Positions 1 through 64,000 of a stretch of 64,000 nucleotides of DNA are shown here, in pieces (the stretch's first letter is position 1; each line of letters starts with the position of its first letter). This stretch comes from Campylobacteraceae bacterium (lineage in GTDB: Bacteria; Campylobacterota; Campylobacteria; Campylobacterales; Arcobacteraceae). The notes below the pieces were generated by a model. That model did no database searches. It worked only from the letters and a program-made list of their open reading frames with translations, and was not told where the DNA came from. Location: NCBI GenBank assembly GCA_013215945.1, contig JABSOM010000002.1, positions 1 through 64,000 of the forward strand. The letters run 5' to 3'. Position numbers and translations under genes: made by a program.

Positions 1-165
<165 letters not shown>

Positions 166-260
166 AAAATACAGCGAATAAAAAGAGTAAATTTAAAGAA
201 AGGAGTGTGTTAGAAAATAGTGTATCAAAAAATAAATAAACAAACATTTAAAGGAAAAAT

Positions 261-1310
261 ATGAACATCAAAAATATAACAATAGCAACGACTTTGTCGT
301 TATGTGTCTTGAGTACAGCAGGATTAGCGCAAGAAAAGAAAGTTTTACTAAAAGTACCAACAACATTTTCAACCAATTTAATAGGTTTAGGAACACCTCT
401 TCCTGCTTTTAAAAAGTCTTTAGAATCAATTAATTCTACTATTAAAGTAAAGATTTATGAGCCTAAAAAATTAGTTGCACCTTTTGAAATACTGGATGCC
501 GTATCTTCTGGAAAAGTAAATGCGGGTTGGTCAACAGCTGGATATTGGAAGGGTAAAATGCCTGCGGCTGCCATTTTTTCTTCCGTACCTTTTGGTCCAG
601 AAGCGCCAGAATTTTTTGCATGGTTATATGAAGGAAATGGTTTAAAACTGTATCAAAAAATGTATGATGACGCAAAATATAATGTACATGTAACGCCTTG
701 TGCTATTAATTCTCCTGAAACAGCAGGTTGGTTTAGAAAAGAAATTAATACACCAGAAGATTTAAAAGGTCTAAAAATGAGATTTTTTGGCTTAGGTGCT
801 GATGTTATGACAAAGTTAGGTGTTGCTACCTCTTTACTTCCAGGTGGAGAAATATTTTCAGCTCTTGAAAAAGGGGTAATTGATGCAAGTGAGTTCTCTA
901 TTCCAGTAGTTGATAAACGTTTGGGTTTTTATAAAATTGCAAAATATAATTATTTTCCAGGGTGGCATCAACAAGCAACTGTTTTTGAATTATTAATTAA
1001 TAAAAAAACATGGAATAACATGAGTCAAATGCAACAAAATGCTATTAGTCTTACGTGTAAAGCAAATATGACTGCTTCTTTAGCAGAGGGTGAAGCTGCA
1101 CAAGGTGCTGCTATTAGAGAGAATATAGAAAAAAATGGTGTAATTGTAAAAAAATGGACACCTGAGATGTTGAATGCATTTAGAGGAGCATGGAAGGAAG
1201 CTTTAGTTGATTTAAGAAAAGACAGTACGTTTAATGATGTATGGAAAGATTTAAGTACCTTTAGAGAAGAGTATAAATATTGGAGTAATTTAGCATTTTT
1301 ACCAAGATAA
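261..1310 (+). CDS. dctP: TRAP transporter substrate-binding protein, DctP family
   Basis: Periplasmic receptor of a tripartite ATP-independent transporter. Residues 1-23 are a signal peptide ending at Ala-Gln. Residues 154-215 contain ETAGWFRKEI, LKGLKMRFFG and LLPGGEIFSALE, typical of the branch that includes the 2-oxoacid binder TakP. Arg174 in the LKGLKMR motif matches the conserved TRAP arginine that binds the substrate carboxylate. AAAGGAAAA before ATG fits a ribosome site. The genes for both membrane subunits follow directly. A carboxylate substrate, perhaps a 2-oxo or hydroxy acid, is inferred; its identity cannot be read from the sequence. Confidence 0.93.
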   Translation: MNIKNITIATTLSLCVLSTAGLAQEKKVLLKVPTTFSTNLIGLGTPLPAFKKSLESINSTIKVKIYEPKKLVAPFEILDAVSSGKVNAGWSTAGYWKGKMPAAAIFSSVPFGPEAPEFFAWLYEGNGLKLYQKMYDDAKYNVHVTPCAINSPETAGWFRKEINTPEDLKGLKMRFFGLGADVMTKLGVATSLLPGGEIFSALEKGVIDASEFSIPVVDKRLGFYKIAKYNYFPGWHQQATVFELLINKKTWNNMSQMQQNAISLTCKANMTASLAEGEAAQGAAIRENIEKNGVIVKKWTPEMLNAFRGAWKEALVDLRKDSTFNDVWKDLSTFREEYKYWSNLAFLPR

Positions 1311-1335
1311 GTTATGAAGAAAGAAAGGGATTAAA

Positions 1336-1941
1336 ATGACAGGAAAAGATCATATTGTTGAAACAATACAAGTATATGACAAAATTAATCATACACAAGA
1401 CAAAGAACCAGGTTTAGAAAATGAGAAAAGACCTGAAATTTGTAACATTCTTAATAAAATAATATTTAATGTAGGGACAGCCATTTCATGGCTGTCTGTA
1501 CTATTAATTGCAATTATTGTAATACAAGTTTTTTTGCGATACGTATTTGGAATAATCTTTATTCAATTAGAAGAACTTCAATGGCATTTATATGCTGTTA
1601 TTATTATGTTTGGCTTATCTTATTCAATGGTAAATCATTCTCATGTACGTGTTGATATCGCACGAATACATTTTTCAACTACATTACAAAGAAAGATTGA
1701 AATAATAGGTATTATTTTTTTAATGCTTCCTTTTATTTTCATAGTAATTGATTATGGCTGGGACTTAGCATACGAAGCATTTCGTGTAAATGAACGTTCA
1801 GATTCTCCTGAGGGTTTACCTTACAGATGGGTAATTAAAGGAGTAATGCCTGTTAGTTTTTTTCTCTTGTTACTGGCTTGTATTTCTCGTCTTATTCGAC
1901 ATGTATCGTATTTAATGAAAGGAAATACAAATGGAAATTAA
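1336..1941 (+). CDS. dctQ: TRAP transporter small permease subunit, DctQ family
   Basis: A membrane protein of 201 residues with four hydrophobic helices from about residue 45 onward and the usual DctQ loop (VNHSHVRVDI) between helices 2 and 3. The hydrophilic N-terminal stretch of about 40 residues is longer than in most family members. A GAAAGGG site precedes the ATG, so the long form is likely real. It lies 25 bp after the binding-protein gene and overlaps the large permease gene by 11 bp, so the three form an operon and one complex. Confidence 0.9.
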   Translation: MTGKDHIVETIQVYDKINHTQDKEPGLENEKRPEICNILNKIIFNVGTAISWLSVLLIAIIVIQVFLRYVFGIIFIQLEELQWHLYAVIIMFGLSYSMVNHSHVRVDIARIHFSTTLQRKIEIIGIIFLMLPFIFIVIDYGWDLAYEAFRVNERSDSPEGLPYRWVIKGVMPVSFFLLLLACISRLIRHVSYLMKGNTNGN

Positions 1942-3316
1942 TGATTATCTGGTTATTTCAATGTTTTTCACCTTTATATTTTTATTAATATCTGGTATTC
2001 CCGTTGCTTGGGTACTAGGAGGTGTTGGGGTTGCTTTTGCTGGTATTGGGTATTTATCTGATCTGTACTTAGGTACTATTACTGGGCTTGATTATAATAC
2101 AATTGGTTTGCTTTCTAATAGAATTTATAAAATAATGGACAACTGGATTTTAGTTGCTTTACCTATGTTTATTTTTATGGGGCTTGCTTTGGATGAATCA
2201 GGAATTGCTGAAAAACTTTTAAAGTCTTTACAGCGCTTTTTTGGGAAAACCAGAGGTGGATTAGCTATTACTGTTGTTATTTTAGGAGTAATGTTAGCTG
2301 CTTCTACTGGAATTATTGGAGCTTCTGTTGTTTTACTTGCAGTAATGTCTCTTCCTTTAATGTTAAAACAAGGGTATGACAAACAAACAGCACTGGGAGT
2401 AATTGCCAGTTCTGGTACCTTAGGAATTTTAATTCCTCCTAGTATTATGTTAATTATTATGGCAGATCAGTTAAGTATTTCTGTTGGAAATCTTTTCATG
2501 GGAGCTGTTTTCCCAGGCTTAATACTTGGAACTTTATATGTTGGATATCTTGTTATTTTAGGATTACTAAGGCCTCATAAAATGCCTTTAGTAGATAAAA
2601 ATGAAAATAATGAGCCTGAAATGAGTTTAATATGGGATTTATTTAAGAATATTTTACCTCCATCTTTTTTAATACTATCTGTTCTTGGTTCCATATTTTT
2701 TGGACTTGCAACGTCAACAGAAGCAGCAGGTATTGGCGCTTTTGGGGCAATTATATTAATGACCGTGAATGGACAATTGAGTTTTAGAAAAATATTAAAT
2801 ATATCTAAAGCAACAATGAATACAACAGGATATATTTTTGCTATTTTTGTTGGAGCTACTTGTTTTTCACTTGTTTTACGTGAATTAGGAGGAGATGAAC
2901 TAATACTTTCTGCGCTACACTCAATTTCAGAAGATCCTATTATTATTATTGTTTCTATACTTGTGTTAGTATTTATTTTAGGATTTGTTCTTGATTGGAT
3001 TGAAATTACATTAATTGTTTTACCTTTAGTTGCTCCTATTATTAGTGATTTAGCTATAGAAATTAATGGTTATGGCATTGAAGAACCTACTTTAGTATGG
3101 TTTGTATTGTTAGTCGCTATGACCTTACAAACATCCTTTTTAACACCACCTGTAGGTTTTGCATTGTTTTATTTAAAAGGGGTTTGTCCTCCAGAAATAC
3201 AGTTAATAGATATCTATAAAGGAGTTATTCCTTTTATTATTCTACAATTAATAGGTTTAGCGATAGTTTTTTATTTTCCTGACATAGTTACATGGTTACC
3301 ATCAATCGCTTATTAG
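1931..3316 (+). CDS. dctM: TRAP transporter large permease subunit, DctM family
   Basis: A 461-residue protein with about twelve membrane segments. It carries the DctM signatures GIPVAWVLGG near the N-terminus, MLAASTGIIGASVVLL in the first half and SGTLGILIPPSI just after it. This subunit forms the sodium-coupled transport channel. Its ATG lies inside the end of the dctQ gene behind GAAAGGA, which indicates translational coupling. The operon ends here, with a stem-loop 10 bp downstream. Confidence 0.93.
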   Translation: MEINDYLVISMFFTFIFLLISGIPVAWVLGGVGVAFAGIGYLSDLYLGTITGLDYNTIGLLSNRIYKIMDNWILVALPMFIFMGLALDESGIAEKLLKSLQRFFGKTRGGLAITVVILGVMLAASTGIIGASVVLLAVMSLPLMLKQGYDKQTALGVIASSGTLGILIPPSIMLIIMADQLSISVGNLFMGAVFPGLILGTLYVGYLVILGLLRPHKMPLVDKNENNEPEMSLIWDLFKNILPPSFLILSVLGSIFFGLATSTEAAGIGAFGAIILMTVNGQLSFRKILNISKATMNTTGYIFAIFVGATCFSLVLRELGGDELILSALHSISEDPIIIIVSILVLVFILGFVLDWIEITLIVLPLVAPIISDLAIEINGYGIEEPTLVWFVLLVAMTLQTSFLTPPVGFALFYLKGVCPPEIQLIDIYKGVIPFIILQLIGLAIVFYFPDIVTWLPSIAY

Positions 3317-3326
3317 AATTTAATAA

Positions 3327-3362
3327 ATAACTGTAAAATTATTCTCCTTTTTTTACAGTTAT
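3327..3362 (+). terminator. Stem-loop after the TRAP operon
   Basis: A perfect 12-bp inverted repeat (3327-3338 with 3351-3362) encloses a 12-nt loop ending in a T-run, 10 bp after the dctM stop. No clear U-tract follows the right arm on this strand, so termination efficiency is uncertain. The position at the end of the operon supports a terminator. Confidence 0.55.
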
Positions 3363-3686
3363 CTTTAATTAACGTTATGATTTGATTATAAAATGCAGAA
3401 AAATACTTTTAAAACATCTGGGAATCAATAAAATAATTTCCCTTTATATCCTTACTTCTAAAAAATTATGGTTTCTTATTTTATTCTAATTTATTTAAAA
3501 TTTTAAATAAATTCTTTGAACTACATTATTATAAATTCATCTTCTTTTTCATCGAGTTGTATTGTAATCTATTTTATAGAAAGATGTGATATTCATTAAG
3601 TAATTGGATTCAACTAGATAGGGAAAAAGTAACCAAGCTGTAATTATTTTTAATTAAACTTGCTCATAAAAATTTGGGAGATAAAT
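3363..3686. other. Intergenic region with no recognised gene
   Basis: About 320 bp of AT-rich DNA between the TRAP operon and the PAS gene. I see no open frame with a ribosome site and no strong repeat. It presumably holds the promoter of the PAS/chemoreceptor pair; I could not single out a convincing -10 box. Confidence 0.4.
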
Positions 3687-4082
3687 GTGAACAAAGAAAT
3701 AAAATTATCAAAAAATACTATGATTGTAAGCGAAACAAATTCTAAAGGACATATAATTTATGCCAACAGTGATTTTTGTAAAATTTCGGGTTTTACAAAA
3801 GAAGAATTAATAGGGAAACCTCACTCTATGGTACGGCATGAAGATATGCCAAGGGCTGCATTTAAAGATTTATGGAAAACAGTTCAAAAAGGTAAAACAT
3901 GGAAGGGCATTGTTAAAAATCTTTGTAAAAATGGGGATTATTATTGGGTTAATGCGACTGCTTATCCTGTTGAAAAATCCAATGGTAAACACAGATTTAT
4001 TTCAGTACGAATTAAACCTACTTCAAAAGAAATTGAAAATGCACAAAAAATGTATAAAAAACTTTTAAAAGAGGAGAAATAA
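3687..4082 (+). CDS. PAS domain sensor protein, Aer-like N-terminal half
   Basis: A soluble 131-residue protein made of one PAS domain. It carries [19 protein letters not shown], then [10 protein letters not shown] and NGDYYWVNA, which closely resemble the FAD-binding PAS domain of the Aer energy-taxis receptor. I place the start at GTG 3687, behind GGGAG, rather than at the in-frame TTG 27 bp upstream, which lacks a ribosome site. The stop overlaps the ATG of the next gene (TAATG), so the PAS sensor and the methyl-accepting protein are made together and probably act as a two-piece receptor. Confidence 0.88.
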
Positions 4083-5392
4083 TGTTTTTTGCCAAAAAAA
4101 AGGATGAAAAAATAATTCTAGCTTTTTTATCAAATTTTGAAGAGTATGTAATAAATGAATCAAATGATTTGGAACTTCCTAAAACTACTGTAAAAAAACT
4201 TAAAAATATTGAAAAAAAAATGTTAAGCATTGCTTCTCATATTAAAGAACAACGCGCTCAAGATATAAAAGTTTTTGGAGAAATCATGCTTACTTGTGAA
4301 AAATTATCGGATGGTTATACCGATGATGAAATCAGTGAAAAATCTATTGATCCTAAAATTAATTATATTTCGCAAACGGTAAATGTTATGGTACATAAAA
4401 TTGATGTTGCTTTAAAAATTGTTACTTTAAGACTAAAAGAATATGAAGAACAAAACTATCTTCAAGAAATAGATGAAAATCTTTTTAGAGGAGGAGAGCT
4501 TAAAAACTTAATTTTAGGTATTAATTCTTTAAAAGAAAAAGTTACCAGTAATTTATTAACCAATTATCGCCAAGGTTTGATTTTGGAACAAGAGTCTGGT
4601 ATTTTATTGAACGAAGCACAACGCTTGGCGCAATCGACTATGACACAAGCAAGTACTATAGAAGAAACAGCTGCTTCTATTGAAGAAATTACTACAACTA
4701 TTTCTCAAAACAGAGTGACGTCAAAAGAGATGGCTGTTTTGGGTGAAAAAGTAAAAAACTCTGCAAATATAGGAATTGATCTTGTTTCAAAGAACTTATC
4801 TTCAATGGATGATATTTCAAAAGCGTGTAAAGATGCTTTTGAAGCCATTGGTATGATTTCACAAATCTCATTTCAAACGAATATTCTATCTCTTAATGCA
4901 GCAGTAGAAGCAGCAACAGCAGGAGAAGCGGGAAAAGGTTTTGCAGTAGTTGCACAAGAAGTAAGAAACTTAGCAAATAAATCAGCAGAAGCTGCAAAAA
5001 GCATTGAAGCATTAATGAATATTTTGACGGACAAAACAAAAGAAGGAAAAGAGAATTCCCAAGAAATGTACGACGAATATCAAGACTTAAGTCAAAATAT
5101 CAAGCAAACAATTTCTTTAATTAAAACAGTTGAAACGTCATCAAAAGAACAAGAAATTGGTATTCAACAAATTAATGATGCTATTTCACAAATTGATCGT
5201 TTTACCCAAGAAAATGCTCATACTGCTGAGAAAGTAAAACATATTTCAACACAAAGTAATAATATTTCTAAACAAGTTGTATCTTCTATTCGTATTGCTA
5301 AGTTTCATGGCAAGGACGATATTGATATTAGAGATGCCAAATCTCATAAGCTTAATTACAAGGGTGATGAAAGAAGGAATGATTTTAAGTAA
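4082..5392 (+). CDS. Soluble methyl-accepting chemotaxis protein
   Basis: A 436-residue chemoreceptor without a transmembrane segment or signal peptide. Residues 1-150 are charged and helical and hold no recognised sensor domain. The C-terminal half is a standard MCP signalling hairpin with the tip region [21 protein letters not shown] and VAQEVRNLA. It should contact CheA/CheW in the cytoplasm. It overlaps the preceding PAS gene by one base, so the PAS protein is the obvious sensory partner. The tail lacks a CheR-docking pentapeptide. Confidence 0.9.
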
Positions 5393-5454
5393 TAAAACGC
5401 ATCTGCTTTTAAGAATATATTGGCATAATTAATATATAAATTAAAAGGAAAGTT

Positions 5455-5709
5455 ATGAATATCAAAATATATTACTGTGGAGAATGAAACTATTTACCAG
5501 AAGCTTCTAGGTTAGAAGAAGAATTAAATGGTAATTTTAATGATCTGCATATTGAGTTAATTGAAGGAAAAGGTGGGACCTTTTTGGTTATTGTTGAAGA
5601 TGTAGTCATTTTTGATAAATTAGCACTTTCTAAAACAGAAGCTGCTTTTCCAAAGAATGAAGAAATAAGCAATAAAATTTATGAACTTAACAAATCAAAT
5701 AAGAGTTAA
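5455..5709 (+). CDS. SelW-like (Rdx family) selenoprotein with in-frame UGA
   Basis: An ATG behind AAAAGGAAAG opens a frame with one internal TGA (5485-5487) that stays open to TAA at 5707. If the UGA is read as selenocysteine the product has 84 residues: MNIKIYYCGE, Sec11, then NYLPEASRLEEEL, and later the segment GKGGTFLVIV. This is the layout of SelW/Rdx thioredoxin-fold proteins: beta strand, CxxU redox motif (Cys8, Sec11), helix, and a GxGGxFxV strand. A hairpin fitting a bacterial SECIS element follows the UGA. The next gene starts 12 bp downstream. The role is probably thiol redox chemistry; the partner is unknown. Confidence 0.85.
5494..5534 (+). promoter_or_regulatory. Candidate bacterial SECIS element
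   Basis: A two-part stem-loop inside the selenoprotein reading frame. The lower stem pairs TTACCA (5494-5499) with TGGTAA (5529-5534). The upper stem pairs CTTCTA (5504-5509) with TAGAAG (5513-5518). The apical loop is GGT. The loop lies 23-25 nt after the UGA, within the distance known for SelB-binding hairpins, and a GU in the apical loop is their hallmark. The pairing was found by eye. Confidence 0.72.
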
Positions 5710-5721
5710 AAGGTTTTACTT

Positions 5722-6501
5722 ATGAACAAACTACTTTCTGTCTTAATCTTCTTAGTGCTTTTTTCACTGTCTTCTTTGTTTGCAAAAGAAACAATTCGTT
5801 TAACAAATGGGGAATGGTTGCCTTATATGTCTGCTACTTTAAAACATAAAGGAGTGGCTTCCCGAATTGTTACAGAAGCTTTTGCACTAGAAGGGATTGA
5901 TGTTGAATACACTTTTTTCCCATGGAAACGTGCATATGCTTTGGTAAATAATGGAGAATTTGATGGATCCCTTGCTTGGGCAAGTAAAAAAGAGCGGGAA
6001 AAAGAAGTTTATTATTCCAAAGAAGGCGTTATTCTTGGACAAACAATGTTTTTTTATAAAAATGATTTAGAACTTTCTTGGCAAACTAAGAAACAAAACT
6101 ATGAAAACTTAAAAGGTTTTACTATTGGAACGCTTATTGGTTATAAATACCTTGATGTTTTTGATGATGCAGTCAAAAATAATATAGTGAATGAACAAAA
6201 AGTAAGTACATTGGAAATTAATTTTAAAAAACTTTTAAACAATAGAATCGATTTACTAATTTCTAACAAGGATGTTGCTTATAATGTTTTAAATCAATCC
6301 TTTAGTAAAAAAGAGATAGCTACTTTATCTTCTATTGAGTACAACCCTGAAATGACAGTGTATTATTTAATACTTTCTAAAAAACATAAAAAAAATATAC
6401 GTTTGATGAAATTATTTAACTCTGGTTTAAAAAAATTAAAAGAGAGTGGAAAGTATGATCAATACTATAAAGAATCAAGAGCAGGGGACTATATAAACTA
6501 A
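5722..6501 (+). CDS. Periplasmic solute-binding protein, family 3-like
   Basis: A 259-residue protein with a signal peptide (residues 1-21, ending SSLFA-KE) and the two-lobed family 3 fold: TNGEWLPYMS at the start, FPWKRAYALVNNGEFDGSLAWA in lobe one, and FTIGTLIGYKY at the hinge. Proteins of this subtype are often orphan binding proteins without an adjacent ABC permease, and none is present here. The ligand may be an amino acid or other small polar molecule. It follows the selenoprotein gene by 12 bp and may share its transcript. Confidence 0.82.
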   Translation: MNKLLSVLIFLVLFSLSSLFAKETIRLTNGEWLPYMSATLKHKGVASRIVTEAFALEGIDVEYTFFPWKRAYALVNNGEFDGSLAWASKKEREKEVYYSKEGVILGQTMFFYKNDLELSWQTKKQNYENLKGFTIGTLIGYKYLDVFDDAVKNNIVNEQKVSTLEINFKKLLNNRIDLLISNKDVAYNVLNQSFSKKEIATLSSIEYNPEMTVYYLILSKKHKKNIRLMKLFNSGLKKLKESGKYDQYYKESRAGDYIN

Positions 6502-6517
6502 AAAGTTTATACAGTCT

Positions 6518-6985
6518 TTATGATTTATTGTATAAATTCTTTTTACTTCGTATAAAGTAGGTTGTATAATAAATTTCTCTTAAAAACACTAAGAGTGAAA
6601 AAATCAAACATAACATGGCTAAAATAAATAAAATACTTATAACATTGGAGCTGTGAAAAGAAAATACCGATGATAAAAACATGGTAACAATAACCAAAGC
6701 CACCAATAAACCAGTAATTGCACAAAAGAAAATAGCTAAGTTGGTATTCTTCATTCTCATGGTTAAAAAGGTATGCCTTTTTCTTAAACGGGCCTCAGAA
6801 AAAGGGGATGTACCTGCTTCTTGTTCTTCTTCCAGTTTATCTACTTTATCAATTATACGCGTTAATCGTCCGGTAAATACATTTAACAAACCGGCAACTG
6901 CCGCTATTAAAAAAACAGGAGCAACAGAGAGTTTTATTAGCTCGGCTACTGAATTTACCATATTTGTATCAACTGAAGTTAACAT
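6518..6985 (-). CDS. DUF2721 family membrane protein
   Basis: A 155-residue protein with a hydrophobic N-terminal helix (residues 16-38), a charged coiled linker with LTRIIDKVDKLEEEQ, and two further membrane helices (about 78-103 and 110-135). This order matches the DUF2721 family, which has no known function. It is convergent with the binding-protein gene, 16 bp apart, and divergent from the LysE gene. Confidence 0.8.
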   Translation of the reverse strand: MLTSVDTNMVNSVAELIKLSVAPVFLIAAVAGLLNVFTGRLTRIIDKVDKLEEEQEAGTSPFSEARLRKRHTFLTMRMKNTNLAIFFCAITGLLVALVIVTMFLSSVFSFHSSNVISILFILAMLCLIFSLLVFLREIYYTTYFIRSKKNLYNKS

Positions 6986-7135
6986 GAAATACCTTTTTTA
7001 GGTATTTTATCCAAATCATAATTAATGAAAAGAAAATTCTCAAGCAGTGTTTGTAACAAAGATGCAATTTTTTACAAGACAAATTATTTAAAATTTATTA
7101 TAGTGTCGTATAAGCTTTTTGCTTAAGTAATTTAC

Positions 7136-7182
7136 GTTAAACATACAATACTTCTTAATACGTTCTTATTGTATTGTTTAAC
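7136..7182 (+). promoter_or_regulatory. Inverted repeat upstream of the LysE gene
   Basis: GTTAAAC plus CAATAC (7136-7151, with a 3-nt insert) can pair with GTATTGTTTAAC (7171-7182), giving a 12-bp stem with a small bulge and a 19-nt loop. It ends 13 bp before the TTG start of the exporter gene, so it is either a structured leader or an operator. Its function is not shown. Confidence 0.35.
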
Positions 7183-7195
7183 TTAAGGATAAATT

Positions 7196-7813
7196 TTGAC
7201 TATTACTTTTTTATTGGCATGGTTTGCCGTAATGTTTCCTTTGGTTTTTTCTCCAGGACCTGCTAATATTGCTTTTGCAGCATCAGGGGCTAGTTTTGGA
7301 ATTAAAAGATCTCTTCCTTTAATGTTTGGAATTGAGAGTGTTTTTTTTATTAAGTCTTTATTTTTAGGTTTTGGTTTAAGTGCATTTTTACAAAACAATC
7401 AAGTTTTTATTTCATATTTTCAAGTTATTGGTGCACTGTATTTAATCTATTTGGCTTATGGTTTTATTAAACCCCTACTTAATAATGAAAACCATCAAAG
7501 CAAAGAGTTGTCTTATTTTGATGGTTTAATCATACAGTTTTTTAATGTAAAAGGTTGGATGATGATTGTTTTGATGTTTTCTTTATTTTCAAGCTCCTTA
7601 ACTTATGAGAACTCAAGTGTAAATATCTTAATATTATGTATTATGTTGGCAGCTCTAAATCTAACGTGCCATTTGATTTGGATATCTTTTTCTTCTCTTA
7701 TGTTTAAAAAGATAGTAAAAAATCAAAAAGTGCAGGCCTATTTATTTGCAAGCTCTTTGCTTTTAGTAGCTATTAGTTTTATACTTGATTCCAATGTATT
7801 TATCGGTTTTTAA
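7196..7813 (+). CDS. LysE/RhtB family amino-acid exporter
   Basis: A 205-residue inner-membrane protein with five to six helices and the LysE/RhtB signature near the N-terminus: SPGPANIAFAASGASFGIKR, followed by a long second helix. Family members export amino acids or related compounds. The start is TTG at 7196 behind TAAGGAT; no nearby ATG fits. The AraC-type regulator gene begins 11 bp after its stop and probably controls it. Confidence 0.87.
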   Translation: MTITFLLAWFAVMFPLVFSPGPANIAFAASGASFGIKRSLPLMFGIESVFFIKSLFLGFGLSAFLQNNQVFISYFQVIGALYLIYLAYGFIKPLLNNENHQSKELSYFDGLIIQFFNVKGWMMIVLMFSLFSSSLTYENSSVNILILCIMLAALNLTCHLIWISFSSLMFKKIVKNQKVQAYLFASSLLLVAISFILDSNVFIGF

Positions 7814-7824
7814 AAGGAGTATTC

Positions 7825-8637
7825 TTGAGTGATTTTATAAAATTATGGAGAAATAAAGAACATCAAGATATTGAACTTTTAAGTGCTTCTTTTACTGATT
7901 TTTCTTTTTCAAAACATTTTCATGAAGAACTTGCTCTTGGTATTATTGAAAAAGGAGTAGAGGGATTAGATTATAATGGCAAAAAACTTATGATTCCTCA
8001 AGGTAATATTGTAGCTATTAATCCAGGTGAAATGCATACTGGCTTTGCTGGGACTAATAAAGGCTGGACATATCGAATGTTTTATTTCAATAAAAAATGC
8101 ATTGAAAATATATTAAAAGATTCATTTTCAAAACATTCAATGGTATTAAACAATGCCAGCATTAATAATCCCTCTTTATTTTCTTCTTTGTATTGTTTAC
8201 ATAAAAGTTTAGAAGAAGATGATTTTACTTTGAACAAAGAATCTCTCTTAACGCATAATATTCATCAACTGTTTATTCAATATGGAGATGTGAAGTTAGA
8301 AGAAAGCCTTTCTTTTAAAGACTATAAATACAATATGATAATTAGAGATTATTTATGTGACAATTATGAAGAAAATATTTCTTTAGATGAACTATCAAAA
8401 CTCATACCAAGAGATAAATACCAATTGATACGAAATTTCAAAAAACAGTTTAATATAAGCCCTCATCAATTTTTATTACTTCTTAAAATACAAAAAGCAA
8501 GAAACTTATTGTTAAAAGGCGGAGATATTACTGATGTGGCACTAAGTACAGGTTTTTTTGATCAAAGTCATTTTAGTAAAAAATTCAAAACTATTTATGG
8601 AACCAGTCCCGGAAACTATCTTTCTTTTTTTAAATAA
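7825..8637 (+). CDS. AraC family transcriptional regulator with cupin sensor domain
   Basis: A 270-residue regulator. The N-terminal half is an AraC-type cupin, with HFHEELALGIIEKG and a PGEMHTG strand. Residues 170-268 hold two helix-turn-helix motifs ending in GFFDQSHFSKKFKTIYGTSP, a classic AraC C-terminus. The start is TTG at 7825 behind AAGGAG. It directly follows the exporter gene, an arrangement common for regulators of LysE-type exporters, so the inducer is likely an exported compound. Confidence 0.9.
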   Translation: MSDFIKLWRNKEHQDIELLSASFTDFSFSKHFHEELALGIIEKGVEGLDYNGKKLMIPQGNIVAINPGEMHTGFAGTNKGWTYRMFYFNKKCIENILKDSFSKHSMVLNNASINNPSLFSSLYCLHKSLEEDDFTLNKESLLTHNIHQLFIQYGDVKLEESLSFKDYKYNMIIRDYLCDNYEENISLDELSKLIPRDKYQLIRNFKKQFNISPHQFLLLLKIQKARNLLLKGGDITDVALSTGFFDQSHFSKKFKTIYGTSPGNYLSFFK

Positions 8638-8638
8638 A

Positions 8639-9523
8639 CTATTTATTAAAGATTTTGATTCTTGAACGGATTTTTTCTCCAAAAGTATTAATTATTAAAG
8701 CAATTACTATAATAAAACACGCCAAAACTTTATACAAACCAACTTCTTCCCCTAATAAAACATAGGATCCAAACAAACCAAAAATAGGAATAAGCAAAGA
8801 AAGAGGCATTAATAAATTAACAGGATACTTAGCTAAAAGTAAGTTCCATACCCAATATCCAAATAAGGTTGTCGGATAAACTTGAAATGCTATTGAGATT
8901 AATGCTTGTTTATCCAAGGTCTGTGCAAAATCAATAAAAACACTTTCTCCTTGCATTAAATAAGCCATTATAAACAATGGAATAGGAGGAAACAAGGTTG
9001 AATAAATCAAAAAAGCAAAAGCTTCTTTGGTATTTGCTTTTTTAACAATTATTTGAATAACAGCCAAAGAAACAGCCGCTAAGATTACAAATAACATACC
9101 TATTAGTGTAACCGTTCCATCTGTAACTAAAAAAATGACAGCAATTCCAGCAAGAGCTAGTATAAAAGCAATTTTATTATAAACAGTCATTTTCTCTTTT
9201 AAGATAAAATAAGACAAAATTACAGCAAAAAATACGCCTAGGTTTAAAACAATTGAAGCAACACCTGCTGAAATTCCATAAAACATACCTAAATATAATA
9301 TGCCCCATAACCCAACACCAAAAAACAAACCATAAGCAATAACATATTTAAAAGGAACCTTCGGTGGTTTTATAAAAAATACAAGAGGCAGGGCACATAA
9401 CATAAAGCGCAGACCTGCAAGTAAAAAGGGATTTAAAGAGCCCAGCCCCATTTTTATAAAAGAAAAGTTTATTCCCCAAATAAATGTAATTCCTAGTGCA
9501 ATAAATAAATCTCTTAGTGACAT
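8639..9523 (-). CDS. EamA family (DMT) exporter
   Basis: A 294-residue protein with ten membrane helices in two EamA repeats. The first starts with FIWGINFSFIKMGL and the second lies around residues 150-285. Members of the drug/metabolite superfamily export amino acids, metabolites or dyes. It is convergent with the first AraC gene (1 bp apart) and divergent from the second AraC-type gene, from which it is separated by a phased repeat array that probably controls it. Confidence 0.88.
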   Translation of the reverse strand: MSLRDLFIALGITFIWGINFSFIKMGLGSLNPFLLAGLRFMLCALPLVFFIKPPKVPFKYVIAYGLFFGVGLWGILYLGMFYGISAGVASIVLNLGVFFAVILSYFILKEKMTVYNKIAFILALAGIAVIFLVTDGTVTLIGMLFVILAAVSLAVIQIIVKKANTKEAFAFLIYSTLFPPIPLFIMAYLMQGESVFIDFAQTLDKQALISIAFQVYPTTLFGYWVWNLLLAKYPVNLLMPLSLLIPIFGLFGSYVLLGEEVGLYKVLACFIIVIALIINTFGEKIRSRIKIFNK

Positions 9524-9562
9524 GGATTTCCTTTTTTGTATAATGATAGCAGGTATCTTTTA

Positions 9563-9630
9563 TTAATTCCTTATCTTTCGTGCTTAATTCCTTATCTATT
9601 TGTGCTAATAAATACAGCAATTAGTGCTAA
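9563..9630. promoter_or_regulatory. Helically phased direct repeats, probable AraC-type operator
   Basis: Two identical 14-bp copies of TTAATTCCTTATCT start at 9563 and 9584 (21 bp apart). Three GTGCTWA motifs start at 9580, 9602 and 9624, exactly 22 bp apart. Direct repeats spaced by two helical turns are the usual half-sites of AraC/XylS regulators. The array lies in the gap between the exporter and the AraC-GyrI regulator, 40 bp from the former. Confidence 0.62.
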
Positions 9631-9672
9631 GTATTTATATCTTATGTGATAATATATTTTTAGGAGTAAAAT

Positions 9673-10554
9673 ATGCATAAAAAAGAGACGACTTTATTGC
9701 ACAGTAAAATTGCAAATGAAATGATGAATTATATTAACACCTATATAGATAGTCCTATTAATATAGATGAAATGGCTTTAGAATTTAAGATAAGTAAATT
9801 TCATTTTCAACGTATCTTTAAAGAACAAATGGGCGAAAATATTTATGAAAGTATTAAATCCATTCGTTTACAAAAAGCAAGCAATTTATTACTTACGAAT
9901 CAAGCTTCAACCATTAGTAGAATTGCTTCTCAATGTGGTTATTCCTCTTCTACCTCTTTTTTGAGAGCTTTTAAACAACGCTTTGGTCAAACACCAAAAG
10001 AGTGGAGAAAAGGTGGGTATAAAGACTATTCAAATAAAATATTAAATCTATGTTCAGGTATTTCTTTAATAGGTAAAAACGATATATGTAAAGAACCTAA
10101 TATTGTAAAAATTGAAAAAAAAGTGGCCTATTATATAAGAGAAAAAGGACATGGAAATAATTCCAATAAATCATGGCAAAAACTAAAAGCATGGGTATAT
10201 TCAAATAATATTCAAAACTATTTTCAAATTGGCATTTATCATGACAATCCTATTATTACAAAACCTCAAGATTGCCACTACGTTGCAGGAATTGTAATTG
10301 ATGAAAAAGATATTTTAAAAGAGAGTAATTTACCTTATTTTTCACTTTATTCTGGTTTGTGTGCAGAATTTTCTTTTGAAGGAAAATATGAAGATATTCT
10401 AAAGTTGATTCAATGGGTATATCATTACTGGTTACCTAATTCTGGTTATGAAGCTACAACTATTCCTTCTTATATACGTTTTGTGAAAAATGATTATTTT
10501 GATAACTCTGGCACTTTTGTAGCAAAGTATTATGTTCCCATCATTTTTACTTAA
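9673..10554 (+). CDS. AraC family regulator with GyrI-like effector domain
   Basis: A 293-residue regulator with the DNA-binding part first: residues 15-115 carry two helix-turn-helix motifs ending in GYSSSTSFLRAFKQRFGQTP. Residues about 135-292 form a GyrI-like small-molecule domain. This is the Rob/SoxS-related architecture of multidrug regulators such as Rob. AGGAG lies 8 bp before the ATG. It is divergent from the EamA exporter across the phased repeat array, so it probably controls that exporter and itself. Confidence 0.9.
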   Translation: MHKKETTLLHSKIANEMMNYINTYIDSPINIDEMALEFKISKFHFQRIFKEQMGENIYESIKSIRLQKASNLLLTNQASTISRIASQCGYSSSTSFLRAFKQRFGQTPKEWRKGGYKDYSNKILNLCSGISLIGKNDICKEPNIVKIEKKVAYYIREKGHGNNSNKSWQKLKAWVYSNNIQNYFQIGIYHDNPIITKPQDCHYVAGIVIDEKDILKESNLPYFSLYSGLCAEFSFEGKYEDILKLIQWVYHYWLPNSGYEATTIPSYIRFVKNDYFDNSGTFVAKYYVPIIFT

Positions 10555-10632
10555 AATGCTGATATTTTTTTAATAAAATAATATTACTTTGCTATACTAA
10601 TAAAAAGTTTACATAAAAAACAAAGGGAAAGA

Positions 10633-11196
10633 ATGCTTTTAGATTACAGTGAAGAAAGTACCATAAATAAGTATAAACTTATGTCAGATACAGTTGTACC
10701 AAGACCTATTGCTTGGATAGTAACCCAAGAAAATGGTGTCATTAATGCAGCCCCTTTTTCATATTTTATTCCTTTATCTTCAAGTCCTGCTACTGTTATA
10801 GTTTCAATTGGACATAAAGAAGATGGTTCGCAAAAAGACTCACTTTCAAATATCTTAAAAAATAAAAAAGCAACCATTTGTTTTGTTAATAAAAACAATG
10901 TAAAACAAGCTGCTTTAAGTGCTACGTCATTAGGAAATAATGAGAGTGAAATAGAAAAATATGAAATAGAGGTTAATACAGTATTAGAAGATTACCCTCC
11001 CATGATTAGCTCAAGCCAAAGTGCTTTATTTTGCGATTATTATTCTACAGTTGAACTTCCAGGAAAAACAGTACCTATTATCTTAGAAATAAAAAAACAA
11101 TATATACAAGACGATAGAATAGATGAGAGATATCACATAAATGTTGATAATATTGGAAGAGTAGGGGCTAAGTTTAAAGCAATGGTGGATTTATAA
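10633..11196 (+). CDS. Flavin reductase-like FMN-binding protein
   Basis: A 187-residue split-barrel flavoprotein. The motif VPRPIAWIVTQENGVINAAPFSYF near residue 22 matches the flavin reductase-like/flavoredoxin family, in which this segment binds FMN. It is soluble, with no signal peptide. AAAGGGAAAG precedes the ATG. Its substrate cannot be deduced. The TAA stop lies within the left arm of the stem-loop at 11193-11218, and the duplicated hydrolase 3' end begins at the same place. Confidence 0.87.
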   Translation: MLLDYSEESTINKYKLMSDTVVPRPIAWIVTQENGVINAAPFSYFIPLSSSPATVIVSIGHKEDGSQKDSLSNILKNKKATICFVNKNNVKQAALSATSLGNNESEIEKYEIEVNTVLEDYPPMISSSQSALFCDYYSTVELPGKTVPIILEIKKQYIQDDRIDERYHINVDNIGRVGAKFKAMVDL

Positions 11197-11309
11197 AAGA
11201 AGCGTTAGCTTCTTTTATTCTACTATTTGATGCAGTTTTGAACAATGTTTTAAGTGTAAGTTTCCACCCTTTATATCGTTCATAATATCTTGGAAACTGT
11301 GTATATGTC
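11193..11309 (+). repeat. Direct repeat copy A: detached 3' end of the hydrolase-like gene plus its terminator
   Basis: This 117-bp stretch matches 16925-17041 in the same orientation without gaps; I count 5 differences. It contains an 11-bp stem-loop (ATAAAAGAAGC with its complement, loop GTTA) and, on the minus strand, the last 30 or so codons of the hydrolase-like gene ending in KHCSKLHQIVE. No upstream part of that gene is present. The stem-loop also serves as the end of the flavin reductase gene. Confidence 0.88.
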
Positions 11310-11345
11310 ATAGAAAAAACTCGCATTTTCTTATAGAAAAGAACG

Positions 11346-11361
11346 CTTACACTTTTGTAAG
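11346..11361 (+). promoter_or_regulatory. Small palindrome before the first sensor kinase gene
   Basis: CTTACA and TGTAAG flank a CTTT spacer, ending 11 bp before the TTG start and overlapping the ribosome-site region. TTACA half-sites recur before the outer-membrane gene at 16244, so binding by the local response regulator is possible. This is a weak inference. Confidence 0.25.
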
Positions 11362-11372
11362 GAAGGAAAAAT

Positions 11373-13073
11373 TTGCCTTTAAAGTATAAAATATTAAGTC
11401 TTCATATATTCATTATATGTTTAACACTGTTATTTATGTTTTTAATATATGATTCTTATAAATTAAATCAAAACAATACTTATGACAAGCAAATAAAACA
11501 AATTGTTGTAATAAACAAAGAATTTATGAATAACAACTTACAATATATTAAAAAAGAAGTTAAACAAACGGAAGCAATTTTTTTGAAAATAGAAAATGAG
11601 CTTAAAAAAATGTATATAGATGACAATACAAACGTAATAAACGTAAAAGATGAACTATCAAATCGATTTGATTTAAAAAAACAAGAGCTTTCACTTGAAG
11701 TTTTTAAAATAAATAAAGATTATAAAATAATTGATAGTAGTAATACCTTTGATATCAACTATTATATATCAATAAATAAAAATGAAAAAAAGACCCTTTC
11801 CAAGATTACAAAGGTACATGTCTTAAAACAATCTCCCGGTGTTTTTTTTGATGCTTTTGATCAAACAATTAAAAAATATGCATTTTTCAAGTTAAAAGAT
11901 TCTTCCTATTTAGGAATAAGTATAATTTTTGAATTTTCAAAAAAACATAAAGAAGCTTTCAAAAATCTGGTTATTTCCTTACATACAAAACTTAATTATC
12001 GTTATGTTATTAGGGACAGCAATAAGGTTGATTATACAATGAAATTTTTTATGAGAGCAGATGAGTTTTCATCACGCGCAGAATATTATGAAAAATTATA
12101 TAAAAATAAAAAACAATCTTTAATCGATTTGGCTTTTATTAAAGCATCAAAAGAAGGAAAATTCCATAGTATAGAAAAAGACAATAAACTCTATACTTAT
12201 GTACCTTTACTTAAAAAAGACAATGAACTTTTGCCTCTTTTTGCTGATATAGTACTGGAAATAGAATCAGATATTTCCTCTGAAAAACTGTTTTTTCAAA
12301 AAACATATAAATATGTAATTTATTTTGTTTTAATGCATATCTTGATGATTCTGGTGATTTTTTATTTTATAACTTCTTATCAAAACATAGAAAAGGATCT
12401 AAAAAAGGCAATTTTAAAAAATAAAAATTTAGTTAAATATAACAAAAATTTTATTTCCAATATGGTACATCAAATTAGAACACCCTTGGCTGTTATTATG
12501 AGTAATCTTTCACTTTTGGAGTATTTTAATAATGATAAAAATAAATACGCTCATCAAATTAATGCATCGATTACAACCTTATCAAACTCCTATGAAAACC
12601 TATCGTATATAAATTCTTACGATTCTTTATTATATAAGAATAAAAGAATTGATTTAAGTGATTTTTTAAAAAAAAGAGTCAGTTATTTTGATGCTGCCGC
12701 AAATGCTAATAAAATGAATCTGATAACTAATATAAATGATAATATTTTTTTTACAATCAATGATCTTGAGTTAGAACGTATTATTGATAATACGATAACC
12801 AATGCAATCAAATATTCATATTTTCAAAAAGATACTTATATTACATTAAAAAAGAATTCAATTGCTATTGTAATTAGCTTTAAAAACCAGGGATATAAAA
12901 TTAAAAATGAAGAAATGTTATTTGAGAAAAAAGAGAAAGAAGAAAATCAAGAGCGCTTAAATTTGGGACTTTATGTAGTAAGTTTGATAGCAAAAAAACA
13001 TAATATAAAAATAGTATTTAGAAGAGAAAATGATTTTAACATTTTTGAATATCATTTTAAAAATACAGATTAA
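11373..13073 (+). CDS. Membrane sensor histidine kinase (first of pair)
   Basis: A 566-residue kinase. Helix 1 (residues about 8-27) and helix 2 (about 312-334) frame a large periplasmic sensor without a recognised domain. The H box MVHQIRTPLAV places the phospho-accepting histidine at residue 366. The ATPase domain shows the N box (IIDNTITNAIKYS) and a late LNLGLYVVSLIA, but its D/F-box glycines are reduced. The start is TTG 11373 behind AAGGAAGG. It shares layout, length and H-box position with the kinase at 13784, so the two likely arose by duplication around one regulator. Confidence 0.88.
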   Translation: MPLKYKILSLHIFIICLTLLFMFLIYDSYKLNQNNTYDKQIKQIVVINKEFMNNNLQYIKKEVKQTEAIFLKIENELKKMYIDDNTNVINVKDELSNRFDLKKQELSLEVFKINKDYKIIDSSNTFDINYYISINKNEKKTLSKITKVHVLKQSPGVFFDAFDQTIKKYAFFKLKDSSYLGISIIFEFSKKHKEAFKNLVISLHTKLNYRYVIRDSNKVDYTMKFFMRADEFSSRAEYYEKLYKNKKQSLIDLAFIKASKEGKFHSIEKDNKLYTYVPLLKKDNELLPLFADIVLEIESDISSEKLFFQKTYKYVIYFVLMHILMILVIFYFITSYQNIEKDLKKAILKNKNLVKYNKNFISNMVHQIRTPLAVIMSNLSLLEYFNNDKNKYAHQINASITTLSNSYENLSYINSYDSLLYKNKRIDLSDFLKKRVSYFDAAANANKMNLITNINDNIFFTINDLELERIIDNTITNAIKYSYFQKDTYITLKKNSIAIVISFKNQGYKIKNEEMLFEKKEKEENQERLNLGLYVVSLIAKKHNIKIVFRRENDFNIFEYHFKNTD

Positions 13074-13096
13074 ATATAATAAATAAAGAGGTTAAA

Positions 13097-13771
13097 ATGA
13101 CTTTAAACGTTGTAATAATAGAAGATGATATCCAACTTAATTTAGTTCTATCAGAATATTTCACTTTGAAAAACTTTAAAACAATTTGTATTCACGATGG
13201 TATAGAAGCGGTAGATTTTATCGAAAAATCAAATTCTCATAAAGTTGGCTTATATATTATTGATATTAATTTACCTTCCTATAATGGTCTTGATATTATA
13301 AAATTCATACGGAAAACCGATATTGTAACACCCATTATAATTGTAACCGCATCTCTTGAAATTAAAAATCTTACAGATGCTTTTGATTTTGGATGTAGTG
13401 AATATATAAAAAAACCTTTTCATATAAAAGAACTTGAAATTCGTGTTAATAAGCTCCTACATAATGAGATTAAAGTAATATATTTTTCTGATGATTTTTA
13501 CTATGATGAAGAAAAAAAATCTTTTTCATATCAAAAAGAGATGATTGACTTACGCTTCAAAGAACAGCGTTTGATTGAAATACTATTACAAAATGCGAAC
13601 AAACTTGTACCTGCAGAAATTATTTATGATTATGTATGGGAGGGAGAGATACGTGAATTGTATCCCTTACGACAATTATTAAGGGATATAAGAAAAAAAC
13701 TTCCTATGGATATTATTACTACAAAAGTAAAACAAGGTTATATTATTAAAACCAAGCAGTATAAACAATAG
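13097..13771 (+). CDS. OmpR-type response regulator
   Basis: A 224-residue regulator with a receiver domain (acidic pair EDD near residues 9-11, phospho-accepting Asp56 in LYIIDINLPSYNG, conserved Thr in VTAS, Lys in IKKPF) and a C-terminal winged helix-turn-helix (residues about 130-220). It lies 23 bp after one histidine kinase and 12 bp before another, so both probably feed it. Likely targets are its own operon and the secreted or outer-membrane genes at 15554-16891. Confidence 0.92.
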   Translation: MTLNVVIIEDDIQLNLVLSEYFTLKNFKTICIHDGIEAVDFIEKSNSHKVGLYIIDINLPSYNGLDIIKFIRKTDIVTPIIIVTASLEIKNLTDAFDFGCSEYIKKPFHIKELEIRVNKLLHNEIKVIYFSDDFYYDEEKKSFSYQKEMIDLRFKEQRLIEILLQNANKLVPAEIIYDYVWEGEIRELYPLRQLLRDIRKKLPMDIITTKVKQGYIIKTKQYKQ

Positions 13772-13783
13772 GATGTATTATTA

Positions 13784-15508
13784 ATGAAAAATAAATATTT
13801 TCTTATCTTATTAAATATTCTTATTACTTTTGTCTCTCTTTATTTTACCTATACTCTCTTTAAAAGTTATAAAGAGGAACAGAAAAATAAAATAGCCGTA
13901 TATTTGGATAAACGTATTAAAATAAATAAAAGTTTTATTAAAAATGCATTTGTAACCATTCAAAATGAAATTAATTCAAATGAAAAAATGTTTCTTAGAA
14001 TGCACAATGAAGCATTGTTTATATTAAGAAAAAAAGGAAAAATCAATATTGACGTACTAAAAAAAACACTTCAAGAAAAATATGATATTTCAAATATTGA
14101 TTTTCATCTTTTTTATATTAATAAAAACTATCTTATTACCGAATCAACATATTTAAAGGATATAGGGTTTGATTTATCACTTGTTCCTGATGCACGTAAA
14201 GAGTTAAATCGTTCAAATAGTGATAATTTGGTACATTATTCAAATACTATTTCTATTGATATTATTACTTCAGATGTGAAAAGTTACTCGTATGCTAAAG
14301 TGAATGATTCTTATTATTTAGAAATGGGGTTTATTAATCATAATATAAAAAGCATTCTTAAAGAAACAATGAAGAATATACAAATAATTACAGATAAGAG
14401 AAGTCAACTTTATAGAATTGAGAAAAAATTAGATGAAACAGAATATTACGATAATGTGCTGAATAAAAATACGCAGCTGTCAAAAGAAGCTTATATCAAA
14501 TCTCGGAAAAAGTTTCCTACAGGTATCACAAGTGATAATTTAATTATAGACTCGAATAGAAAAGAAAAAATATTAAAAAAATACTTAGAAGATACAATCA
14601 TATTCTATATTCCACTAATCAAAAAAAATAATAAATATCTTGATGTAATGGGAGATTTTGTACTAGAGCTTTATATTGACATGCAGTATGAAAAAGAATT
14701 AAATGAAAAAATTACTTTTTATTATTATCTTTTTGTTCTTATTCATATTATTTTACTTATTATAATTTATTTTTTTACAAAAAAATACCATATGTCTCAG
14801 CTTGCACTGGAAAAAGAAATAAAAGTAAAAGAATTTGTATTAGAAGAAAACAGAGACTTCATTACGTTAATGACTGCGCATATGCGTACCCCTCTATCCA
14901 TTATTATGAATAACTTTTCATTTTTAGAAATGAAAAGTTCAAGTAAACTTCATAAATACTTACTTCAAATTAATTCAGCAATTAATATGTTGAAAAAATC
15001 CAATGATGATCTTGAATATTTAAGTGCTAATTCTCATATTATTTATCTAAGCGCTTCTGTACACCTAAGTAGGTTTATCCAAGATCGTATTGACTTTTTT
15101 TCCTCTATTCTTGAAGTCCAACATCGTGAACTTAGTTATTCTTTTGATAAAGATGCATATATAACAATCAATGCTATAGAGTTAGAGCGTTTAGTTGATA
15201 ATAACCTCTCCAACGCAATTAAATATAGCAAAGAGAATACTACGATATATATCAAACTTTATAAAATACAAGATGTTTATTGTTTAAGTTTTGCATCAAA
15301 GTCACAAGCTATTTTTGATACAAAAAGAATATTTGAAAAAAGTTACCAAGAAAATAATGATGCAAAAAGAAGCCTTGGTTTGGGTTTATCTATGGTGAAA
15401 ACAATTTGTAATAAACACAATATTTTATATGAAGTTAGTTATGAAGACGGAATGAATATTTTTAAGTATTTTTTTAAAGTAAGTAGAAACAACAAACCCA
15501 AATTATAA
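13784..15508 (+). CDS. Membrane sensor histidine kinase (second of pair)
   Basis: A 574-residue kinase with an N-terminal helix, a periplasmic sensor region of about 280 residues, a second helix near 310-332, the H box MTAHMRTPLSI (His366), the N box LVDNNLSNAIKYS and the G box SLGLGLSMVKTI. The ATPase motifs are better kept than in the partner at 11373. The sensor regions share spacing and the N-terminal 'KIAVYLDKRIKINKSFIKN' style segment with the first kinase. It completes a kinase-regulator-kinase operon. Confidence 0.88.
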   Translation: MKNKYFLILLNILITFVSLYFTYTLFKSYKEEQKNKIAVYLDKRIKINKSFIKNAFVTIQNEINSNEKMFLRMHNEALFILRKKGKINIDVLKKTLQEKYDISNIDFHLFYINKNYLITESTYLKDIGFDLSLVPDARKELNRSNSDNLVHYSNTISIDIITSDVKSYSYAKVNDSYYLEMGFINHNIKSILKETMKNIQIITDKRSQLYRIEKKLDETEYYDNVLNKNTQLSKEAYIKSRKKFPTGITSDNLIIDSNRKEKILKKYLEDTIIFYIPLIKKNNKYLDVMGDFVLELYIDMQYEKELNEKITFYYYLFVLIHIILLIIIYFFTKKYHMSQLALEKEIKVKEFVLEENRDFITLMTAHMRTPLSIIMNNFSFLEMKSSSKLHKYLLQINSAINMLKKSNDDLEYLSANSHIIYLSASVHLSRFIQDRIDFFSSILEVQHRELSYSFDKDAYITINAIELERLVDNNLSNAIKYSKENTTIYIKLYKIQDVYCLSFASKSQAIFDTKRIFEKSYQENNDAKRSLGLGLSMVKTICNKHNILYEVSYEDGMNIFKYFFKVSRNNKPKL

Positions 15509-15553
15509 TGGCTTGTTGAAGAGTATTAATTACTGTATTTTCATACAATACTA

Positions 15554-16048
15554 TTATCTTTTACTTAAATATTTACCTTTAGCATAAGCAGGTTTCCCAT
15601 AAAAATTTGTATATTTTTGTATCTTTTGCTTCCATGCAGTATCATTGCTTTTTATAAGGTCTCTTACAATTCTTGCATTTAAATTTTTTGGGAGTTGTGT
15701 GTTTTTTTCAACTAAACAAATAGATTTATTCATTTGTTTTTTTGATGTTTGTCCCTTAGTTAAAATACCTCGTATTCTTATGCTATCAGGTTTACCTTTT
15801 ATTTTTTTAAAAGTACTTGAATACTCTCCCGCATTAGAACTGATGTAATAAGTACCATCTTCAATACTTTTTGTATTGGTATAAACTATTGAAGGGCGTA
15901 ATGCTGATATATTTAATAAATTCTTTGCACAATAAATTGTATGTACATAAATATTGATATTACTTTTGATATAAATATCTTTATATCCCTCCACTGCAAA
16001 AACGCTTGTATACAAAAATACAAATACGATTAAAACACTTTTTTTCAT
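15554..16048 (-). CDS. Small secreted protein of unknown function
   Basis: A 164-residue protein with a clear signal peptide (cleavage near FA-VEG, residue 18). The mature part is basic and holds two cysteines, in YCAKNLLN and SICLVEK, which could form a disulfide. I recognise no family. AAAAGGAATAAA precedes the ATG. It is convergent with the second kinase gene and divergent from the outer-membrane-like gene, sharing the intergenic repeat region with it, which suggests control by the adjacent two-component system. Confidence 0.7.
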   Translation of the reverse strand: MKKSVLIVFVFLYTSVFAVEGYKDIYIKSNINIYVHTIYCAKNLLNISALRPSIVYTNTKSIEDGTYYISSNAGEYSSTFKKIKGKPDSIRIRGILTKGQTSKKQMNKSICLVEKNTQLPKNLNARIVRDLIKSNDTAWKQKIQKYTNFYGKPAYAKGKYLSKR

Positions 16049-16096
16049 TTTATTCCTTTTATTTTTTTGAATCTTAACATAAGGATGTCATAAGAA

Positions 16097-16172
16097 TGTA
16101 ATATTTTTGCAAGCAATATTTCTTTTTGTATTGTTAGCATTTTATTTCATTCTTAAATTTAAAAATATTACA
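16097..16172. promoter_or_regulatory. Inverted repeat in a divergent promoter region
   Basis: TGTAATATTTTT (16097-16108) and its exact complement AAAAATATTACA (16161-16172) lie in the 195-bp gap between two divergently transcribed export-type genes. A third TTACAT follows at about 16201. A repeat of TTACA half-sites between divergent genes beside a response regulator suggests its binding region. Confidence 0.35.
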
Positions 16173-16243
16173 TAGATATGACAAATAACTTATAAAGGTC
16201 TTACATTTTTTCTTTATCATTATGAAAATTATTAAGGAAATAA

Positions 16244-16891
16244 ATGAAGAAATTATTAATACTCAAAAACATTTGTAAAGTAAGTTTAGTTGCAGCTGTA
16301 ACTATAGGCTCTTTGAATGCTAAAGGTTTTGAAGCAAATGTGCTTGTAACAACAGATAAAGCGTATGTACTTGGAGGAAGTTATATTTTTAATGAGAATG
16401 TAAAACTAGGTTTAGGAATTATTAGTGTAGATGATTTGAATACAAATGCAAATAAAAAAGATGATTTTTTAGGAGGATATGCAACACTTGAATTAAAAAA
16501 AGAAGTTTATCCTAAAACAGAAGTTTTTTTAGATCTGAGTTATGTTAGTGGTAAAACGGATGAGACAAATTTAAGTATAGATAAAGCTATTGCAGGCTTT
16601 GGAGTTAAATATAATGATGATAAATATTTATCGCCTTATATTGGAATTACAAGTGAAGAAGTTACTTATGTTGGAATTTCTAAACAGTTAAGTGAATCTT
16701 GGGAAGTAGGGATTGGAGCTATGCATGATTTTGATTATAATGATAGTTCTGCATTTTTAACATTTTCATATAATTTTGGAAGTGGTTCTTCTTCTAATAT
16801 TACAACTTCGGTGAAAAGTGCTTTAAACAAGGAGTTTAATGATAAATATAAGGCAACTCCTACTCCTGCTCCTGAAGTTTTTGCTAAATAA
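16244..16891 (+). CDS. Outer-membrane beta-barrel-like protein
   Basis: A 215-residue protein with a signal peptide (residues 1-26, ending LNA-KG) and alternating beta strands throughout the mature part (for example AYVLGGSYIF, ATLELKKEV, FLTFSYNFG), as in small outer-membrane barrels. A strand ending in aromatic residues (SYNFG) is followed by a hydrophilic tail with a TPTPAPE stretch. No family is recognised with certainty. It is probably expressed with or by the adjacent two-component module. Confidence 0.68.
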   Translation: MKKLLILKNICKVSLVAAVTIGSLNAKGFEANVLVTTDKAYVLGGSYIFNENVKLGLGIISVDDLNTNANKKDDFLGGYATLELKKEVYPKTEVFLDLSYVSGKTDETNLSIDKAIAGFGVKYNDDKYLSPYIGITSEEVTYVGISKQLSESWEVGIGAMHDFDYNDSSAFLTFSYNFGSGSSSNITTSVKSALNKEFNDKYKATPTPAPEVFAK

Positions 16892-16919
16892 TTTATCTGA
16901 ATAATATTGTTATGAGGCT

Positions 16920-16955
16920 GTAGAATAAAAGAAGCTTTTGCTTCTTTTATTCTAC
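16920..16955. terminator. Bidirectional terminator
   Basis: A perfect 16-bp stem (16920-16935 with 16940-16955) with a TTTT loop lies between convergent genes. The stop codon of the minus-strand gene (16947-16949) lies in the right arm. T-rich arms serve as U-tracts on both strands. Confidence 0.82.
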
Positions 16956-17041
16956 TATTTGATGCAGTTTTGAACAATGTTTTAAGTGTAAGTTTCCACC
17001 ATTCATATCGTTCATAATATCTTGAAAACTGTGTATATGTC
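16925..17041 (+). repeat. Direct repeat copy B: native 3' end of the hydrolase-like gene
   Basis: This is the intact counterpart of 11193-11309: 117 bp, same orientation, five mismatches counted by hand. It covers the terminator and the last 30 codons of the minus-strand gene. Together the copies bracket about 5.6 kb holding the two-component module, the secreted protein and the outer-membrane-like protein. Confidence 0.88.
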
Positions 17042-17789
17042 CGTTATAAACATATACAAAAATCTCATCCCCTTTTTCTAAAAAGTGTTTTTTCCCAAAG
17101 TTTGCATAAGCTGTAGCTCCTGCTGCTATTAATACTCCATCTTTACCTTCTAAATCTTTTATAAAAGGATTTAACTCTTCTAGTGGCCCACAATCATCTT
17201 GTGTATTAAACTTATCAATCATCCATGTTTTTAAGGTATCAAAAAAATATGAATAAGAATTTACAGCAGAAGTTGTTCCATAATCATGTAAGATTCCATT
17301 TCTTTTAATAAAAGAACAAATATGATAATTGTTTAAAATACCATCTTCACAGAAACTATCAATTTCAATAAATTCATTGGATATTCCTTTTGAATTTGAA
17401 CCCCAGTTCTTTTTTGTACTTAGTTTATTACCATCACTTAGTCTCATACTGCAATCATTAAAAGCAGCAAATTCTTTAGGAACTAAATCTATTAATTTCC
17501 CATTTTCAAAGATAAAATCACATAACAATGCAACTTCTGCTTCTACTTGTAAACATTCACAATCATTGTGATTAATACTATCATCACTGATTGGAAAATG
17601 TCCTAAAAATCCCTTGTCATTTGGAATATAAAAAGGGAACAAACCTTTGGGTGCATCTTTTTCTTGGGTTTTTATTTTTGAGAACTCATCGCTTTCACCA
17701 GCTTCGCTTAAATGATTTGCGAAATTCCCAGCAACACCAAAACCTAAATAGTTTTTGAATTTATCTGTCGTATATATATTTTTTTGCAT
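16947..17789 (-). CDS. DUF5718-type protein, fumarylacetoacetate hydrolase-like
   Basis: A soluble 280-residue protein. Features such as NYLGFGVAGNFANHL near the N-terminus, VEAEVALLCDF around residue 82, FAAFNDCSMR and a C-terminal GDEIFVYVYNGHIHSF resemble the fumarylacetoacetate hydrolase fold, in which acidic residues in the central strands bind a metal. I believe it belongs to the DUF5718 group found in Campylobacterota; the reaction is unknown. Its 3' end is duplicated 5.7 kb away. Confidence 0.62.
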   Translation of the reverse strand: MQKNIYTTDKFKNYLGFGVAGNFANHLSEAGESDEFSKIKTQEKDAPKGLFPFYIPNDKGFLGHFPISDDSINHNDCECLQVEAEVALLCDFIFENGKLIDLVPKEFAAFNDCSMRLSDGNKLSTKKNWGSNSKGISNEFIEIDSFCEDGILNNYHICSFIKRNGILHDYGTTSAVNSYSYFFDTLKTWMIDKFNTQDDCGPLEELNPFIKDLEGKDGVLIAAGATAYANFGKKHFLEKGDEIFVYVYNGHIHSFQDIMNDMNGGNLHLKHCSKLHQIVE

Positions 17790-17918
17790 TTTTTTTCCTT
17801 CTTACACACATAAAAAGTATTATCTTTTTATAAACGTACCGTAGTACAAAGTATATTTTTCAATAGTATAAAAAATATTATGAAAATGTGGTTTTATCAT
17901 AAAGGAGTTTTGAAGATC

Positions 17919-17947
17919 AAGATAAATAGAATTATTCTATTTATCTT
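17919..17947. terminator. Stem-loop terminator beyond the acyl-CoA operon
   Basis: A perfect 13-bp stem (17919-17931 with 17935-17947) and a TTA loop. On the plus strand a short T-run follows; on the minus strand the U-tract is weak. It overlaps the stop codon of the small reading frame at 17937 and is the likely end of the minus-strand transcript coming from 23.9 kb. Confidence 0.65.
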
Positions 17948-18059
17948 TTGATTAAATTGAAACTCTTGTATGGATAAATAAACCGGACATGACGAGCAGA
18001 AGTAAAACTTCCTTGGCGCCTTTGTTTGGTTTATTTATTTGAATAATATTCATTTCCAT
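17937..18059 (-). CDS. Candidate 40-residue peptide with a CSSCP motif
   Basis: A small frame that starts 58 bp after the malyl-CoA lyase-like gene. It has an AAGGAA site six bases before ATG and ends inside the terminator stem. The product runs MEMNIIQINKPNKGAKEVLL, then CSSCPVYLSI, then a polar tail. It has no signal peptide. Codons such as GGC, GCC, CTC, TCG and CCG are unlike neighbouring genes. An 11-bp inverted repeat (17975-17985 with 18028-18038) lies inside the frame, so a structured RNA is an alternative. I recognise no family. Confidence 0.42.
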
Positions 18060-18117
18060 ACCGTTTCCTTTTTTTTGATTATTTTACTTAGTTAATCTTT
18101 ATCTTTGCTAAAAAACC

Positions 18118-19101
18118 TTAAGAAAAAAATCTTTTTTTCACTTCTTCTTGTAATTTAAAACCAGAAAAATTAGCTCTTTGTACTAATTCCCAAAAATATC
18201 GGTACGTAGCTCTATCATGTAACTCTCCTTCATACTGAATAGGTCCCCATTCAGCGTCTTGGGCTGCTAATAAAATATTTTGAGCATCTAATACTTCTGT
18301 AAAATCTGGTTTCATTGCATCAACAATAGCTTGAATTTGCGTTGGGTAGATTGACCACATTCTCATAAATCCAAAAGAATTTCTTGCAATCTCTGCATCT
18401 TTAAATGTTTGGTATGGGTTTTTTAAATCAAGCGTTACATTGTGACAAGGAATAATATGATTAGACAAAGCAGCTTGTGTTACTTTGGCTTTTGCAGCTG
18501 CTATTAATTTATGATCAAATTGTCCCGGACTTCTCATATTTGAAGCTGCAATTGCACCTTGGTACCCTGATACAAAATCCATTAATCCAAAATCAAGTAC
18601 TTGTAACCAAGGAAGTGTTGCTGTTTTTTCAATATCTCTTAGTGCTCCATGTGTTTCTACTAAAACATGAATAGGAATTTCTCTTTTAATTCCAGCTTCT
18701 TTACATTTAGCTTGAATATATTCAACTTGTGTTTTAATATCTTCATAAGAATGTGATTTAGGTAAAGTAATATATGCTAGTTTTTCACCAGCACCAGGCA
18801 CTAAAATATCAACATCGTCTCTCCAATATTGGCTTGCATGATCATGAATTCTACATCCCGCCATATCAAATTTATTAGCATCAGAATTAACAAGTCTTAC
18901 AATCATTTTTGCATGTTCTATTTCTTTTCCTGTTTCTGCACCATCTTCACAGTCACAAGTAATATCAAAAATGGGTCCCATTTTTTCTTGCAAAGACATT
19001 GCTTTTAAAATGAATTTTTCACTGCCTGCGAAGTGCTCACATGTTGGTATTATTGGTAAAGAATTTCCTGAATCAAATAGTGCTTCATTTGGGTGTGTCA
19101 T
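18118..19101 (-). CDS. Malyl-CoA/beta-methylmalyl-CoA lyase-like protein (HpcH/HpaI, CitE superfamily)
   Basis: A 327-residue CitE-superfamily enzyme that keeps the metal and CoA-ester residues: CDCEDGAETG (Glu-Asp pair), HVLVETHGAL (Glu) and DFGLMDFVSG (Asp). It most resembles L-malyl-CoA/beta-methylmalyl-CoA lyases and the related thioesterases, which split C4 or C5 malyl-CoA esters to glyoxylate plus acetyl- or propionyl-CoA. It is the last large gene of the operon, 15 bp after the hydratase gene. The exact substrate is inferred from the hydratase beside it. Confidence 0.82.
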   Translation of the reverse strand: MTHPNEALFDSGNSLPIIPTCEHFAGSEKFILKAMSLQEKMGPIFDITCDCEDGAETGKEIEHAKMIVRLVNSDANKFDMAGCRIHDHASQYWRDDVDILVPGAGEKLAYITLPKSHSYEDIKTQVEYIQAKCKEAGIKREIPIHVLVETHGALRDIEKTATLPWLQVLDFGLMDFVSGYQGAIAASNMRSPGQFDHKLIAAAKAKVTQAALSNHIIPCHNVTLDLKNPYQTFKDAEIARNSFGFMRMWSIYPTQIQAIVDAMKPDFTEVLDAQNILLAAQDAEWGPIQYEGELHDRATYRYFWELVQRANFSGFKLQEEVKKRFFS

Positions 19102-19116
19102 AATATTTTCCTTTTT

Positions 19117-20181
19117 TTATCTGTTTTTTTTAGGAATTACAACGGTATAGTCTAAATCTAGAACTACATTTTTGTTGTATTTTCCCTCATCATTTTTTAA
19201 AGCAAGACAATCTTTTGCTTGCATGTTTTTTAAACCAACACTTCTTAAACGTAAAAGTGCAATATCATCTCTGTTTACTTCAATTTTCTCTAAAATTTCT
19301 GTATAAGCATAAATAGTATCCCCAGCAAAAGTAGGATTACAATGTGTTCCTGCATTAATAGCATAAATCCATTGTGCATTTTGTAAACCATTAAAACTTA
19401 TACTTCGTACAATTGAAATAACATGGCCTCCATACATTAGCCTTTGACCTACCGGAGTACTTTTCATCATATAATCATCAAAATGTACTTTTGCATTGTT
19501 TTGGTATAACTTAGTTGCTAAGGTATGATCACTGTTATCAACCGTAAGACCTTCACTGTGATTAATTCTCTCACCTACACTATAATCTTCAAAAAAATAC
19601 TCTCCACCTGTTTTTTGTGTATTAATATTTCCCAAATGTGGAATAGAAATCTTTGAAGAAATTGTTGTTGTTTTAGCAAAACTAGGCACTTCATTAATAT
19701 CTGATTTTACACTTGGATCTTTTTTGTGAATCATTACCCATCGTTTTAGGTTTAAAACTTCTTCGTTCTTCTGGTTATAACCAAGAGAATGAACATAAAC
19801 TACGCCTGATTTGCCAGAGGAGTTTTCTTTTAATCCAATAACTTGCGTTTCTAGTCTTACTGTATCTCCTACAAATACAGGATTTGCAAAACTTACTTCT
19901 GCATAGCCTAAATTTGCAATCGCATTTAAAGAAATATCTTGAACAGATTTTCCAAAAGTCAAATGAAAAACCAGCATATCATCAAGAGGCCGTTTAGAAT
20001 AACCAAAATCTTTTGCTAAAACATCACTTGAATGCAAAGCAAATCTGCTTCCAGTAAGCGCTATATAAAAAGATACATCCCCATCTGTTATTGTTCTATC
20101 AAGAGGATGAATGATTTTTTGACCTATGGTAAAATCTTCAAAAAAATTACCATGGTTTACTTTTGTACTTATTGTAGACAC
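19117..20181 (-). CDS. MaoC-type hydratase, mesaconyl-CoA hydratase-like
   Basis: A 354-residue protein with two hot-dog (MaoC) domains, roughly residues 10-160 and 190-345. FFEDFTIGQKIIHPLDRTIT opens the first and FFEDYSVGERINHSEGLTV the second, the internal repeat seen in mesaconyl-CoA hydratase (Mch/Meh), which interconverts mesaconyl-CoA and beta-methylmalyl-CoA. The start is GTG at 20181 behind AAGGAG; there is no ATG at the matching position. It lies between the ligase and lyase genes, matching the order activation, hydration, cleavage. Confidence 0.83.
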   Translation of the reverse strand: MSTISTKVNHGNFFEDFTIGQKIIHPLDRTITDGDVSFYIALTGSRFALHSSDVLAKDFGYSKRPLDDMLVFHLTFGKSVQDISLNAIANLGYAEVSFANPVFVGDTVRLETQVIGLKENSSGKSGVVYVHSLGYNQKNEEVLNLKRWVMIHKKDPSVKSDINEVPSFAKTTTISSKISIPHLGNINTQKTGGEYFFEDYSVGERINHSEGLTVDNSDHTLATKLYQNNAKVHFDDYMMKSTPVGQRLMYGGHVISIVRSISFNGLQNAQWIYAINAGTHCNPTFAGDTIYAYTEILEKIEVNRDDIALLRLRSVGLKNMQAKDCLALKNDEGKYNKNVVLDLDYTVVIPKKNR

Positions 20182-20190
20182 CTTATCTCC

Positions 20191-22713
20191 TTAGAATGAA
20201 CTTTTTCCAATTTCTTTAAATCTGTCGTATAATGTGATCGTTCGCTGCGCCCAATTAATTCTTGATTTGTCAACCAATTCGTATCCGAATTTTATTACTT
20301 CTTTTCCATCTTTGAGACCTTCATTATAAGCAGATATCATTTCTTTTGCATTTTCAACTTCTGCTTTTTTAGGTGTAAAAATATCATTTATATATTCTAA
20401 TTGAATAGGGTGAAGTGCTGCTTTTCCATCGCATCCTAAATAAAATGCTTCTTTAGCACTTTCTTCACAAGAGAACTCATCTTGTACATTAAAATGAGGT
20501 CCATCAATTACTACTTTTTCATAAGCCCTTGCAGCTAAACAAATTTGACTCATATATTGAAACATTGCTTTTGAACCGTGTTTAATATTGAGTTGAAGTT
20601 TTTGTGCTAAATTATTCGTACCAATAATAATACAAGCCAAACTTGAACTTTGTGCACATATTTCTTGAATGTTTAATACACCCAAAGGTGTATCAATCAT
20701 AATCATTAACTCCAGTTTTGAATCAATACTGTCAATAATTTTTTGTGCTTTTTTTACATCACTAGCACTTTCTATACTTGAAAATAAAACGCCATCTACT
20801 TTTATTGTATTTAGTACTTCTAGGTCTTTTTTAATTTGCTCAGAATCTAATCTGTTTATTCTTACAATCTTTTCAGAATTTCCAAAATTATCGTCTTTTT
20901 TAAATTCTTTTACCAGTAGTTTTCTAGCTGCATCTTTTTGATCATGCAAAATAGCTTGAAAATCAAAAATAATAGCATCTGCAAGTACTATTCTTGCTCT
21001 TTGTACATTTTTTTCATTATAAGCAGGTACAAATAACATAGAACGTCTTGGTCTGTATATTTCAGATTTTAATGTAGGGCTTACGTCATCTCCTAGGGCA
21101 AGAAGTTGTTTAATCAACTCTTTTCTTAAAACTTTTCCATTCTTTGTTTTAGGATAATCATTTACCACAAAGATTTTTTTAGGTGCTTTGTATTTTGCTA
21201 AGTTTTTTTGTCCAAAAGCCAATATTTTATTTTCATCTTCTTTAGAAAGTTTTTTATCGCTTAAAATAGCAATAGCAACAATGGTTTTACCGGCTTCCAC
21301 ATCTAAACCTACTGCAACACAATCATTTACATCTTCATGTGTTTTAATTACTCTCTCAATTTCATGTGGACTTACTCTAAAACCAAAGGTATTGATTAAA
21401 TCATCTTTTCTTCCTAAGAACCAAATATAACCATCTTTGTCTTTTTTAGCATAATCTCCTGTTAAAAAATAACCGTTTCTTTTTACTTTTGCTGTTTCTT
21501 CTTCTTGATTCCAGTACTCTAAAAATAATCCCGGATTTTCCAAACCAATAGAAATCATACCTTCTTCTTGTGGTCCTACTTCTTCCATTGTTTCAGGGTT
21601 TAATAATTTTACATTATGTCCAGGTTGTACAAAACCAGCTGATCCTGGTCGTATTGGTCTGAATTTTGAATGTGAAATATAATACGAAAACTCACTCATT
21701 CCAATAGCTTCATAAATATCTTGTTTAAATCTGTCTTGCCATAAAGATACCATTTCAGAAGATAAATGTTCACCCGCACTCATACAATGTCGTAAACTTG
21801 GACAATCTTCTATTGTAAAACTTGTTTTTTGTAGGATTTGTCTGTAAATTGTAGGTACACCTATAAAAATAGTACACTTGTGTTTTTTAATAAGCTCAAC
21901 CCATGATTTAGCGTCATTATTTCCTTCATAAGCAATAACGGTTTGCCCTTTGTATAATGGATCCATTAATGCAGAACCTAAAACATAAGTCCAGTTAAAT
22001 TTACCAGAATGCATAATTCTATCATTGTCTTTAAAATCAAACCAAAATTCACTAGCAGGTGCGCGCCCAATTAATGACCTGTGAGAATGTAATACACCTT
22101 TTGGAAAACCAGTAGTCCCAGATGTATATACTAAATATGCAGGCTCACCAGATTTTGAATTATAATGATTGGGTGTTACATGTGCATTTTCAATAGATGT
22201 TTCAAAACAATATAACCTTGCTCCATGAGGTTTTTGCAAAGAGGTAATATCTTTAGCTCCTGAAACTATAATATGTTTTAAATTGTCTAAGTTTTCTAAG
22301 TAAGGCAATAAAGTATCATACATAGAAAAAGAAACAACAATTGCTTTTGCTTGAGAATCTGTTGCTAAATATTTAATTTCAGGCCCAGATAAAAGGGTTG
22401 ATGTTGGAACTGCAACAATTCCCGCTTTAATACTTCCAAAAAAAGTAATAGGGTAAGCCAAAGAATTTTTCAAACATATTAAGGTTCGGTCTCTTGGCTC
22501 TAATTTAATACTTAATAAAAAATTGGCAAATTTATCTGATTGTTGATTTAATTCTTTATAGGTAATTTGTGAAGTACCTAAAGAAGAATCTTCAATAATC
22601 ATAGCGGTTGCATTTTCTTTAATTGTTCCCATATGAGAAGTTGTACAAGCCGTACCAATATTCAAAAATTCTGGAACTTTTATTTCAAACTGTGGGTATT
22701 GTTCTATTTTCAT
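20191..22713 (-). CDS. Acyl-CoA synthetase fused to a degenerate CitE-like domain
   Basis: An 840-residue fusion. Residues about 20-535 are an AMP-forming acyl-CoA ligase with YTSGTTGFPKGVLHSH, EAIGMSE, TGDYAKKDKDGYIWFLGR and the catalytic lysine in PKTKNGKVLRK. Residues about 555-830 are a CitE-like barrel starting RPRRSMLFVPAYN. In that barrel the usual DLEDAV is DFQAIL, the metal-binding Glu before TxxGV is Asp, and the later acidic pair is NN, so lyase activity is doubtful. The start is ATG 22713 behind AAGGAG, not the TTG 24 bp upstream. It should activate a carboxylic acid, probably a C5 dicarboxylate. Confidence 0.85.
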   Translation of the reverse strand: MKIEQYPQFEIKVPEFLNIGTACTTSHMGTIKENATAMIIEDSSLGTSQITYKELNQQSDKFANFLLSIKLEPRDRTLICLKNSLAYPITFFGSIKAGIVAVPTSTLLSGPEIKYLATDSQAKAIVVSFSMYDTLLPYLENLDNLKHIIVSGAKDITSLQKPHGARLYCFETSIENAHVTPNHYNSKSGEPAYLVYTSGTTGFPKGVLHSHRSLIGRAPASEFWFDFKDNDRIMHSGKFNWTYVLGSALMDPLYKGQTVIAYEGNNDAKSWVELIKKHKCTIFIGVPTIYRQILQKTSFTIEDCPSLRHCMSAGEHLSSEMVSLWQDRFKQDIYEAIGMSEFSYYISHSKFRPIRPGSAGFVQPGHNVKLLNPETMEEVGPQEEGMISIGLENPGLFLEYWNQEEETAKVKRNGYFLTGDYAKKDKDGYIWFLGRKDDLINTFGFRVSPHEIERVIKTHEDVNDCVAVGLDVEAGKTIVAIAILSDKKLSKEDENKILAFGQKNLAKYKAPKKIFVVNDYPKTKNGKVLRKELIKQLLALGDDVSPTLKSEIYRPRRSMLFVPAYNEKNVQRARIVLADAIIFDFQAILHDQKDAARKLLVKEFKKDDNFGNSEKIVRINRLDSEQIKKDLEVLNTIKVDGVLFSSIESASDVKKAQKIIDSIDSKLELMIMIDTPLGVLNIQEICAQSSSLACIIIGTNNLAQKLQLNIKHGSKAMFQYMSQICLAARAYEKVVIDGPHFNVQDEFSCEESAKEAFYLGCDGKAALHPIQLEYINDIFTPKKAEVENAKEMISAYNEGLKDGKEVIKFGYELVDKSRINWAQRTITLYDRFKEIGKSSF

Positions 22714-22723
22714 ACTAAACTCC

Positions 22724-23857
22724 TTATATTTGACCAAATGGCCAGTTTTCTTTAAATGTATGTAAAGGCATTTTATTAAGTACCGTTAATGCAAAATCTT
22801 GATCTTCTTTGTTTAAACTTTTTAAAGCATAGGCTCTTAAAATATTTTGTAAAGATTTACCAAACATTGGAGGATCTAACATTTTCCCTTCAAAGCGTAT
22901 CGCACCACTTAATAAAGCATCTGCTTCAAGCGCTGCTTTTAATATAAACACATCTTTAGCAATTTCTTGTGGGCTTGGAGTAAATGCAACCTTACAAATA
23001 TTAATATGATTGGGTGTAATTACTTGTTTTCCTGTAAGTCCCATAGCTGTTTCTCTTTTTGCATGTGCATAAACATGTCTTGATGCATCATCCCCATGTA
23101 AATCCAACCATCTTCTAATGTCTTTTTTCTCTAAACAAGAATCAGGTAGAGAGTTGGGTGTTAATAATACTTCAACCCCTCCAATTACTCCACATCCTTG
23201 AATCCTAGCTTCCATAGTAAGAATATTAAAGAAAGTCTCTAATTCATCAATCCAACCCTCAGGTGTGATTTTGTATGCCATTGCTTTAGAGAAATCATGA
23301 ATACCAAAGATTACATGTTTAACCGTAGAATAAGACATTAATTTATCTGCAATTTGTAAAGATTTAGGATGCTCAATAATAGGTTGTATTGTTAATTTAC
23401 TTCCAATAGTTACTAACCAAGAAGATAAATCTCTAATTTCAGCATCCCCATATACTTCCCCAGCTTTTGCTAATACAATTACATCAATGTATTTATGAAC
23501 TTGTTTAATTAGTTTTAAATCTTCTTCATATTCATCTGTTCTAAAAGGATTAATTCTAATGGCAATTTGAAAATCTCTTTCTGGAAACTTAGGTAATTCT
23601 TCTAAAAGTAATTTTCTAGAAATTTCTTTCATTCTACAGCCATCTTCTAAATCAAATAACAGTGTATGTGCTTTTGTTTTATAGGCATGTTTTTGAAGTC
23701 TTAATTTAGCTTCTGCAATGCTTTCATAATTTCCATCTAAAGGATTAAATTTAATAGGTGGGTAATAAATTTGAATTCCTGGCCAATGACCTCCTAATAC
23801 TGGAAACAAATCATCTTTTGCGGTTAATTTTGTTAAATCTACTGTTGCTGAAGTCAT
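22724..23857 (-). CDS. CitE-like CoA-ester lyase
   Basis: A 377-residue HpcH/HpaI-CitE superfamily protein with intact metal-site motifs: HTLLFDLEDGCRMKE, RINPFRTDEYEEDL, PIIEHPKSL and VIFGIHDFSKAM. It is longer than classical CitE (about 290 residues), with extra sequence at both ends. It is the first gene of the minus-strand operon, 10 bp upstream of the ligase fusion, and probably cleaves a malyl- or citramalyl-type CoA ester. Which of the two intact CitE homologues does which step cannot be told here. Confidence 0.82.
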   Translation of the reverse strand: MTSATVDLTKLTAKDDLFPVLGGHWPGIQIYYPPIKFNPLDGNYESIAEAKLRLQKHAYKTKAHTLLFDLEDGCRMKEISRKLLLEELPKFPERDFQIAIRINPFRTDEYEEDLKLIKQVHKYIDVIVLAKAGEVYGDAEIRDLSSWLVTIGSKLTIQPIIEHPKSLQIADKLMSYSTVKHVIFGIHDFSKAMAYKITPEGWIDELETFFNILTMEARIQGCGVIGGVEVLLTPNSLPDSCLEKKDIRRWLDLHGDDASRHVYAHAKRETAMGLTGKQVITPNHINICKVAFTPSPQEIAKDVFILKAALEADALLSGAIRFEGKMLDPPMFGKSLQNILRAYALKSLNKEDQDFALTVLNKMPLHTFKENWPFGQI

Positions 23858-24205
23858 AATTTACGCCTTTTTCTTTATTATATTTCTTAAATTCTTTTTA
23901 GTAACACATGTCGATAGAAGAATTTAATCATAATAAACAGGTGTAAACATAAAAATAAAATGTAATATTTATTTTTAAGCTATTATTTATATATTATGTA
24001 GAGCCTTGTATGTAGGCATTGTTGAATATACAAAAAAGTTTTTCCCACATAATGAGAAAGTTTTTTTCAAAAATAGCAGATAATGAAAGAAAAATTTCAA
24101 AATTTGTAAAAATTATTTTACCATTTTGTTACATTTGCTAAAAGAAGCTTAAATTTTTTTATTATATACTACAAGTAATGAAAAATAAATGCTTGAAAGT
24201 TCTTT
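23858..24205. promoter_or_regulatory. Divergent control region with candidate IclR operator
   Basis: This 348-bp AT-rich gap lies between the acyl-CoA operon and the divergent IclR gene. It contains a 16-bp palindrome, GTAAAA-ATTA-TTTTAC, at 24106-24121, about 85 bp before the IclR start. IclR proteins bind short palindromes in such gaps. I see no gene in the region. Confidence 0.4.
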
Positions 24206-24937
24206 ATGCGCAATCAAAATAAGTCATTAACAAGAGGTCTTCAGATTTTAAAAGAAATCTTGTTTTCAAATACACCTCTTACTGCTGTTATGTTGTGTCA
24301 AAAACTTGATATTGATAAAAGTACAATGTCTAGGTTAATTACTTCTTTGATGAACGAAGGTTTTATTAAATACTTAGGCAATACAAAAGAGATAGTAAAA
24401 GCAGACATTATGGATATTATGACTTCACAAGCCAGTCAAGATGTGTTAATCCAACGCAGTCAAGATTTATTAGAAGATATTTTTAATCTTACCAATGAAT
24501 GTGTTTATTTAGCCATTAATGATAACAACTCTTTATTGTATTTAAATCAAATAGATAATTCTACGCGTGTTATAAAAATGAGAAACAGTATAGGTTCTTA
24601 TGCGCCCTTACATTGTACGGCTTTGGGAAAAGTTATTTTAGCTTACAGTGATATTGATATTTCTATTTTGGATTTAAATGAATATACAAAAAATTCTCTT
24701 TTAAAAACACGTTATTTACAAAAAGAATTAAACAGGGTCTTGGAAAATAAATATGCACTTGAACAAGAAGAGTTTGAATATGGTTTAAGTTCTTTGGCTG
24801 TGCCTATTTTTGATTATGAAAATACATTTTTAGGAGCGGTTGGAATTGCTGGTTTATCAGCTAGGTTAAGCCAAGAGAGTTTACATAGTATTGCTTTACA
24901 AATGTTAAAACTCTCTTCTAAGAAAATTAGAATCTAA
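24206..24937 (+). CDS. IclR family transcriptional regulator
   Basis: A 243-residue regulator with a winged helix-turn-helix (residues about 5-65, KSLTRGLQILKEILF and DKSTMSRLITSLMNEGFI) and an IclR effector domain ending with the conserved YGLSSLAVPIFDYENTFLGAVGIAG region. It is divergent from the acyl-CoA synthetase/lyase operon and is the natural regulator of it, probably sensing an acid or CoA ester of that pathway. The ribosome site is weak. Confidence 0.9.
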   Translation: MRNQNKSLTRGLQILKEILFSNTPLTAVMLCQKLDIDKSTMSRLITSLMNEGFIKYLGNTKEIVKADIMDIMTSQASQDVLIQRSQDLLEDIFNLTNECVYLAINDNNSLLYLNQIDNSTRVIKMRNSIGSYAPLHCTALGKVILAYSDIDISILDLNEYTKNSLLKTRYLQKELNRVLENKYALEQEEFEYGLSSLAVPIFDYENTFLGAVGIAGLSARLSQESLHSIALQMLKLSSKKIRI

Positions 24938-24940
24938 AAA

Positions 24941-24962
24941 ACTAAAAGCTTTTGCTTTTAGT
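24941..24962. terminator. Bidirectional terminator
   Basis: ACTAAAAGC and its exact complement flank a TTTT loop between the convergent IclR and chemoreceptor genes, touching the stop of the latter. Its A- and T-rich arms suit termination on both strands. Confidence 0.72.
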
Positions 24963-27221
24963 CTAAAAACTTTCCCACTCATCATTACTGTCGTCTTGAA
25001 TAAACTTCGCACTATTAATAGCAATGTTTTTATTTACTGCTTTTTTATCTTCAATTTGTAAAACTTGTTTACTGTTTTGTATTACAAGGAAATCATTTGT
25101 TTCTTCTTTGAGAGGAATTTCTCTTGCTTGGATACTGTTTTTACCTGTAAATTCTTTTTCATTCGCATTTTTAACAATCACTAAAGCAATGTCTTGTGTT
25201 TCTAAAGCAATATCTTGTGTGATGCTTGCAACGTTTGCATTTTCTTGTGTTTGTTTATCTAATAAATTAATTGAATTTGATATTTGATGAATACTATTTT
25301 GTTGCATTGAACTTGCTGTTTCTATTTTATTAATTAAACTCAAGGTATTTTCTATGTTTTTATTTAAACCTGCATATCCAGCAATCATTTTATTTGCAAT
25401 TTCTTTTCCTGTATTTGCTTTTGTTGTTGCATGTTCAACCAAATCTTTTATTTCTTTTGCTGCTTGGGCTGAACGTGAAGCCAGATTTCTTACTTCTTGG
25501 GCAACTACTGCAAACCCTTTTCCAGCTTCCCCAGCTGTTGCTGCTTCAACAGCAGCATTGAGTGAAAGAATATTGGTTTGAAAAGCAATTTGATCAATTA
25601 CACCTATTGCTTCATTGATGGATTCTACTTCTTTATTGATATCATCCATCGCAAGTGTTGTTTGTTTTGCAAAATCTTCCCCTTCTTTTACAGAAGTATT
25701 TAATTTATTCGCATTAGACGTCATTTTAGATACATCAGAAGTAGTATCGCTCATAACAGAAGAGATATCTTCAATAGCTGCTGCTGTTTCTTCAAGCGAT
25801 GCGGCTGCTTCATTTGAAGACTTACTTAGGTTTTTAACATTTTTTAATAATTCATTGGAACTGATTTCTAAACGTAATCCTGTGGTTTTATTTTGCCGTA
25901 ACATTTCACTAATTGTTTCCGCCAAAGAATTAAGGCTATCTACCATAGCTCCTTTTGAAGAAGTTATTCTATAAGAAAAATCAAGATTATGAAATTTTTC
26001 TAAGGCTTTTTGTATTTCATTAACATCATCTGCAACATTGTTTGAAATGGTTTCCAGCATATCATTTAAACTTGTTTTTAATTCATCCAAACTATCATTA
26101 GAAGTACTTGCCTTTATTTCTTGTAACAATTTTCCATCTTTTACTAAAGAAACAACTTTTTTAACTTCTTCAATAAGAATTTCATCTTCTTCCATTAATT
26201 GTTTTGTTTTTAGAATATTTTTATTAAGAAGTTTGGTCATTTTTCCTAATTCATCTTCTGAGTTTTCTTCTAAAAGCTCTATATGTTTACTTTCTTTGTT
26301 AATGTATTTAAAGAAATTTAAAAAACCATCTTGGAATGAAACAAGTGAGCTTGTAATACTTCTGATAATTAAAAGTATAAAAGTAATTAAAATTAGAATT
26401 AATAATGCAGAAATGATTAAAGAGAATTGAATCATATTTTCTATTTTTTGACTTGTTGTATTTTTTATTTCTTTTGCTAGTGTAGATAATAAAGTCTCCG
26501 CTTTATGAATCGTTTTTCTCATTGTACCTTGAACCCCAAGTTTACTTGAAAGGCCAATTCTTTGTTGAGCCCCAACTAAAGATAAAAAATCTTCTTTATA
26601 CGAATACAGGTTATTGATTAATTCACTATTATTAGTAAATTCTAAAGACAAAGCATCAATCTTTTTACTATATTTATCTACATATTTTAAATCAAGTCTT
26701 AACATAAAATCTTTTTCTTGTTTTCTTAAATCATAGACTTTCGCCAAGAGTTCATAATCCTTGGATTTTTTTGCATAATCTTGTATTTTATGAACACTTG
26801 CTCTTAAACTTCCATACAATGCATCTTTTGGATGAAGCCCAATTTCTTCTTGATTTTTAACAAAATCGTAAAAATCGTTTTTATATTCTAATACGAATTT
26901 TGAAAAGAGAGTAAGTTTATTGTTTTCAATATTTTGGCTTTGTAAATGTTTTTTTAAATACCTGATATCGTTTATTAAAACATTAATATTTTTCTCAAAC
27001 TTTTGTTTGTATTTTAAGTCTTTTCGTAAAATAAAATCTTTTTCATTCCTTCGTAACATCAGCATGTCACTTTGTAATTTTTCAATTTTACTTTCTATTT
27101 GACCAAATTCTTTCGTATCCTGGGTTGATACATACATTAAAGCACTTAATAAACCTAAAGAAACAATGGTTAAGAGTAATAAAGAAAACAGTTTTACACG
27201 AATCGACATAGTAGAAAACAT
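24963..27221 (-). CDS. Methyl-accepting chemotaxis protein with helical bimodular sensor and CheR-docking tail
   Basis: A 752-residue transmembrane chemoreceptor. Helix 1 is at residues about 10-30 and helix 2 near 262-290. Between them is a long all-helical periplasmic part in which the phrase KDFxLRxDLKY occurs twice, as in helical bimodular (HBM) sensors. A HAMP region and the signalling hairpin ([20 protein letters not shown]) follow. The last five residues are EWESF, which fits the xWxxF pentapeptide that docks CheR in high-abundance receptors. The ligand is unknown. Confidence 0.91.
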
Positions 27222-27339
27222 TTAACATCCTTAAAATATATTTAAATAATTTAAGGAATAATAATCTAAGTTGGTTACAATTTAATTACATGTTTAATTA
27301 TTATATATAATTACAAGTAGTTAAAGTCAAAGTCTTAAT

Positions 27340-28122
27340 TTAATCTCTTTTTAATGATAAGGGTATATTTATGTCTTCGTAATCATATTGTTTATAGTCC
27401 GTATTTTTTGCATCTATAGTATAACCTGCCATTCTATCCGCTAATTCATTGCCTTGTGTTCCGGCATGTGCTTTTACATGTTTTAAGCTGATTTTATTTT
27501 CTATTTCATCATAAAGATTGTGTGCAAGTTTAATTATTTCTAAGTTCTTTATTTCCCCTGTTTTTTTAGTCCAGTTTTTACTTTTCCATGAATATGCCCA
27601 TTTTGAAATACAATCTATACTGTATTTTGAATCAGAATAAATAGTTATACGTGAAGCTTGTGATTCTTGGGCTAATAATAAAGCTTTATACAAAGCATTT
27701 AACTCAGCCGTATTATTCGTCCCCATACTGTGATACTGCCCATATAACAAAATGGGTGCATTTTCATCATAATATAAAGCCAAACCGCTTCCTGCTTCTC
27801 CTGGATTATTAGAACACGCGCCATCACAATAGATTGTTAAACTATTATTTTGAACGGTTGTTTTGTTTTTTTTGATTGTTTTTGTTTTTGATAATTCTTC
27901 TTTAAAGGTTTTAATTGAAAAATAGTTTTTTTGTATTTGTTCTTGTGTTTCTTTTGAAAAAGTTCCTCTTAATAATATAAGTAAAGCAGCTTGTTCAAGT
28001 GAGATATCTTTATTCAAAACCTTCGTATAGTCTTTTTCTTTTAGTGATAAAATATTTTCTTGTGCAGTATTTAGTTGGGAGTCTTTTAGTATTAATTCTA
28101 AAAAAGCATTATCAATTATCAT
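27340..28122 (-). CDS. rnhA: Ribonuclease HI with N-terminal extension
   Basis: A 260-residue protein. Residues about 95-245 are RNase HI, which cuts the RNA strand of RNA-DNA hybrids: YCDGACSNNPG holds the first Asp, NNTAELNAL the Glu, YSDSKYSI the second Asp and GNELADRMA the last. Residues 1-90 are a charged extension that is not the usual Cys- or hybrid-binding type I know; it may be lineage-specific. TAGGAA precedes the ATG. Confidence 0.9.
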   Translation of the reverse strand: MIIDNAFLELILKDSQLNTAQENILSLKEKDYTKVLNKDISLEQAALLILLRGTFSKETQEQIQKNYFSIKTFKEELSKTKTIKKNKTTVQNNSLTIYCDGACSNNPGEAGSGLALYYDENAPILLYGQYHSMGTNNTAELNALYKALLLAQESQASRITIYSDSKYSIDCISKWAYSWKSKNWTKKTGEIKNLEIIKLAHNLYDEIENKISLKHVKAHAGTQGNELADRMAGYTIDAKNTDYKQYDYEDINIPLSLKRD

Positions 28123-28188
28123 TGTATTCCTAGTTTTTTATTTGGATTATATCAAATGTATAAAGGAAAAAAGCTTTAAAAGAAGTAT

Positions 28189-30255
28189 TTATTTTTTTAT
28201 TTTATTTTTTTCAAGTAAAAGCATAAAATCCTCTTTATTTAAGGGTTTTGAATAATAATAACCTTGATAATACTTACAATTGTATTTTTGTAAAAAATCT
28301 TTTTGCGCTTGTGTTTCCACACCTTCTGCTACTGTTTTTAAATTCAAACTGTTTGCCATTGCAATAATTGCTTTTATAAGCGCTTTATTTTCTTCTTTTT
28401 TATCCAAATCATGAATAAAAGAACGGTCAATTTTTAATTTACTAATAGGAAACTTTTTTAAATAACTCAAAGATGAATAACCAGTACCAAAATCATCAAT
28501 AGATAAATCAATACCCATTTTTCTAATTTTATTCAGTTGTTTTAATGTTTTTTTATCATCATTAACCAATAAACCTTCTGTAATTTCAAGTATTAAACGT
28601 TCTGCTTTTAAGTTACTTTCTTCTAAAGCTTCTTTAACTAAAAGAGCTGTATCTACTAGTTGAAATTGTCTGCTTGACATATTTACAGCAACTTTAGGTG
28701 CATCTATAAAAAGATTTTCCCATAAAGCTGCTTCTTTACAAGCTGTTTTTAAAGCCCATTCTCCAATTTCTACAATTAAACCAATTTCTTCGGCTAAAGA
28801 AATAAAATCACCAGGTGGGATATACCCTTTTATAGGATCTTTCCATCTAATTAAAGCCTCCGCACTTGTAATTTCATTAGTATTTATATCAACAATAGCT
28901 TGATAATGAATGTCAAATTCCTCTTTTTCCAAGGCTTTGTGTAAACCTGTTTCTAATTCTCTTCTGTGTTGAATTTCTAAATCCATAACATTGGTAAAAA
29001 ATTGAAAATTATTTCGTCCTTTTTGTTTGGCTTTATACATGGCTGTATCTGCTTTTCTTAGCAGTGTTTCTGTATCTTGCCCATCTTCTGGAAAAAAAGT
29101 AACGCCAATACTTGCAGAAATAAAAGCTTCATGACCCTCTAAATTAAAGGGTTTTACCAAACTCTCCAGAATTCTTTGAACAACAATTTCAATTTCTTGC
29201 TCTTTTTTTACATCGGGTAAAATAATTGCAAACTCATCTCCCCCTAAACGAGAAGCCGTATCACTTTCTCTTAAAATATACAGCAACCTTGCAGCTACTT
29301 CTTTTAAGAGTGAATCTCCCACACTGTGTCCAAACGTATCATTGACATATTTAAATCTATCCAAATCAATAAAAATCAAAGCAACTTTATTGTTTTCTCT
29401 TTTTGCCCTAATTAACGCTTGGGAAAAACGTTCCAAAAGAAGATTTCTGTTTGCTAATTGGGTTAAAAAATCGTAGTTTGCTTGGTTCTGAACCAAAGCA
29501 GATATCTTTTTTGCTTCTTCATAGGATTTTCTTAGTTTATTTTCAACAAGATATCTTTCTTCTATTTCTTTTTGTAAGTTTAAATTACTTTTTAGTAGTT
29601 TTTTAGTACGAGAATTTACACGCTTTTCTAAAGTGATTTGTAAATTACTTAAGTTTTTGTTATTGCGGTACAAAGAATATATAATAAACAAACAAAAAAG
29701 CAAAGTCATCATATTAATAATGATAGAATTTTTAAAAGATGAAAAAGTAAATGCTTTTTCGTTTTTCCAAATCAGACGTTTGTCAAACTCTTTTCCTAAT
29801 CTAAACGCATGTACATCATGTGTCATTTTTTTTAAGAGTTCTTTTACTTCAAAAATGACTTTTTTATTTACTGTTTTTCTATTAACATAAAGATCTTCAT
29901 CTATTTTTGCCATATTTTTTTTTAAAGAAGATAAATCAAAAGCTTTGTTTTCAATTTCTTTGTTCAAACCTCCAATATATAAACCCTCAACGCGTGACCA
30001 TAAAATATTAAACCACTTGTCAAAACTTTCCCATTCTTCGTTTTTTTGGTAGTATACTTCTGTAATTGCTAAATTAATTTGTCTTAATTCATATTCATAT
30101 TGTGTCATATAAAACAACATATGATAGGTAGTTTCTTTTTTTGATTGATAAGCAGCTTGATTGAAAATCATTACAGAACTTAACAAACTTAATAAAAAAA
30201 CGCCCAATAATATAGCAATAAAAAAAAGAGGTTTTCTGTCTCTTTTTTTAGTCAT
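28189..30255 (-). CDS. Membrane GGDEF/EAL cyclic-di-GMP enzyme
   Basis: A 688-residue protein. Residues 10-32 and about 175-195 are membrane helices around a helical periplasmic loop. A coiled coil leads to a GGDEF domain with an intact RLGGDEFAI motif and an RESD product-inhibition site five residues before it. An EAL domain follows with AEALIRW and DDFGTGYSSL. Both catalytic signatures look complete, so it could make or degrade cyclic-di-GMP. Its ATG overlaps the end of the periplasmic molybdopterin-fold gene by 8 bp, which suggests that protein feeds it a signal. Confidence 0.91.
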   Translation of the reverse strand: MTKKRDRKPLFFIAILLGVFLLSLLSSVMIFNQAAYQSKKETTYHMLFYMTQYEYELRQINLAITEVYYQKNEEWESFDKWFNILWSRVEGLYIGGLNKEIENKAFDLSSLKKNMAKIDEDLYVNRKTVNKKVIFEVKELLKKMTHDVHAFRLGKEFDKRLIWKNEKAFTFSSFKNSIIINMMTLLFCLFIIYSLYRNNKNLSNLQITLEKRVNSRTKKLLKSNLNLQKEIEERYLVENKLRKSYEEAKKISALVQNQANYDFLTQLANRNLLLERFSQALIRAKRENNKVALIFIDLDRFKYVNDTFGHSVGDSLLKEVAARLLYILRESDTASRLGGDEFAIILPDVKKEQEIEIVVQRILESLVKPFNLEGHEAFISASIGVTFFPEDGQDTETLLRKADTAMYKAKQKGRNNFQFFTNVMDLEIQHRRELETGLHKALEKEEFDIHYQAIVDINTNEITSAEALIRWKDPIKGYIPPGDFISLAEEIGLIVEIGEWALKTACKEAALWENLFIDAPKVAVNMSSRQFQLVDTALLVKEALEESNLKAERLILEITEGLLVNDDKKTLKQLNKIRKMGIDLSIDDFGTGYSSLSYLKKFPISKLKIDRSFIHDLDKKEENKALIKAIIAMANSLNLKTVAEGVETQAQKDFLQKYNCKYYQGYYYSKPLNKEDFMLLLEKNKIKK

Positions 30256-30718
30256 TAATATTTGCTTTTGTCATTTGCCAAATTGCACGAGAATAATATG
30301 TTTTTTGATCCAATTCTGTGTTTTCTCCCCAAGGGTACATCAACCATAAAGGACCTTTTGTTCTTACTGTTAGTTCTTTATTGTTTACATGGCTTGCAAT
30401 AATTACGTCGTAGTTATAAAAATCTTTTGTAGGAATAGTAATTTTATAGTCATTGTAAGCACTTGCTACAAACTTTTTCCCTTTTAGTTTGTATTTATCT
30501 AAGATATCTCTTAATAAAGGACCTGTAAAAGAGGTTTGTCCTTTTGTCCAGAATGTTACTTGTTTAATAGTTATTTGATTAAATCTTTCTAAGTCTTTTC
30601 TTGTTAAGTGAATTGTTTTTTCGCCGCTGGTTAATGTCAATAAAACTTCTTTTTCATTTGCTAAAGAGTTTGAACTTAAGATAAATAAAGAGAATAATAC
30701 TAAAAAAATAGATTTCAT
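30248..30718 (-). CDS. Periplasmic molybdopterin-binding-fold protein
   Basis: A 156-residue secreted protein. The start is ATG 30718 behind AAAGG, giving a normal signal peptide (MKSIFLVLFSLFILSSNSLA-NE). The mature part has the small beta-rich fold related to the sulfite-oxidase molybdopterin domain (TFWTKGQTSFTGPLLRDIL, PLWLMYPWGEN). It lacks the cysteine that ligates molybdenum in full enzymes, so a sensory or accessory role is likely. It is translationally coupled to the GGDEF/EAL gene. Confidence 0.74.
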   Translation of the reverse strand: MKSIFLVLFSLFILSSNSLANEKEVLLTLTSGEKTIHLTRKDLERFNQITIKQVTFWTKGQTSFTGPLLRDILDKYKLKGKKFVASAYNDYKITIPTKDFYNYDVIIASHVNNKELTVRTKGPLWLMYPWGENTELDQKTYYSRAIWQMTKANIND

Positions 30719-30903
30719 TTTTAACCTTTTGATTTTAAATAAGAATAACATAAATTTACTTATATTTTATGGGAAAACAGCGAATAAAAGTAAATAAATA
30801 ATAAATTAATAAATTTTTTTATAAGAATTTTTTTTCTTCGGATAGAGGAAAATAAATTTATTAGCTATACTTTCAAAATACAAAAAAATAAGGCATAGCA
30901 ACA

Positions 30904-31752
30904 ATGGCAGAAAAATTTAAAGTAGAAAAAAATACCAAACTTCTGGACTTTTTATTTTCAAAACTGCAGTCTTGGCCTAAAAAAAGAGTAAAACAACGTT
31001 TGCAAAATGCAAGTGTAAGAGTTAATGAGATTATGCAAAATAAACATGATTTTGCTTTAAAAACAGATGATATTGTAGAAATTGGCGTAATTAGTAAAAC
31101 ATCCTCTTCTTTTGCAAGTGTTGAAATTATTTACCAAGACAAAGATATTGTTCTTATTAATAAACCTTCTGGACTGTTAAGTGTTTCAAGTGCTAGTGAG
31201 AACAAAGAACATGCTTTAGCAATATTGCGAAGACAATTAAGTCGTGGAAATAATAAAATTGCTTTGTGGCCAGTACACAGATTAGACCGTGATACCTCAG
31301 GTCTTCTTTTATTTGCTACTTCAAAAGAAGGGCGAGAACAAATAATGAGCAAATGGCCTTTAAGTACTAAAACATACTTAACCATAGTACATGGCATCTT
31401 AAAAGTAAAAAAATCTACAATTAACGAACCTTTACGTTTGGATGAAAAAATTTATAAAATGCATGTAGGTGCACATAAAGATGCAAAAGAAGCGATTACT
31501 CATTATGAAGTACTAAAAGAGAAAAATAAAAGATCTTTATTAAAAGTGAATTTAGAAACTGGACGACAGCATCAAATACGAGCACATATGGCATATTTGG
31601 GCCACAGTGTTATTGGTGATGAACGTTATGGAAAAAAAGGACCACGTATGGCTTTACATGCTTGTGAACTTTCTTTTTATCATCCAAAAGATGATAAAAA
31701 AATAAGCTTTAAACAAGAAGCACCAAAAGACTTCTACGATTTATTATCCTAA
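30904..31752 (+). CDS. RluA/RluD family RNA pseudouridine synthase
   Basis: A 282-residue enzyme with a short S4 RNA-binding domain (residues about 14-65, KKRVKQRLQNASVRVN) and a pseudouridine synthase domain. Its HRLDRDTSGLLLFA motif holds the catalytic aspartate; LETGRQHQIRAHMAYLGH closes the active site. It modifies uridines in rRNA or tRNA. The exact target (RluA, C or D type) cannot be fixed from the sequence. Confidence 0.9.
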   Translation: MAEKFKVEKNTKLLDFLFSKLQSWPKKRVKQRLQNASVRVNEIMQNKHDFALKTDDIVEIGVISKTSSSFASVEIIYQDKDIVLINKPSGLLSVSSASENKEHALAILRRQLSRGNNKIALWPVHRLDRDTSGLLLFATSKEGREQIMSKWPLSTKTYLTIVHGILKVKKSTINEPLRLDEKIYKMHVGAHKDAKEAITHYEVLKEKNKRSLLKVNLETGRQHQIRAHMAYLGHSVIGDERYGKKGPRMALHACELSFYHPKDDKKISFKQEAPKDFYDLLS

Positions 31753-31755
31753 GAT

Positions 31756-31776
31756 ATAAAACGTAGAAGGTTTTAT
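31756..31776. terminator. Stem-loop between convergent genes
   Basis: ATAAAAC (31756-31762) pairs with GTTTTAT (31770-31776), 7-nt loop, followed by TTTAT. It fills the 25-bp gap between the pseudouridine synthase and glycosyltransferase genes. Confidence 0.5.
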
Positions 31777-31777
31777 T

Positions 31778-32890
31778 TTATAAGATATTAAGTTGGTGAG
31801 CTAATTCATCTGCAATGCGTTTATAGTTTCTTACAGCAAGAAGTCTTTCTTGTCCTTGTAATCCTACTTGTGAAACTTCATCTTTGGATAATGAAATAAT
31901 ATATTCAAGTTTGTTTGTTATCTCTTCTTTTGTAAAATCACACATCCAAGCACTTGAATCGGCATCAAAAATAGAAGCATTGTTTGCATTATTAGTCATT
32001 AAACATGGAATGGCTGAAGCATAATAATCAAGGACCTTCATAGGTGTTGAGCTGTTAAACAAAGTAATACTTGGCAGTATTGCTAAACCTATATCTGCTT
32101 TTGCTATGAGCTCTAAAAGTTCATGTTTCGTATTTGCATTGTGGATTTCTATTGAATCTTCCAGGTTTGGGTACTTAGAAATCATTTCTTTTAAATATTT
32201 AGGATCTTTAGTTGAAATCATTAATTTAAATTTGCTTGTATCTATTTTTGAAAAAGCTTCTAAAACGGTTTCAAATTCTCTTAATTTATCCAACGTTCCT
32301 GCGTAAAAGAAGCGTTTTTCTTCCCCTTCATGTTGAATATTTGGATATAAAACTTCTGGATCAATTGCGGAGGGAATAACAAAGGTTCTTGTTTTAACGT
32401 TTTGTAAATAATCATCTCTCATTTGTCTTGAGGTTGGCAGAAAAATATCACATTCATTTATTAAAGAAGCTTCTGTAAAGGTTTTGATTTTATTTGAAAT
32501 TACATCAAAAAAACTTTTTTTGTTGTTTGCTTCATCTTTTTGCAATTTTGCAATACGTTTTGGAAAAGAGAGTCTAAAGCCCAGTTTAAAATTGTATATA
32601 TGTTTGATTTTTAATACTTCTTTTAAAATAGAAGTATGATTTCGTACAAGAACAAAAGAATAATCATTTAAAGAGATGTCATTTTTAGCCAATTCGCTTA
32701 TAATTTCATTTTTGTATTTTAAAGGCATAATAAATTGATTTCCATTTTTTATAGAAAATTCATAGTTTGTTTTAGAAAAATAAACAATATGTACAATAAA
32801 GTGTTTATTTAGGTATTTCTCAAATAAGGGTCCTATAAAAGTATTTTCGCTGTTTTCATTTTGATCTGTTAAGTATAAAAATTTATCCAT
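31778..32890 (-). CDS. Glycosyltransferase, GT4-like
   Basis: A 370-residue cytoplasmic enzyme with a GT-B fold. The C-terminal half has RFFYAGTLDKLREFETVLEAF (start of the nucleotide-sugar domain), ADIGLAILP and STPMKVLDYYASAIP, the usual region contacting the donor sugar. No membrane segment is present. It may act on lipopolysaccharide or capsule, but no sugar-biosynthesis genes are adjacent. AAGGAAATACA precedes the ATG. Confidence 0.82.
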   Translation of the reverse strand: MDKFLYLTDQNENSENTFIGPLFEKYLNKHFIVHIVYFSKTNYEFSIKNGNQFIMPLKYKNEIISELAKNDISLNDYSFVLVRNHTSILKEVLKIKHIYNFKLGFRLSFPKRIAKLQKDEANNKKSFFDVISNKIKTFTEASLINECDIFLPTSRQMRDDYLQNVKTRTFVIPSAIDPEVLYPNIQHEGEEKRFFYAGTLDKLREFETVLEAFSKIDTSKFKLMISTKDPKYLKEMISKYPNLEDSIEIHNANTKHELLELIAKADIGLAILPSITLFNSSTPMKVLDYYASAIPCLMTNNANNASIFDADSSAWMCDFTKEEITNKLEYIISLSKDEVSQVGLQGQERLLAVRNYKRIADELAHQLNIL

Positions 32891-33214
32891 TGTATTTCCT
32901 TAATTAAAATATGAAAAAGTTTAGCATAAAAATAGGGCAAATAAACAACATTTTAATTGTGTCATTATTGCTTTTATTCAAATAAAATTATTTACTTAGC
33001 TATAGCCCTTGTTATAGTTATCATATGTTTATTAAAGCAGCTTAATTAGTCTAGGTAAATAAATTTTTTAGCTATTTTATGGGATTTGTAATGATAATTG
33101 TTTATAAAATATTTACTGCCAAATTTATCTCTAAAAAGTTATTAATAATTTCGTTTTTTTACAATAAAGTGTTTATTTCTTGCTATACTGTGATATAAAA
33201 TTTAAGGAATATAA
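32891..33214. other. Intergenic region with promoter of the RidA gene
   Basis: 324 bp without a recognised gene. Near the right end a GCTATACT box, about 35 bp before the RidA start, resembles the -10 hexamer of a vegetative promoter. Nothing else stands out. Confidence 0.45.
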
Positions 33215-33565
33215 ATGATAAAAAGAGACTTAGTAGATAAAAGAATGAGTCGTATCGTAATTCATGGAGATACAGTATATTTCGCAGGAATCGTTTCAGA
33301 TGATAAAACCTTAGATATTACAGGACAAAGTAAAAGAGTATTAGAAATGGCAGAAGAAAGATTTGCACTTGCTGGCATTTCAAAACATGATATTTTAAGA
33401 GCAGAAGTTTTTGTAAAAGATATATACAGTGATTTTAAAGCGTTTAATGTGATTTGGGATGAATGGGTTTCAAAAGATACTCCTCCAGCTCGTGCTTGTG
33501 TAGAAGCGAATATGGCCAGTCCTACCACCTTGTTAGAAATCATTTTTACTGCTTCAAAAGCGTAA
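33215..33565 (+). CDS. RidA family protein
   Basis: A 116-residue soluble protein of the RidA/YjgF/Rid family, a trimeric enamine/imine deaminase fold. The sequence has VYFAGIVSDD early, AEVFVKDI in the middle and PARACVEANMASPTTLLEI at the C-terminus, with the conserved arginine (PARA) that binds the substrate carboxylate and the glutamate two positions on. AAGGAATATAA precedes the ATG. Canonical RidA members keep this arginine; the subfamily is uncertain because the length and last strand differ slightly. Confidence 0.86.
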   Translation: MIKRDLVDKRMSRIVIHGDTVYFAGIVSDDKTLDITGQSKRVLEMAEERFALAGISKHDILRAEVFVKDIYSDFKAFNVIWDEWVSKDTPPARACVEANMASPTTLLEIIFTASKA

Positions 33566-33658
33566 GAGAAGAAAGTATTTTTTAGATATAAAAATTTTGT
33601 GTTTTGTATGCTTTTAAATATTAGCTACAAAATAGTTTAAATAAAAAAGGAAATGAAT

Positions 33659-34222
33659 ATGAAACTATTAGTACTTGTTTTTTTTGTATTCTTTTTTGTT
33701 TCTTGTTCTTCAAAATACAGCGTAGATAAAAAATATAAAAACATTTCAAGTCCCCAAAACTATGAAATAAAAAAATTAGAGCATGATTTACTTTCTTTAT
33801 CTTCAACTATCAATAAAAAAGAAGCCAAAATACTCTCACGCATACTCATACTACATTCTTTAGAACTTGCCAATTCTTATAATATAACAGGCAGTGCTTG
33901 GATGCATAATTCTTTGATTAACTTAGGGCTTAAAGAGCGCGGTTTTTGTTATGATTATACGCAAGATTTGGTTAAAAAAATTAAAAAATATAATTTTAAA
34001 ACATTTAAATTTTATTGGGCGGTTCATAAAAAAGGGGAGTATTTTGAGCACAATGCTTTGGTGGTAAGCTCCGTTTATCAGAATTTTTTAGGCGGTTTGA
34101 TTTTAGATGCATGGAGAAATTCTGGGGAGTTATTTTATTTAAAAGTACTAAAAGATGAAGCATATTCTTGGAGTGAAAACAAAAACAAAACTTCTTTTTA
34201 TTTTAAAGAAAAAGAAGAGTAA
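33659..34222 (+). CDS. Lipoprotein with a possible cysteine-hydrolase triad
   Basis: A 187-residue lipoprotein; the start at 33659 gives AAGGAA the better spacing than the ATG two codons earlier. The signal peptide ends in the lipobox FVSC with Cys16 as the lipid anchor. The mature part has Cys97 (ERGFCYDY), His131 (YFEHNALVV) and Asp150 (LILDAWRN), spaced and placed like the triad of papain-fold or transglutaminase-like proteins. I know no assigned family for it. Enzymatic activity is inference only. Confidence 0.7.
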   Translation: MKLLVLVFFVFFFVSCSSKYSVDKKYKNISSPQNYEIKKLEHDLLSLSSTINKKEAKILSRILILHSLELANSYNITGSAWMHNSLINLGLKERGFCYDYTQDLVKKIKKYNFKTFKFYWAVHKKGEYFEHNALVVSSVYQNFLGGLILDAWRNSGELFYLKVLKDEAYSWSENKNKTSFYFKEKEE

Positions 34223-34255
34223 AATTTTACAAAGAAAATCTTTTAATTATTATGG

Positions 34256-34261
34256 TATAAT
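34256..34261 (+). promoter_or_regulatory. Promoter -10 box of the DEAD-box helicase gene
   Basis: A TATAAT hexamer preceded by GG lies 125 bp before the helicase ATG, implying a leader of about 115 nt. The leader holds a 6-bp hairpin, AAATGC-AGAA-GCATTT (34337-34352). Long structured leaders are common for cold-induced helicase mRNAs. Confidence 0.5.
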
Positions 34262-34385
34262 GCGCTTTTTTCAAGATGATTTAAACAAAGAGTTTAACGT
34301 AAGTCTTGTAAACATCCAAACAAATTATTAATCCCTAAATGCAGAAGCATTTATATTATTACAGACAAAAAATAAAAGGTAGTTA

Positions 34386-36116
34386 ATGTTATTTACACAA
34401 CTTGGTTTATGTGAACCAATTTTAAAAGCAATAGAAGATCAGGGATATACAAGTCCTACTCCAATTCAGGCTCAAGCCATTCCTATTGTATTACAAAGAA
34501 AAGATGTTCTAGCGGGAGCACAAACAGGTACTGGTAAAACAGCTGGTTTTACTCTTCCCTTATTAGAATTATTAAATCAGAACCCAACAAAAGGTAAGCC
34601 TAAAGTAAGAGCACTTATTTTAACGCCTACTAGAGAATTAGCAGCACAAGTTGCTGAGAGTATTGAAACGTATGGAAAATATCTTTCTTTTAAATCTTGC
34701 GTTATTTTTGGTGGAGTTGGAATCAACCCTCAAAAAGCAATCTTAAAAAAAGGTGTTGATATCGTAACGGCAACACCAGGAAGATTATTGGATTTAATGT
34801 CTCAAGGAAGTATTAACTTAAGTGATATTGAGTGTTTAATTCTTGATGAAGCAGACAGAATGTTAGACATGGGTTTTATTCACGATATTAAAAGAATATT
34901 AAAAGTATTACCAAAAGACAAACAAACACTTCTTTTCTCTGCTACATTTTCAGATGAAATTAAAAAATTATCAGATGGTTTATTACACCAACCAGAATTA
35001 ATTGAAGTTGCAAGAAGAAATACTTCTTCTGAGCAAATCAAACAAATTATTCATTATGTAGATAAAGATACAAAAAAAGCTTTATTAACCCACTTGATTC
35101 ATGAAGAAAAATGGACACAAGTACTTGTATTTACACGTACTAAACATGGAGCTAATAAATTAAGTGAGCATTTAAACAAGAACTTTATACTTTCAGCTGC
35201 CATTCATGGAAATAAATCTCAAGGTGCAAGAACAAAAGCTTTGGCAGATTTTAAAGCAGGTAAAATCAAGGTTTTAGTAGCAACAGATATTGCAGCACGT
35301 GGAATTGATATTGATTTACTTCCTCATGTTGTAAACTTTGAATTACCAAATGTTCCAGAAGATTATGTACATAGAATTGGAAGAACAGGACGAGCTGGAA
35401 ACAATGGTGTTGCTATGTCTTTAGTATGTGGTGAAGAAATGCAAATGCTTGAAGACATAGAAACTTTAATTAAAAAAGATGTTGAAGTAATAGAAATTGA
35501 TGATTTTACTTCTGTTCAAAAGAAAGTTAGCCCTCCTAAACAAGGTGGTAATCGAGGAAACCAAAGAGGAAACTCTAAACCTCGTAATGATAGAGGAGGA
35601 CGTACTAACGCTGATCGAAAACATTCTCGTAATGAAAATGGAAGTTCAAGAAAAGAAGAACATTCAAACTCAGGGGATTCAAGAAACAGAAATGACGGAC
35701 GTTCAAGAAACAACGATTCACGTGCTAACTCAAATGATTCAAGAAACAGAAATGATGGACGTTCAAGAAACAATGACTCACGAGCAAGCTCAACTGATTC
35801 AAGAAGCAGAAATGAAGGGCGTTCAAGAAACGCTGATTCACGTGCTAACTCAAATGATTCAAGAAGCAGAACTGACGGACGTCCAAGAAACAATGATTCA
35901 AGAGCTAACTCAAATGATTCAAGAAACAGAAACGATGGACGTTCAAGAAACAACGATTCACGTGCTAACTCAAATGATTCAAGAAACAGAAGTGATGGAC
36001 GTTCAAAAAACAATGATTCACGATCAAAATCATCTTTTTCATCTTCTACTTCTTCTTCAAAAGACAATAAACCTTCTTCTAAACCAAGCGCAAAAAGAAG
36101 ACCAGCTAATTATTAG
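34386..36116 (+). CDS. DEAD-box RNA helicase with repeat-rich tail
   Basis: A 576-residue RhlE/DeaD-type helicase. The core (residues 1-365) has the Q motif ([11 protein letters not shown]), motif [19 protein letters not shown] ([11 protein letters not shown]), SAT, and motif [12 protein letters not shown]. Residues about 375-560 are a highly polar Arg/Asn/Ser/Asp tail made of six 20-residue repeats of the type [20 protein letters not shown]. Such tails give loose RNA binding and can favour condensates. Function: ATP-driven remodelling of RNA in ribosome assembly or decay. Confidence 0.93.
35676..36035 (+). repeat. Six tandem 60-bp repeats in the helicase gene
   Basis: Units begin with GATTC at 35676, 35736, 35796, 35856, 35916 and 35976, each 60 bp long, differing by a few substitutions and more divergent at the last. 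They encode 20-residue Arg/Asn/Ser/Asp units, so a change of copy number keeps the frame. Confidence 0.88.
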
Positions 36117-36127
36117 TTCATAAAAGT

Positions 36128-36147
36128 AGAAAAGCAATGGCTTTTCT
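36128..36147 (+). terminator. Intrinsic terminator of the helicase gene
   Basis: AGAAAAGC-AATG-GCTTTTCT is followed by TCTTTTT, 12 bp after the helicase stop: a standard stem-loop plus U-tract. Confidence 0.85.
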
Positions 36148-36226
36148 TCTTTTTACTCTTTTTCTATAACAAATCCACTTTTAAATAATATAATGTTTGA
36201 TATAATCTTCAGTATCAAGGATTCAA

Positions 36227-36988
36227 ATGAAATACTATAAAAATATAATCTTAACTTTTCTACTTGCGTTTATAATACTTGGATGTTCAAGTAAAACGCC
36301 TTATACCAACAGATCACAAATGATTTTCATGTCTGTCTCAGAAGAACTTTCTTTGGGCGAAAAAAGCTATAAAGAAACACTTAAAAAATCAAAAGTAATT
36401 GTCAATACAAAAGAATCACGAAAAATAAAAGAAATTGGAAAAAAAATAGCCAAAATCGCCAATCGACCTGATTTTAAATGGGAATTTAATTTAGTAGAAA
36501 ACAAAGCAATGAATGCTTTTTGTTTACCAGGTGGAAAAGTAGTGATTTATACAGGAATTTTAAAAGCGGCTAAAAATGATGATCAACTAGCAACGGTTAT
36601 GTCTCATGAAATAGCTCATGCGCTTGCACGGCATGGGGCTGAACGTATGACTTCTTCAATGCTGCAAAAAGGTTTGTTAGTTATAGGAAATGTTGTAATA
36701 GCATCACAAGCACCTGAATATACGAATACTTTTAATCAAGCTTACGGTATTGGAAGTCAATTTGGTGTTATGTTGCCTTATGGAAGAATGCAAGAAAGTG
36801 AAGCCGATGAAATAGGTATTTATTTAATGGACAAAGCAGGTTATGATACAAAAGAAGCCTTAAAATTTTGGCAAAATATGAGCCTTGGAAAAAAAGAAAA
36901 AAATGAATTTTTCTCAACACATCCCAGTTCAAGTACCAGAATCAAAAAGATTAATGATGTTATTAGAAAAATAGAGAAAAAACAATAA
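36227..36988 (+). CDS. M48 family metalloprotease lipoprotein
   Basis: A 253-residue periplasm-facing lipoprotein (lipobox ILGC, Cys20). The M48 zinc motif HEIAH lies in VMSHEIAHALARHGAE, and the third zinc ligand is the glutamate in ESEADEIGIYLM. It resembles the LoiP/BepA-like outer-membrane proteases that handle misassembled envelope proteins, but it lacks the TPR domain of BepA. Its stop overlaps the next ATG (TAATG). Confidence 0.9.
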   Translation: MKYYKNIILTFLLAFIILGCSSKTPYTNRSQMIFMSVSEELSLGEKSYKETLKKSKVIVNTKESRKIKEIGKKIAKIANRPDFKWEFNLVENKAMNAFCLPGGKVVIYTGILKAAKNDDQLATVMSHEIAHALARHGAERMTSSMLQKGLLVIGNVVIASQAPEYTNTFNQAYGIGSQFGVMLPYGRMQESEADEIGIYLMDKAGYDTKEALKFWQNMSLGKKEKNEFFSTHPSSSTRIKKINDVIRKIEKKQ

Positions 36989-37344
36989 TGAAATATTTAT
37001 TGGCTCTTGTATTATTAAGTCCCGCGCTTTTTGCTTCTAAAGTTTTTGAACAAAATATTAAATATACCTGTTTGAATACCTATAATATAATACAAGGAAA
37101 AAGAATAACCCTTAGTTATGATGAAGCAATTAAAAAACCTTTAAAGATAATGTTGCACAAAAATAAACTTTATTCCAGCGCAGATGAAATTTATGAATTT
37201 AAAATGAAAAAGAATGAATTAATTTCTTATTCAAATGAAAAAACAATGCTTTTATTGGATAAAGATTTGGGTCTTGGTCTTGTTCCTAAAAAAGGAAGAG
37301 GGGCTTATCAATATTATTATCAGTGTGTAAAAACAAGAAAATGA
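36988..37344 (+). CDS. Small secreted protein of unknown function
   Basis: A 118-residue protein with a signal peptide (MKYLLALVLLSPALFA-SK). The mature part has two cysteines (KYTCLNTY and YYQCVK) at the two ends that could pair, and predicted beta strands. It overlaps the M48 protease gene by one base, so the two are translated together and may act together in the periplasm. No family recognised. Confidence 0.75.
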   Translation: MKYLLALVLLSPALFASKVFEQNIKYTCLNTYNIIQGKRITLSYDEAIKKPLKIMLHKNKLYSSADEIYEFKMKKNELISYSNEKTMLLLDKDLGLGLVPKKGRGAYQYYYQCVKTRK

Positions 37345-37477
37345 TGAAAGCTGAACCCTTGGCACTAAATTTAAAAAATAAAAGAACAAATACGCCCAAA
37401 CTAATCCAAGCTAAAGTAAAAACTTGATAAAACTCTACACACAAAATTATTTTACATCTTTTGTAGAATAAACTTAA

Positions 37478-37565
37478 AGACGGTTGGGAGAGCGGTTTAA
37501 TCCGCTAGCTTGGAAAGTTAGTGTTCTTCACGGAACCAGGGGTTCAAATCCCCTACCGTCTGCCA
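37478..37565 (+). tRNA. tRNA-Ser (anticodon GGA)
   Basis: An 88-nt tRNA with encoded CCA. The 7-bp acceptor stem pairs AGACGGT with ACCGTCT; the anticodon stem-loop has CTAGC, loop TTGGAAA and GTTAG; a long variable arm and the T-arm loop GTTCAAAT follow, and the discriminator is G as in serine tRNAs. The integrase gene begins 195 bp downstream, so its 3' end is the probable phage attachment site. Confidence 0.95.
37541..37565 (+). other. Probable attL core in the tRNA 3' end
   Basis: P4-type integrases recombine at the T-arm/acceptor 3' end of tRNA genes, here GGTTCAAATCCCCTACCGTC and the following bases. The second copy (attR) would lie beyond the right edge; I found no repeat of this core inside the window. 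Confidence 0.55.
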
Positions 37566-37689
37566 TTATACAATCAAAATCAATCAAAAACTTACATATA
37601 ACTCCCATAATTAGCCCTATACTAGGTTCTTAATAAAATAGCTTGTAAAAGTCAATATAGTCTAATAAAGATGAATTAAAGATTTTTAA

Positions 37690-37733
37690 GGGTACATTTA
37701 GGGGTACACTTTCTGAAAATAAAAAGTGTACCC
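37690..37733. promoter_or_regulatory. GGGTACA repeats and palindrome before the integrase gene
   Basis: GGGTACA starts at 37690 and 37702, with an inverted copy at 37727-37733. The last two form an 11-bp perfect stem (37702-37712 with 37723-37733). They lie between the attachment site and the integrase start. Likely roles are integrase arm-binding sites or autoregulation; a terminator is less likely. Confidence 0.5.
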
Positions 37734-37759
37734 TTATTTTCTACAATCAAAGGACTTTA

Positions 37760-38959
37760 ATGGCTCGAATCACGAAACCTCTAAGCGAAGCTGAAATAAA
37801 AAATGCAAAAGTAAGTGAAAAAGATTACAAGTTATATGATGGAAGTGGTCTGTATCTTAAAGTCTTTAGTAATGGAATTAAAAGATGGTACCTTAGATAT
37901 GTCTATGAGAAAAAAACAAATACATTATCTTTTGGTAAATATCCTTTATTAACATTAAAAGAAGCTCGTGAGAAACGGAATGATACTTTAAAAGGCCTTA
38001 GCAATAATATTAACCCTTCTTCTAGAGCAAAAAATAAAAATATTAGAAAAGATGAACATAAATTTATTGACGTAGCTAGAGAGTACTTTATGATGCGTGA
38101 GGATTTGAATGAGAGATACAAAGGTGATTGCATTAGGAAATTAGAAAAAGATATTTATCCATACGTTGGAGAAGAGTATATGGACGATATTGAATCTTTG
38201 AGAATGGTAGAGGTGTTACAGATTATAGATAAGAGGGGAGCAAATGTTTCTGCTAAAAGAACTTTTAACATAGTAGAGAGAATTTATAGATATGCTTCAA
38301 CAGTTGGGAAAGCTAAAAGAAATATTATGGGGGATGTAGATAGAAATTTAATATTTAGGAAAGTAGAAGTTAAAAACTTCGCACATACTACAGATATAAA
38401 AGAGCTTTCTGCTGTACTACATGCTATTGATTACTATGGAGGGGATTATTCAACAAAAATGGCTTTAAAAATTTTGCCACATTTATTTGTAAGGCCTTAT
38501 AATTTAAGATATATGGAATGGAATGAAATTAATTTCATAGATAAGCTATGGACTATTCCTGGTACAAAAATGAAAACAAAAAAGGATCACATTGTTCCAT
38601 TGTCAAGTAGTGTGTTAGGGGTTATTGAAGAAATGAAGAAGGTAAGTAAAGATGTAAGTAAATATGTTTTTCCATCAAGAGTATCTAATTCAAAAACCTT
38701 ATCAGAAAACACACTGAATTTTTCATTAAAAAGAATGGGGTTTGATTTGACGGCTCATGGCTTTAGACATACTGCTTCAACATTGTTACATGAAAATAAT
38801 AGAATACATAAAATTAAGAGTGATATTATTGAAATGCAGCTTGCTCATAAAGTTGGAAGTACTGTTCATCAAATTTATAATAAAGCAATATATTTGGATG
38901 AAAGAATTGATTTAATGAACTGGTGGAGTAGTTTTTTAGATAACTTAAAAAAAGACTAG
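37760..38959 (+). CDS. int: P4-type tyrosine integrase
   Basis: A 399-residue integrase. Residues 1-80 are the DUF4102 arm-type DNA-binding domain (KLYDGSGLYLKVFSNGIKRWYLRY, LSFGKYPLLTLKEAR). The catalytic domain shows the first Arg in LFVRPYNLRYMEW, HGFRHTAST (His-x-x-Arg), a His in LAHKVG and the nucleophile Tyr in VHQIYNKA. It is transcribed away from the tRNA, the usual layout for tRNA-targeted elements. Its end overlaps the convergent AlpA-like gene by 4 bp. Confidence 0.94.
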   Translation: MARITKPLSEAEIKNAKVSEKDYKLYDGSGLYLKVFSNGIKRWYLRYVYEKKTNTLSFGKYPLLTLKEAREKRNDTLKGLSNNINPSSRAKNKNIRKDEHKFIDVAREYFMMREDLNERYKGDCIRKLEKDIYPYVGEEYMDDIESLRMVEVLQIIDKRGANVSAKRTFNIVERIYRYASTVGKAKRNIMGDVDRNLIFRKVEVKNFAHTTDIKELSAVLHAIDYYGGDYSTKMALKILPHLFVRPYNLRYMEWNEINFIDKLWTIPGTKMKTKKDHIVPLSSSVLGVIEEMKKVSKDVSKYVFPSRVSNSKTLSENTLNFSLKRMGFDLTAHGFRHTASTLLHENNRIHKIKSDIIEMQLAHKVGSTVHQIYNKAIYLDERIDLMNWWSSFLDNLKKD

Positions 38960-39156
38960 GAATTATCTCTTTCATCTTTTTTATTTTGGATTAGAGCTTT
39001 AATTTCTGATTCAAGCCATCCTACGGAGGCTTTTGTTAATTTTATAGGCTTAGGGAAATCACCGCTTTTAATTCTGTTATAAATTGTAGGTCGTGAAACG
39101 CCAAATATATCAGTTACTTCTGTGATTTTTAATATTCTGTCTATTCTTTCACTCAT
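38956..39156 (-). CDS. AlpA-like regulator/excisionase
   Basis: A 66-residue protein with a MerR/AlpA-type helix-turn-helix: ILKITEVTDIFGVSRPTIYNRIKSG followed by the wing DFPKPIKL. AlpA-family proteins near integrases act as excisionase or as activators of integrase-linked genes. It is the last gene of the minus-strand series and overlaps its upstream neighbour by 4 bp (ATGA). Confidence 0.85.
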   Translation of the reverse strand: MSERIDRILKITEVTDIFGVSRPTIYNRIKSGDFPKPIKLTKASVGWLESEIKALIQNKKDERDNS

Positions 39157-39692
39157 GATTTTTCCTTTTTTAAGTTGTGTCTTGGTACTTTTTTATTTTT
39201 AATGCAATGACAATCAACAAAAAAAGAATGACTTCCTGCAGATACCTCATATTCACCGTCCCCATGACACGAACCACATACTGATGCTTTTTCTTGTAGT
39301 GTTCCAATGATTTTAATATTTTTTATTCTATCAATGCATTTTCCTAAGTCAAAAATATAATTATCACCATCTTTATCTCCATGAGAAATTGTTTCTATGT
39401 CATATCTAAACCTTGACTTGTTCCATTTAATAAAACCGTTATATTTAACACTTTCATTATCTCCGAATCCAATAAAATCAAATTCAATAATAGAACAATC
39501 ATCATAAATCTTTTTATCGTTTATATCTGTTTTACCTATGTAGTAGTGAATTGTATATCTATTGCTATTAGTTGCTACATCATAAATTGCACCATTTTTA
39601 AAAGTAATAACATTACCTTCATTACTTATGGCGGCTTCGTGCAATCCCAAAAATCTTTTTTCTTTTGTATCATAAATTTTATATTTATTCAT
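39153..39692 (-). CDS. YopX family phage protein with cysteine cluster
   Basis: A 179-residue protein. The first part matches YopX: a KYKIYDTKEKRFLG opening, YIGKTDINDKKIYDDCSIIEF in the middle and a late IKIIGTLQEK. The end adds CGSCHGDG and CHC cysteines, possibly a zinc knuckle. Of two adjacent ATGs, 39692 has the better spacing to GGAGAG. YopX proteins are common in phages but have no known role. Confidence 0.75.
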   Translation of the reverse strand: MNKYKIYDTKEKRFLGLHEAAISNEGNVITFKNGAIYDVATNSNRYTIHYYIGKTDINDKKIYDDCSIIEFDFIGFGDNESVKYNGFIKWNKSRFRYDIETISHGDKDGDNYIFDLGKCIDRIKNIKIIGTLQEKASVCGSCHGDGEYEVSAGSHSFFVDCHCIKNKKVPRHNLKKEKS

Positions 39693-39963
39693 CATCTTCT
39701 CTCCAAAGCTTTTTCCCATCAATAATAACTGGGCCACCTCCTGCATAATCAAGCCTTCCTCCATCACTAAAAACCATTTCACCATTTATTGACTCAATAT
39801 GAATGGATTCTGTTTCTTGACTTTCTCCCATTGTCATAGTTGAATCAATTCCATAGTTATCATATAGCCCTTGAATATCATTTATTAGTTGAGTGTCTGA
39901 TAGTTTGTCACATTCTGCACCAAGTGTTATTTCGACTGTTTTAACTATAATTATTTTTTTCAT
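39685..39963 (-). CDS. Hypothetical phage early protein (92 aa)
   Basis: A 92-residue acidic protein, soluble, without a recognised domain. MKKIIIVKTVEITLGAE begins it and GGRLDYAGGG appears near the end. It overlaps both neighbours by a few bases, so it is one cistron of the compact early minus-strand operon. Confidence 0.6.
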   Translation of the reverse strand: MKKIIIVKTVEITLGAECDKLSDTQLINDIQGLYDNYGIDSTMTMGESQETESIHIESINGEMVFSDGGRLDYAGGGPVIIDGKKLWREDDE

Positions 39964-40316
39964 TTATTACCCTTTAAAAATTCTTCTGGTGTAATTTCTT
40001 TCACATTTTCAATTAAATAAAAAGTTGGTTGTTCAATGTTTTTATCCAAATAATCAAGAATAATCTTTTCAATATTATTTTGATGTTCTTTTGTCATGTC
40101 TCCTAAGTAATCATCTGAAAAATCAGGAGAAACTTCATGTGCATTTTCTTTCATTTTTTCAATTAAATCATCGATACCTATAAAATCACTATGTTTTTGT
40201 TTTATTTGTTCTCCAACATAAACAATGTCACTTTCACCATATGATTCAAGTTCATATTCAATATGCTCTCTCTCGTAATATGTTTCTCCATCTAGGCTAT
40301 ATGCTAATTTCTTCAT
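39960..40316 (-). CDS. Hypothetical phage early protein (118 aa)
   Basis: A 118-residue acidic protein with no signal peptide or membrane segment; regions such as LIEKMKENAHEVSPDF suggest helices. It overlaps the gene on each side by 4 bp (ATGA), which shows tight translational coupling. No family recognised. Confidence 0.6.
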   Translation of the reverse strand: MKKLAYSLDGETYYEREHIEYELESYGESDIVYVGEQIKQKHSDFIGIDDLIEKMKENAHEVSPDFSDDYLGDMTKEHQNNIEKIILDYLDKNIEQPTFYLIENVKEITPEEFLKGNK

Positions 40317-40528
40317 TGTTTTTCCTTATCTATAATTTGTTCAAATTCTTCATCAGTTAATTTTCTAGCATTTAACCACCAACTTAAATCATTATCATCT
40401 GATTTATCTATTGAGACATAAGGATGCTTGTGCTTGCTATATTCAAAAAATTGATAAACAACTCCTTTTTTAATATTTTCATTCCAAAAGAAACACCAAT
40501 CATTTTGTTTTAATTTTTCTTTTTTCAT
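40313..40528 (-). CDS. Hypothetical phage early protein (71 aa)
   Basis: A 71-residue protein rich in Trp, Tyr and Lys (NDWCFFWNENIKKG, DLSWWLNARKL), soluble. It overlaps the next gene by 4 bp. It resembles the many small phage accessory proteins with no assigned role. Confidence 0.55.
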   Translation of the reverse strand: MKKEKLKQNDWCFFWNENIKKGVVYQFFEYSKHKHPYVSIDKSDDNDLSWWLNARKLTDEEFEQIIDKEKQ

Positions 40529-40529
40529 A

Positions 40530-40811
40530 TCAATCCCAATAACTAACGCACTCTTCTACATCTTCAAAAGGGTCATTAAGATTTAATTCAGATAATCCTA
40601 CATTTTCAATGTGTGCAATAACTTCATGATATGCTCCATAAGAATCACATTTAGTATATTTTTTTATCATTTTTATAAATTCATATTTATACTTTTTAAC
40701 ATCTTTTTTTTGTTCTTCATTATAAAAGGTATCAGATTTATTTTTATGTCCAATATCACTACAAATAAAGCCGAAACCTGCACCCTTAGGAAACATATTT
40801 TTACAAGCCAT
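40530..40811 (-). CDS. Hypothetical phage early protein (93 aa)
   Basis: A 93-residue protein. The N-terminus MACKNMFPKGAGFGFICSD is followed by a helical middle (KYKYEFIKMIKKYTK). AAGGAATAAGTA precedes the ATG. It is the first gene of the block that runs to the AlpA-like gene. No family recognised. Confidence 0.55.
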   Translation of the reverse strand: MACKNMFPKGAGFGFICSDIGHKNKSDTFYNEEQKKDVKKYKYEFIKMIKKYTKCDSYGAYHEVIAHIENVGLSELNLNDPFEDVEECVSYWD

Positions 40812-40859
40812 TACTTATTCCTTATTAAATTAATTTTTAGTTATACTTTTCAGCAATGC

Positions 40860-40906
40860 AAACCCTATACTTAAGATTGCATAACTTATGTGTGTGCTTA
40901 GGGTTT
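40860..40906. terminator. Inverted repeat between early gene blocks
   Basis: AAACCCTA (40860-40867) and TAGGGTTT (40899-40906) are exact complements around a 31-nt loop, between the antirepressor stop and the next minus-strand gene. It may be a terminator or a control site; no long U-tract is present. Confidence 0.35.
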
Positions 40907-40916
40907 GTTATTACCT

Positions 40917-41522
40917 TTAGATGTTTAGGAAATTTAGTTCATTAAAAGTATTCTGCAACTTATTTGTTATTGCTTTTAATCTCCAATATTCTCCATATAG
41001 TTTCTCAAACCTTTTTCTCTCTTCATCGTATTTCAAGCCTTTTTCTATTAGCTTTCTTATTTCTTGTTCTATTGTGGTTTGACTATTATTTTTTTTGAGG
41101 TTGGCTATTAGTTTATTTTTTTGTGATAGTTGAGATTTGTAACCGTTTATTTGTTGTCTATGGAACTTTTCATTAACTACAATTCCTTTGTTGAAATAAT
41201 TATTTAAGACATCAAAACACTCATTTTTGTATTCGATTAATTTTTGTTTTACTTCTGGTCTAACTTTATTTGGATTGATACTGAACAGCCAACCATTTAG
41301 TTTTGATAATGGGATTGTAAATACTTCTTGTTCTCCACCATTAGTTTGAACTTTAATTAATTTACTTTGGTAGCTTGGGTCTGTTTTTATCTTTGTGAAT
41401 TGTCCTGAAAAGATTAGTCCAATATTTTCGCAAATATCTTTTACTACTATTGATTGTGTTTCCTCTATAACATCTACATGAGTTAAATTGAAGTTCACTT
41501 TAACTAAGTTTATACTATTCAT
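40917..41522 (-). CDS. Antirepressor-like protein (P22_AR_N type)
   Basis: A 201-residue protein whose first 110 residues match the P22 antirepressor N-terminal domain: VDVIEETQSIVVKDICENIG, then VFTIPLSKLNGWLFSINPNKV and VKQKLIEYKNECFDVLNNYF. The rest is coiled-coil-like. Such proteins inactivate phage repressors by direct binding. It is encoded apart from the repressor gene, on the same strand. Confidence 0.86.
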   Translation of the reverse strand: MNSINLVKVNFNLTHVDVIEETQSIVVKDICENIGLIFSGQFTKIKTDPSYQSKLIKVQTNGGEQEVFTIPLSKLNGWLFSINPNKVRPEVKQKLIEYKNECFDVLNNYFNKGIVVNEKFHRQQINGYKSQLSQKNKLIANLKKNNSQTTIEQEIRKLIEKGLKYDEERKRFEKLYGEYWRLKAITNKLQNTFNELNFLNI

Positions 41523-41598
41523 AATTACACCTTATTTGAGTTTTATTGTGCAAGTATAATTGATTTAAAGTGTTTTGTCAATAGATTAAAGTATTTTT

Positions 41599-41656
41599 AA
41601 AGTGGGAATTTATTTTAATTGCCACTTTAAAGGTGTTTAGTTATCTGAACACCTTT
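41599..41656. terminator. Tandem stem-loops after the 41667 gene
   Basis: Two adjacent hairpins: AAAGTGG with CCACTTT (41599-41605, 41622-41628) and AAAGGTGTT with AACACCTTT (41629-41637, 41648-41656). They lie just past the stop of the minus-strand gene at 41667 and probably end its transcript. Confidence 0.6.
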
Positions 41657-41666
41657 CTAGAGGTAC

Positions 41667-42182
41667 CTACTTAAGCCATTCTTTGAGAGTTGCTTTAATT
41701 TTATCTGAATTCTCTAATTCTTTTTTTAATTTCAAAGTTTCGGTATATAACTCAATGGCTTTTTTCATGGCTTTACTAACATCTCCTCTTGAAGCATTAC
41801 TTATTGAGTTTTCTCCATATCCAATAAATAAGCCCAACTGATTGTATGTTATTCCTAATCCTTTGCATGTATGTTTTACTAAGTTATATTCCTCTTTAGT
41901 TTCAATGTATATTACAATGATTTCAATATATTCACCTTGTTCGTCCTTATAATCTTTATATGGTACTGAAATATTATTTTCAAGAGGTACAGTATTTTTG
42001 TAGGTATTAACTTCAATACGAAGAGGGGTATATTTATTATCTATATATACACTCATAATTTGGGGAGTACTGACATGACTACTAAAGAAAGAATCTTTTA
42101 ATGCTTTCTCAACATCTTCGATTGTTAAGTGCGTTTCATCTTCTTTTCTTATTTCATAGGGAATAGTTTGATATATATTCAT
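41667..42182 (-). CDS. Hypothetical phage protein with C-terminal helix-turn-helix-like part
   Basis: A 171-residue protein. The first half is mixed beta/alpha with no recognised family; residues 110-145 (GITYNQLGLFIGYGENSISNA) look like a helix-turn-helix with the SxxS recognition pattern, then a charged helix. AAAGGAAACAA precedes the ATG. It may be a regulator; this is tentative. Confidence 0.55.
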   Translation of the reverse strand: MNIYQTIPYEIRKEDETHLTIEDVEKALKDSFFSSHVSTPQIMSVYIDNKYTPLRIEVNTYKNTVPLENNISVPYKDYKDEQGEYIEIIVIYIETKEEYNLVKHTCKGLGITYNQLGLFIGYGENSISNASRGDVSKAMKKAIELYTETLKLKKELENSDKIKATLKEWLK

Positions 42183-42396
42183 TTGTTTCCTTTCATTGAT
42201 TTACACCCTAAATTAAGATGTAAAATTTATTGTTAGTATTTAATTGGTTATGTAAGTAATATTACTTGCTTATAAAAATGTATTTTACATTAAAATACAT
42301 TAAACTGTATGTACTAACTACTTAGGTGTACATAGTGTATAGGAACACCCCTGATTTCATTTTGTTAGTGTTCTAATTGGTTGAGTTAAGTGTGGG

Positions 42397-42972
42397 TTAA
42401 AAAGGACCTTCATTTTCAAATTCTTTAAATTTATCAACAATAGGCATTACAATTATTTTTATATTTTCTTCACCATCTTCAATTAGAACAGGTAAATCAG
42501 GTGTATTAATTTTGATTGTTCCTGATTTCAATTTTGGTATATGTTTAGGATTTAGATGAACTTTACTTAATGCACATATTCCAGATATTTGCGAATTGTC
42601 AGTAAAGGAAATACATTCCTCTGCAAGTCCTTTTGGAAATATTCTTTCATAATCAGGATATTTAAAATCCTCAAAACTAGATGATAATGAATATGTCATG
42701 AGTTCTTCATTATCATTCATAACAACAATTTTATTTTTTGACAAAACAAAGTCGGTTGCTTTTCTTTCTGTAAGTGCTTTTTTTACAATGCTTCCATGTA
42801 TTAAAAAAGCTTCTTTAACAGGCTCATAATGTTTTACAACACACAATGCTTTTGTATTTGTACTTACAACATTTGATTTATCAACTAATAGATAATTTAA
42901 CTCATATTTAGGATTATTAATGTCAATTAATTTTCCTATCTCTTCTAATGCTTTTCTGTTTAATATACTCAT
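42397..42972 (-). CDS. Hypothetical phage protein, possible sliding-clamp-like fold
   Basis: A 191-residue protein with repeated beta-strand segments: VVSTNTKALCVVKHYEP, FLIHGSIVKKALTE, and NDNEELMTYSL. This pattern is reminiscent of a DNA polymerase beta-clamp domain, which would suit a replication role, but the likeness is weak. It starts within one base of the upstream gene's stop and is in the same operon. Confidence 0.55.
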   Translation of the reverse strand: MSILNRKALEEIGKLIDINNPKYELNYLLVDKSNVVSTNTKALCVVKHYEPVKEAFLIHGSIVKKALTERKATDFVLSKNKIVVMNDNEELMTYSLSSSFEDFKYPDYERIFPKGLAEECISFTDNSQISGICALSKVHLNPKHIPKLKSGTIKINTPDLPVLIEDGEENIKIIVMPIVDKFKEFENEGPF

Positions 42973-43184
42973 TATTCTTTCTCACTTTCATTATATTTTT
43001 CATTTAAAACTCTTAATCTTAATTCCTGTTCTTCAATGTTCATATCTAACAAATCACTTCTTTTATTTTCATTTTCAAATTGAAGTACATGTAAAATCTT
43101 TGTTTGTTTATCTCTTTTGACTTGATAATAAACACCAGTACCTAACATCAGGATAAAGACTACTAATAAAATTGTATTAAGCAT
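42972..43184 (-). CDS. Small membrane protein with a coiled-coil tail
   Basis: A 70-residue protein: residues 3-22 form one membrane helix (NTILLVVFILMLGTGVYY), and the remainder is a charged helix rich in Glu, Leu and Arg. It overlaps both neighbours by one base. The role is unknown. Confidence 0.6.
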   Translation of the reverse strand: MLNTILLVVFILMLGTGVYYQVKRDKQTKILHVLQFENENKRSDLLDMNIEEQELRLRVLNEKYNESEKE

Positions 43185-44044
43185 TACTCTTCCTCTATTT
43201 CAGTCAAAGATCTTTTATTCATGTCAATTTTAACACCATTAATAAATGAGTTTAATGCCATTTGTTCTAGTTCATTTCTAATTGTTTTAAGAAATAAAGT
43301 TCCTGATTCATCAATACTTCTACCATTTATTTGAATACCAATAATTGAATAAAGGTTTTTTCTGTCTTCTACAAAATAGTCATCATCTGAATATGTTTCT
43401 CCAGCTTCTTCATCTCTTTGTCTATTAAGATGCATAGATACTTCATATAAACATTCATCATCTTTTTTACAACTAAATATTAAGTGAGTAGTGCATGATT
43501 TCCATGAGCTATATTGAGATGTTTTTTCTGTTAATACTGATGTGATTTCTACTTCTGAACTCATGTATTCTGTTGAATTATTTAGTTCGTCTAGTCCTTG
43601 AATTTCCTCCATTGCTGATGAACAATCAAATTCATCTGATAGTTCATCTTTTAAAAATGTTGCAAATTCATTTTCTAAATCCAAACAAGTAATTGTTTCT
43701 TTGTTCGAGCCTAAAAAGTTCCTTAGTTTTTGAGTGGCTTTAAGTTGAATATCTGCTTTGTTCTCTAACTCAATTAATCCTAGTTCTGCTTGTATAGCAT
43801 CAACTGCTATTTCTCCAAAGTTAGGTACTGATAATCTATCCAGATTAAAAGCAACTTCTTTTTGAAGCTTTTTCTCAAGCTCTTTTCTAAAATCTCCATA
43901 ATTTCCAAACATATCTCTTGCTATGCTGTTTGTAACTTCTTTAATTTGATTTGCCATAATCCCTTTAATATCTACTTCTGCTACTGCCTCTAATACAACA
44001 TCTTTCATTGAACACTCTAATATATTTTTAATTTCTTCATTCAT
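43184..44044 (-). CDS. Hypothetical phage early protein (286 aa)
   Basis: A 286-residue acidic, mostly helical protein without signal or membrane segments. The N-terminal third contains several short amphipathic stretches; a middle beta segment has THLIFSCKKDDECLYEVSMH. AAAGGATAAAAG precedes the ATG. No family recognised. It follows two tiny genes and leads the 43-42.4 kb series. Confidence 0.6.
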   Translation of the reverse strand: MNEEIKNILECSMKDVVLEAVAEVDIKGIMANQIKEVTNSIARDMFGNYGDFRKELEKKLQKEVAFNLDRLSVPNFGEIAVDAIQAELGLIELENKADIQLKATQKLRNFLGSNKETITCLDLENEFATFLKDELSDEFDCSSAMEEIQGLDELNNSTEYMSSEVEITSVLTEKTSQYSSWKSCTTHLIFSCKKDDECLYEVSMHLNRQRDEEAGETYSDDDYFVEDRKNLYSIIGIQINGRSIDESGTLFLKTIRNELEQMALNSFINGVKIDMNKRSLTEIEEE

Positions 44045-44047
44045 CTT

Positions 44048-44179
44048 TTATCCTTTAATTTTCAATATCTCTTTAGCAGCTTCACTAATTGAAACTACCA
44101 CCATGTTTTTATTTTTTTTTGCATAGATTTTTTTGAATTTATTTGCTATGCTGTCTGATACTATGATTGTGTTGTTCAT
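44048..44179 (-). CDS. Small phage protein (43 aa)
   Basis: A 43-residue frame: MNNTIIVSDSIANKFKKIYA followed by a basic stretch and a hydrophobic helix (NMVVVSISEAAKEIL). Its ATG overlaps the stop of the preceding small gene (ATGA), and the next gene starts 3 bp after its TAA. It was too short for standard calling, but the coupled layout supports it. Confidence 0.55.
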   Translation of the reverse strand: MNNTIIVSDSIANKFKKIYAKKNKNMVVVSISEAAKEILKIKG

Positions 44180-44298
44180 AGTTTATTCTTCATATCAAAT
44201 TTAATTTTTCTTTTCTCCGAATTCTTATCTCTAACATAGACAAACAAGATACAGGTAATAGTAATTGTTACTGGGCCTAAATAAATTATGTATTCCAT
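44176..44298 (-). CDS. Small single-helix membrane protein (40 aa)
   Basis: A 40-residue frame with one membrane helix (IIYLGPVTITITCILFVYV) and a basic tail. AAAAGGATCATC before the ATG is a good ribosome site. It is the first gene of the minus-strand series that continues to 42397. Confidence 0.55.
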   Translation of the reverse strand: MEYIIYLGPVTITITCILFVYVRDKNSEKRKIKFDMKNKL

Positions 44299-44423
44299 GA
44301 TGATCCTTTTAGTAATATTATTTATAATTGGTTATTCAAAGTAGAGACCTTTTCTGATATAATATTTTTATCACAAAAACGTATAAAAAAAGGGCTCAAA
44401 TTTAAATAATATAGGGGTTCACA

Positions 44424-44933
44424 ATGACCGAAAAAGAGCAAGGATACGAAAACAATTTAAAGCTTCATCAAACAGAGCTAAGAGCAAGATTAAACATTAA
44501 TTTGAATACAGACATGCCAGAACAAATTAAAATCATGAAAACTATTTTATGGGTTAACTTCTTAGTTATTGCACTTGCATTACAATTTCTTAAATCTAAT
44601 CCATTGGAAGACATTATAGAAATATCAATGTTTTCAAGCTCATTATTAGGTTCTGTATTCGCGATAATTACTATCTTGTGTGCATTTCTACGTAATAAGT
44701 ACTCAAAAGGTGGAGTTTGGTTAGAAATTGATGTAATGAAGAGATATGACGAATCCGATACACCGACAATTACGGCACTTGAACATATAAATAATGTTCT
44801 TATAAGAGCAATAAAATTTAATAACGAAGCTATAACGAGTACAGCAAAGTTGCTAACTCAATCAAATTGGCTCTCATTATTTTCAATTGCAATCATGTTA
44901 TTTTTTGCAATATATAAATCTTTTTTTAGTTAA
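44424..44933 (+). CDS. Phage membrane protein (169 aa)
   Basis: A 169-residue protein with three hydrophobic helices (about residues 40-60, 66-90 and 148-167) and a cytosolic hydrophilic segment between the second and third. I recognise no family. A TATAAT box with a preceding TG lies about 65 bp upstream (44355-44360), and AGGGG precedes the ATG. It lies between the two early blocks beside the immunity region, where exclusion proteins are often encoded; that role is speculation. Confidence 0.6.
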   Translation: MTEKEQGYENNLKLHQTELRARLNINLNTDMPEQIKIMKTILWVNFLVIALALQFLKSNPLEDIIEISMFSSSLLGSVFAIITILCAFLRNKYSKGGVWLEIDVMKRYDESDTPTITALEHINNVLIRAIKFNNEAITSTAKLLTQSNWLSLFSIAIMLFFAIYKSFFS

Positions 44934-44953
44934 AACTTTTGAAAGGAGAATAT

Positions 44954-45049
44954 ATGCACAAACTATTTGATTTATATATGAGTTCTGGAAAACCCATTAT
45001 TATTCCTGAACCAGTTGAACCCGGTGATAACCAAAAAAGAGATATGTAG
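44954..45049 (+). CDS. Small phage protein (31 aa)
   Basis: A 31-residue frame with a strong GAAAGGAG ribosome site: MHKLFDLYMSSGKPIIIPEP and a polar tail rich in Pro, Glu and Asp. It follows the membrane-protein gene by 20 bp, and its stop lies in the left arm of a 10-bp stem-loop shared with the convergent peptide gene at 45057. Confidence 0.5.
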   Translation: MHKLFDLYMSSGKPIIIPEPVEPGDNQKRDM

Positions 45050-45065
45050 GCACTCCCTACATATC
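45041..45065. terminator. Stem-loop shared by two convergent small genes
   Basis: GATATGTAGG and CCTACATATC pair perfectly around a 5-nt loop. The arms contain the stop codons of the 31-residue (plus) and 21-residue (minus) frames. There is no long U-tract, so it may act on convergent transcripts or as an mRNA 3'-end stabiliser. Confidence 0.55.
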
Positions 45066-45122
45066 AAATAACCAAATACTCGTAAAAAACAACCACATAA
45101 AAATAAACCAATCATCTGCCAT
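45057..45122 (-). CDS. 21-residue hydrophobic peptide, toxin-like
   Basis: A tiny frame with a full AGGAGG Shine-Dalgarno five bases before ATG. The peptide is MADDWFIFMWLFFTSIWLFD plus a final Met: one hydrophobic helix rich in Trp and Phe, framed by aspartates. This size and composition resemble membrane peptides of type I toxin-antitoxin systems, but no antisense RNA has been shown. The strong ribosome site argues against a chance frame. Confidence 0.52.
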   Translation of the reverse strand: MADDWFIFMWLFFTSIWLFDM

Positions 45123-45352
45123 ATATTCCTCCTATATTCACTATTGAATTACCAGTTAATTAGTAACTCAAATATAAATATATTTTTATAATTTATTTAA
45201 CTCTTGCCTAAGCTGTTTGTTACCAATAGAGGAAATTATTAACTACTCTGTTGCTTCAACCTTTCATCTTTTTAGATTACTGTGCCGATTGGATTTATTA
45301 ACAATGTTTTTTTAAAGAACTTAAAAGCTGGTTTGCTTTTGGTGTGTGTAAT

Positions 45353-45401
45353 GATAATTTAATTCCCTTTAAAGAAAGCTTAAATTGATAATTAAATTCC
45401 C
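45353..45401. promoter_or_regulatory. Two copies of the phage operator motif before the 45463 gene
   Basis: GATAAT-N3-ATTCCC occurs at 45353-45367 and 45387-45401, centres 34 bp apart, same orientation. The second ends in the -35 region of the promoter at 45420. The same motif occurs twice between the repressor and cro-like genes. Confidence 0.75.
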
Positions 45402-45419
45402 TTTTTGTGAAATTCATGC

Positions 45420-45425
45420 TATAAT
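45420..45425 (+). promoter_or_regulatory. Promoter -10 box of the 45463 gene
   Basis: TATAAT preceded by TGC (extended -10) lies 37 bp before the ATG. The position 17 bp upstream falls within the second operator copy, so bound repressor would block it. Confidence 0.65.
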
Positions 45426-45462
45426 ACTTCTGAAGTTATATATTAATAAGGAGTAGGGTAAA

Positions 45463-46380
45463 ATGATTGAGTTAAATAATTTTTATTTGAGAGATGGTGT
45501 AATTTTGGAAGATAATGAATATAAAATAATATTAGATTTTAAAAAAAATAGTGATGCAAAAAAAGTATTTGAATCAATGTTTGAGTTTATGGTGGGAATT
45601 GATAATTACAATAAAGCATTATTAGAGACTATAAGTGATGAGATTGTTGTTTCTTCTTTCTTGGTTGATATTGAGCATGGTTCAATTCTATCAACAGTAC
45701 GTGATGCAATCAAAAAATTACCAGATGATAAATTAAAGGCATATGTTACAAATCCAATGGCTGTTGTTGGAGACTTCCTTGTTTTGGGAAAGAAAAAGCT
45801 AATTGAAGCAGCCGAAAGAGAAGACTTAACCCAAAAACAAAAAGAAGATAAATTATATACTGATATTAATGAGATAATTAAAAAAAGTGAGTTGGCTAAT
45901 TACGGATTCAAAGTTAAAAAAGATAAACTATTAAAAGGGGCTAATGATGTATATAATGCGGTTAGAAGCTCTGAAAATACGTTTAAAGTAAAATTCGATA
46001 ACGAAACACATACACTCTCAGGTAAGTTCAAATATGACTATGAAGAAACTTTTAAAGAAAATACAAAGATAAATATTTTCAGAGCAAGCTTAATTATAAA
46101 AAAACCAACATTATTTGGTAATGCTAAGTGGGAATTAATTTTAGATAGGAGTCTCGATGTTGAAATTCTTGATAATAATTGGATCGAAAGTTTAAGAAAT
46201 AGAGAATCTCCAATTTATGCAGGTGATATGCTCGATTGTGAATTTAAGTCCGTAATTATTTTCAACAATGATTTAGAGGTAATTGATAGAAAGTATTACG
46301 TATTAAAGGTATATGGAATTATCGCTCCACCAGAAGAAAAAAATACAGATTCTGGAGGTTTTTTTAATCTCGATGAATAA
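45463..46380 (+). CDS. Unrecognised phage gene under probable repressor control
   Basis: A 305-residue soluble protein; I recognise no family. Residues 1-130 are mixed alpha/beta with VDIEHGSILSTVRDAIKKL; residues 190-300 are beta-rich. AAGGAGTAGGG precedes the ATG. The promoter carries two copies of the motif found at the repressor-cro gap, so it is probably repressed in the lysogen. It lies beside the immunity genes on the opposite side from cro. Candidate roles are lytic takeover, antirepression or host defence inhibition, all unproven. Confidence 0.65.
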   Translation: MIELNNFYLRDGVILEDNEYKIILDFKKNSDAKKVFESMFEFMVGIDNYNKALLETISDEIVVSSFLVDIEHGSILSTVRDAIKKLPDDKLKAYVTNPMAVVGDFLVLGKKKLIEAAEREDLTQKQKEDKLYTDINEIIKKSELANYGFKVKKDKLLKGANDVYNAVRSSENTFKVKFDNETHTLSGKFKYDYEETFKENTKINIFRASLIIKKPTLFGNAKWELILDRSLDVEILDNNWIESLRNRESPIYAGDMLDCEFKSVIIFNNDLEVIDRKYYVLKVYGIIAPPEEKNTDSGGFFNLDE

Positions 46381-46388
46381 ATGCTTTA

Positions 46389-46532
46389 TTAATACTCGTT
46401 CAACATATCCGAAGCTCTATCAATAGCTTCCTTGTGTGTCTTAATCTTACTTACTGCACCATCATCTTTATATGAAAACATTACAATTGTTATCAATGCT
46501 AAAATTATATAGATGATGTAAATAGGTTTCAT
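46389..46532 (-). CDS. Small membrane protein after the repressor gene (47 aa)
   Basis: A 47-residue frame with one membrane helix (KPIYIIYIILALITIVMFSY) and a charged tail. It begins 6 bp after the repressor stop, on the same strand, with only a weak ribosome site, so it would rely on coupling. If real it is expressed in the lysogen. The unit ends with TAA at 46389. Confidence 0.42.
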   Translation of the reverse strand: MKPIYIIYIILALITIVMFSYKDDGAVSKIKTHKEAIDRASDMLNEY

Positions 46533-46538
46533 TATTTA

Positions 46539-47276
46539 CTAAATCCAATCAAAATGTGCAACAACTCTTCCAATTATTTCAAAGTTGTGCTTATCTTCTT
46601 CTAATATTTCAATAGGTGGGTGTTCCTCTTTATTATCACTATGAAGAACGATCTCTCCTGTTTTGGGATTACTAACTATACGTTTAATAAATACTTCATC
46701 ATAATACTTTAAAGTGTAGACAGCTCCACTTTTAACAATCTGACTTTCATTTTCAAATGGATTAATAAATATAATTTCTTTTTCTTTTATAGTAGGGTGC
46801 ATTGAATTTCCTATTACATTTATCATATGAAGATTGTCAAATTTTATATCTCCTAAATATTTTTTTAGGAAACTTTTATCAAAGCTTATTGGTTTAGCAT
46901 TTGATTCAAAATTAGTTACTCCATTTCCTGCACAAGCGTACATATCTTCAAAATAAGGAAGGGTAATTATGTTCTCATTGTTTTCGATAGTCATAAGATT
47001 TAAATATTTACTCGCATTTTTAGTAATTTCAAGTTTTGCTATTTTTTCATTTTGTGCATCAGAATCTTCAAATAAATCAGTAATATTACACTCTAAACAA
47101 TCTGCAATTATAGGAAGTTCATTTGTCTTTGGAATACTATTTCCTTGCCTCCATTTTTTAATTGCATCTTCTTTCTTATCAATTCCACTTGAAAGCAAAC
47201 AGCTTAAAAATTCTTTATTTGTTTTAAATCTTTTCTCTGCATATTTATCTAGTTTTTTACTGCTAAAGATACTCAA
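46539..47276 (-). CDS. CI/LexA-type phage repressor with S24 self-cleavage domain
   Basis: A 245-residue repressor. Residues about 5-70 are the helix-turn-helix domain. The C-terminal half is an S24 peptidase: the cleavage bond is probably Ala116-Gly117 (YACAGNG), the nucleophile Ser158 (GNSMHPT) and the general base the lysine in FIKRIV. Such repressors cleave themselves when RecA is activated, so the prophage should be SOS-inducible. It is divergent from the cro-like gene across two operator motifs. Confidence 0.93.
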   Translation of the reverse strand: MSIFSSKKLDKYAEKRFKTNKEFLSCLLSSGIDKKEDAIKKWRQGNSIPKTNELPIIADCLECNITDLFEDSDAQNEKIAKLEITKNASKYLNLMTIENNENIITLPYFEDMYACAGNGVTNFESNAKPISFDKSFLKKYLGDIKFDNLHMINVIGNSMHPTIKEKEIIFINPFENESQIVKSGAVYTLKYYDEVFIKRIVSNPKTGEIVLHSDNKEEHPPIEILEEDKHNFEIIGRVVAHFDWI

Positions 47277-47318
47277 AATATTCCTTTTTATTAATAATGA
47301 TATATTACTATTTAAAAA

Positions 47319-47368
47319 GATAATAAAATTCCCATTATTAAGTTTAATTTTAGGGGAATAATATTATC
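47319..47368. promoter_or_regulatory. Divergent operator pair of the phage switch
   Basis: GATAAT-N3-ATTCCC lies at 47319-47333 and, on the opposite strand, at 47354-47368, centres 35 bp apart, in the gap between repressor and cro-like genes. Each is an imperfect dyad. Placement and repetition are those of repressor operators. Confidence 0.78.
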
Positions 47369-47375
47369 ATTATGA

Positions 47376-47642
47376 ATGAAAACAAAAAATTACTTAGAAA
47401 AACTAAGAAAAATTGACACTAAAGTTCTTGCTGAAACTATGAATATTAATTCATGTATGGCAAGAAAGTATAAACGTGAACCTTGGAAATATGATCCTCC
47501 TACTACAAAAGCTATTGCAGTATCAGTGAATCACAATATTCCAGTGTTATTTTGGAAAGATATTAAATCATTCATTACAAATCATACGGAAAGTGTAACA
47601 AAAAACAATGAAGTACTTGAAGTACAAAAAAATAAAAATTAG
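47376..47642 (+). CDS. Cro-like DNA-binding protein
   Basis: An 88-residue protein directly downstream of the operator pair and divergent from the repressor. Residues 12-45 (DTKVLAETMNINSCMARKYK) form a short helix-turn-helix-like stretch, and the rest is helical. The position identifies it as the Cro-like early regulator; the sequence alone is weaker evidence. A second ATG four bases upstream is out of frame. Confidence 0.7.
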   Translation: MKTKNYLEKLRKIDTKVLAETMNINSCMARKYKREPWKYDPPTTKAIAVSVNHNIPVLFWKDIKSFITNHTESVTKNNEVLEVQKNKN

Positions 47643-47651
47643 GATAAGAAA

Positions 47652-48164
47652 ATGGAAAAATACAGATTTGGAAACAACAAAAGAGCTAAGGACCATGGTC
47701 TTTTAATTTCTATTAAAAAAAGTATCAAAGCTGATTGCAAGAGAAATACTATTGAAAATGAAGAGTTTGCAAATGAAATCGGTACAACAAGTGGAGTGCT
47801 TTCAAATAAATTAAAAATGTCGAATCAGATAAATGCTATCTCTATTGAAGAATTTATTCATATTATGGAAATTACAGGAGATTATAGTCCCTTGAAATAT
47901 TTGGCAAGTATGTTTGATTTTGTAATTACATCAACTGAACCTCAATCACCAGGTGATGTTAGTAATTTAGGTGAATTGGCAGATAGTATGCAAATAGAAT
48001 CAAATGAAAGTTTTTCAGAAATTAAAAGAGCTATTAAAGATGGACAGATTACAGAAGAAGAAAAAACCAATATGTTAAAAGAAGTAGATGATTCAATCGA
48101 AGCTGCACTGCAAACAAAAAATGCAATTAGTTTAATCAAATCAGTAGAAATAACTAAGGATTAA
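47652..48164 (+). CDS. Phage CII-type regulatory protein
   Basis: A 170-residue protein that resembles the CII/CP76 regulatory family: EFANEIGTTSGVLSNKLKMS followed by ISIEEFIHIMEITGDYSPLKYLA. It begins 9 bp after the cro-like gene, behind AGGATAAG, and probably activates lysogeny genes. The C-terminal 60 residues form a helical tail. Confidence 0.75.
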   Translation: MEKYRFGNNKRAKDHGLLISIKKSIKADCKRNTIENEEFANEIGTTSGVLSNKLKMSNQINAISIEEFIHIMEITGDYSPLKYLASMFDFVITSTEPQSPGDVSNLGELADSMQIESNESFSEIKRAIKDGQITEEEKTNMLKEVDDSIEAALQTKNAISLIKSVEITKD

Positions 48165-48166
48165 TT

Positions 48167-48283
48167 ATGAAGCAAATTATCAGTACAGAAATACATGATT
48201 TTATAAATATTAAAGATAGTGAAAAAAAGATTGTTGTTAGAAAACTTGATATTTCTAAAGCTAAAGAAATAGTAATTTCATAG
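48167..48283 (+). CDS. Small phage protein (38 aa)
   Basis: A 38-residue frame starting two bases after the previous stop, with AAGGA seven bases before ATG. The product is MKQIISTEIHDFINIKDSEK followed by a basic beta-like segment. No family recognised; coupled position supports expression. Confidence 0.5.
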   Translation: MKQIISTEIHDFINIKDSEKKIVVRKLDISKAKEIVIS

Positions 48284-48336
48284 AGTTCTAGTTTTAGGGT
48301 TCTATTGTGATTATTTAAAAATTAAAAAGGAAAGAA

Positions 48337-48609
48337 ATGAAAAATATTACGTTTGCAAAGGCTTCTTTATTGAAAGCAGAGATTGTTGCTATTAAAAGAA
48401 AGTTGAGTGAGATTACAAAGTTTGGTGCATTTACTACTAATCATAAGAATCATAAAATAGTAATCCGTTCACATTCAAAAGAAACTGGTATTGAATTAGA
48501 GATTCAAGGTGTATTAACTTCAAAAGATACAGTTGAAGTATCTCAAGTAATCGAAAAACGATTAGTAAAAAGATTGAAAAAATTAAATAAAAAATTCAAA
48601 AAGCTATAG
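48337..48609 (+). CDS. Hypothetical early protein (90 aa)
   Basis: A 90-residue highly basic protein with a helical C-terminal tail rich in Lys, Arg and Leu (KRLVKRLKKLNKKFKKL). The charge suggests nucleic-acid binding. AAAAGGAAAGAA precedes the ATG. No family recognised. Confidence 0.62.
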   Translation: MKNITFAKASLLKAEIVAIKRKLSEITKFGAFTTNHKNHKIVIRSHSKETGIELEIQGVLTSKDTVEVSQVIEKRLVKRLKKLNKKFKKL

Positions 48610-48701
48610 AGGTATGTTACCGACATCAATGTCGGAGACATATTAATTCCATAGAGTAGTACATGTGAAAATTACTATTCTTAGAGTTAATTGTAGATAA
48701 A

Positions 48702-48733
48702 CAAGAGTTTGACTGTTCAAAATAAAACTCTTG
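48702..48733 (+). terminator. Stem-loop, possible terminator of the early regulator transcript
   Basis: CAAGAGTTT and its exact complement AAACTCTTG enclose a 14-nt loop and are followed by CTTTGTTT. It lies in the 360-bp non-coding stretch before the replication leader. An attenuator is also possible. Between it and the stem-loop below is a second small hairpin (48742-48756). Confidence 0.5.
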
Positions 48734-48790
48734 CTTTGTTTGCACTCGCGCTGTGCCCGATTAGTATATCTAAAAAGGCTAAACAAGTGT

Positions 48791-48867
48791 CTTTAATAAA
48801 CCAACTTACACTTTAATCCTCCCAAGATTAATGTTGGTTTGTTTATTAAGGCTTTATGTCTTGGGAG
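48791..48867 (+). promoter_or_regulatory. Structured leader RNA with predicted pseudoknot over a ribosome site
   Basis: The outer stem pairs 48791-48805 with 48833-48851, the right arm having four extra bases. An inner stem pairs TTAATC (48813-48818) with GATTAA (48826-48831), with loop CTCCCAA. The loop and next base, CTCCCAAG (48819-48826), are an exact 8-base complement of CTTGGGAG (48860-48867), which holds the ribosome site of the leader frame starting at 48875. Formation of this pseudoknot would hide that site. No U-tract follows, so a terminator is unlikely. Found by eye; no folding program was used. Confidence 0.7.
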
Positions 48868-48874
48868 ATATAAC

Positions 48875-48967
48875 ATGCAATGTAAAACAACTAAAAAGAA
48901 CACCACTACAAGAATAGTATTAATTGGTTATATAAATGGCTTTGAATTAGTAAAGATAAAGAGATAG
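48875..48967 (+). CDS. Leader peptide upstream of the replication gene (30 aa)
   Basis: A 30-codon frame with GGGAG seven bases before ATG: MQCKTTKKNTTTRIVLIGYI and ten further residues. Its TAG ends two bases before the ATG of the replication gene at 48970, which itself has only a weak ribosome site, so reading of the leader should drive the next gene. This matches the role of leader peptides in IncB/IncI-type plasmid replication control. Its own product may have no function. Confidence 0.6.
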   Translation: MQCKTTKKNTTTRIVLIGYINGFELVKIKR

Positions 48968-48969
48968 TT

Positions 48970-49713
48970 ATGAGTATCTCAATGATGACTAAAGTCTTTA
49001 AAGATTGTTCTTTGGAACCCAATAAGAAGCTTGTAATGCTTTCATTATCAGATAATGCTAATGATGAAGGATTTTGTTATCCATCATTAAATAATATTGT
49101 CTTGAAAACTTCTTTATCAAGAACTACTGTAATTAAACATTTAAAAGAATTAGAAATTAATCAAACCCTTCTATCTAAAAAAAGAAGCAGTTCAAAAGGT
49201 GGAAGAAATTCTACAATGTATATTATTTATCCATTAGAAAATATACCAAAATTAGACGAAGATATTTTAAAAAGATTTAATATTAAAATTAGCCAAGGTC
49301 AAAGGGTTGTACTACCCACCCAAAGTCAAGCAGCTGTACCACAAATGGGTACCCAAGGTCAAAGGGTTGTACCTAAACCATCACTTACTATATTTAACCA
49401 TCACTTATATAAAGAATTAGACAGTACTGAAAAAGAATTATATTTAGAATATTGTGCATTAAGAAAAAGCATGAAATTACAAACAACATATAAAATTCAT
49501 GAGAGATTACTAAATAAATATTTTGAATATGGAAGAGATAAAAATATTCTTAAAAATGCTATTAGTAGTAATTGGAAAGATTTATATAAACCTACAATAA
49601 ATTTTAAAAATTCTACTTTCACAGGTAATGCAACAATAGCAAAAGCAAATGAAATGTTCTCACAAATCAGACAAGAAGATGACACTATTTTTCAAGGAGA
49701 AATTCATGAGTAG
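48970..49713 (+). CDS. Phage replication protein with N-terminal helix-turn-helix
   Basis: A 247-residue protein. Residues about 15-75 form a winged helix-turn-helix of the kind at the start of phage and plasmid replication proteins (SLSDNANDEGFCYPSLNNIV, SRTTVIKHLKEL). The middle is a linker with two QGQRVV phrases; the end is helical. It is translated behind the leader peptide, and its stop overlaps the next ATG by 8 bp. It probably marks the origin or recruits host helicase; no helicase motifs are present in the window's early genes. Confidence 0.72.
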   Translation: MSISMMTKVFKDCSLEPNKKLVMLSLSDNANDEGFCYPSLNNIVLKTSLSRTTVIKHLKELEINQTLLSKKRSSSKGGRNSTMYIIYPLENIPKLDEDILKRFNIKISQGQRVVLPTQSQAAVPQMGTQGQRVVPKPSLTIFNHHLYKELDSTEKELYLEYCALRKSMKLQTTYKIHERLLNKYFEYGRDKNILKNAISSNWKDLYKPTINFKNSTFTGNATIAKANEMFSQIRQEDDTIFQGEIHE

Positions 49714-50305
49714 TAATCAAAAATTAGAAGCTGCGAATGAAATATTAAATTATGTGATTGAAAAGTTAAACATTAAAAGTGAATCTTATTTAGTTCTTAT
49801 GGATATTCAGCAGGACCTTTCTTCTATCCAAAATTTAAATGAATTTAGAATATATATCAAAGAAAATCAAAGAAATTCAGAATTTAATTATCTAACAGGT
49901 GTACAAAAGTTTGATGCAATGTTTATGAAGTTTAAAGAAGTTGAGAAAGATGCAAAAGAAGATTCAATGACTAAAAAATGTAAAAGCATAATCAAAGAGT
50001 TAGGTCATTGTTCACGTGCAATTGATGCAGCAATATCAGAGATTGTAGAAACAACAAAATTTCTTGCAAATGTTAAATATGAACAACTAAAGAGAAATGA
50101 TGAATGTGCCTTTACTCAGCAAGATCAAAAACTTTTAAATGAAGTAGGGAGTTTAGAATATTGTTTAGCTCACTTTCAAGATGATAATTTTCTAAATAAA
50201 CTTTTTAATGCTTATACACGATTAAATAAAGCCTTTTTAATCCAACAAAAAGATAGTTTCATACCTTTAGCAGATTTAAAGAAGAAAGCATTAACACATG
50301 ACTAG
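49706..50305 (+). CDS. Hypothetical early phage protein (199 aa)
   Basis: A 199-residue soluble helical protein (MSSNQKLEAANEILNYVIEK at the start). I chose ATG 49706, preceded by AAGGAG, over the upstream frame, because the upstream part lies inside the replication gene in another frame. It overlaps its neighbours on both sides, so it is part of the replication operon. No family recognised. Confidence 0.62.
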   Translation: MSSNQKLEAANEILNYVIEKLNIKSESYLVLMDIQQDLSSIQNLNEFRIYIKENQRNSEFNYLTGVQKFDAMFMKFKEVEKDAKEDSMTKKCKSIIKELGHCSRAIDAAISEIVETTKFLANVKYEQLKRNDECAFTQQDQKLLNEVGSLEYCLAHFQDDNFLNKLFNAYTRLNKAFLIQQKDSFIPLADLKKKALTHD

Positions 50306-50528
50306 GTTTAAAATTGTAGATATTGGATATTTAAGTTATGACAGAATTGAAAATATTATGAAGATAGTGAATAATAAAAAGCAATTATTATATAAAGAAA
50401 AAGTACCTGAATCATTTTTTAACAAATCAGTTAATAAGTTTTATGAAGAGAAGGATAAGTGTAAAAATGAAAAAGCACATAATGAAGTTTCTCAAGAAAG
50501 TTCAGAAACAAGGAAAAAATATGATTGA
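50298..50528 (+). CDS. Hypothetical early phage protein (76 aa)
   Basis: A 76-residue basic protein, beginning MTRFKIVDIGYLSYDRI. It overlaps the genes before and after it by 8 bp each. The C-terminus is highly charged. No family recognised. Confidence 0.55.
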   Translation: MTRFKIVDIGYLSYDRIENIMKIVNNKKQLLYKEKVPESFFNKSVNKFYEEKDKCKNEKAHNEVSQESSETRKKYD

Positions 50529-50736
50529 ATCTATGATTAAAAAAAGAATTGAATTACTGTTAAACAGAATAGAAGAATTAGCCAATTTAGCTGCAACAGA
50601 GGAAGTTCAATTTAGTGCATCTGTAAAAGTAAAAGATATTGTAAATAAATTTGAACTTAGCGAAGATGTTCTTGCAGAATATAGATCTATTATTTATAAA
50701 ATAAGATTTTACGAAATGTTGGCTCCAAGTTTATGA
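50521..50736 (+). CDS. Hypothetical early phage protein (71 aa)
   Basis: A 71-residue helical protein (MIESMIKKRIELLLNRIEEL). I place the start at ATG 50521, behind AAGGAA, rather than the longer in-frame version from 50443 that lies wholly in the previous gene's frame. It overlaps the recombinase gene by 4 bp (ATGA). Confidence 0.55.
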   Translation: MIESMIKKRIELLLNRIEELANLAATEEVQFSASVKVKDIVNKFELSEDVLAEYRSIIYKIRFYEMLAPSL

Positions 50737-51842
50737 GTGTAACACCTTTTATAAACTCTTTAAAGTTTGGATGTAAAATTCAAACATATTTATTGAAGAA
50801 TGGAGATAAAACATATTATATTTTTTATAAAGATGAAGAGGGTAAAAGGGTTCGTACTAAAATTGGAAGAGCTAGTGAAGGAATTAATGAGAATACTTGT
50901 ATCCAAAAATACAATTCAACAGTAATGAATATTAGACATGGAGAAGATTTATCAATAAAAAAATCTATTAAACTTTTAAAGTTTGATACTTTGGCAATGA
51001 AGTATTTCTGCGATAAAGAACTACATAATAAATCAAATGAATCATCAAAATTAATATATATAAAACATATCAAACCTTTCATTGGGCCACATTCAATTAA
51101 CAAATTAAGTGATAGTTCATTACTTGATTTACAGAAGATTTATCATAAATATGGGTATTCAGCTGCTTCAAGTAATCGAACAATTACCCTGGTAAAAACA
51201 ATATTAAATCATGCTATAAAAAGCAATATGATTACTACTCATAACTGTAAAAACGTGCCACTTATTAAATGTAATAATGCAAGAGATAGAATCCTTAGTA
51301 AATCAGAAGTACATAATTTATATGATCTATTAAAAGATGAAAAAATAGGAACACTAATGTTCGCTTACTTGTCTTTATCTACTGGTGCAAGGGCTGAATC
51401 AATACTTAGTATACAAATGAAGCACATTAACTTTGATAACAAAACTATTCTTTTATATGATTTTAAACGAGAGATTAATTACATGGGGATACTTAGTAAT
51501 GATGTTCTTTATCTGCTTAACATACACTTCTCTGCATCAAAAGCAAACATATATTTGACATCAAATAAAAAGAAAAAACTCTCATATAGTGCTATGTATG
51601 TACGATTTAAAAAGATATTAAAACCATTTAATGAAGGGATATTAAAAAGAGATAGAAAAAACAAAGCAGTAATGCATACGTTTAGACATACCTTTGGAAG
51701 TCACTTAACTATGGAGGGTGAAAACTCTATTGTAGTACAGGGATTAATGAATCATGCAGATGAAAAGATGACCAAAAGATACACTCATTTACATGAAAAT
51801 ACTGGTGCAAAAAAAGTTAACTCAATGTACCAAAAAGGTTAA
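50733..51842 (+). CDS. Second phage tyrosine recombinase
   Basis: A 369-residue integrase-type enzyme. Residues about 85-165 form the core-binding domain; the catalytic domain has the first Arg in STGARAESIL, HTFRHTFGSHL (His-x-x-Arg), a His in LMNHADEKM and the nucleophile Tyr in KRYTHLH. It lacks the DUF4102 domain of the tRNA-side integrase and belongs to another subfamily. It ends the replication operon, 4 bp overlap upstream. Possible roles: integration/excision at another site, dimer resolution, or a remnant of a second element. Confidence 0.9.
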   Translation: MSVTPFINSLKFGCKIQTYLLKNGDKTYYIFYKDEEGKRVRTKIGRASEGINENTCIQKYNSTVMNIRHGEDLSIKKSIKLLKFDTLAMKYFCDKELHNKSNESSKLIYIKHIKPFIGPHSINKLSDSSLLDLQKIYHKYGYSAASSNRTITLVKTILNHAIKSNMITTHNCKNVPLIKCNNARDRILSKSEVHNLYDLLKDEKIGTLMFAYLSLSTGARAESILSIQMKHINFDNKTILLYDFKREINYMGILSNDVLYLLNIHFSASKANIYLTSNKKKKLSYSAMYVRFKKILKPFNEGILKRDRKNKAVMHTFRHTFGSHLTMEGENSIVVQGLMNHADEKMTKRYTHLHENTGAKKVNSMYQKG

Positions 51843-51852
51843 TAAAAATAAT

Positions 51853-51870
51853 GGGTACAAATAGGGTACA
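51853..51870. promoter_or_regulatory. Paired GGGTACA motifs after the second recombinase gene
   Basis: GGGTACA at 51853 and 51864, 11 bp apart, starting 10 bp after the recombinase stop. The tRNA-side integrase has the same heptamer at 37690 and 37702. Sites of this kind next to both recombinases suggest arm-type binding sites. Confidence 0.42.
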
Positions 51871-51898
51871 AAAAGCAATAAAAAAAGCGAGTAGATTT

Positions 51899-51997
51899 AT
51901 GGCAATAACACACGTAGTAATCGAAGTAGTAAGTATATATCTAAGAACTACTTTTCCATATAAGTCTATAGTATCTTTTAAAAAGGGAGTAAATTAG
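51899..51997 (+). CDS. Possible small protein before the tail gene (32 aa)
   Basis: A frame of 32 residues (MAITHVVIEVVSIYLRTTFP and on), whose TAG directly precedes the ATG of the tail gene at 51998. The ribosome site is poor (GCGAGTAG). It might be a short coupled gene or chance. Confidence 0.3.
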   Translation: MAITHVVIEVVSIYLRTTFPYKSIVSFKKGVN

Positions 51998-52522
51998 ATG
52001 TTTGTTGATGTTAAATTAGAAGGATTAGACAAATTAACTTATGCATTAAATCCAAAGGTTTACAATCAATCTTTGAGTAGAACTATCAATGAAATTGGTA
52101 GAAAAATGACTACGAAAATGAGCCAAGATGTAAGAGCTAATTATAATATTAAAGCAAAAAGCTTAAGAAAGTTTATCAAGGTTAGTCGTTCCTCCCAAGG
52201 AAGATTGATTTTTAATATTGTGATTAGTTCTAAACAAAGAAATGTTTCTAACTTTGGAGCTAAAGTCCTAAAGAAACGAGGGCAGGTGAGTATTAGAATT
52301 AAGAAACAAGGAGGAAGAAAAGTATTGAAGCGTGCTTTTAAAGCTAAAAATAGTCCTGCTATTTTACAAAGAGTAGATGGCTCACAAGAAATAAGAGCAG
52401 TACAAACCTTGTCTGTTCCTCAAATGTTTAATGCTAAAACTTTAAAGAAAGCAGAGGAAATAAAAGACAGAGAATTTGGTAAAAGATTTAGAAAGAACTT
52501 GGAGTTTTATATAAGTAAATAA
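51998..52522 (+). CDS. Phage minor tail protein, GpZ-like
   Basis: A 174-residue basic protein resembling lambda minor tail protein Z: an opening LEGLDKLTYALNPKVYNQSL, a charged middle and a late FKAKNSPAILQRVDG stretch. GpZ helps tail completion and joining. It lies at the head of the late region, before the packaging region and terminase, and not with the other tail genes, which is unusual in the lambda order but seen in some prophages of this type. Confidence 0.72.
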   Translation: MFVDVKLEGLDKLTYALNPKVYNQSLSRTINEIGRKMTTKMSQDVRANYNIKAKSLRKFIKVSRSSQGRLIFNIVISSKQRNVSNFGAKVLKKRGQVSIRIKKQGGRKVLKRAFKAKNSPAILQRVDGSQEIRAVQTLSVPQMFNAKTLKKAEEIKDREFGKRFRKNLEFYISK

Positions 52523-52744
52523 GTGCTTATATGACACAGAAAAAAAAGGTACTCCGGAGGGTTTCAAAGTATAAGGGAAACTTGCGACGCAAGAGTTGGA
52601 TAATTTTGGGATTTTTCAACTTGGTTAACTTTCAACTTGGGTAAATCATAGAAAAAAGTATCTCTAAGTATTATGGCTAGGGCCATGTAGAGAAATTAAC
52701 CCAACTTGGTTAAGTTGGTTAATTATTGAAATATAAGGTTAAGA
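52523..52744. promoter_or_regulatory. Candidate packaging site (cos/pac) upstream of the terminase genes
   Basis: A 222-bp non-coding stretch. CAACTTGGKTAA occurs at 52617-52628, 52633-52644 and 52702-52713, the last within a longer inverted repeat. To their left are a TCCGGA palindrome and CTTGC-GAC-GCAAG. Repeats beside a small-terminase gene fit binding sites of that subunit, as in lambda cosB. Confidence 0.5.
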
Positions 52745-53491
52745 ATGGATAAAAAATATATTACGAAATCAGAGCTTTCAAAGATTGTAGGCACGTCTGC
52801 ACCATACATTACGAAGCTAGAAGCTAAGGATGTATTTATAGATTGTATTGAAGATAACAAACTTCTTCGCTTTGAAACAATAGAAGCTTATTTAAATAAT
52901 ATAGATTTTACACGTGATTCACAAAGAGAAGCCAATGCAAATAAAAGAGATACCCAAAAACAATACATCACAAAAAAAGATTTGGCCTTGGCTTTTGGTG
53001 TATCTGCTCCTAGAATTTCTGCCTTAGATAAAAATGGAATATTTAAACATTGTTACGATGGCAAAAAACTTTATAGGTTGGCTGCATTAAAATCTTATGT
53101 TGATAAATTAACTAAAACAAAAGCTCCGGAAGAAGAAATAGAAAATACAAATAATGAATCATTTGAATCTCAAACTGTAGAAGATATAAGGAAATTTTAT
53201 CAGGGCTTAATTACACTTGCTAAAACTCCTTTACAAAAAGCAAGTATTTCAAAAGAAGAAGATATTAAAATTGAAAAGTTTTTAAAGAACCAGGAGTTAG
53301 AAAAAAACTTAGTTGATATTAATGTTGTAAAAATTGAAGCTTTTGAATTAGCACGAAAAATAAGAGATAGTTTTTCATCATTACCAGATAGATTATCTGC
53401 ACAGCTGCTAAATCAAAATAAAACAAAAATACATGAGTTATTAACAATAGAAATAAATTATATATTAAAGGCTTTGGCAGATGATGAATAA
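52745..53491 (+). CDS. Terminase small subunit, Nu1-like, with two helix-turn-helix repeats
   Basis: A 248-residue protein. Two homologous DNA-binding segments occur at residues about 3-55 and 75-125 (YITKSELSKIVGTSAPYITKL and YITKKDLALAFGVSAPRISA), each with a wing. Classical Nu1 has one. The C-terminal 90 residues are helical and probably bind the large subunit. Its stop overlaps the GpA gene by 11 bp. It would recognise the repeats upstream. Confidence 0.8.
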   Translation: MDKKYITKSELSKIVGTSAPYITKLEAKDVFIDCIEDNKLLRFETIEAYLNNIDFTRDSQREANANKRDTQKQYITKKDLALAFGVSAPRISALDKNGIFKHCYDGKKLYRLAALKSYVDKLTKTKAPEEEIENTNNESFESQTVEDIRKFYQGLITLAKTPLQKASISKEEDIKIEKFLKNQELEKNLVDINVVKIEAFELARKIRDSFSSLPDRLSAQLLNQNKTKIHELLTIEINYILKALADDE

Positions 53492-55376
53492 CATTGGAGT
53501 GTATAAAAACTCTTTTTTAAATGGTTTATTGCCTGATCCTTTATTTAAAATATCTAAGTGGGCAGATGAAAGAAGACAGCTTCCAAAAAAATCAAGTTCT
53601 GAACCAGGACAATGGAGAACAAGTCGTTTCCCTTTTGTAAGAGAAATTATGGATGTATTAGGACCTCAAAATCCGATACAACAAGTGAAAGTTAAAAAAG
53701 GTACTCAAATTGGTGGTACTGAAATAGGAAACAACTTTTTAATGTGTTATATGGACATTTATCCTTGCCCTATGATGTTAGTTATGCCAACAGAAGGACT
53801 AATGAAGAAACACAGAATATTCAAGCTGGTACCAAGCTTAGAGCTAATGCCTAATATTGCAAACAAAATAAAAAGAGGTAAAACCAAAGATGATATTGGA
53901 ACTGCAGATAGCATGGAATTCCCTGGTGGAATGTTGGTATTTGGTTGGTCTAATTCAACTGCACAAGGTAGGTCTTTGAGTTTTAAAGTTTTAGATTTAG
54001 ATGATATTGATGGTTTCCCTCATGATCTAAACGGGGAGGGAAGTGCAATATCTGTTTTCAAAAAAAGAACAGATGCTTTTCCAAATAGAAAAATATATTT
54101 AAACTCAACACCTACTGTAAAAGGTAGAAGTAATATTGAAATTGAATATGACGAAAGTGACCAACGAGAATATCATGTGGTGTGTCCTTCTTGTAAAGGA
54201 CTATTTTATTTTACTAAAGATACTTTTATTTTTGAATATGATCAGGAAACTTATAGATTAACAAACGATGTAAAAGCGTGTTGTCATAAGTGTGGAACAT
54301 TAATTGAAGAACATCATAAAACATGGATGATGGACGAAAAAAACGGTGCAAAATGGATAGCAACAAATGAAGGCCATCCTCATGCAGGTTTTAATATTCC
54401 TTCTTATTATTCTCCAATGCTTACATGGAATGAAATATTCACAGAGTTTTTAGAAGCAAAAAAGAAAATGAACCAGGGCAATGTTACTTTGATGAAAACA
54501 TGGACCAATACAAGGGATGCAAATGTCTGGGAAGAAAACTATGAAAAAGTAGATACTCATAAATTTGATACAAGATGTGAACTTTATACAAGTGAAGTAC
54601 CTGAAGGAGTACTTGTAATAACAGCAGGTATTGATACACAAGATAACAGGCTTGAAGTTGAAATTGTAGGTTGGGGAAAATATGGAGAGAGTTGGTCTAT
54701 TGATTATTTGGTATTGGATGGTGATCCTAAATATCCAAATGTATGGGAAAAACTGGATATGCATTTACTTGATAGAACATACAAACATGAAAGTGGAATT
54801 GATTTAAAAGTTATGGCTGCTTGTATTGATACAGGAGGACATAGAACTAAATACGTTTATGCCTATTGTAAAAAAAGATTTGAACTAAATATTTTTGCAA
54901 TCAAAGGAGATAAAGGAATTAATACTCCTACGATAAAAGGTAATGCAACACGAAATAATACTGGGAAAATACCTTTATTTTCTGTTGGAGTAAATACTAC
55001 AAAAGACGTTTTACACACAAATTTAATGACAGAAGATGCAGGTGCAGGATATATGCACTTTCCAAAAAGAGAAAAAAGCGATAAGAAATTTATTTATGAT
55101 TCAAAATACTTTAAACAACTAACTGCCGAAAAACGTGGTGATGATGGAAGATGGGTGAAATTTAGAACGAGAAATGAAGGAGTTGATTGCAGAGTTTATT
55201 CAATGGCTGCACTTGAACTTATAGAAATGATGTATTACCCACAAGGAATGGATTGGGATGTTTTAGAAGATGAATTTCATGAAAAAATTGAGAATGAATT
55301 AAATGCAATTACAAATGAGGAAGAGGAAAATGAAGAAAGACCACAGAACTATAATGATTGGAGGGATAATTACTAA
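53481..55376 (+). CDS. Terminase large subunit, GpA family
   Basis: A 631-residue DNA-packaging motor. The N-terminal ATPase has the Walker-like region QVKVKKGTQIGGTEIGN and a Walker-B-like VLDLDDIDGF, then motif III LNSTPT. A zinc-binding pair of CxxC motifs (CPSCKG, CHKCGT) follows near residues 240-270, and the nuclease domain occupies the second half (ITAGIDTQDNRLEVEI). This is the lambda GpA branch. It pulls DNA into the procapsid and cuts at the packaging site. Confidence 0.93.
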   Translation: MMNNIGVYKNSFLNGLLPDPLFKISKWADERRQLPKKSSSEPGQWRTSRFPFVREIMDVLGPQNPIQQVKVKKGTQIGGTEIGNNFLMCYMDIYPCPMMLVMPTEGLMKKHRIFKLVPSLELMPNIANKIKRGKTKDDIGTADSMEFPGGMLVFGWSNSTAQGRSLSFKVLDLDDIDGFPHDLNGEGSAISVFKKRTDAFPNRKIYLNSTPTVKGRSNIEIEYDESDQREYHVVCPSCKGLFYFTKDTFIFEYDQETYRLTNDVKACCHKCGTLIEEHHKTWMMDEKNGAKWIATNEGHPHAGFNIPSYYSPMLTWNEIFTEFLEAKKKMNQGNVTLMKTWTNTRDANVWEENYEKVDTHKFDTRCELYTSEVPEGVLVITAGIDTQDNRLEVEIVGWGKYGESWSIDYLVLDGDPKYPNVWEKLDMHLLDRTYKHESGIDLKVMAACIDTGGHRTKYVYAYCKKRFELNIFAIKGDKGINTPTIKGNATRNNTGKIPLFSVGVNTTKDVLHTNLMTEDAGAGYMHFPKREKSDKKFIYDSKYFKQLTAEKRGDDGRWVKFRTRNEGVDCRVYSMAALELIEMMYYPQGMDWDVLEDEFHEKIENELNAITNEEEENEERPQNYNDWRDNY

Positions 55377-55606
55377 TGAGTGTTAATAATTTAATAAATT
55401 CAAAGAAATCTTTTTGGGATAAAAGAGAGAACCTAAAAAATAAACCATCCCTAAGCCATAGAAGCTTAGAAGTGATTTCTTTTCTTATGGAAAGAGATAG
55501 TGTTGCGCTTGGAATAGCCATTGAGAGGGTTATGAGTACTGATGGTTTATACGATGAAATACTAGATGAACTTAGTGAAGATTTTGATGACATAAAAAAA
55601 GGATAA
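55376..55606 (+). CDS. Hypothetical late protein (76 aa)
   Basis: A 76-residue acidic, helical protein; the start overlaps the GpA stop by one base (TAATG). The segment LSHRSLEVISFLMERDSVAL is amphipathic. It is the last plus-strand gene before the reverse-strand TPR gene. No family recognised. Confidence 0.58.
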   Translation: MSVNNLINSKKSFWDKRENLKNKPSLSHRSLEVISFLMERDSVALGIAIERVMSTDGLYDEILDELSEDFDDIKKG

Positions 55607-55615
55607 ACTTTATTT

Positions 55616-57298
55616 CTACTTTAAAAGTTCATCTAATTTTTCTTTATATTGATTTTTCGGTTCAATTTCTATTGCAATTTTAATTGATTTAATTGCTTCA
55701 GAATAGTTGTCTAAATAAGCATATGAAAGCCCCAATTTAAAAAAGGAATCGTGATTGGTGGGGTCAATTTCAATAGCCTTTTTAAATGCAGAAATAGCAT
55801 CATCATAATTTTCCAACTTACAGTAAACACTTGCCATATTCAAAAATGCATTCTCATTATTTGGATTAACTTCAGTAGCTTTTTTTAAGAAATCTATAGC
55901 TTTATTGTATTGTTTCATCATAGAATAGTTAAATCCTATAATAGCAAGAACCAAGCCATTCATAGGGTTGATTTCTATTGCCTTGAGATATGCCTTATTG
56001 GCTTCACTATACTCTTTAAGCTCAACATAATCACTACCCATATTATAAAAAGTGGCTTCATGCTTAGGATTAATTTCAATAGATTTTCTGTATTGCAAAA
56101 TAGCTTCATTATATTTTCCAGTTTTACTATAGATAACTCCTAGATTATAAAAAGTGTTGTAGTTATTCGGGTTTATTTTTATAGCTTTTTTGTGCTCAAT
56201 AATCGCTTCTTCATATTTCTTATGTATTTCGTACACAACTCCTATATTAGAAAATGCACGGTCATTGTTTGGATTAATTTCTATAGCCTTTTTATAAGAG
56301 TCCAGCGCTTCATCATATCTTTTAAGATTATGATAGGCAAATCCCATATGAACAAATGTATCATCATTATTAGGTTTTATTTTTATAGACCTTTTAAACG
56401 CAACAATTGATTCCTCATATCTTCCTAATTTCCCATAAGTAACTCCAATATTAGTGAATAAATTTGCATTATTTACGCTTAGTAGTATAGCTTTTTCATA
56501 AAACTTAATGGAATTAAGGTAATCAGCTTTTGCACTATATTCCATTGCTTTAAAAAAGTAATCATCAAAAGTTTTCAATTGTGATTCGTCAATATTTTCA
56601 TTAATTATTTTAACAATATTTTTATCCGTGTCTGTTTGTTTATCTTGATTTTTTTCAACTATAACTTTAAAAATTTCTTTAAATGAGTCAATTTCCTTTT
56701 TTGCATAATTTGTCGTTGACTTAATTTTTTCTAGAGATTCTGTCGCTTCTTTTAGCTTATTATTTAACGATTCAATTGTCAACTTAGATTCAGTCTCAAA
56801 TTCTGTTTTTACTTTATCTACACTTTTAACTTTCTCATTTAATTCATAAATCTTTAATTCAGCTTTTTTTTGAATAGATTCATTAACTTTTTCTCCAATC
56901 CATTTTCTTGTGAAAAAAAGCCCAGTAACACTTATTAAAACTGTAGAGATTAATATAAATAAACTAAATGCTGTAAGTGCATTTGACATAAAATTGCTTG
57001 TCTGTGTAGCTATCGTTTTATAGCCATCTATATGAGAATTTATATCTGTTTGAATAAGTTTTATCTTATGGTTATAAAGTACTGTATCTTTAACAAGTTT
57101 CTTTTCATATTCAAATAATTTTTCTTCTTTTTCTTCTATTCTTTTTAATTTATATTCCAAAAGTGGATTATTCTGATTTTTTTTTAATTCTTGAATCTCT
57201 TTATTCATTTGCAATATTTGATTTGTGACATTTGTTTCTTTAGCGTATGAAAAAGAGAATATTAAAAGTGTAAGTAATAGTATGTTTTTAATCATCAA
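55616..57298 (-). CDS. Membrane-anchored TPR protein, reverse-strand cargo gene
   Basis: A 560-residue protein: signal peptide (residues 1-18), a coiled coil, a membrane helix (about 105-130), another coiled coil, then about nine tetratricopeptide repeats (from about residue 245) of the type YEEAIIEHKKAIKINPNN. The membrane topology puts the repeats in the cytosol. It breaks the late operon in the opposite orientation, with its own terminator/promoter surroundings, so it is a moron-like cargo gene. TPRs bind proteins; partner and purpose are unknown. It could act in lysogens. Confidence 0.83.
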   Translation of the reverse strand: MMIKNILLLTLLIFSFSYAKETNVTNQILQMNKEIQELKKNQNNPLLEYKLKRIEEKEEKLFEYEKKLVKDTVLYNHKIKLIQTDINSHIDGYKTIATQTSNFMSNALTAFSLFILISTVLISVTGLFFTRKWIGEKVNESIQKKAELKIYELNEKVKSVDKVKTEFETESKLTIESLNNKLKEATESLEKIKSTTNYAKKEIDSFKEIFKVIVEKNQDKQTDTDKNIVKIINENIDESQLKTFDDYFFKAMEYSAKADYLNSIKFYEKAILLSVNNANLFTNIGVTYGKLGRYEESIVAFKRSIKIKPNNDDTFVHMGFAYHNLKRYDEALDSYKKAIEINPNNDRAFSNIGVVYEIHKKYEEAIIEHKKAIKINPNNYNTFYNLGVIYSKTGKYNEAILQYRKSIEINPKHEATFYNMGSDYVELKEYSEANKAYLKAIEINPMNGLVLAIIGFNYSMMKQYNKAIDFLKKATEVNPNNENAFLNMASVYCKLENYDDAISAFKKAIEIDPTNHDSFFKLGLSYAYLDNYSEAIKSIKIAIEIEPKNQYKEKLDELLK

Positions 57299-57369
57299 AG
57301 GCCTTGTTTTAGTTTGGAAAATTCTATCATAATCATTATTTTTTTATCCTTATCATAATTTTTAAAAAA

Positions 57370-57400
57370 AAGGTAGGGTAAGAAATCCTACCCTACTTTT
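57370..57400. terminator. Bidirectional stem-loop upstream of the TPR gene
   Basis: GTAGGGTA (57373-57380) pairs with TACCCTAC (57389-57396) around an 8-nt loop, flanked by A-run and T-run, so it would stop transcripts on either strand. It separates the cargo gene from the head genes. Confidence 0.78.
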
Positions 57401-57452
57401 TTATTTTCTATTCTGTCAAAATTCACTTTTAAAATATACTAAAAGGAATAAC

Positions 57453-57695
57453 ATGGCAGGTGCAACTTTAACTTTAGGTCAAGAACTAGCAGAAGTTAAC
57501 GCTGCAATATCTGCTGTGTATAGAAGAAAAGAATATACTACTTCAAATAATATTACTTATAAATCAGAAGATTTAAGAGAATTAAGAGCATCAAGAAGAG
57601 AACTTTTAGAAAATATTAATACTTTTGGTTCTAATTATATAATGGGTCAAGAAACTGAACCTTCTGGTGATACTTCTTTTGTGAGTTTTTCTTAA
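57453..57695 (+). CDS. Head-tail joining protein, gpW-like
   Basis: An 80-residue protein similar to lambda gpW: GQELAEVNAAISAVYRRKEY and LRELRASRRELLENI. gpW closes the head-tail connector before tail attachment. A promoter-like TATACT (about 57434) precedes it after the terminator. It overlaps the portal gene by one base. Confidence 0.87.
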   Translation: MAGATLTLGQELAEVNAAISAVYRRKEYTTSNNITYKSEDLRELRASRRELLENINTFGSNYIMGQETEPSGDTSFVSFS

Positions 57696-59146
57696 TGAAT
57701 TTAATCCCAAAAATAATTGCAACTACTGCAAACATTGTAACAGGTGGTGCTATTAGTGCTGAAATTGAAAGAGCTTATTATGAAGGTGCAAAAACTTCTC
57801 GCTTAAATAGAGACTTCAATCTAAGTAATAATCATTTTGAACTTCTTGCAGGAAGTGATAGAAATCAATTAAAAGCAAGAGCAAGATGGTTAGCTGCTAA
57901 TAATCCAATTACAAAATCAATAGATAAATCTATAGTCAAAAATTCAATCGGTACAGGTATTAGACTTCAATCAAGAGTAAAAGAAGGTGATATTAATAAT
58001 TCTAAAATTTTTAATAGCCAAGTTGAAAATTTATGGGATCAGTTTATCAAAAAAGAAAATTTTGATATTACTGGTTTAAGTGGAATATATGATTTTCAAA
58101 AACTAGCATTGAAACATAAAATGACTGATGGTGAAATACTTATTAATAAAGTTTATACAAAAGATAAACACTTTCCTTTAAAATTCCAATTGGTGGAAAC
58201 TGACCAGTTTGATGAAATAAAAGTCAAAAACAATAACAATACAATTTTTACTGGTGTTGAAGTTGATAACAATGGAAAGCCAGTTTCCTATTGGTTAAAG
58301 TCTTCTGTAAATTCATACTCTTCAAATCCTTACGATGCTAACAATATTATTCATTACTACGAAAGAGAAAGAGCAACGCAATATCGTGGAATTACTGATT
58401 ATGCACAAACAATTAATAATTTAAAAGACTTTGCAGCTTATAACGATAGTGAAATAGTAAAAAATAGAATTTTAGCTGCATTTGGCCTTTTTATTAAATC
58501 AGGTAATTCTTCGGGTTCTATGTATGGAGATAAAAAAACCGGTTTAAAACATGGTAGTTCTGACCCAATAAAAGAGATTACATCTGGAATGATTAAATAT
58601 CTAAAGCCTGGGGAAGAAGTACAAACAGTGCAATCAAATCAACTTGGAAATTCCTATTCTTCATTTATTACAAACACTATTCGTTTAATAGCAGCAGGGA
58701 GAGATATATCTTATGAATTAGCGTTTAGAGATTATTCCCAAGTGAATTTTTCAAGTGCACGTGCTTCTATCATTCAAGACAATAAACGTTTTGATGATGA
58801 ACAAACTTCTCTTTGTAGAAATGTACTTGATGTGATGTTTGGAGACTTTATGGATTCACAAGTTTTAAATGGAAACCTAAAAGCACCAAAGGATTATTTC
58901 TCAAACAGAAGTAAATATGTGAAACCTCTTTGGATAATGCCTAAGCGTGAGTGGGTTGACCCTTTAAAAGATACTAAAGCAATTGAGAAAGAAATTGAAT
59001 TAGGAATTAATACACGAACAAAAGCAGCAGCTGCAAGAGGGCAAAACTTTGAAGACAATATTGACCAACAAATAGCAGAAGAAGTGATGATAAAAGAGAA
59101 AAGAGAAAAAGCAAACTTATCTGAATTAGAAAGCGAGGGGAAATAA
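57695..59146 (+). CDS. Phage portal protein, lambda family
   Basis: A 483-residue portal of the lambda gpB type, forming the ring at the head vertex through which DNA passes. Typical phrases: LKARARWLAANNPITKSIDKSI near residue 60 and VNFSSARASIIQDNKRFDDEQ around 350. It overlaps the capsid gene by one base. The terminal 30 residues are Glu- and Lys-rich. Confidence 0.92.
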   Translation: MNLIPKIIATTANIVTGGAISAEIERAYYEGAKTSRLNRDFNLSNNHFELLAGSDRNQLKARARWLAANNPITKSIDKSIVKNSIGTGIRLQSRVKEGDINNSKIFNSQVENLWDQFIKKENFDITGLSGIYDFQKLALKHKMTDGEILINKVYTKDKHFPLKFQLVETDQFDEIKVKNNNNTIFTGVEVDNNGKPVSYWLKSSVNSYSSNPYDANNIIHYYERERATQYRGITDYAQTINNLKDFAAYNDSEIVKNRILAAFGLFIKSGNSSGSMYGDKKTGLKHGSSDPIKEITSGMIKYLKPGEEVQTVQSNQLGNSYSSFITNTIRLIAAGRDISYELAFRDYSQVNFSSARASIIQDNKRFDDEQTSLCRNVLDVMFGDFMDSQVLNGNLKAPKDYFSNRSKYVKPLWIMPKREWVDPLKDTKAIEKEIELGINTRTKAAAARGQNFEDNIDQQIAEEVMIKEKREKANLSELESEGK

Positions 59147-61068
59147 TGGATAAAAAATTCATAGCGTTACAGCGAGAATTAGAAAATAAAACTATTGAAA
59201 GAAAACTTGCAGTTAAGCCTTCTTCCATAGATGAAGGAACTAGGTCAATTAAATTTGTTCTGATTTCAAAAGATAATGCAGGGAAAAGATTTGATTGGGA
59301 ACGTGGTGTTTATATTGAAGAATTAGATGTAAATGGAGCAAATTATGAAAGACTTAGAACATTTTTCAAAGATCATGACCGTAGTGTTGATTCCGCCATA
59401 GGTGGTTGGAATGATGTAGGTGTTGAGTCTGGAGAACTTGTTGGACGTGTTGTTTTCGGTACAGATGAAGAGAGTGAAAAAGTCTTTAGAAAATACGTTG
59501 ACAAAGTATTAACAGATTGTTCTGTTACTTATATAAGAAATAAAGTTCTTATAGAAGAAAGAGAAGGAGAACCGGACTTAGTAACAGTTATAGATTACGA
59601 AATTTTAGAATGTAGTGCTGTAGGTGTTGGTTTTGATAAAGGTGCAAAAGTTAGAAATAAAAATAAAAATGGAGAAGATTCAATGAATGAAAAATTACAA
59701 AAAGAGCTAGAAGTACTTAGAAAAGCAGTTGATACGTTAAATGACTCTGAAAAAGCAAGAATGAAAGTTCTATCTGACTTAGAAGATACAGAAAAAAACA
59801 GAACAATTGATACTTCAAAAGTTCAAGAGGCTTCTGCTGCAGGAATTCAAATAGAAAGAGAAAGAACAACTTCTATTTCTGATTTAGTTGTAGGTGGACA
59901 AATTACATCTGAGAGAGCAAATGCATTTCTTAAAGATGGAACATCTATTGAACAAGTAAGAAAGCTTGTGTTAGATGAAAAAATTGTTGGTTCTGCTCCT
60001 GTTAATCATTCCCGAAGTGCTACAAAAACAGAAATGATTAGAGGAATTGAAAATTCAATTTTAATTAGATGTGGTGTTTCTATTAGTAGCCAAAATGAAG
60101 ATACTGAAAGCTTTAGAGGTGCTTCATTGTTAGATATGGCAAGAGCATTAACAAATTATCAAGGTTATGACAATCTTGATTTAGCAAAAAGAGCTATGAG
60201 TTCTTCTGATTTTTCTATGTTACTTGGAAATGTTGCAAACAGAATTTTAGCTTCAGGTTTTGAGGAAGAAGAAGGAACATTTTCACTATGGACCCAAGCT
60301 GTTGAGTTACCTGACTTTAGAATAAGAAATGAAATTTCTTTAAAAAGCCAAGGTGGAAGACTTCAAAAAGTCAAAGAAAAAAGTGAAAAGAAAAAAATTG
60401 AGTTTAGTGAAGATGGAACTGGATGGGCCTTAGAATCTTATGGTGCTGAGTTTACTTTAACACGTGAAATGATTATTAATGATGACTTAGGTGTTTTTGA
60501 AGGTATTGTTGCTGAATTTGGGAAAATGGCAAAACGTACATCAAATGGTCTTGTTTATGATTTATTACAAAATAAAGGTGATTTTTCAGATTATAAAATG
60601 TCTGATGGAAAAGTGATCTTTCATACTTCACACAATAATCTTGCCTCAACTGGTGCAAAACTTGGAAGTGAAACATTAAGTGCTGCAAGAGTGCTTATGA
60701 GAAGACAAAAAGATGGAGATAAACAATTAAATATTGTTCCAAAATATTTATTAGTTGCATCGGAAGAAGAAAGAATTGCATTGCAATTATTAACAAGTGA
60801 AGCAGATGTTGGTTCAAGTAACTCAGGCATAACAAATCCTCATAAAAATAATTCTACATTGATTGTTGAAAATGAGCTTTCTGCAAATGCATGGTATTTA
60901 GCAGCAAAAAGCAACACAATCAAAGTTGGTTATTTAGCAGGTACAAATAAACAACCAATAGTTGAACAAAAACGTTCTGATATTGATGGTATTGAGTTTA
61001 AATGTGTGTTTGATTTTGGTGTAGTTGTAACAGATTACAAAGGTCTATATAAAAATGCAGGAGTGTAA
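59146..61068 (+). CDS. Fused prohead protease and major capsid protein
   Basis: A 640-residue fusion. Residues about 15-175 resemble the HK97-type prohead serine protease: the His in FKDHDRS, the Ser in TDCSVTYI and the acidic residue in EILECSAVGVG. A charged helical linker (about 185-245) that could act as a scaffold follows, then a capsid-like domain to the end (from about residue 290). The protease would cut itself from the capsid protein during head maturation. This fused form is known in some phages of this group. Confidence 0.87.
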   Translation: MDKKFIALQRELENKTIERKLAVKPSSIDEGTRSIKFVLISKDNAGKRFDWERGVYIEELDVNGANYERLRTFFKDHDRSVDSAIGGWNDVGVESGELVGRVVFGTDEESEKVFRKYVDKVLTDCSVTYIRNKVLIEEREGEPDLVTVIDYEILECSAVGVGFDKGAKVRNKNKNGEDSMNEKLQKELEVLRKAVDTLNDSEKARMKVLSDLEDTEKNRTIDTSKVQEASAAGIQIERERTTSISDLVVGGQITSERANAFLKDGTSIEQVRKLVLDEKIVGSAPVNHSRSATKTEMIRGIENSILIRCGVSISSQNEDTESFRGASLLDMARALTNYQGYDNLDLAKRAMSSSDFSMLLGNVANRILASGFEEEEGTFSLWTQAVELPDFRIRNEISLKSQGGRLQKVKEKSEKKKIEFSEDGTGWALESYGAEFTLTREMIINDDLGVFEGIVAEFGKMAKRTSNGLVYDLLQNKGDFSDYKMSDGKVIFHTSHNNLASTGAKLGSETLSAARVLMRRQKDGDKQLNIVPKYLLVASEEERIALQLLTSEADVGSSNSGITNPHKNNSTLIVENELSANAWYLAAKSNTIKVGYLAGTNKQPIVEQKRSDIDGIEFKCVFDFGVVVTDYKGLYKNAGV

Positions 61069-61070
61069 AA

Positions 61071-61412
61071 ATGTCCATTATTAAAGAAGCACTAGAAATT
61101 CAAGATGGTCGAGTAATTGACTATACGTTATCAGGTTCAGTAAATGTAGGGGATGTAATTCCCTTAGGTTCTTCAATGATTGGAATTGCAGTTATCTCTG
61201 GACTAGCAGGTGAAGTTATTTCTGTTGATACAGAGAAAGTTTGGCAAGTTACTGCAAAAACTTCTGAAGCTATTGCAGTTGGAGATATTCTTTATTTCGA
61301 TGTTACAAATAGAGAGTTGACAAAAACATCAACAGGAAATGTAAAAGCAGGTAAAGCTATGACTTCTAAAAGTGCAGTAGCAGGAACTATCAATATTAAA
61401 ATTAACATTTAA
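61071..61412 (+). CDS. DUF2190 capsid decoration-like protein
   Basis: A 113-residue protein of the DUF2190 family: VNVGDVIPLGSSMIGIAV, ISVDTEKVWQVTAKTSEAIAVGD and a late GKAMTSKSAVAGTINIKIN. These beta-rich proteins sit next to capsid genes and are thought to stabilise the shell, like lambda gpD. It starts 2 bp after the capsid gene. Confidence 0.86.
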   Translation: MSIIKEALEIQDGRVIDYTLSGSVNVGDVIPLGSSMIGIAVISGLAGEVISVDTEKVWQVTAKTSEAIAVGDILYFDVTNRELTKTSTGNVKAGKAMTSKSAVAGTINIKINI

Positions 61413-61423
61413 AAGGTATTCGT

Positions 61424-61789
61424 ATGTTTGTAAAAATGAATAGATCAGGAAATTTCAGAGGCTCTAAGTATTCAAAAGATGAAATTATTGAAGTGGGTGA
61501 AGATTTAGGTAATAGAATTATTTCAAATGGTCAAGGTTCTAAATCTTCAGAAGCAGAATTTAAAAAAGCTATTGAAGATGCTAAAGAAAAAGATAAAAAA
61601 GAATCAAATAAAACATATTCTGAAATGAATATGGATGAGTTAAAAGCTGTTGATTATGATTCTTTAAACAGAGCTCCTTTAGAAGAGTTTGCTCTTGCAA
61701 TTGGAATTTCTAATGATGCTGCAAAAGATGCAAAAAAGAAAGATGATTTAATTGCATTAATTGAAACATCATTAAAAGAAGAAAAATAA
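61424..61789 (+). CDS. Hypothetical head-region protein with C-terminal SAP/LEM-like helices
   Basis: A 121-residue protein: a beta-rich N-terminus (MFVKMNRSGNFRGSKYSKDE), a Glu/Lys-rich linker, and two helices at residues 80-118 (EEFALAIGISNDAAKDAKKK and ALIETSL) resembling HeH/LEM-type DNA-binding ends of phage head proteins. It lies where lambda has gpFI. Function uncertain. Confidence 0.6.
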   Translation: MFVKMNRSGNFRGSKYSKDEIIEVGEDLGNRIISNGQGSKSSEAEFKKAIEDAKEKDKKESNKTYSEMNMDELKAVDYDSLNRAPLEEFALAIGISNDAAKDAKKKDDLIALIETSLKEEK

Positions 61790-61790
61790 A

Positions 61791-62108
61791 ATGACTTTCC
61801 AAGAGCAAATGGAGGAGGATTTAAAAGTTTGTTTCAATGAAAATGAATTTGCACTTCCTGCTGTTCATACTCTTGGAAATATAGAAGAACCGTTTAATGT
61901 TTTATTTGATGCGGAAGTAGAAGTAATTTTTAATCACGATCAGTATGAAGGTGTTGCTTCAATGGTTCCAATGATTACTGTTCAAATGATTCATTCATTA
62001 AATATTACGAATGAATCAAACTTTCTTATTGATGGCATTAATTATGAAGTCGTATATAAAGAACCAGGTAATGAAATTATGAAAATCTATTTAGGGATTA
62101 TCCAATGA
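61791..62108 (+). CDS. Head-tail joining protein, FII-like
   Basis: A 105-residue protein like lambda gpFII: LGNIEEPFNVLFDAEVEVIF, a central loop and NFLIDGINYEVVYKEPGN near the end. It would link head and tail. It overlaps the next gene by 4 bp. Confidence 0.7.
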   Translation: MTFQEQMEEDLKVCFNENEFALPAVHTLGNIEEPFNVLFDAEVEVIFNHDQYEGVASMVPMITVQMIHSLNITNESNFLIDGINYEVVYKEPGNEIMKIYLGIIQ

Positions 62109-62527
62109 TTAGACAAAATTTAGTAGATGCAATTTTAGCAAAAATGAAATTGATTACAAAAGCTAATGGGTTTCGTTCTGATTGTGGACTTAATTGTTTT
62201 GAATGGTATGAAAAAAAGTTAGAGCATAAACAATTTCCTGCGATGATTATTAGGGATCCCGAATCTCCATCTTATGAAGAATCAGGAGTCTTTTACCATA
62301 GTTTAAAAATCGAAATAGATATTGCTGTTATAGGAAAAGATTCTGTTTTTAATAACAGAGAAATTATAAGTGACATTTTAAAATCATTTAAAGAGTTTAA
62401 AGATGAATCTAACCGTGAGTGTAAATATGGTGGGAGTGAAACTTTAATTGAACAAAAAGACTTTATGTATGGTGGTACTAGATTAGTATTTACAGTTGAA
62501 TATGAATCACCTCCTTGGGAACAATAA
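62105..62527 (+). CDS. Tail completion/terminator-like protein
   Basis: A 140-residue protein in the position of tail terminator proteins. It opens MIRQNLVDAILAKM, and has HSLKIEIDIAVIGKDS, the strand-rich middle common to gpU/R-type proteins. The stop overlaps the next ATG (TAATG). The family call rests partly on gene order. Confidence 0.6.
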   Translation: MIRQNLVDAILAKMKLITKANGFRSDCGLNCFEWYEKKLEHKQFPAMIIRDPESPSYEESGVFYHSLKIEIDIAVIGKDSVFNNREIISDILKSFKEFKDESNRECKYGGSETLIEQKDFMYGGTRLVFTVEYESPPWEQ

Positions 62528-63168
62528 TGAATGCTGAAGATATTAGATTACTTGGAAATCTTATTCAAATTGGTACGGTAACACAAACTAAAAGTATTCA
62601 TGGATTATCTCTTGCAAGAGTTAAGCTTCATGAAAGAGAAACAGATTGGTTTCCAGTAATTGGTCAATCAAATGATTTTAAAAAGCACTTTATTCCTGTA
62701 TTAGTTAAAGAGCAAGTGGCTGTATTTTGCCCTTTTGGAATTGCAGATACTGGATTTATTATAAGAGGTATTTTTAATAAATATTGTAAAGAACCAGCAG
62801 GGTCCTCTGATACAAAAGAAGTAATGCTTTATAAAGATGGTACGGAAATTAGTTATGACATTGAAGCTAAAGAGCTAAAGGTAAATGCGGTTAATAAGAT
62901 AACTATTATTTGTAAAAGTGCAAGTGTTATAGCTGATACTGTAGTAATAACAGCAAAAACTACAAATAATGGGAATGTTTTAATCAATGGTGGGTTAATG
63001 GTTACTGGCGAAATAGTAGGTGAAAATGGATTATCTATTTCAGGTGGATCAGGTGCTTCCTTTGATGGAAATATTAATTCAACTGGAGATATTAATACTG
63101 ATGGTTCTTTCATTGATAAAAATGGGAACTTAACAAGTCACACAAATAATGGTTATGGAAGAGATTAA
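62527..63168 (+). CDS. Baseplate assembly protein V
   Basis: A 213-residue protein of the P2 gpV spike family. The N-terminus (LLGNLIQIGTVTQTKSIHGL, VRVKL-like ARVKLHERETDWFPVIG) is the OB-like domain, and the end is a glycine-rich beta helix (GGLMVTGEIVGENG, DGNINSTGDINTDG). ATG 62527 overlaps the preceding stop by one base and is a better start than the upstream TTG. It pierces the host envelope. Confidence 0.87.
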   Translation: MNAEDIRLLGNLIQIGTVTQTKSIHGLSLARVKLHERETDWFPVIGQSNDFKKHFIPVLVKEQVAVFCPFGIADTGFIIRGIFNKYCKEPAGSSDTKEVMLYKDGTEISYDIEAKELKVNAVNKITIICKSASVIADTVVITAKTTNNGNVLINGGLMVTGEIVGENGLSISGGSGASFDGNINSTGDINTDGSFIDKNGNLTSHTNNGYGRD

Positions 63169-63170
63169 AA

Positions 63171-63500
63171 ATGACATATAAAATCACTTTACAAAATAGC
63201 ATTATTGACATCTTAAAAACACCTCTTAAAAGTCGTGTAATGTTTCCAGAATATGGAAGTGAATTATATAAATTAAGAGATAGAACCTTTGATGATAAAG
63301 CAAGAGTACTTGCTACTAAATATACAAAAGAGGCAATAGAAAAGAAATATACAAGAGTTGTTAAGGGTAAAAAAGTCATTAAAAGAGTTGAGCCAAGAGC
63401 AAATTTTGAGAGCATGAGTTTTGATATTAATCCAGTTACTGGAAAAACATCTTTAATAATTAATTTATCAGATGGTAATAGCGTAGGAGTTGAATTATGA
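63171..63500 (+). CDS. Baseplate protein, gpW/gp25 family
   Basis: A 109-residue protein like T4 gp25 and P2 gpW: ILKTPLKSRVMFPEYGSELYKLRD is the family core. It forms the sheath-initiator part of the baseplate. It overlaps the J gene by 4 bp (ATGA). Confidence 0.87.
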   Translation: MTYKITLQNSIIDILKTPLKSRVMFPEYGSELYKLRDRTFDDKARVLATKYTKEAIEKKYTRVVKGKKVIKRVEPRANFESMSFDINPVTGKTSLIINLSDGNSVGVEL

Positions 63501-64000
63501 TTGATATAAAAACATTACCTATTCCAGAATTAATAGATACTTTGACTTATGATGAAATATTAGCACAGCTGATTCAAAAAGCAAAAATAGTTTTAAAAGC
63601 TTCTCAAAATATTGATTGGGTACCTGTTGATTCTGATGATTTCACAGTAATTTTACAAGCTTTTGCATACAGAGAATTACATTTAAGAAGTGATATAAAT
63701 GAAAGATTTAAGCAGCTTCTTTTGGCATATACAAGTGGAAATAATTTGGACCACAGAGCATTGGATTATGATATTGAACGATTAGGAGGTTCAAAACCTT
63801 ATAGTGATTATGAATTTAGCCTTAGCACTGCTTTAGAGATTGATACAAATATTGATGCTAATTTAGTTTTAACAGATGAACTCTCACAGTATGAAGCGAT
63901 TCTTTTAAATGATGTGATTATTAAAGCAGGTGAATTATCGGCAATAGGATCAGTTGAATTACAAGATGAAATATCAAGTTTGGATATTAAAACTGAAATT
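63497..64000 (+). CDS. Baseplate J-like protein (partial, right edge)
   Basis: The first 168 codons of a P2 gpJ-like baseplate wedge protein: MIDIKTLPIPELIDTLTYDE, then VDSDDFTVILQAFAYREL and FKQLLLAYTSGNNLDHRALD, the segment typical of the family. The gene is cut by the window edge. Genes for the tail fibre and sheath should follow. Confidence 0.9.
   Translation, partial: MIDIKTLPIPELIDTLTYDEILAQLIQKAKIVLKASQNIDWVPVDSDDFTVILQAFAYRELHLRSDINERFKQLLLAYTSGNNLDHRALDYDIERLGGSKPYSDYEFSLSTALEIDTNIDANLVLTDELSQYEAILLNDVIIKAGELSAIGSVELQDEISSLDIKTEI

Follow-up and report, generated by a model that had tools for sequence, protein, structure and literature searches.

A stable RNA hairpin upstream of a phage replication gene carries in its loop the exact complement of the ribosome-binding site of a short leader frame, which ends immediately before that gene. 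The arrangement recurs, with different letters, in related phage loci. The stretch probably encodes an antisense RNA module similar in its working to the c4 RNA of phage P1; it would repress the leader and the replication gene (rep), or in one relative (locus L003) an antirepressor gene (ant). The anatomy of the module and its complementarity are certain in the window, by which we mean the whole stretch of Campylobacteraceae DNA that was analysed (64,000 nucleotides). The features of the locus are as follows.

47652-48164: CII-like gene, upstream of the intergenic stretch
48337-48609: small gene between the CII-like gene and the intergenic stretch
48698..48741, + strand: hairpin 1 (AAACAAGAGTTT ... 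AAACTCTTG-CTTTGTTT), from inverted repeat I5 and a local fold
48742..48800, + strand: small hairpin GCAC...GTGC and conserved block CCGATTAGTATATCTAAAAAG...TCTTTAATAAA, from DNA matches, alignment and pattern search
48791..48851, + strand: antisense hairpin of 24 pairs, from folding (z -3.84)
48819..48827, + strand: antisense loop CTCCCAAGA, exact complement of 48859-48867
48859..48867, + strand: target TCTTGGGAG, the ribosome-binding site of the leader frame, from the sequence read, fold and duplex
48875..48967, + strand: leader open reading frame MQCKTTKKNTTTRIVLIGYINGFELVKIKR, 30 codons, putatively translated, from its frame and position
48970..49713, + strand: O-like replication initiation protein, 247 aa, from PHROG and Pfam profile matches

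The antisense hairpin (48791-48851) is a single interrupted stem of 24 pairs with small internal loops. The segment 48790-48875 folds with -21.9 kcal/mol, compared with -12.0 kcal/mol for shuffled sequences, a value equalled by none of 200 shuffles (z -3.84). For the longer region 48780-48980, which the initial annotation of this DNA had proposed folding, the fold as a whole is not better than that of shuffled sequences (z -0.71). The loop CTCCCAAGA, which consists of 7 loop bases and 2 from the closing stem, is complementary to TCTTGGGAG over 9 nt, where 8 had been noted initially, with a spacing of 31 nt and a calculated duplex energy of -14.0 kcal/mol. The target is 7 nt 5' of the leader ATG (48875) and 103 nt 5' of the rep ATG, and lies within a weak local hairpin that has UGGG in its loop. 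The sequence CTTGGGAG occurs only once on the + strand of the window. The leader runs from ATG at 48875 to TAG at 48965-48967, and is followed by 'tt' and then by the rep ATG at 48970. A 30-codon leader ending two bases before rep, as first described, is thus confirmed by the sequence read, and so is the weakness of rep's own ribosome site (AAAGAGATAGTT). The 247-aa Rep protein matches profiles PHROG 391 (E 1.7e-16), PHROG 678 (E 3.5e-16) and PHROG 8540, as well as Pfam HTH_36 (E 6e-9), and its PHROG matches place it among the O-like phage replication initiators. The leader frame has no known relatives and gave no match in a Pfam search. No canonical -10 box was found just upstream of the RNA module in the window.

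A single-sequence search of viral and genome contigs gave no close protein relatives, and among annotated phages there was no match by Rep protein and no DNA match to the stretch apart from a separate 28-bp element. Relatives were obtained through whole-genome and alignment searches. Of 104 genomes from the same family, 11 have a recognisable Rep, the window's own among them. The closest is 59% identical and comes from another genus (genome G055, locus L003, also found on viral contig L038). In L003, loop TCCTTCAAAGAC is complementary over 12 nt to the site GTCTTTGAAGGA before the gene that precedes rep. This gene combines Phage_pRha and ANT antirepressor domains, and matches PHROG 63, 'anti-repressor Ant', with E 8e-50. 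A possible small inner hairpin lies beside the L003 loop. In L005 (G076), AGTTCCTT and AAGGAACT are complementary over 8 nt upstream of Rep, and in L127 (G254, from another family of the order, also represented by record L138) CCTCCTCAG and CTGAGGAGG are complementary over 9 nt, again upstream of Rep. In L317 (G082), GTTCCTTT pairs with AAAGGAAC over 8 nt, and the gene that follows is a different O-like initiator. Compensatory change, which had been suggested initially as a check, is therefore what these four related modules display: both sides differ and the pairing is retained.

The L005 hairpin is also present in L006 (G022) and L317. In L006 the loop is retained, and the target is down to 5-6 pairs. 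Within the long stem shared by these three sequences, two pairs are altered on both sides with pairing retained, and 98.6% of cells are paired, compared with 25-46% when the partner is slid, although the shuffle control for this stem is not significant (69/500; n = 3 sequences). At 1470-1497 of L005, an alternative hairpin GGGTTA-CTGAAAGGAAC-TAACCC presents the ribosome site and shares an arm with the antisense hairpin; it could be a switch. A search with the pattern GTGYCYGATNAGTWTATC gave no phage modules beyond L003 and L038. One candidate, L045 (CCTTTTGG/CCAAAAGG), was dropped, since the near relative L044 does not retain the pairing, and matches in L289 and L132 were judged to be chance. 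On another phage contig (L046, 1630-1705), near a Rep relative, a hairpin loop GTCCAGACTC is complementary to a downstream sequence GAGTCTGGAC, which is not at a ribosome site.

The frequency of such arrangements was assessed with a mechanical search rule, namely a hairpin loop of at least 8 nt complementary to a Shine-Dalgarno (SD)-like site just before an ATG frame. A looser complementarity search had given dozens of AT-rich chance matches, and the rule was then tightened. Applied to both strands of the window, the strict rule gives one match, which is the module at 48791-48867. In 24 Campylobacterales Rep loci it gives four matches in the 900-nt stretches upstream of Rep (21.6 kb in all), and two, of which one (L123) is possibly real, in the other 140 kb of these loci. 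Dinucleotide-shuffled versions of the Rep upstream stretches gave none in 20 rounds. The rule was devised after the window and L003 had been seen, and these two are thus not independent, while L005 and L127 are. Chance complementarity beside an ordinary intergenic hairpin would draw on the facts that SD-complementary words are CU-rich, that short ones are common, and that loose searches yield many matches. However, with one strict match on the two strands of the window, none in the shuffles, and four matches at homologous places in relatives, the window pairing is unlikely to be accidental, and this explanation is strongly disfavoured, with very little probability left to it.

No further convincing example came from a search of some 40 Rha/ANT loci, which implies that the module is sparse; it is absent from these and from most Campylobacterales Rep loci. 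Where it recurs, the complementarity is kept, and this together with the enrichment at Rep loci means that control of rep through the hairpin and leader is well supported. Regulation of the leader and rep by the hairpin is likely, and to that extent the original suggestion of a hairpin switch for phage replication is supported. The L123 match lies on the minus strand (reverse-complement positions 207-325), with a perfect sigma-70 promoter (TTGACA, TATAAT) directly 5' of the hairpin. A CII-like gene follows, whose ribosome site CCCAAAAGG is complementary to the loop CCTTTTGGG over 9 nt. L123 is possibly another module of the same kind, controlling a regulator, and was left out of the module count.

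The route by which loop and target could meet was examined by geometry, using a rise of ~2.8 Å per pair and ~6 Å per linker base, with the loop held open. The window's constrained fold has 11 pairs and a 15-nt linker. Stems of 24 pairs in L005 and 25 pairs in L127 are followed by linkers of 3 nt and 6 nt, respectively; L003 combines 32 pairs with a linker of 2 nt (its lower part could open), and L123 combines 20 pairs with one of 0 nt. The linkers of L005, L127 and L003 are too short, so that within one molecule the target falls short of the loop as long as the stem is intact. The stems have energies of -14 to -36 kcal/mol, compared with -9 to -17 kcal/mol for the loop-target duplexes, and most of these RNAs are therefore unlikely to give up their stem. 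On this modelling, an intramolecular pseudoknot is possible in the window if the AU-rich lower stem opens, while pairing between separate molecules, or after processing, would be the simpler common model.

This bears on the mechanism proposed in the initial annotation, a pseudoknot formed in cis between the loop and the leader's ribosome site, which would be hidden by it. In a wider form of this idea the site might instead be opened, and an antisense RNA from the minus strand might adjust the switch, as happens in IncB/IncI plasmids. In ColIb-P9 and IncB the pseudoknot acts as an activator of rep translation, with the leader upstream; the I-complex pseudoknot leaves the first ribosome site uncovered. 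The window resembles the rep control of IncB, IncIalpha and IncL/M plasmids (RNAI, stem-loop I, repY leader and pseudoknot) in having a loop complementary to a downstream sequence, a small leader and a replication gene. It differs from the I-complex plasmids in what the pairing covers and in the opposite-strand RNA (PMC10724649): here the pairing site is the leader's own ribosome site, a repressive arrangement, and the relatives' stems are too long for their linkers. In the plasmids the activating pseudoknot lies just upstream of the rep ribosome site and its structure is opened by leader translation; in the window the 3' arm of the pairing is the leader's own SD, 103 nt 5' of the rep ATG. Minus-strand promoter-like sites across the stem-loop are not above those in shuffles, in consensus scans that are weak for these organisms. 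A pseudoknot would be consistent with the exact loop-target pairing within one RNA, with a leader coupled to the replication gene, and with the window linker of 7-15 nt, depending on stem opening. Set against these are the stems of L005, L127 and L003, the activating action of the plasmid pseudoknots, the promoter scan, and the fact that the L003 target is an antirepressor. We consider a pseudoknot rather unlikely overall: pairing would indeed cover the leader's ribosome site, as had been proposed, but the pseudoknot geometry is disfavoured in the relatives, and the likeness to IncB/IncI control is not supported.

A second arrangement in cis would be independent of the leader, with the antisense and target hairpins competing during transcription in the manner of an attenuator or RNA thermometer. 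The window target does sit in a small hairpin, and the alternative pairing GGGTTA...TAACCC around the SD is visible in L005. Nevertheless, the relatives' stable stems (-25 to -36 kcal/mol) would not yield to the much weaker loop-target duplexes, and no alternative pairing conserved across relatives was seen, which makes a switch of this sort highly improbable. Phage lambda provides a further comparison by position. Its OOP regulatory RNA, in the cII-O interval, is an antisense transcript of cII read from the opposite strand. A regulatory RNA between cII and O would be common to both systems, but no opposite-strand promoter or terminator was found at this locus.

The 5' side of the module is also shared between loci. 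The order in the window is hairpin 1, the small hairpin, GATTAGTATATC and then the antisense hairpin, and L003 has the same order. A counterpart of hairpin 1 occurs at the same place in L003, L005, L006 and L317. L005 and L317 share its loop CAAGCGACCAAAC but differ in its stem, and both have a TATAAC/TATAAT box a short distance 5' of the hairpin. The shared loop and box suggest that the RNA starts at hairpin 1, which is then possibly the 5' part of the RNA. The block at 48742..48800 is common to prophage L003 and to chromosomal copies in the same genus, with DNA matches of 86-88% over 49-70 nt in G087, G088 and the window's own contig C12. In at least two genomes the chromosomal block adjoins a glyoxalase-like and a metY-like gene, named from reading the proteins, without profiles. 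These copies have no recognised downstream target, and a search for their targets in the window gave none above chance. The intergenic chromosome of the same genus also contains a conserved element made up of a hairpin, CACATAAATGTG and GATNAGTATATC, with TATAAT-like boxes upstream in some copies. The copies are as follows.

L030, 1501-1599, - strand: chromosomal hairpin element
L015, 1508-1606, - strand: chromosomal hairpin element
L029: chromosomal hairpin element
L014, 1451-1549, + strand: chromosomal hairpin element

The element appears to be a host RNA gene akin to the phage RNA's 5' part.

The closest known system by its working is the c4 RNA of P1 and P7 (Rfam RF01695). In the annotated P1 record the order is promoter, a1/b1, c4 RNA (77 nt), a2, b2, icd and ant; b2 precedes icd by 10 nt, and the icd and ant frames overlap. 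P1 c4 is processed from a longer transcript by RNase P and is active in trans (Hartmann 1995, as cited in PMC5320573). Processing of c4, and chromosomal RNAs derived from it in Acinetobacter, have been described (PMC5320573), and c4 is listed in Proteobacteria and phages (PMC2864571). The modules described here share with c4 a stem-loop RNA upstream of its target on the same strand. The loop (b' in c4) complements the ribosome site of a short first frame to which the following gene is coupled, over 9 nt in the window and 12, 8, 9 and 8 nt in L003, L005, L127 and L317. The loop-to-target and target-to-start distances are similar (for the latter, 7 nt in the window and 10 nt for P1 b2), the putatively controlled gene in L003 is an antirepressor, which is the kind of gene that P1 c4 controls, and part of the RNA has stand-alone chromosomal copies, as has c4 in Acinetobacter (PMC5320573).

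The modules differ from c4 in their Campylobacterota hosts and in having no sequence or covariance-model match to it. The Rfam C4 model, which scores 68.8 bits on the P1 control, has no match at E<=10 in the window, L003, L005, L127 or L317, and none of 299 Campylobacterales genomes passes the model's cut-off; no Rfam match of value was obtained in the window or in the relatives' modules. There is a single antisense loop here, and the replication gene would in most cases be controlled directly. A second antisense segment a' was found neither in a repeat search of the window nor by inspection of L003. The P1/P2/P3 outer stem enclosing two hairpins (a three-way junction) was likewise not found, the window having its one interrupted stem. 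The module is therefore close to c4 by its working and fails by Rfam family membership.

In the c4-like reading, an early phage transcript would start near hairpin 1 and run through the antisense hairpin, leader frame and rep. The hairpin loop, cut out of the transcript or still part of another copy of it, would pair with the leader's ribosome site and block leader translation. Because the pairing covers the leader's ribosome site, repression is expected rather than activation. Rep would then go untranslated, with its own ribosome site weak and its start two bases past the leader stop, and the leader would be an icd-like link to rep. RNA made by the prophage would repress the prophage's own replication gene as well as the one carried by a related phage that enters the cell. 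We thus infer repression, trans action, processing, leader translation, coupling and immunity. The c4-like reading is supported by recurrence with changed letters and with different genes downstream (rep and ant), by the enrichment at Rep loci, by the stem retained in L005, L006 and L317, by the short linkers of L005, L127 and L003, and by the matching gene order in P1. Points that count against it are the Rfam C4 mismatch, the lack of an a' segment and three-way junction, the possible opening of the window stem for a pseudoknot, the reduced target in L006, the sparseness of the module, the lack of a canonical -10 box, and a leader without known relatives.

A broader proposal, put forward tentatively as one that may hold but that we would not yet back, is that Campylobacterota phages have a mosaic family of antisense 'immunity RNAs' of their own, without sequence relationship to c4. 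Taken together, the proposal has a cassette of hairpin and target placed before rep, leader-rep or ant, which acts in trans against incoming phages and has a 5' block shared with host RNA genes. To our knowledge, P1/P7 and their relatives are the main known cases of antisense control over phage immunity, and the literature searched describes no precedent for an RNA switch of this kind in Campylobacterota, in agreement with the initial annotation. Pairing kept while both sides change would show that this kind of control has originated or spread far outside the Rfam family. If so, antisense logic would directly control lytic replication and set which related phages exclude one another, and the loop letters would predict specificity groups.

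A further hairpin element (ATGTTACCGACATNNATGTCGGAGACAT) is contained in TATGTTACCGACATCAATGTCGGAGACATA at 48613-48642 of the window. It is present in 25 viral contigs in varied contexts, with the same small asymmetry in all of them, and matches at 27 of 28 positions in the Pasteurella phages Pmp12 and Pmp13.
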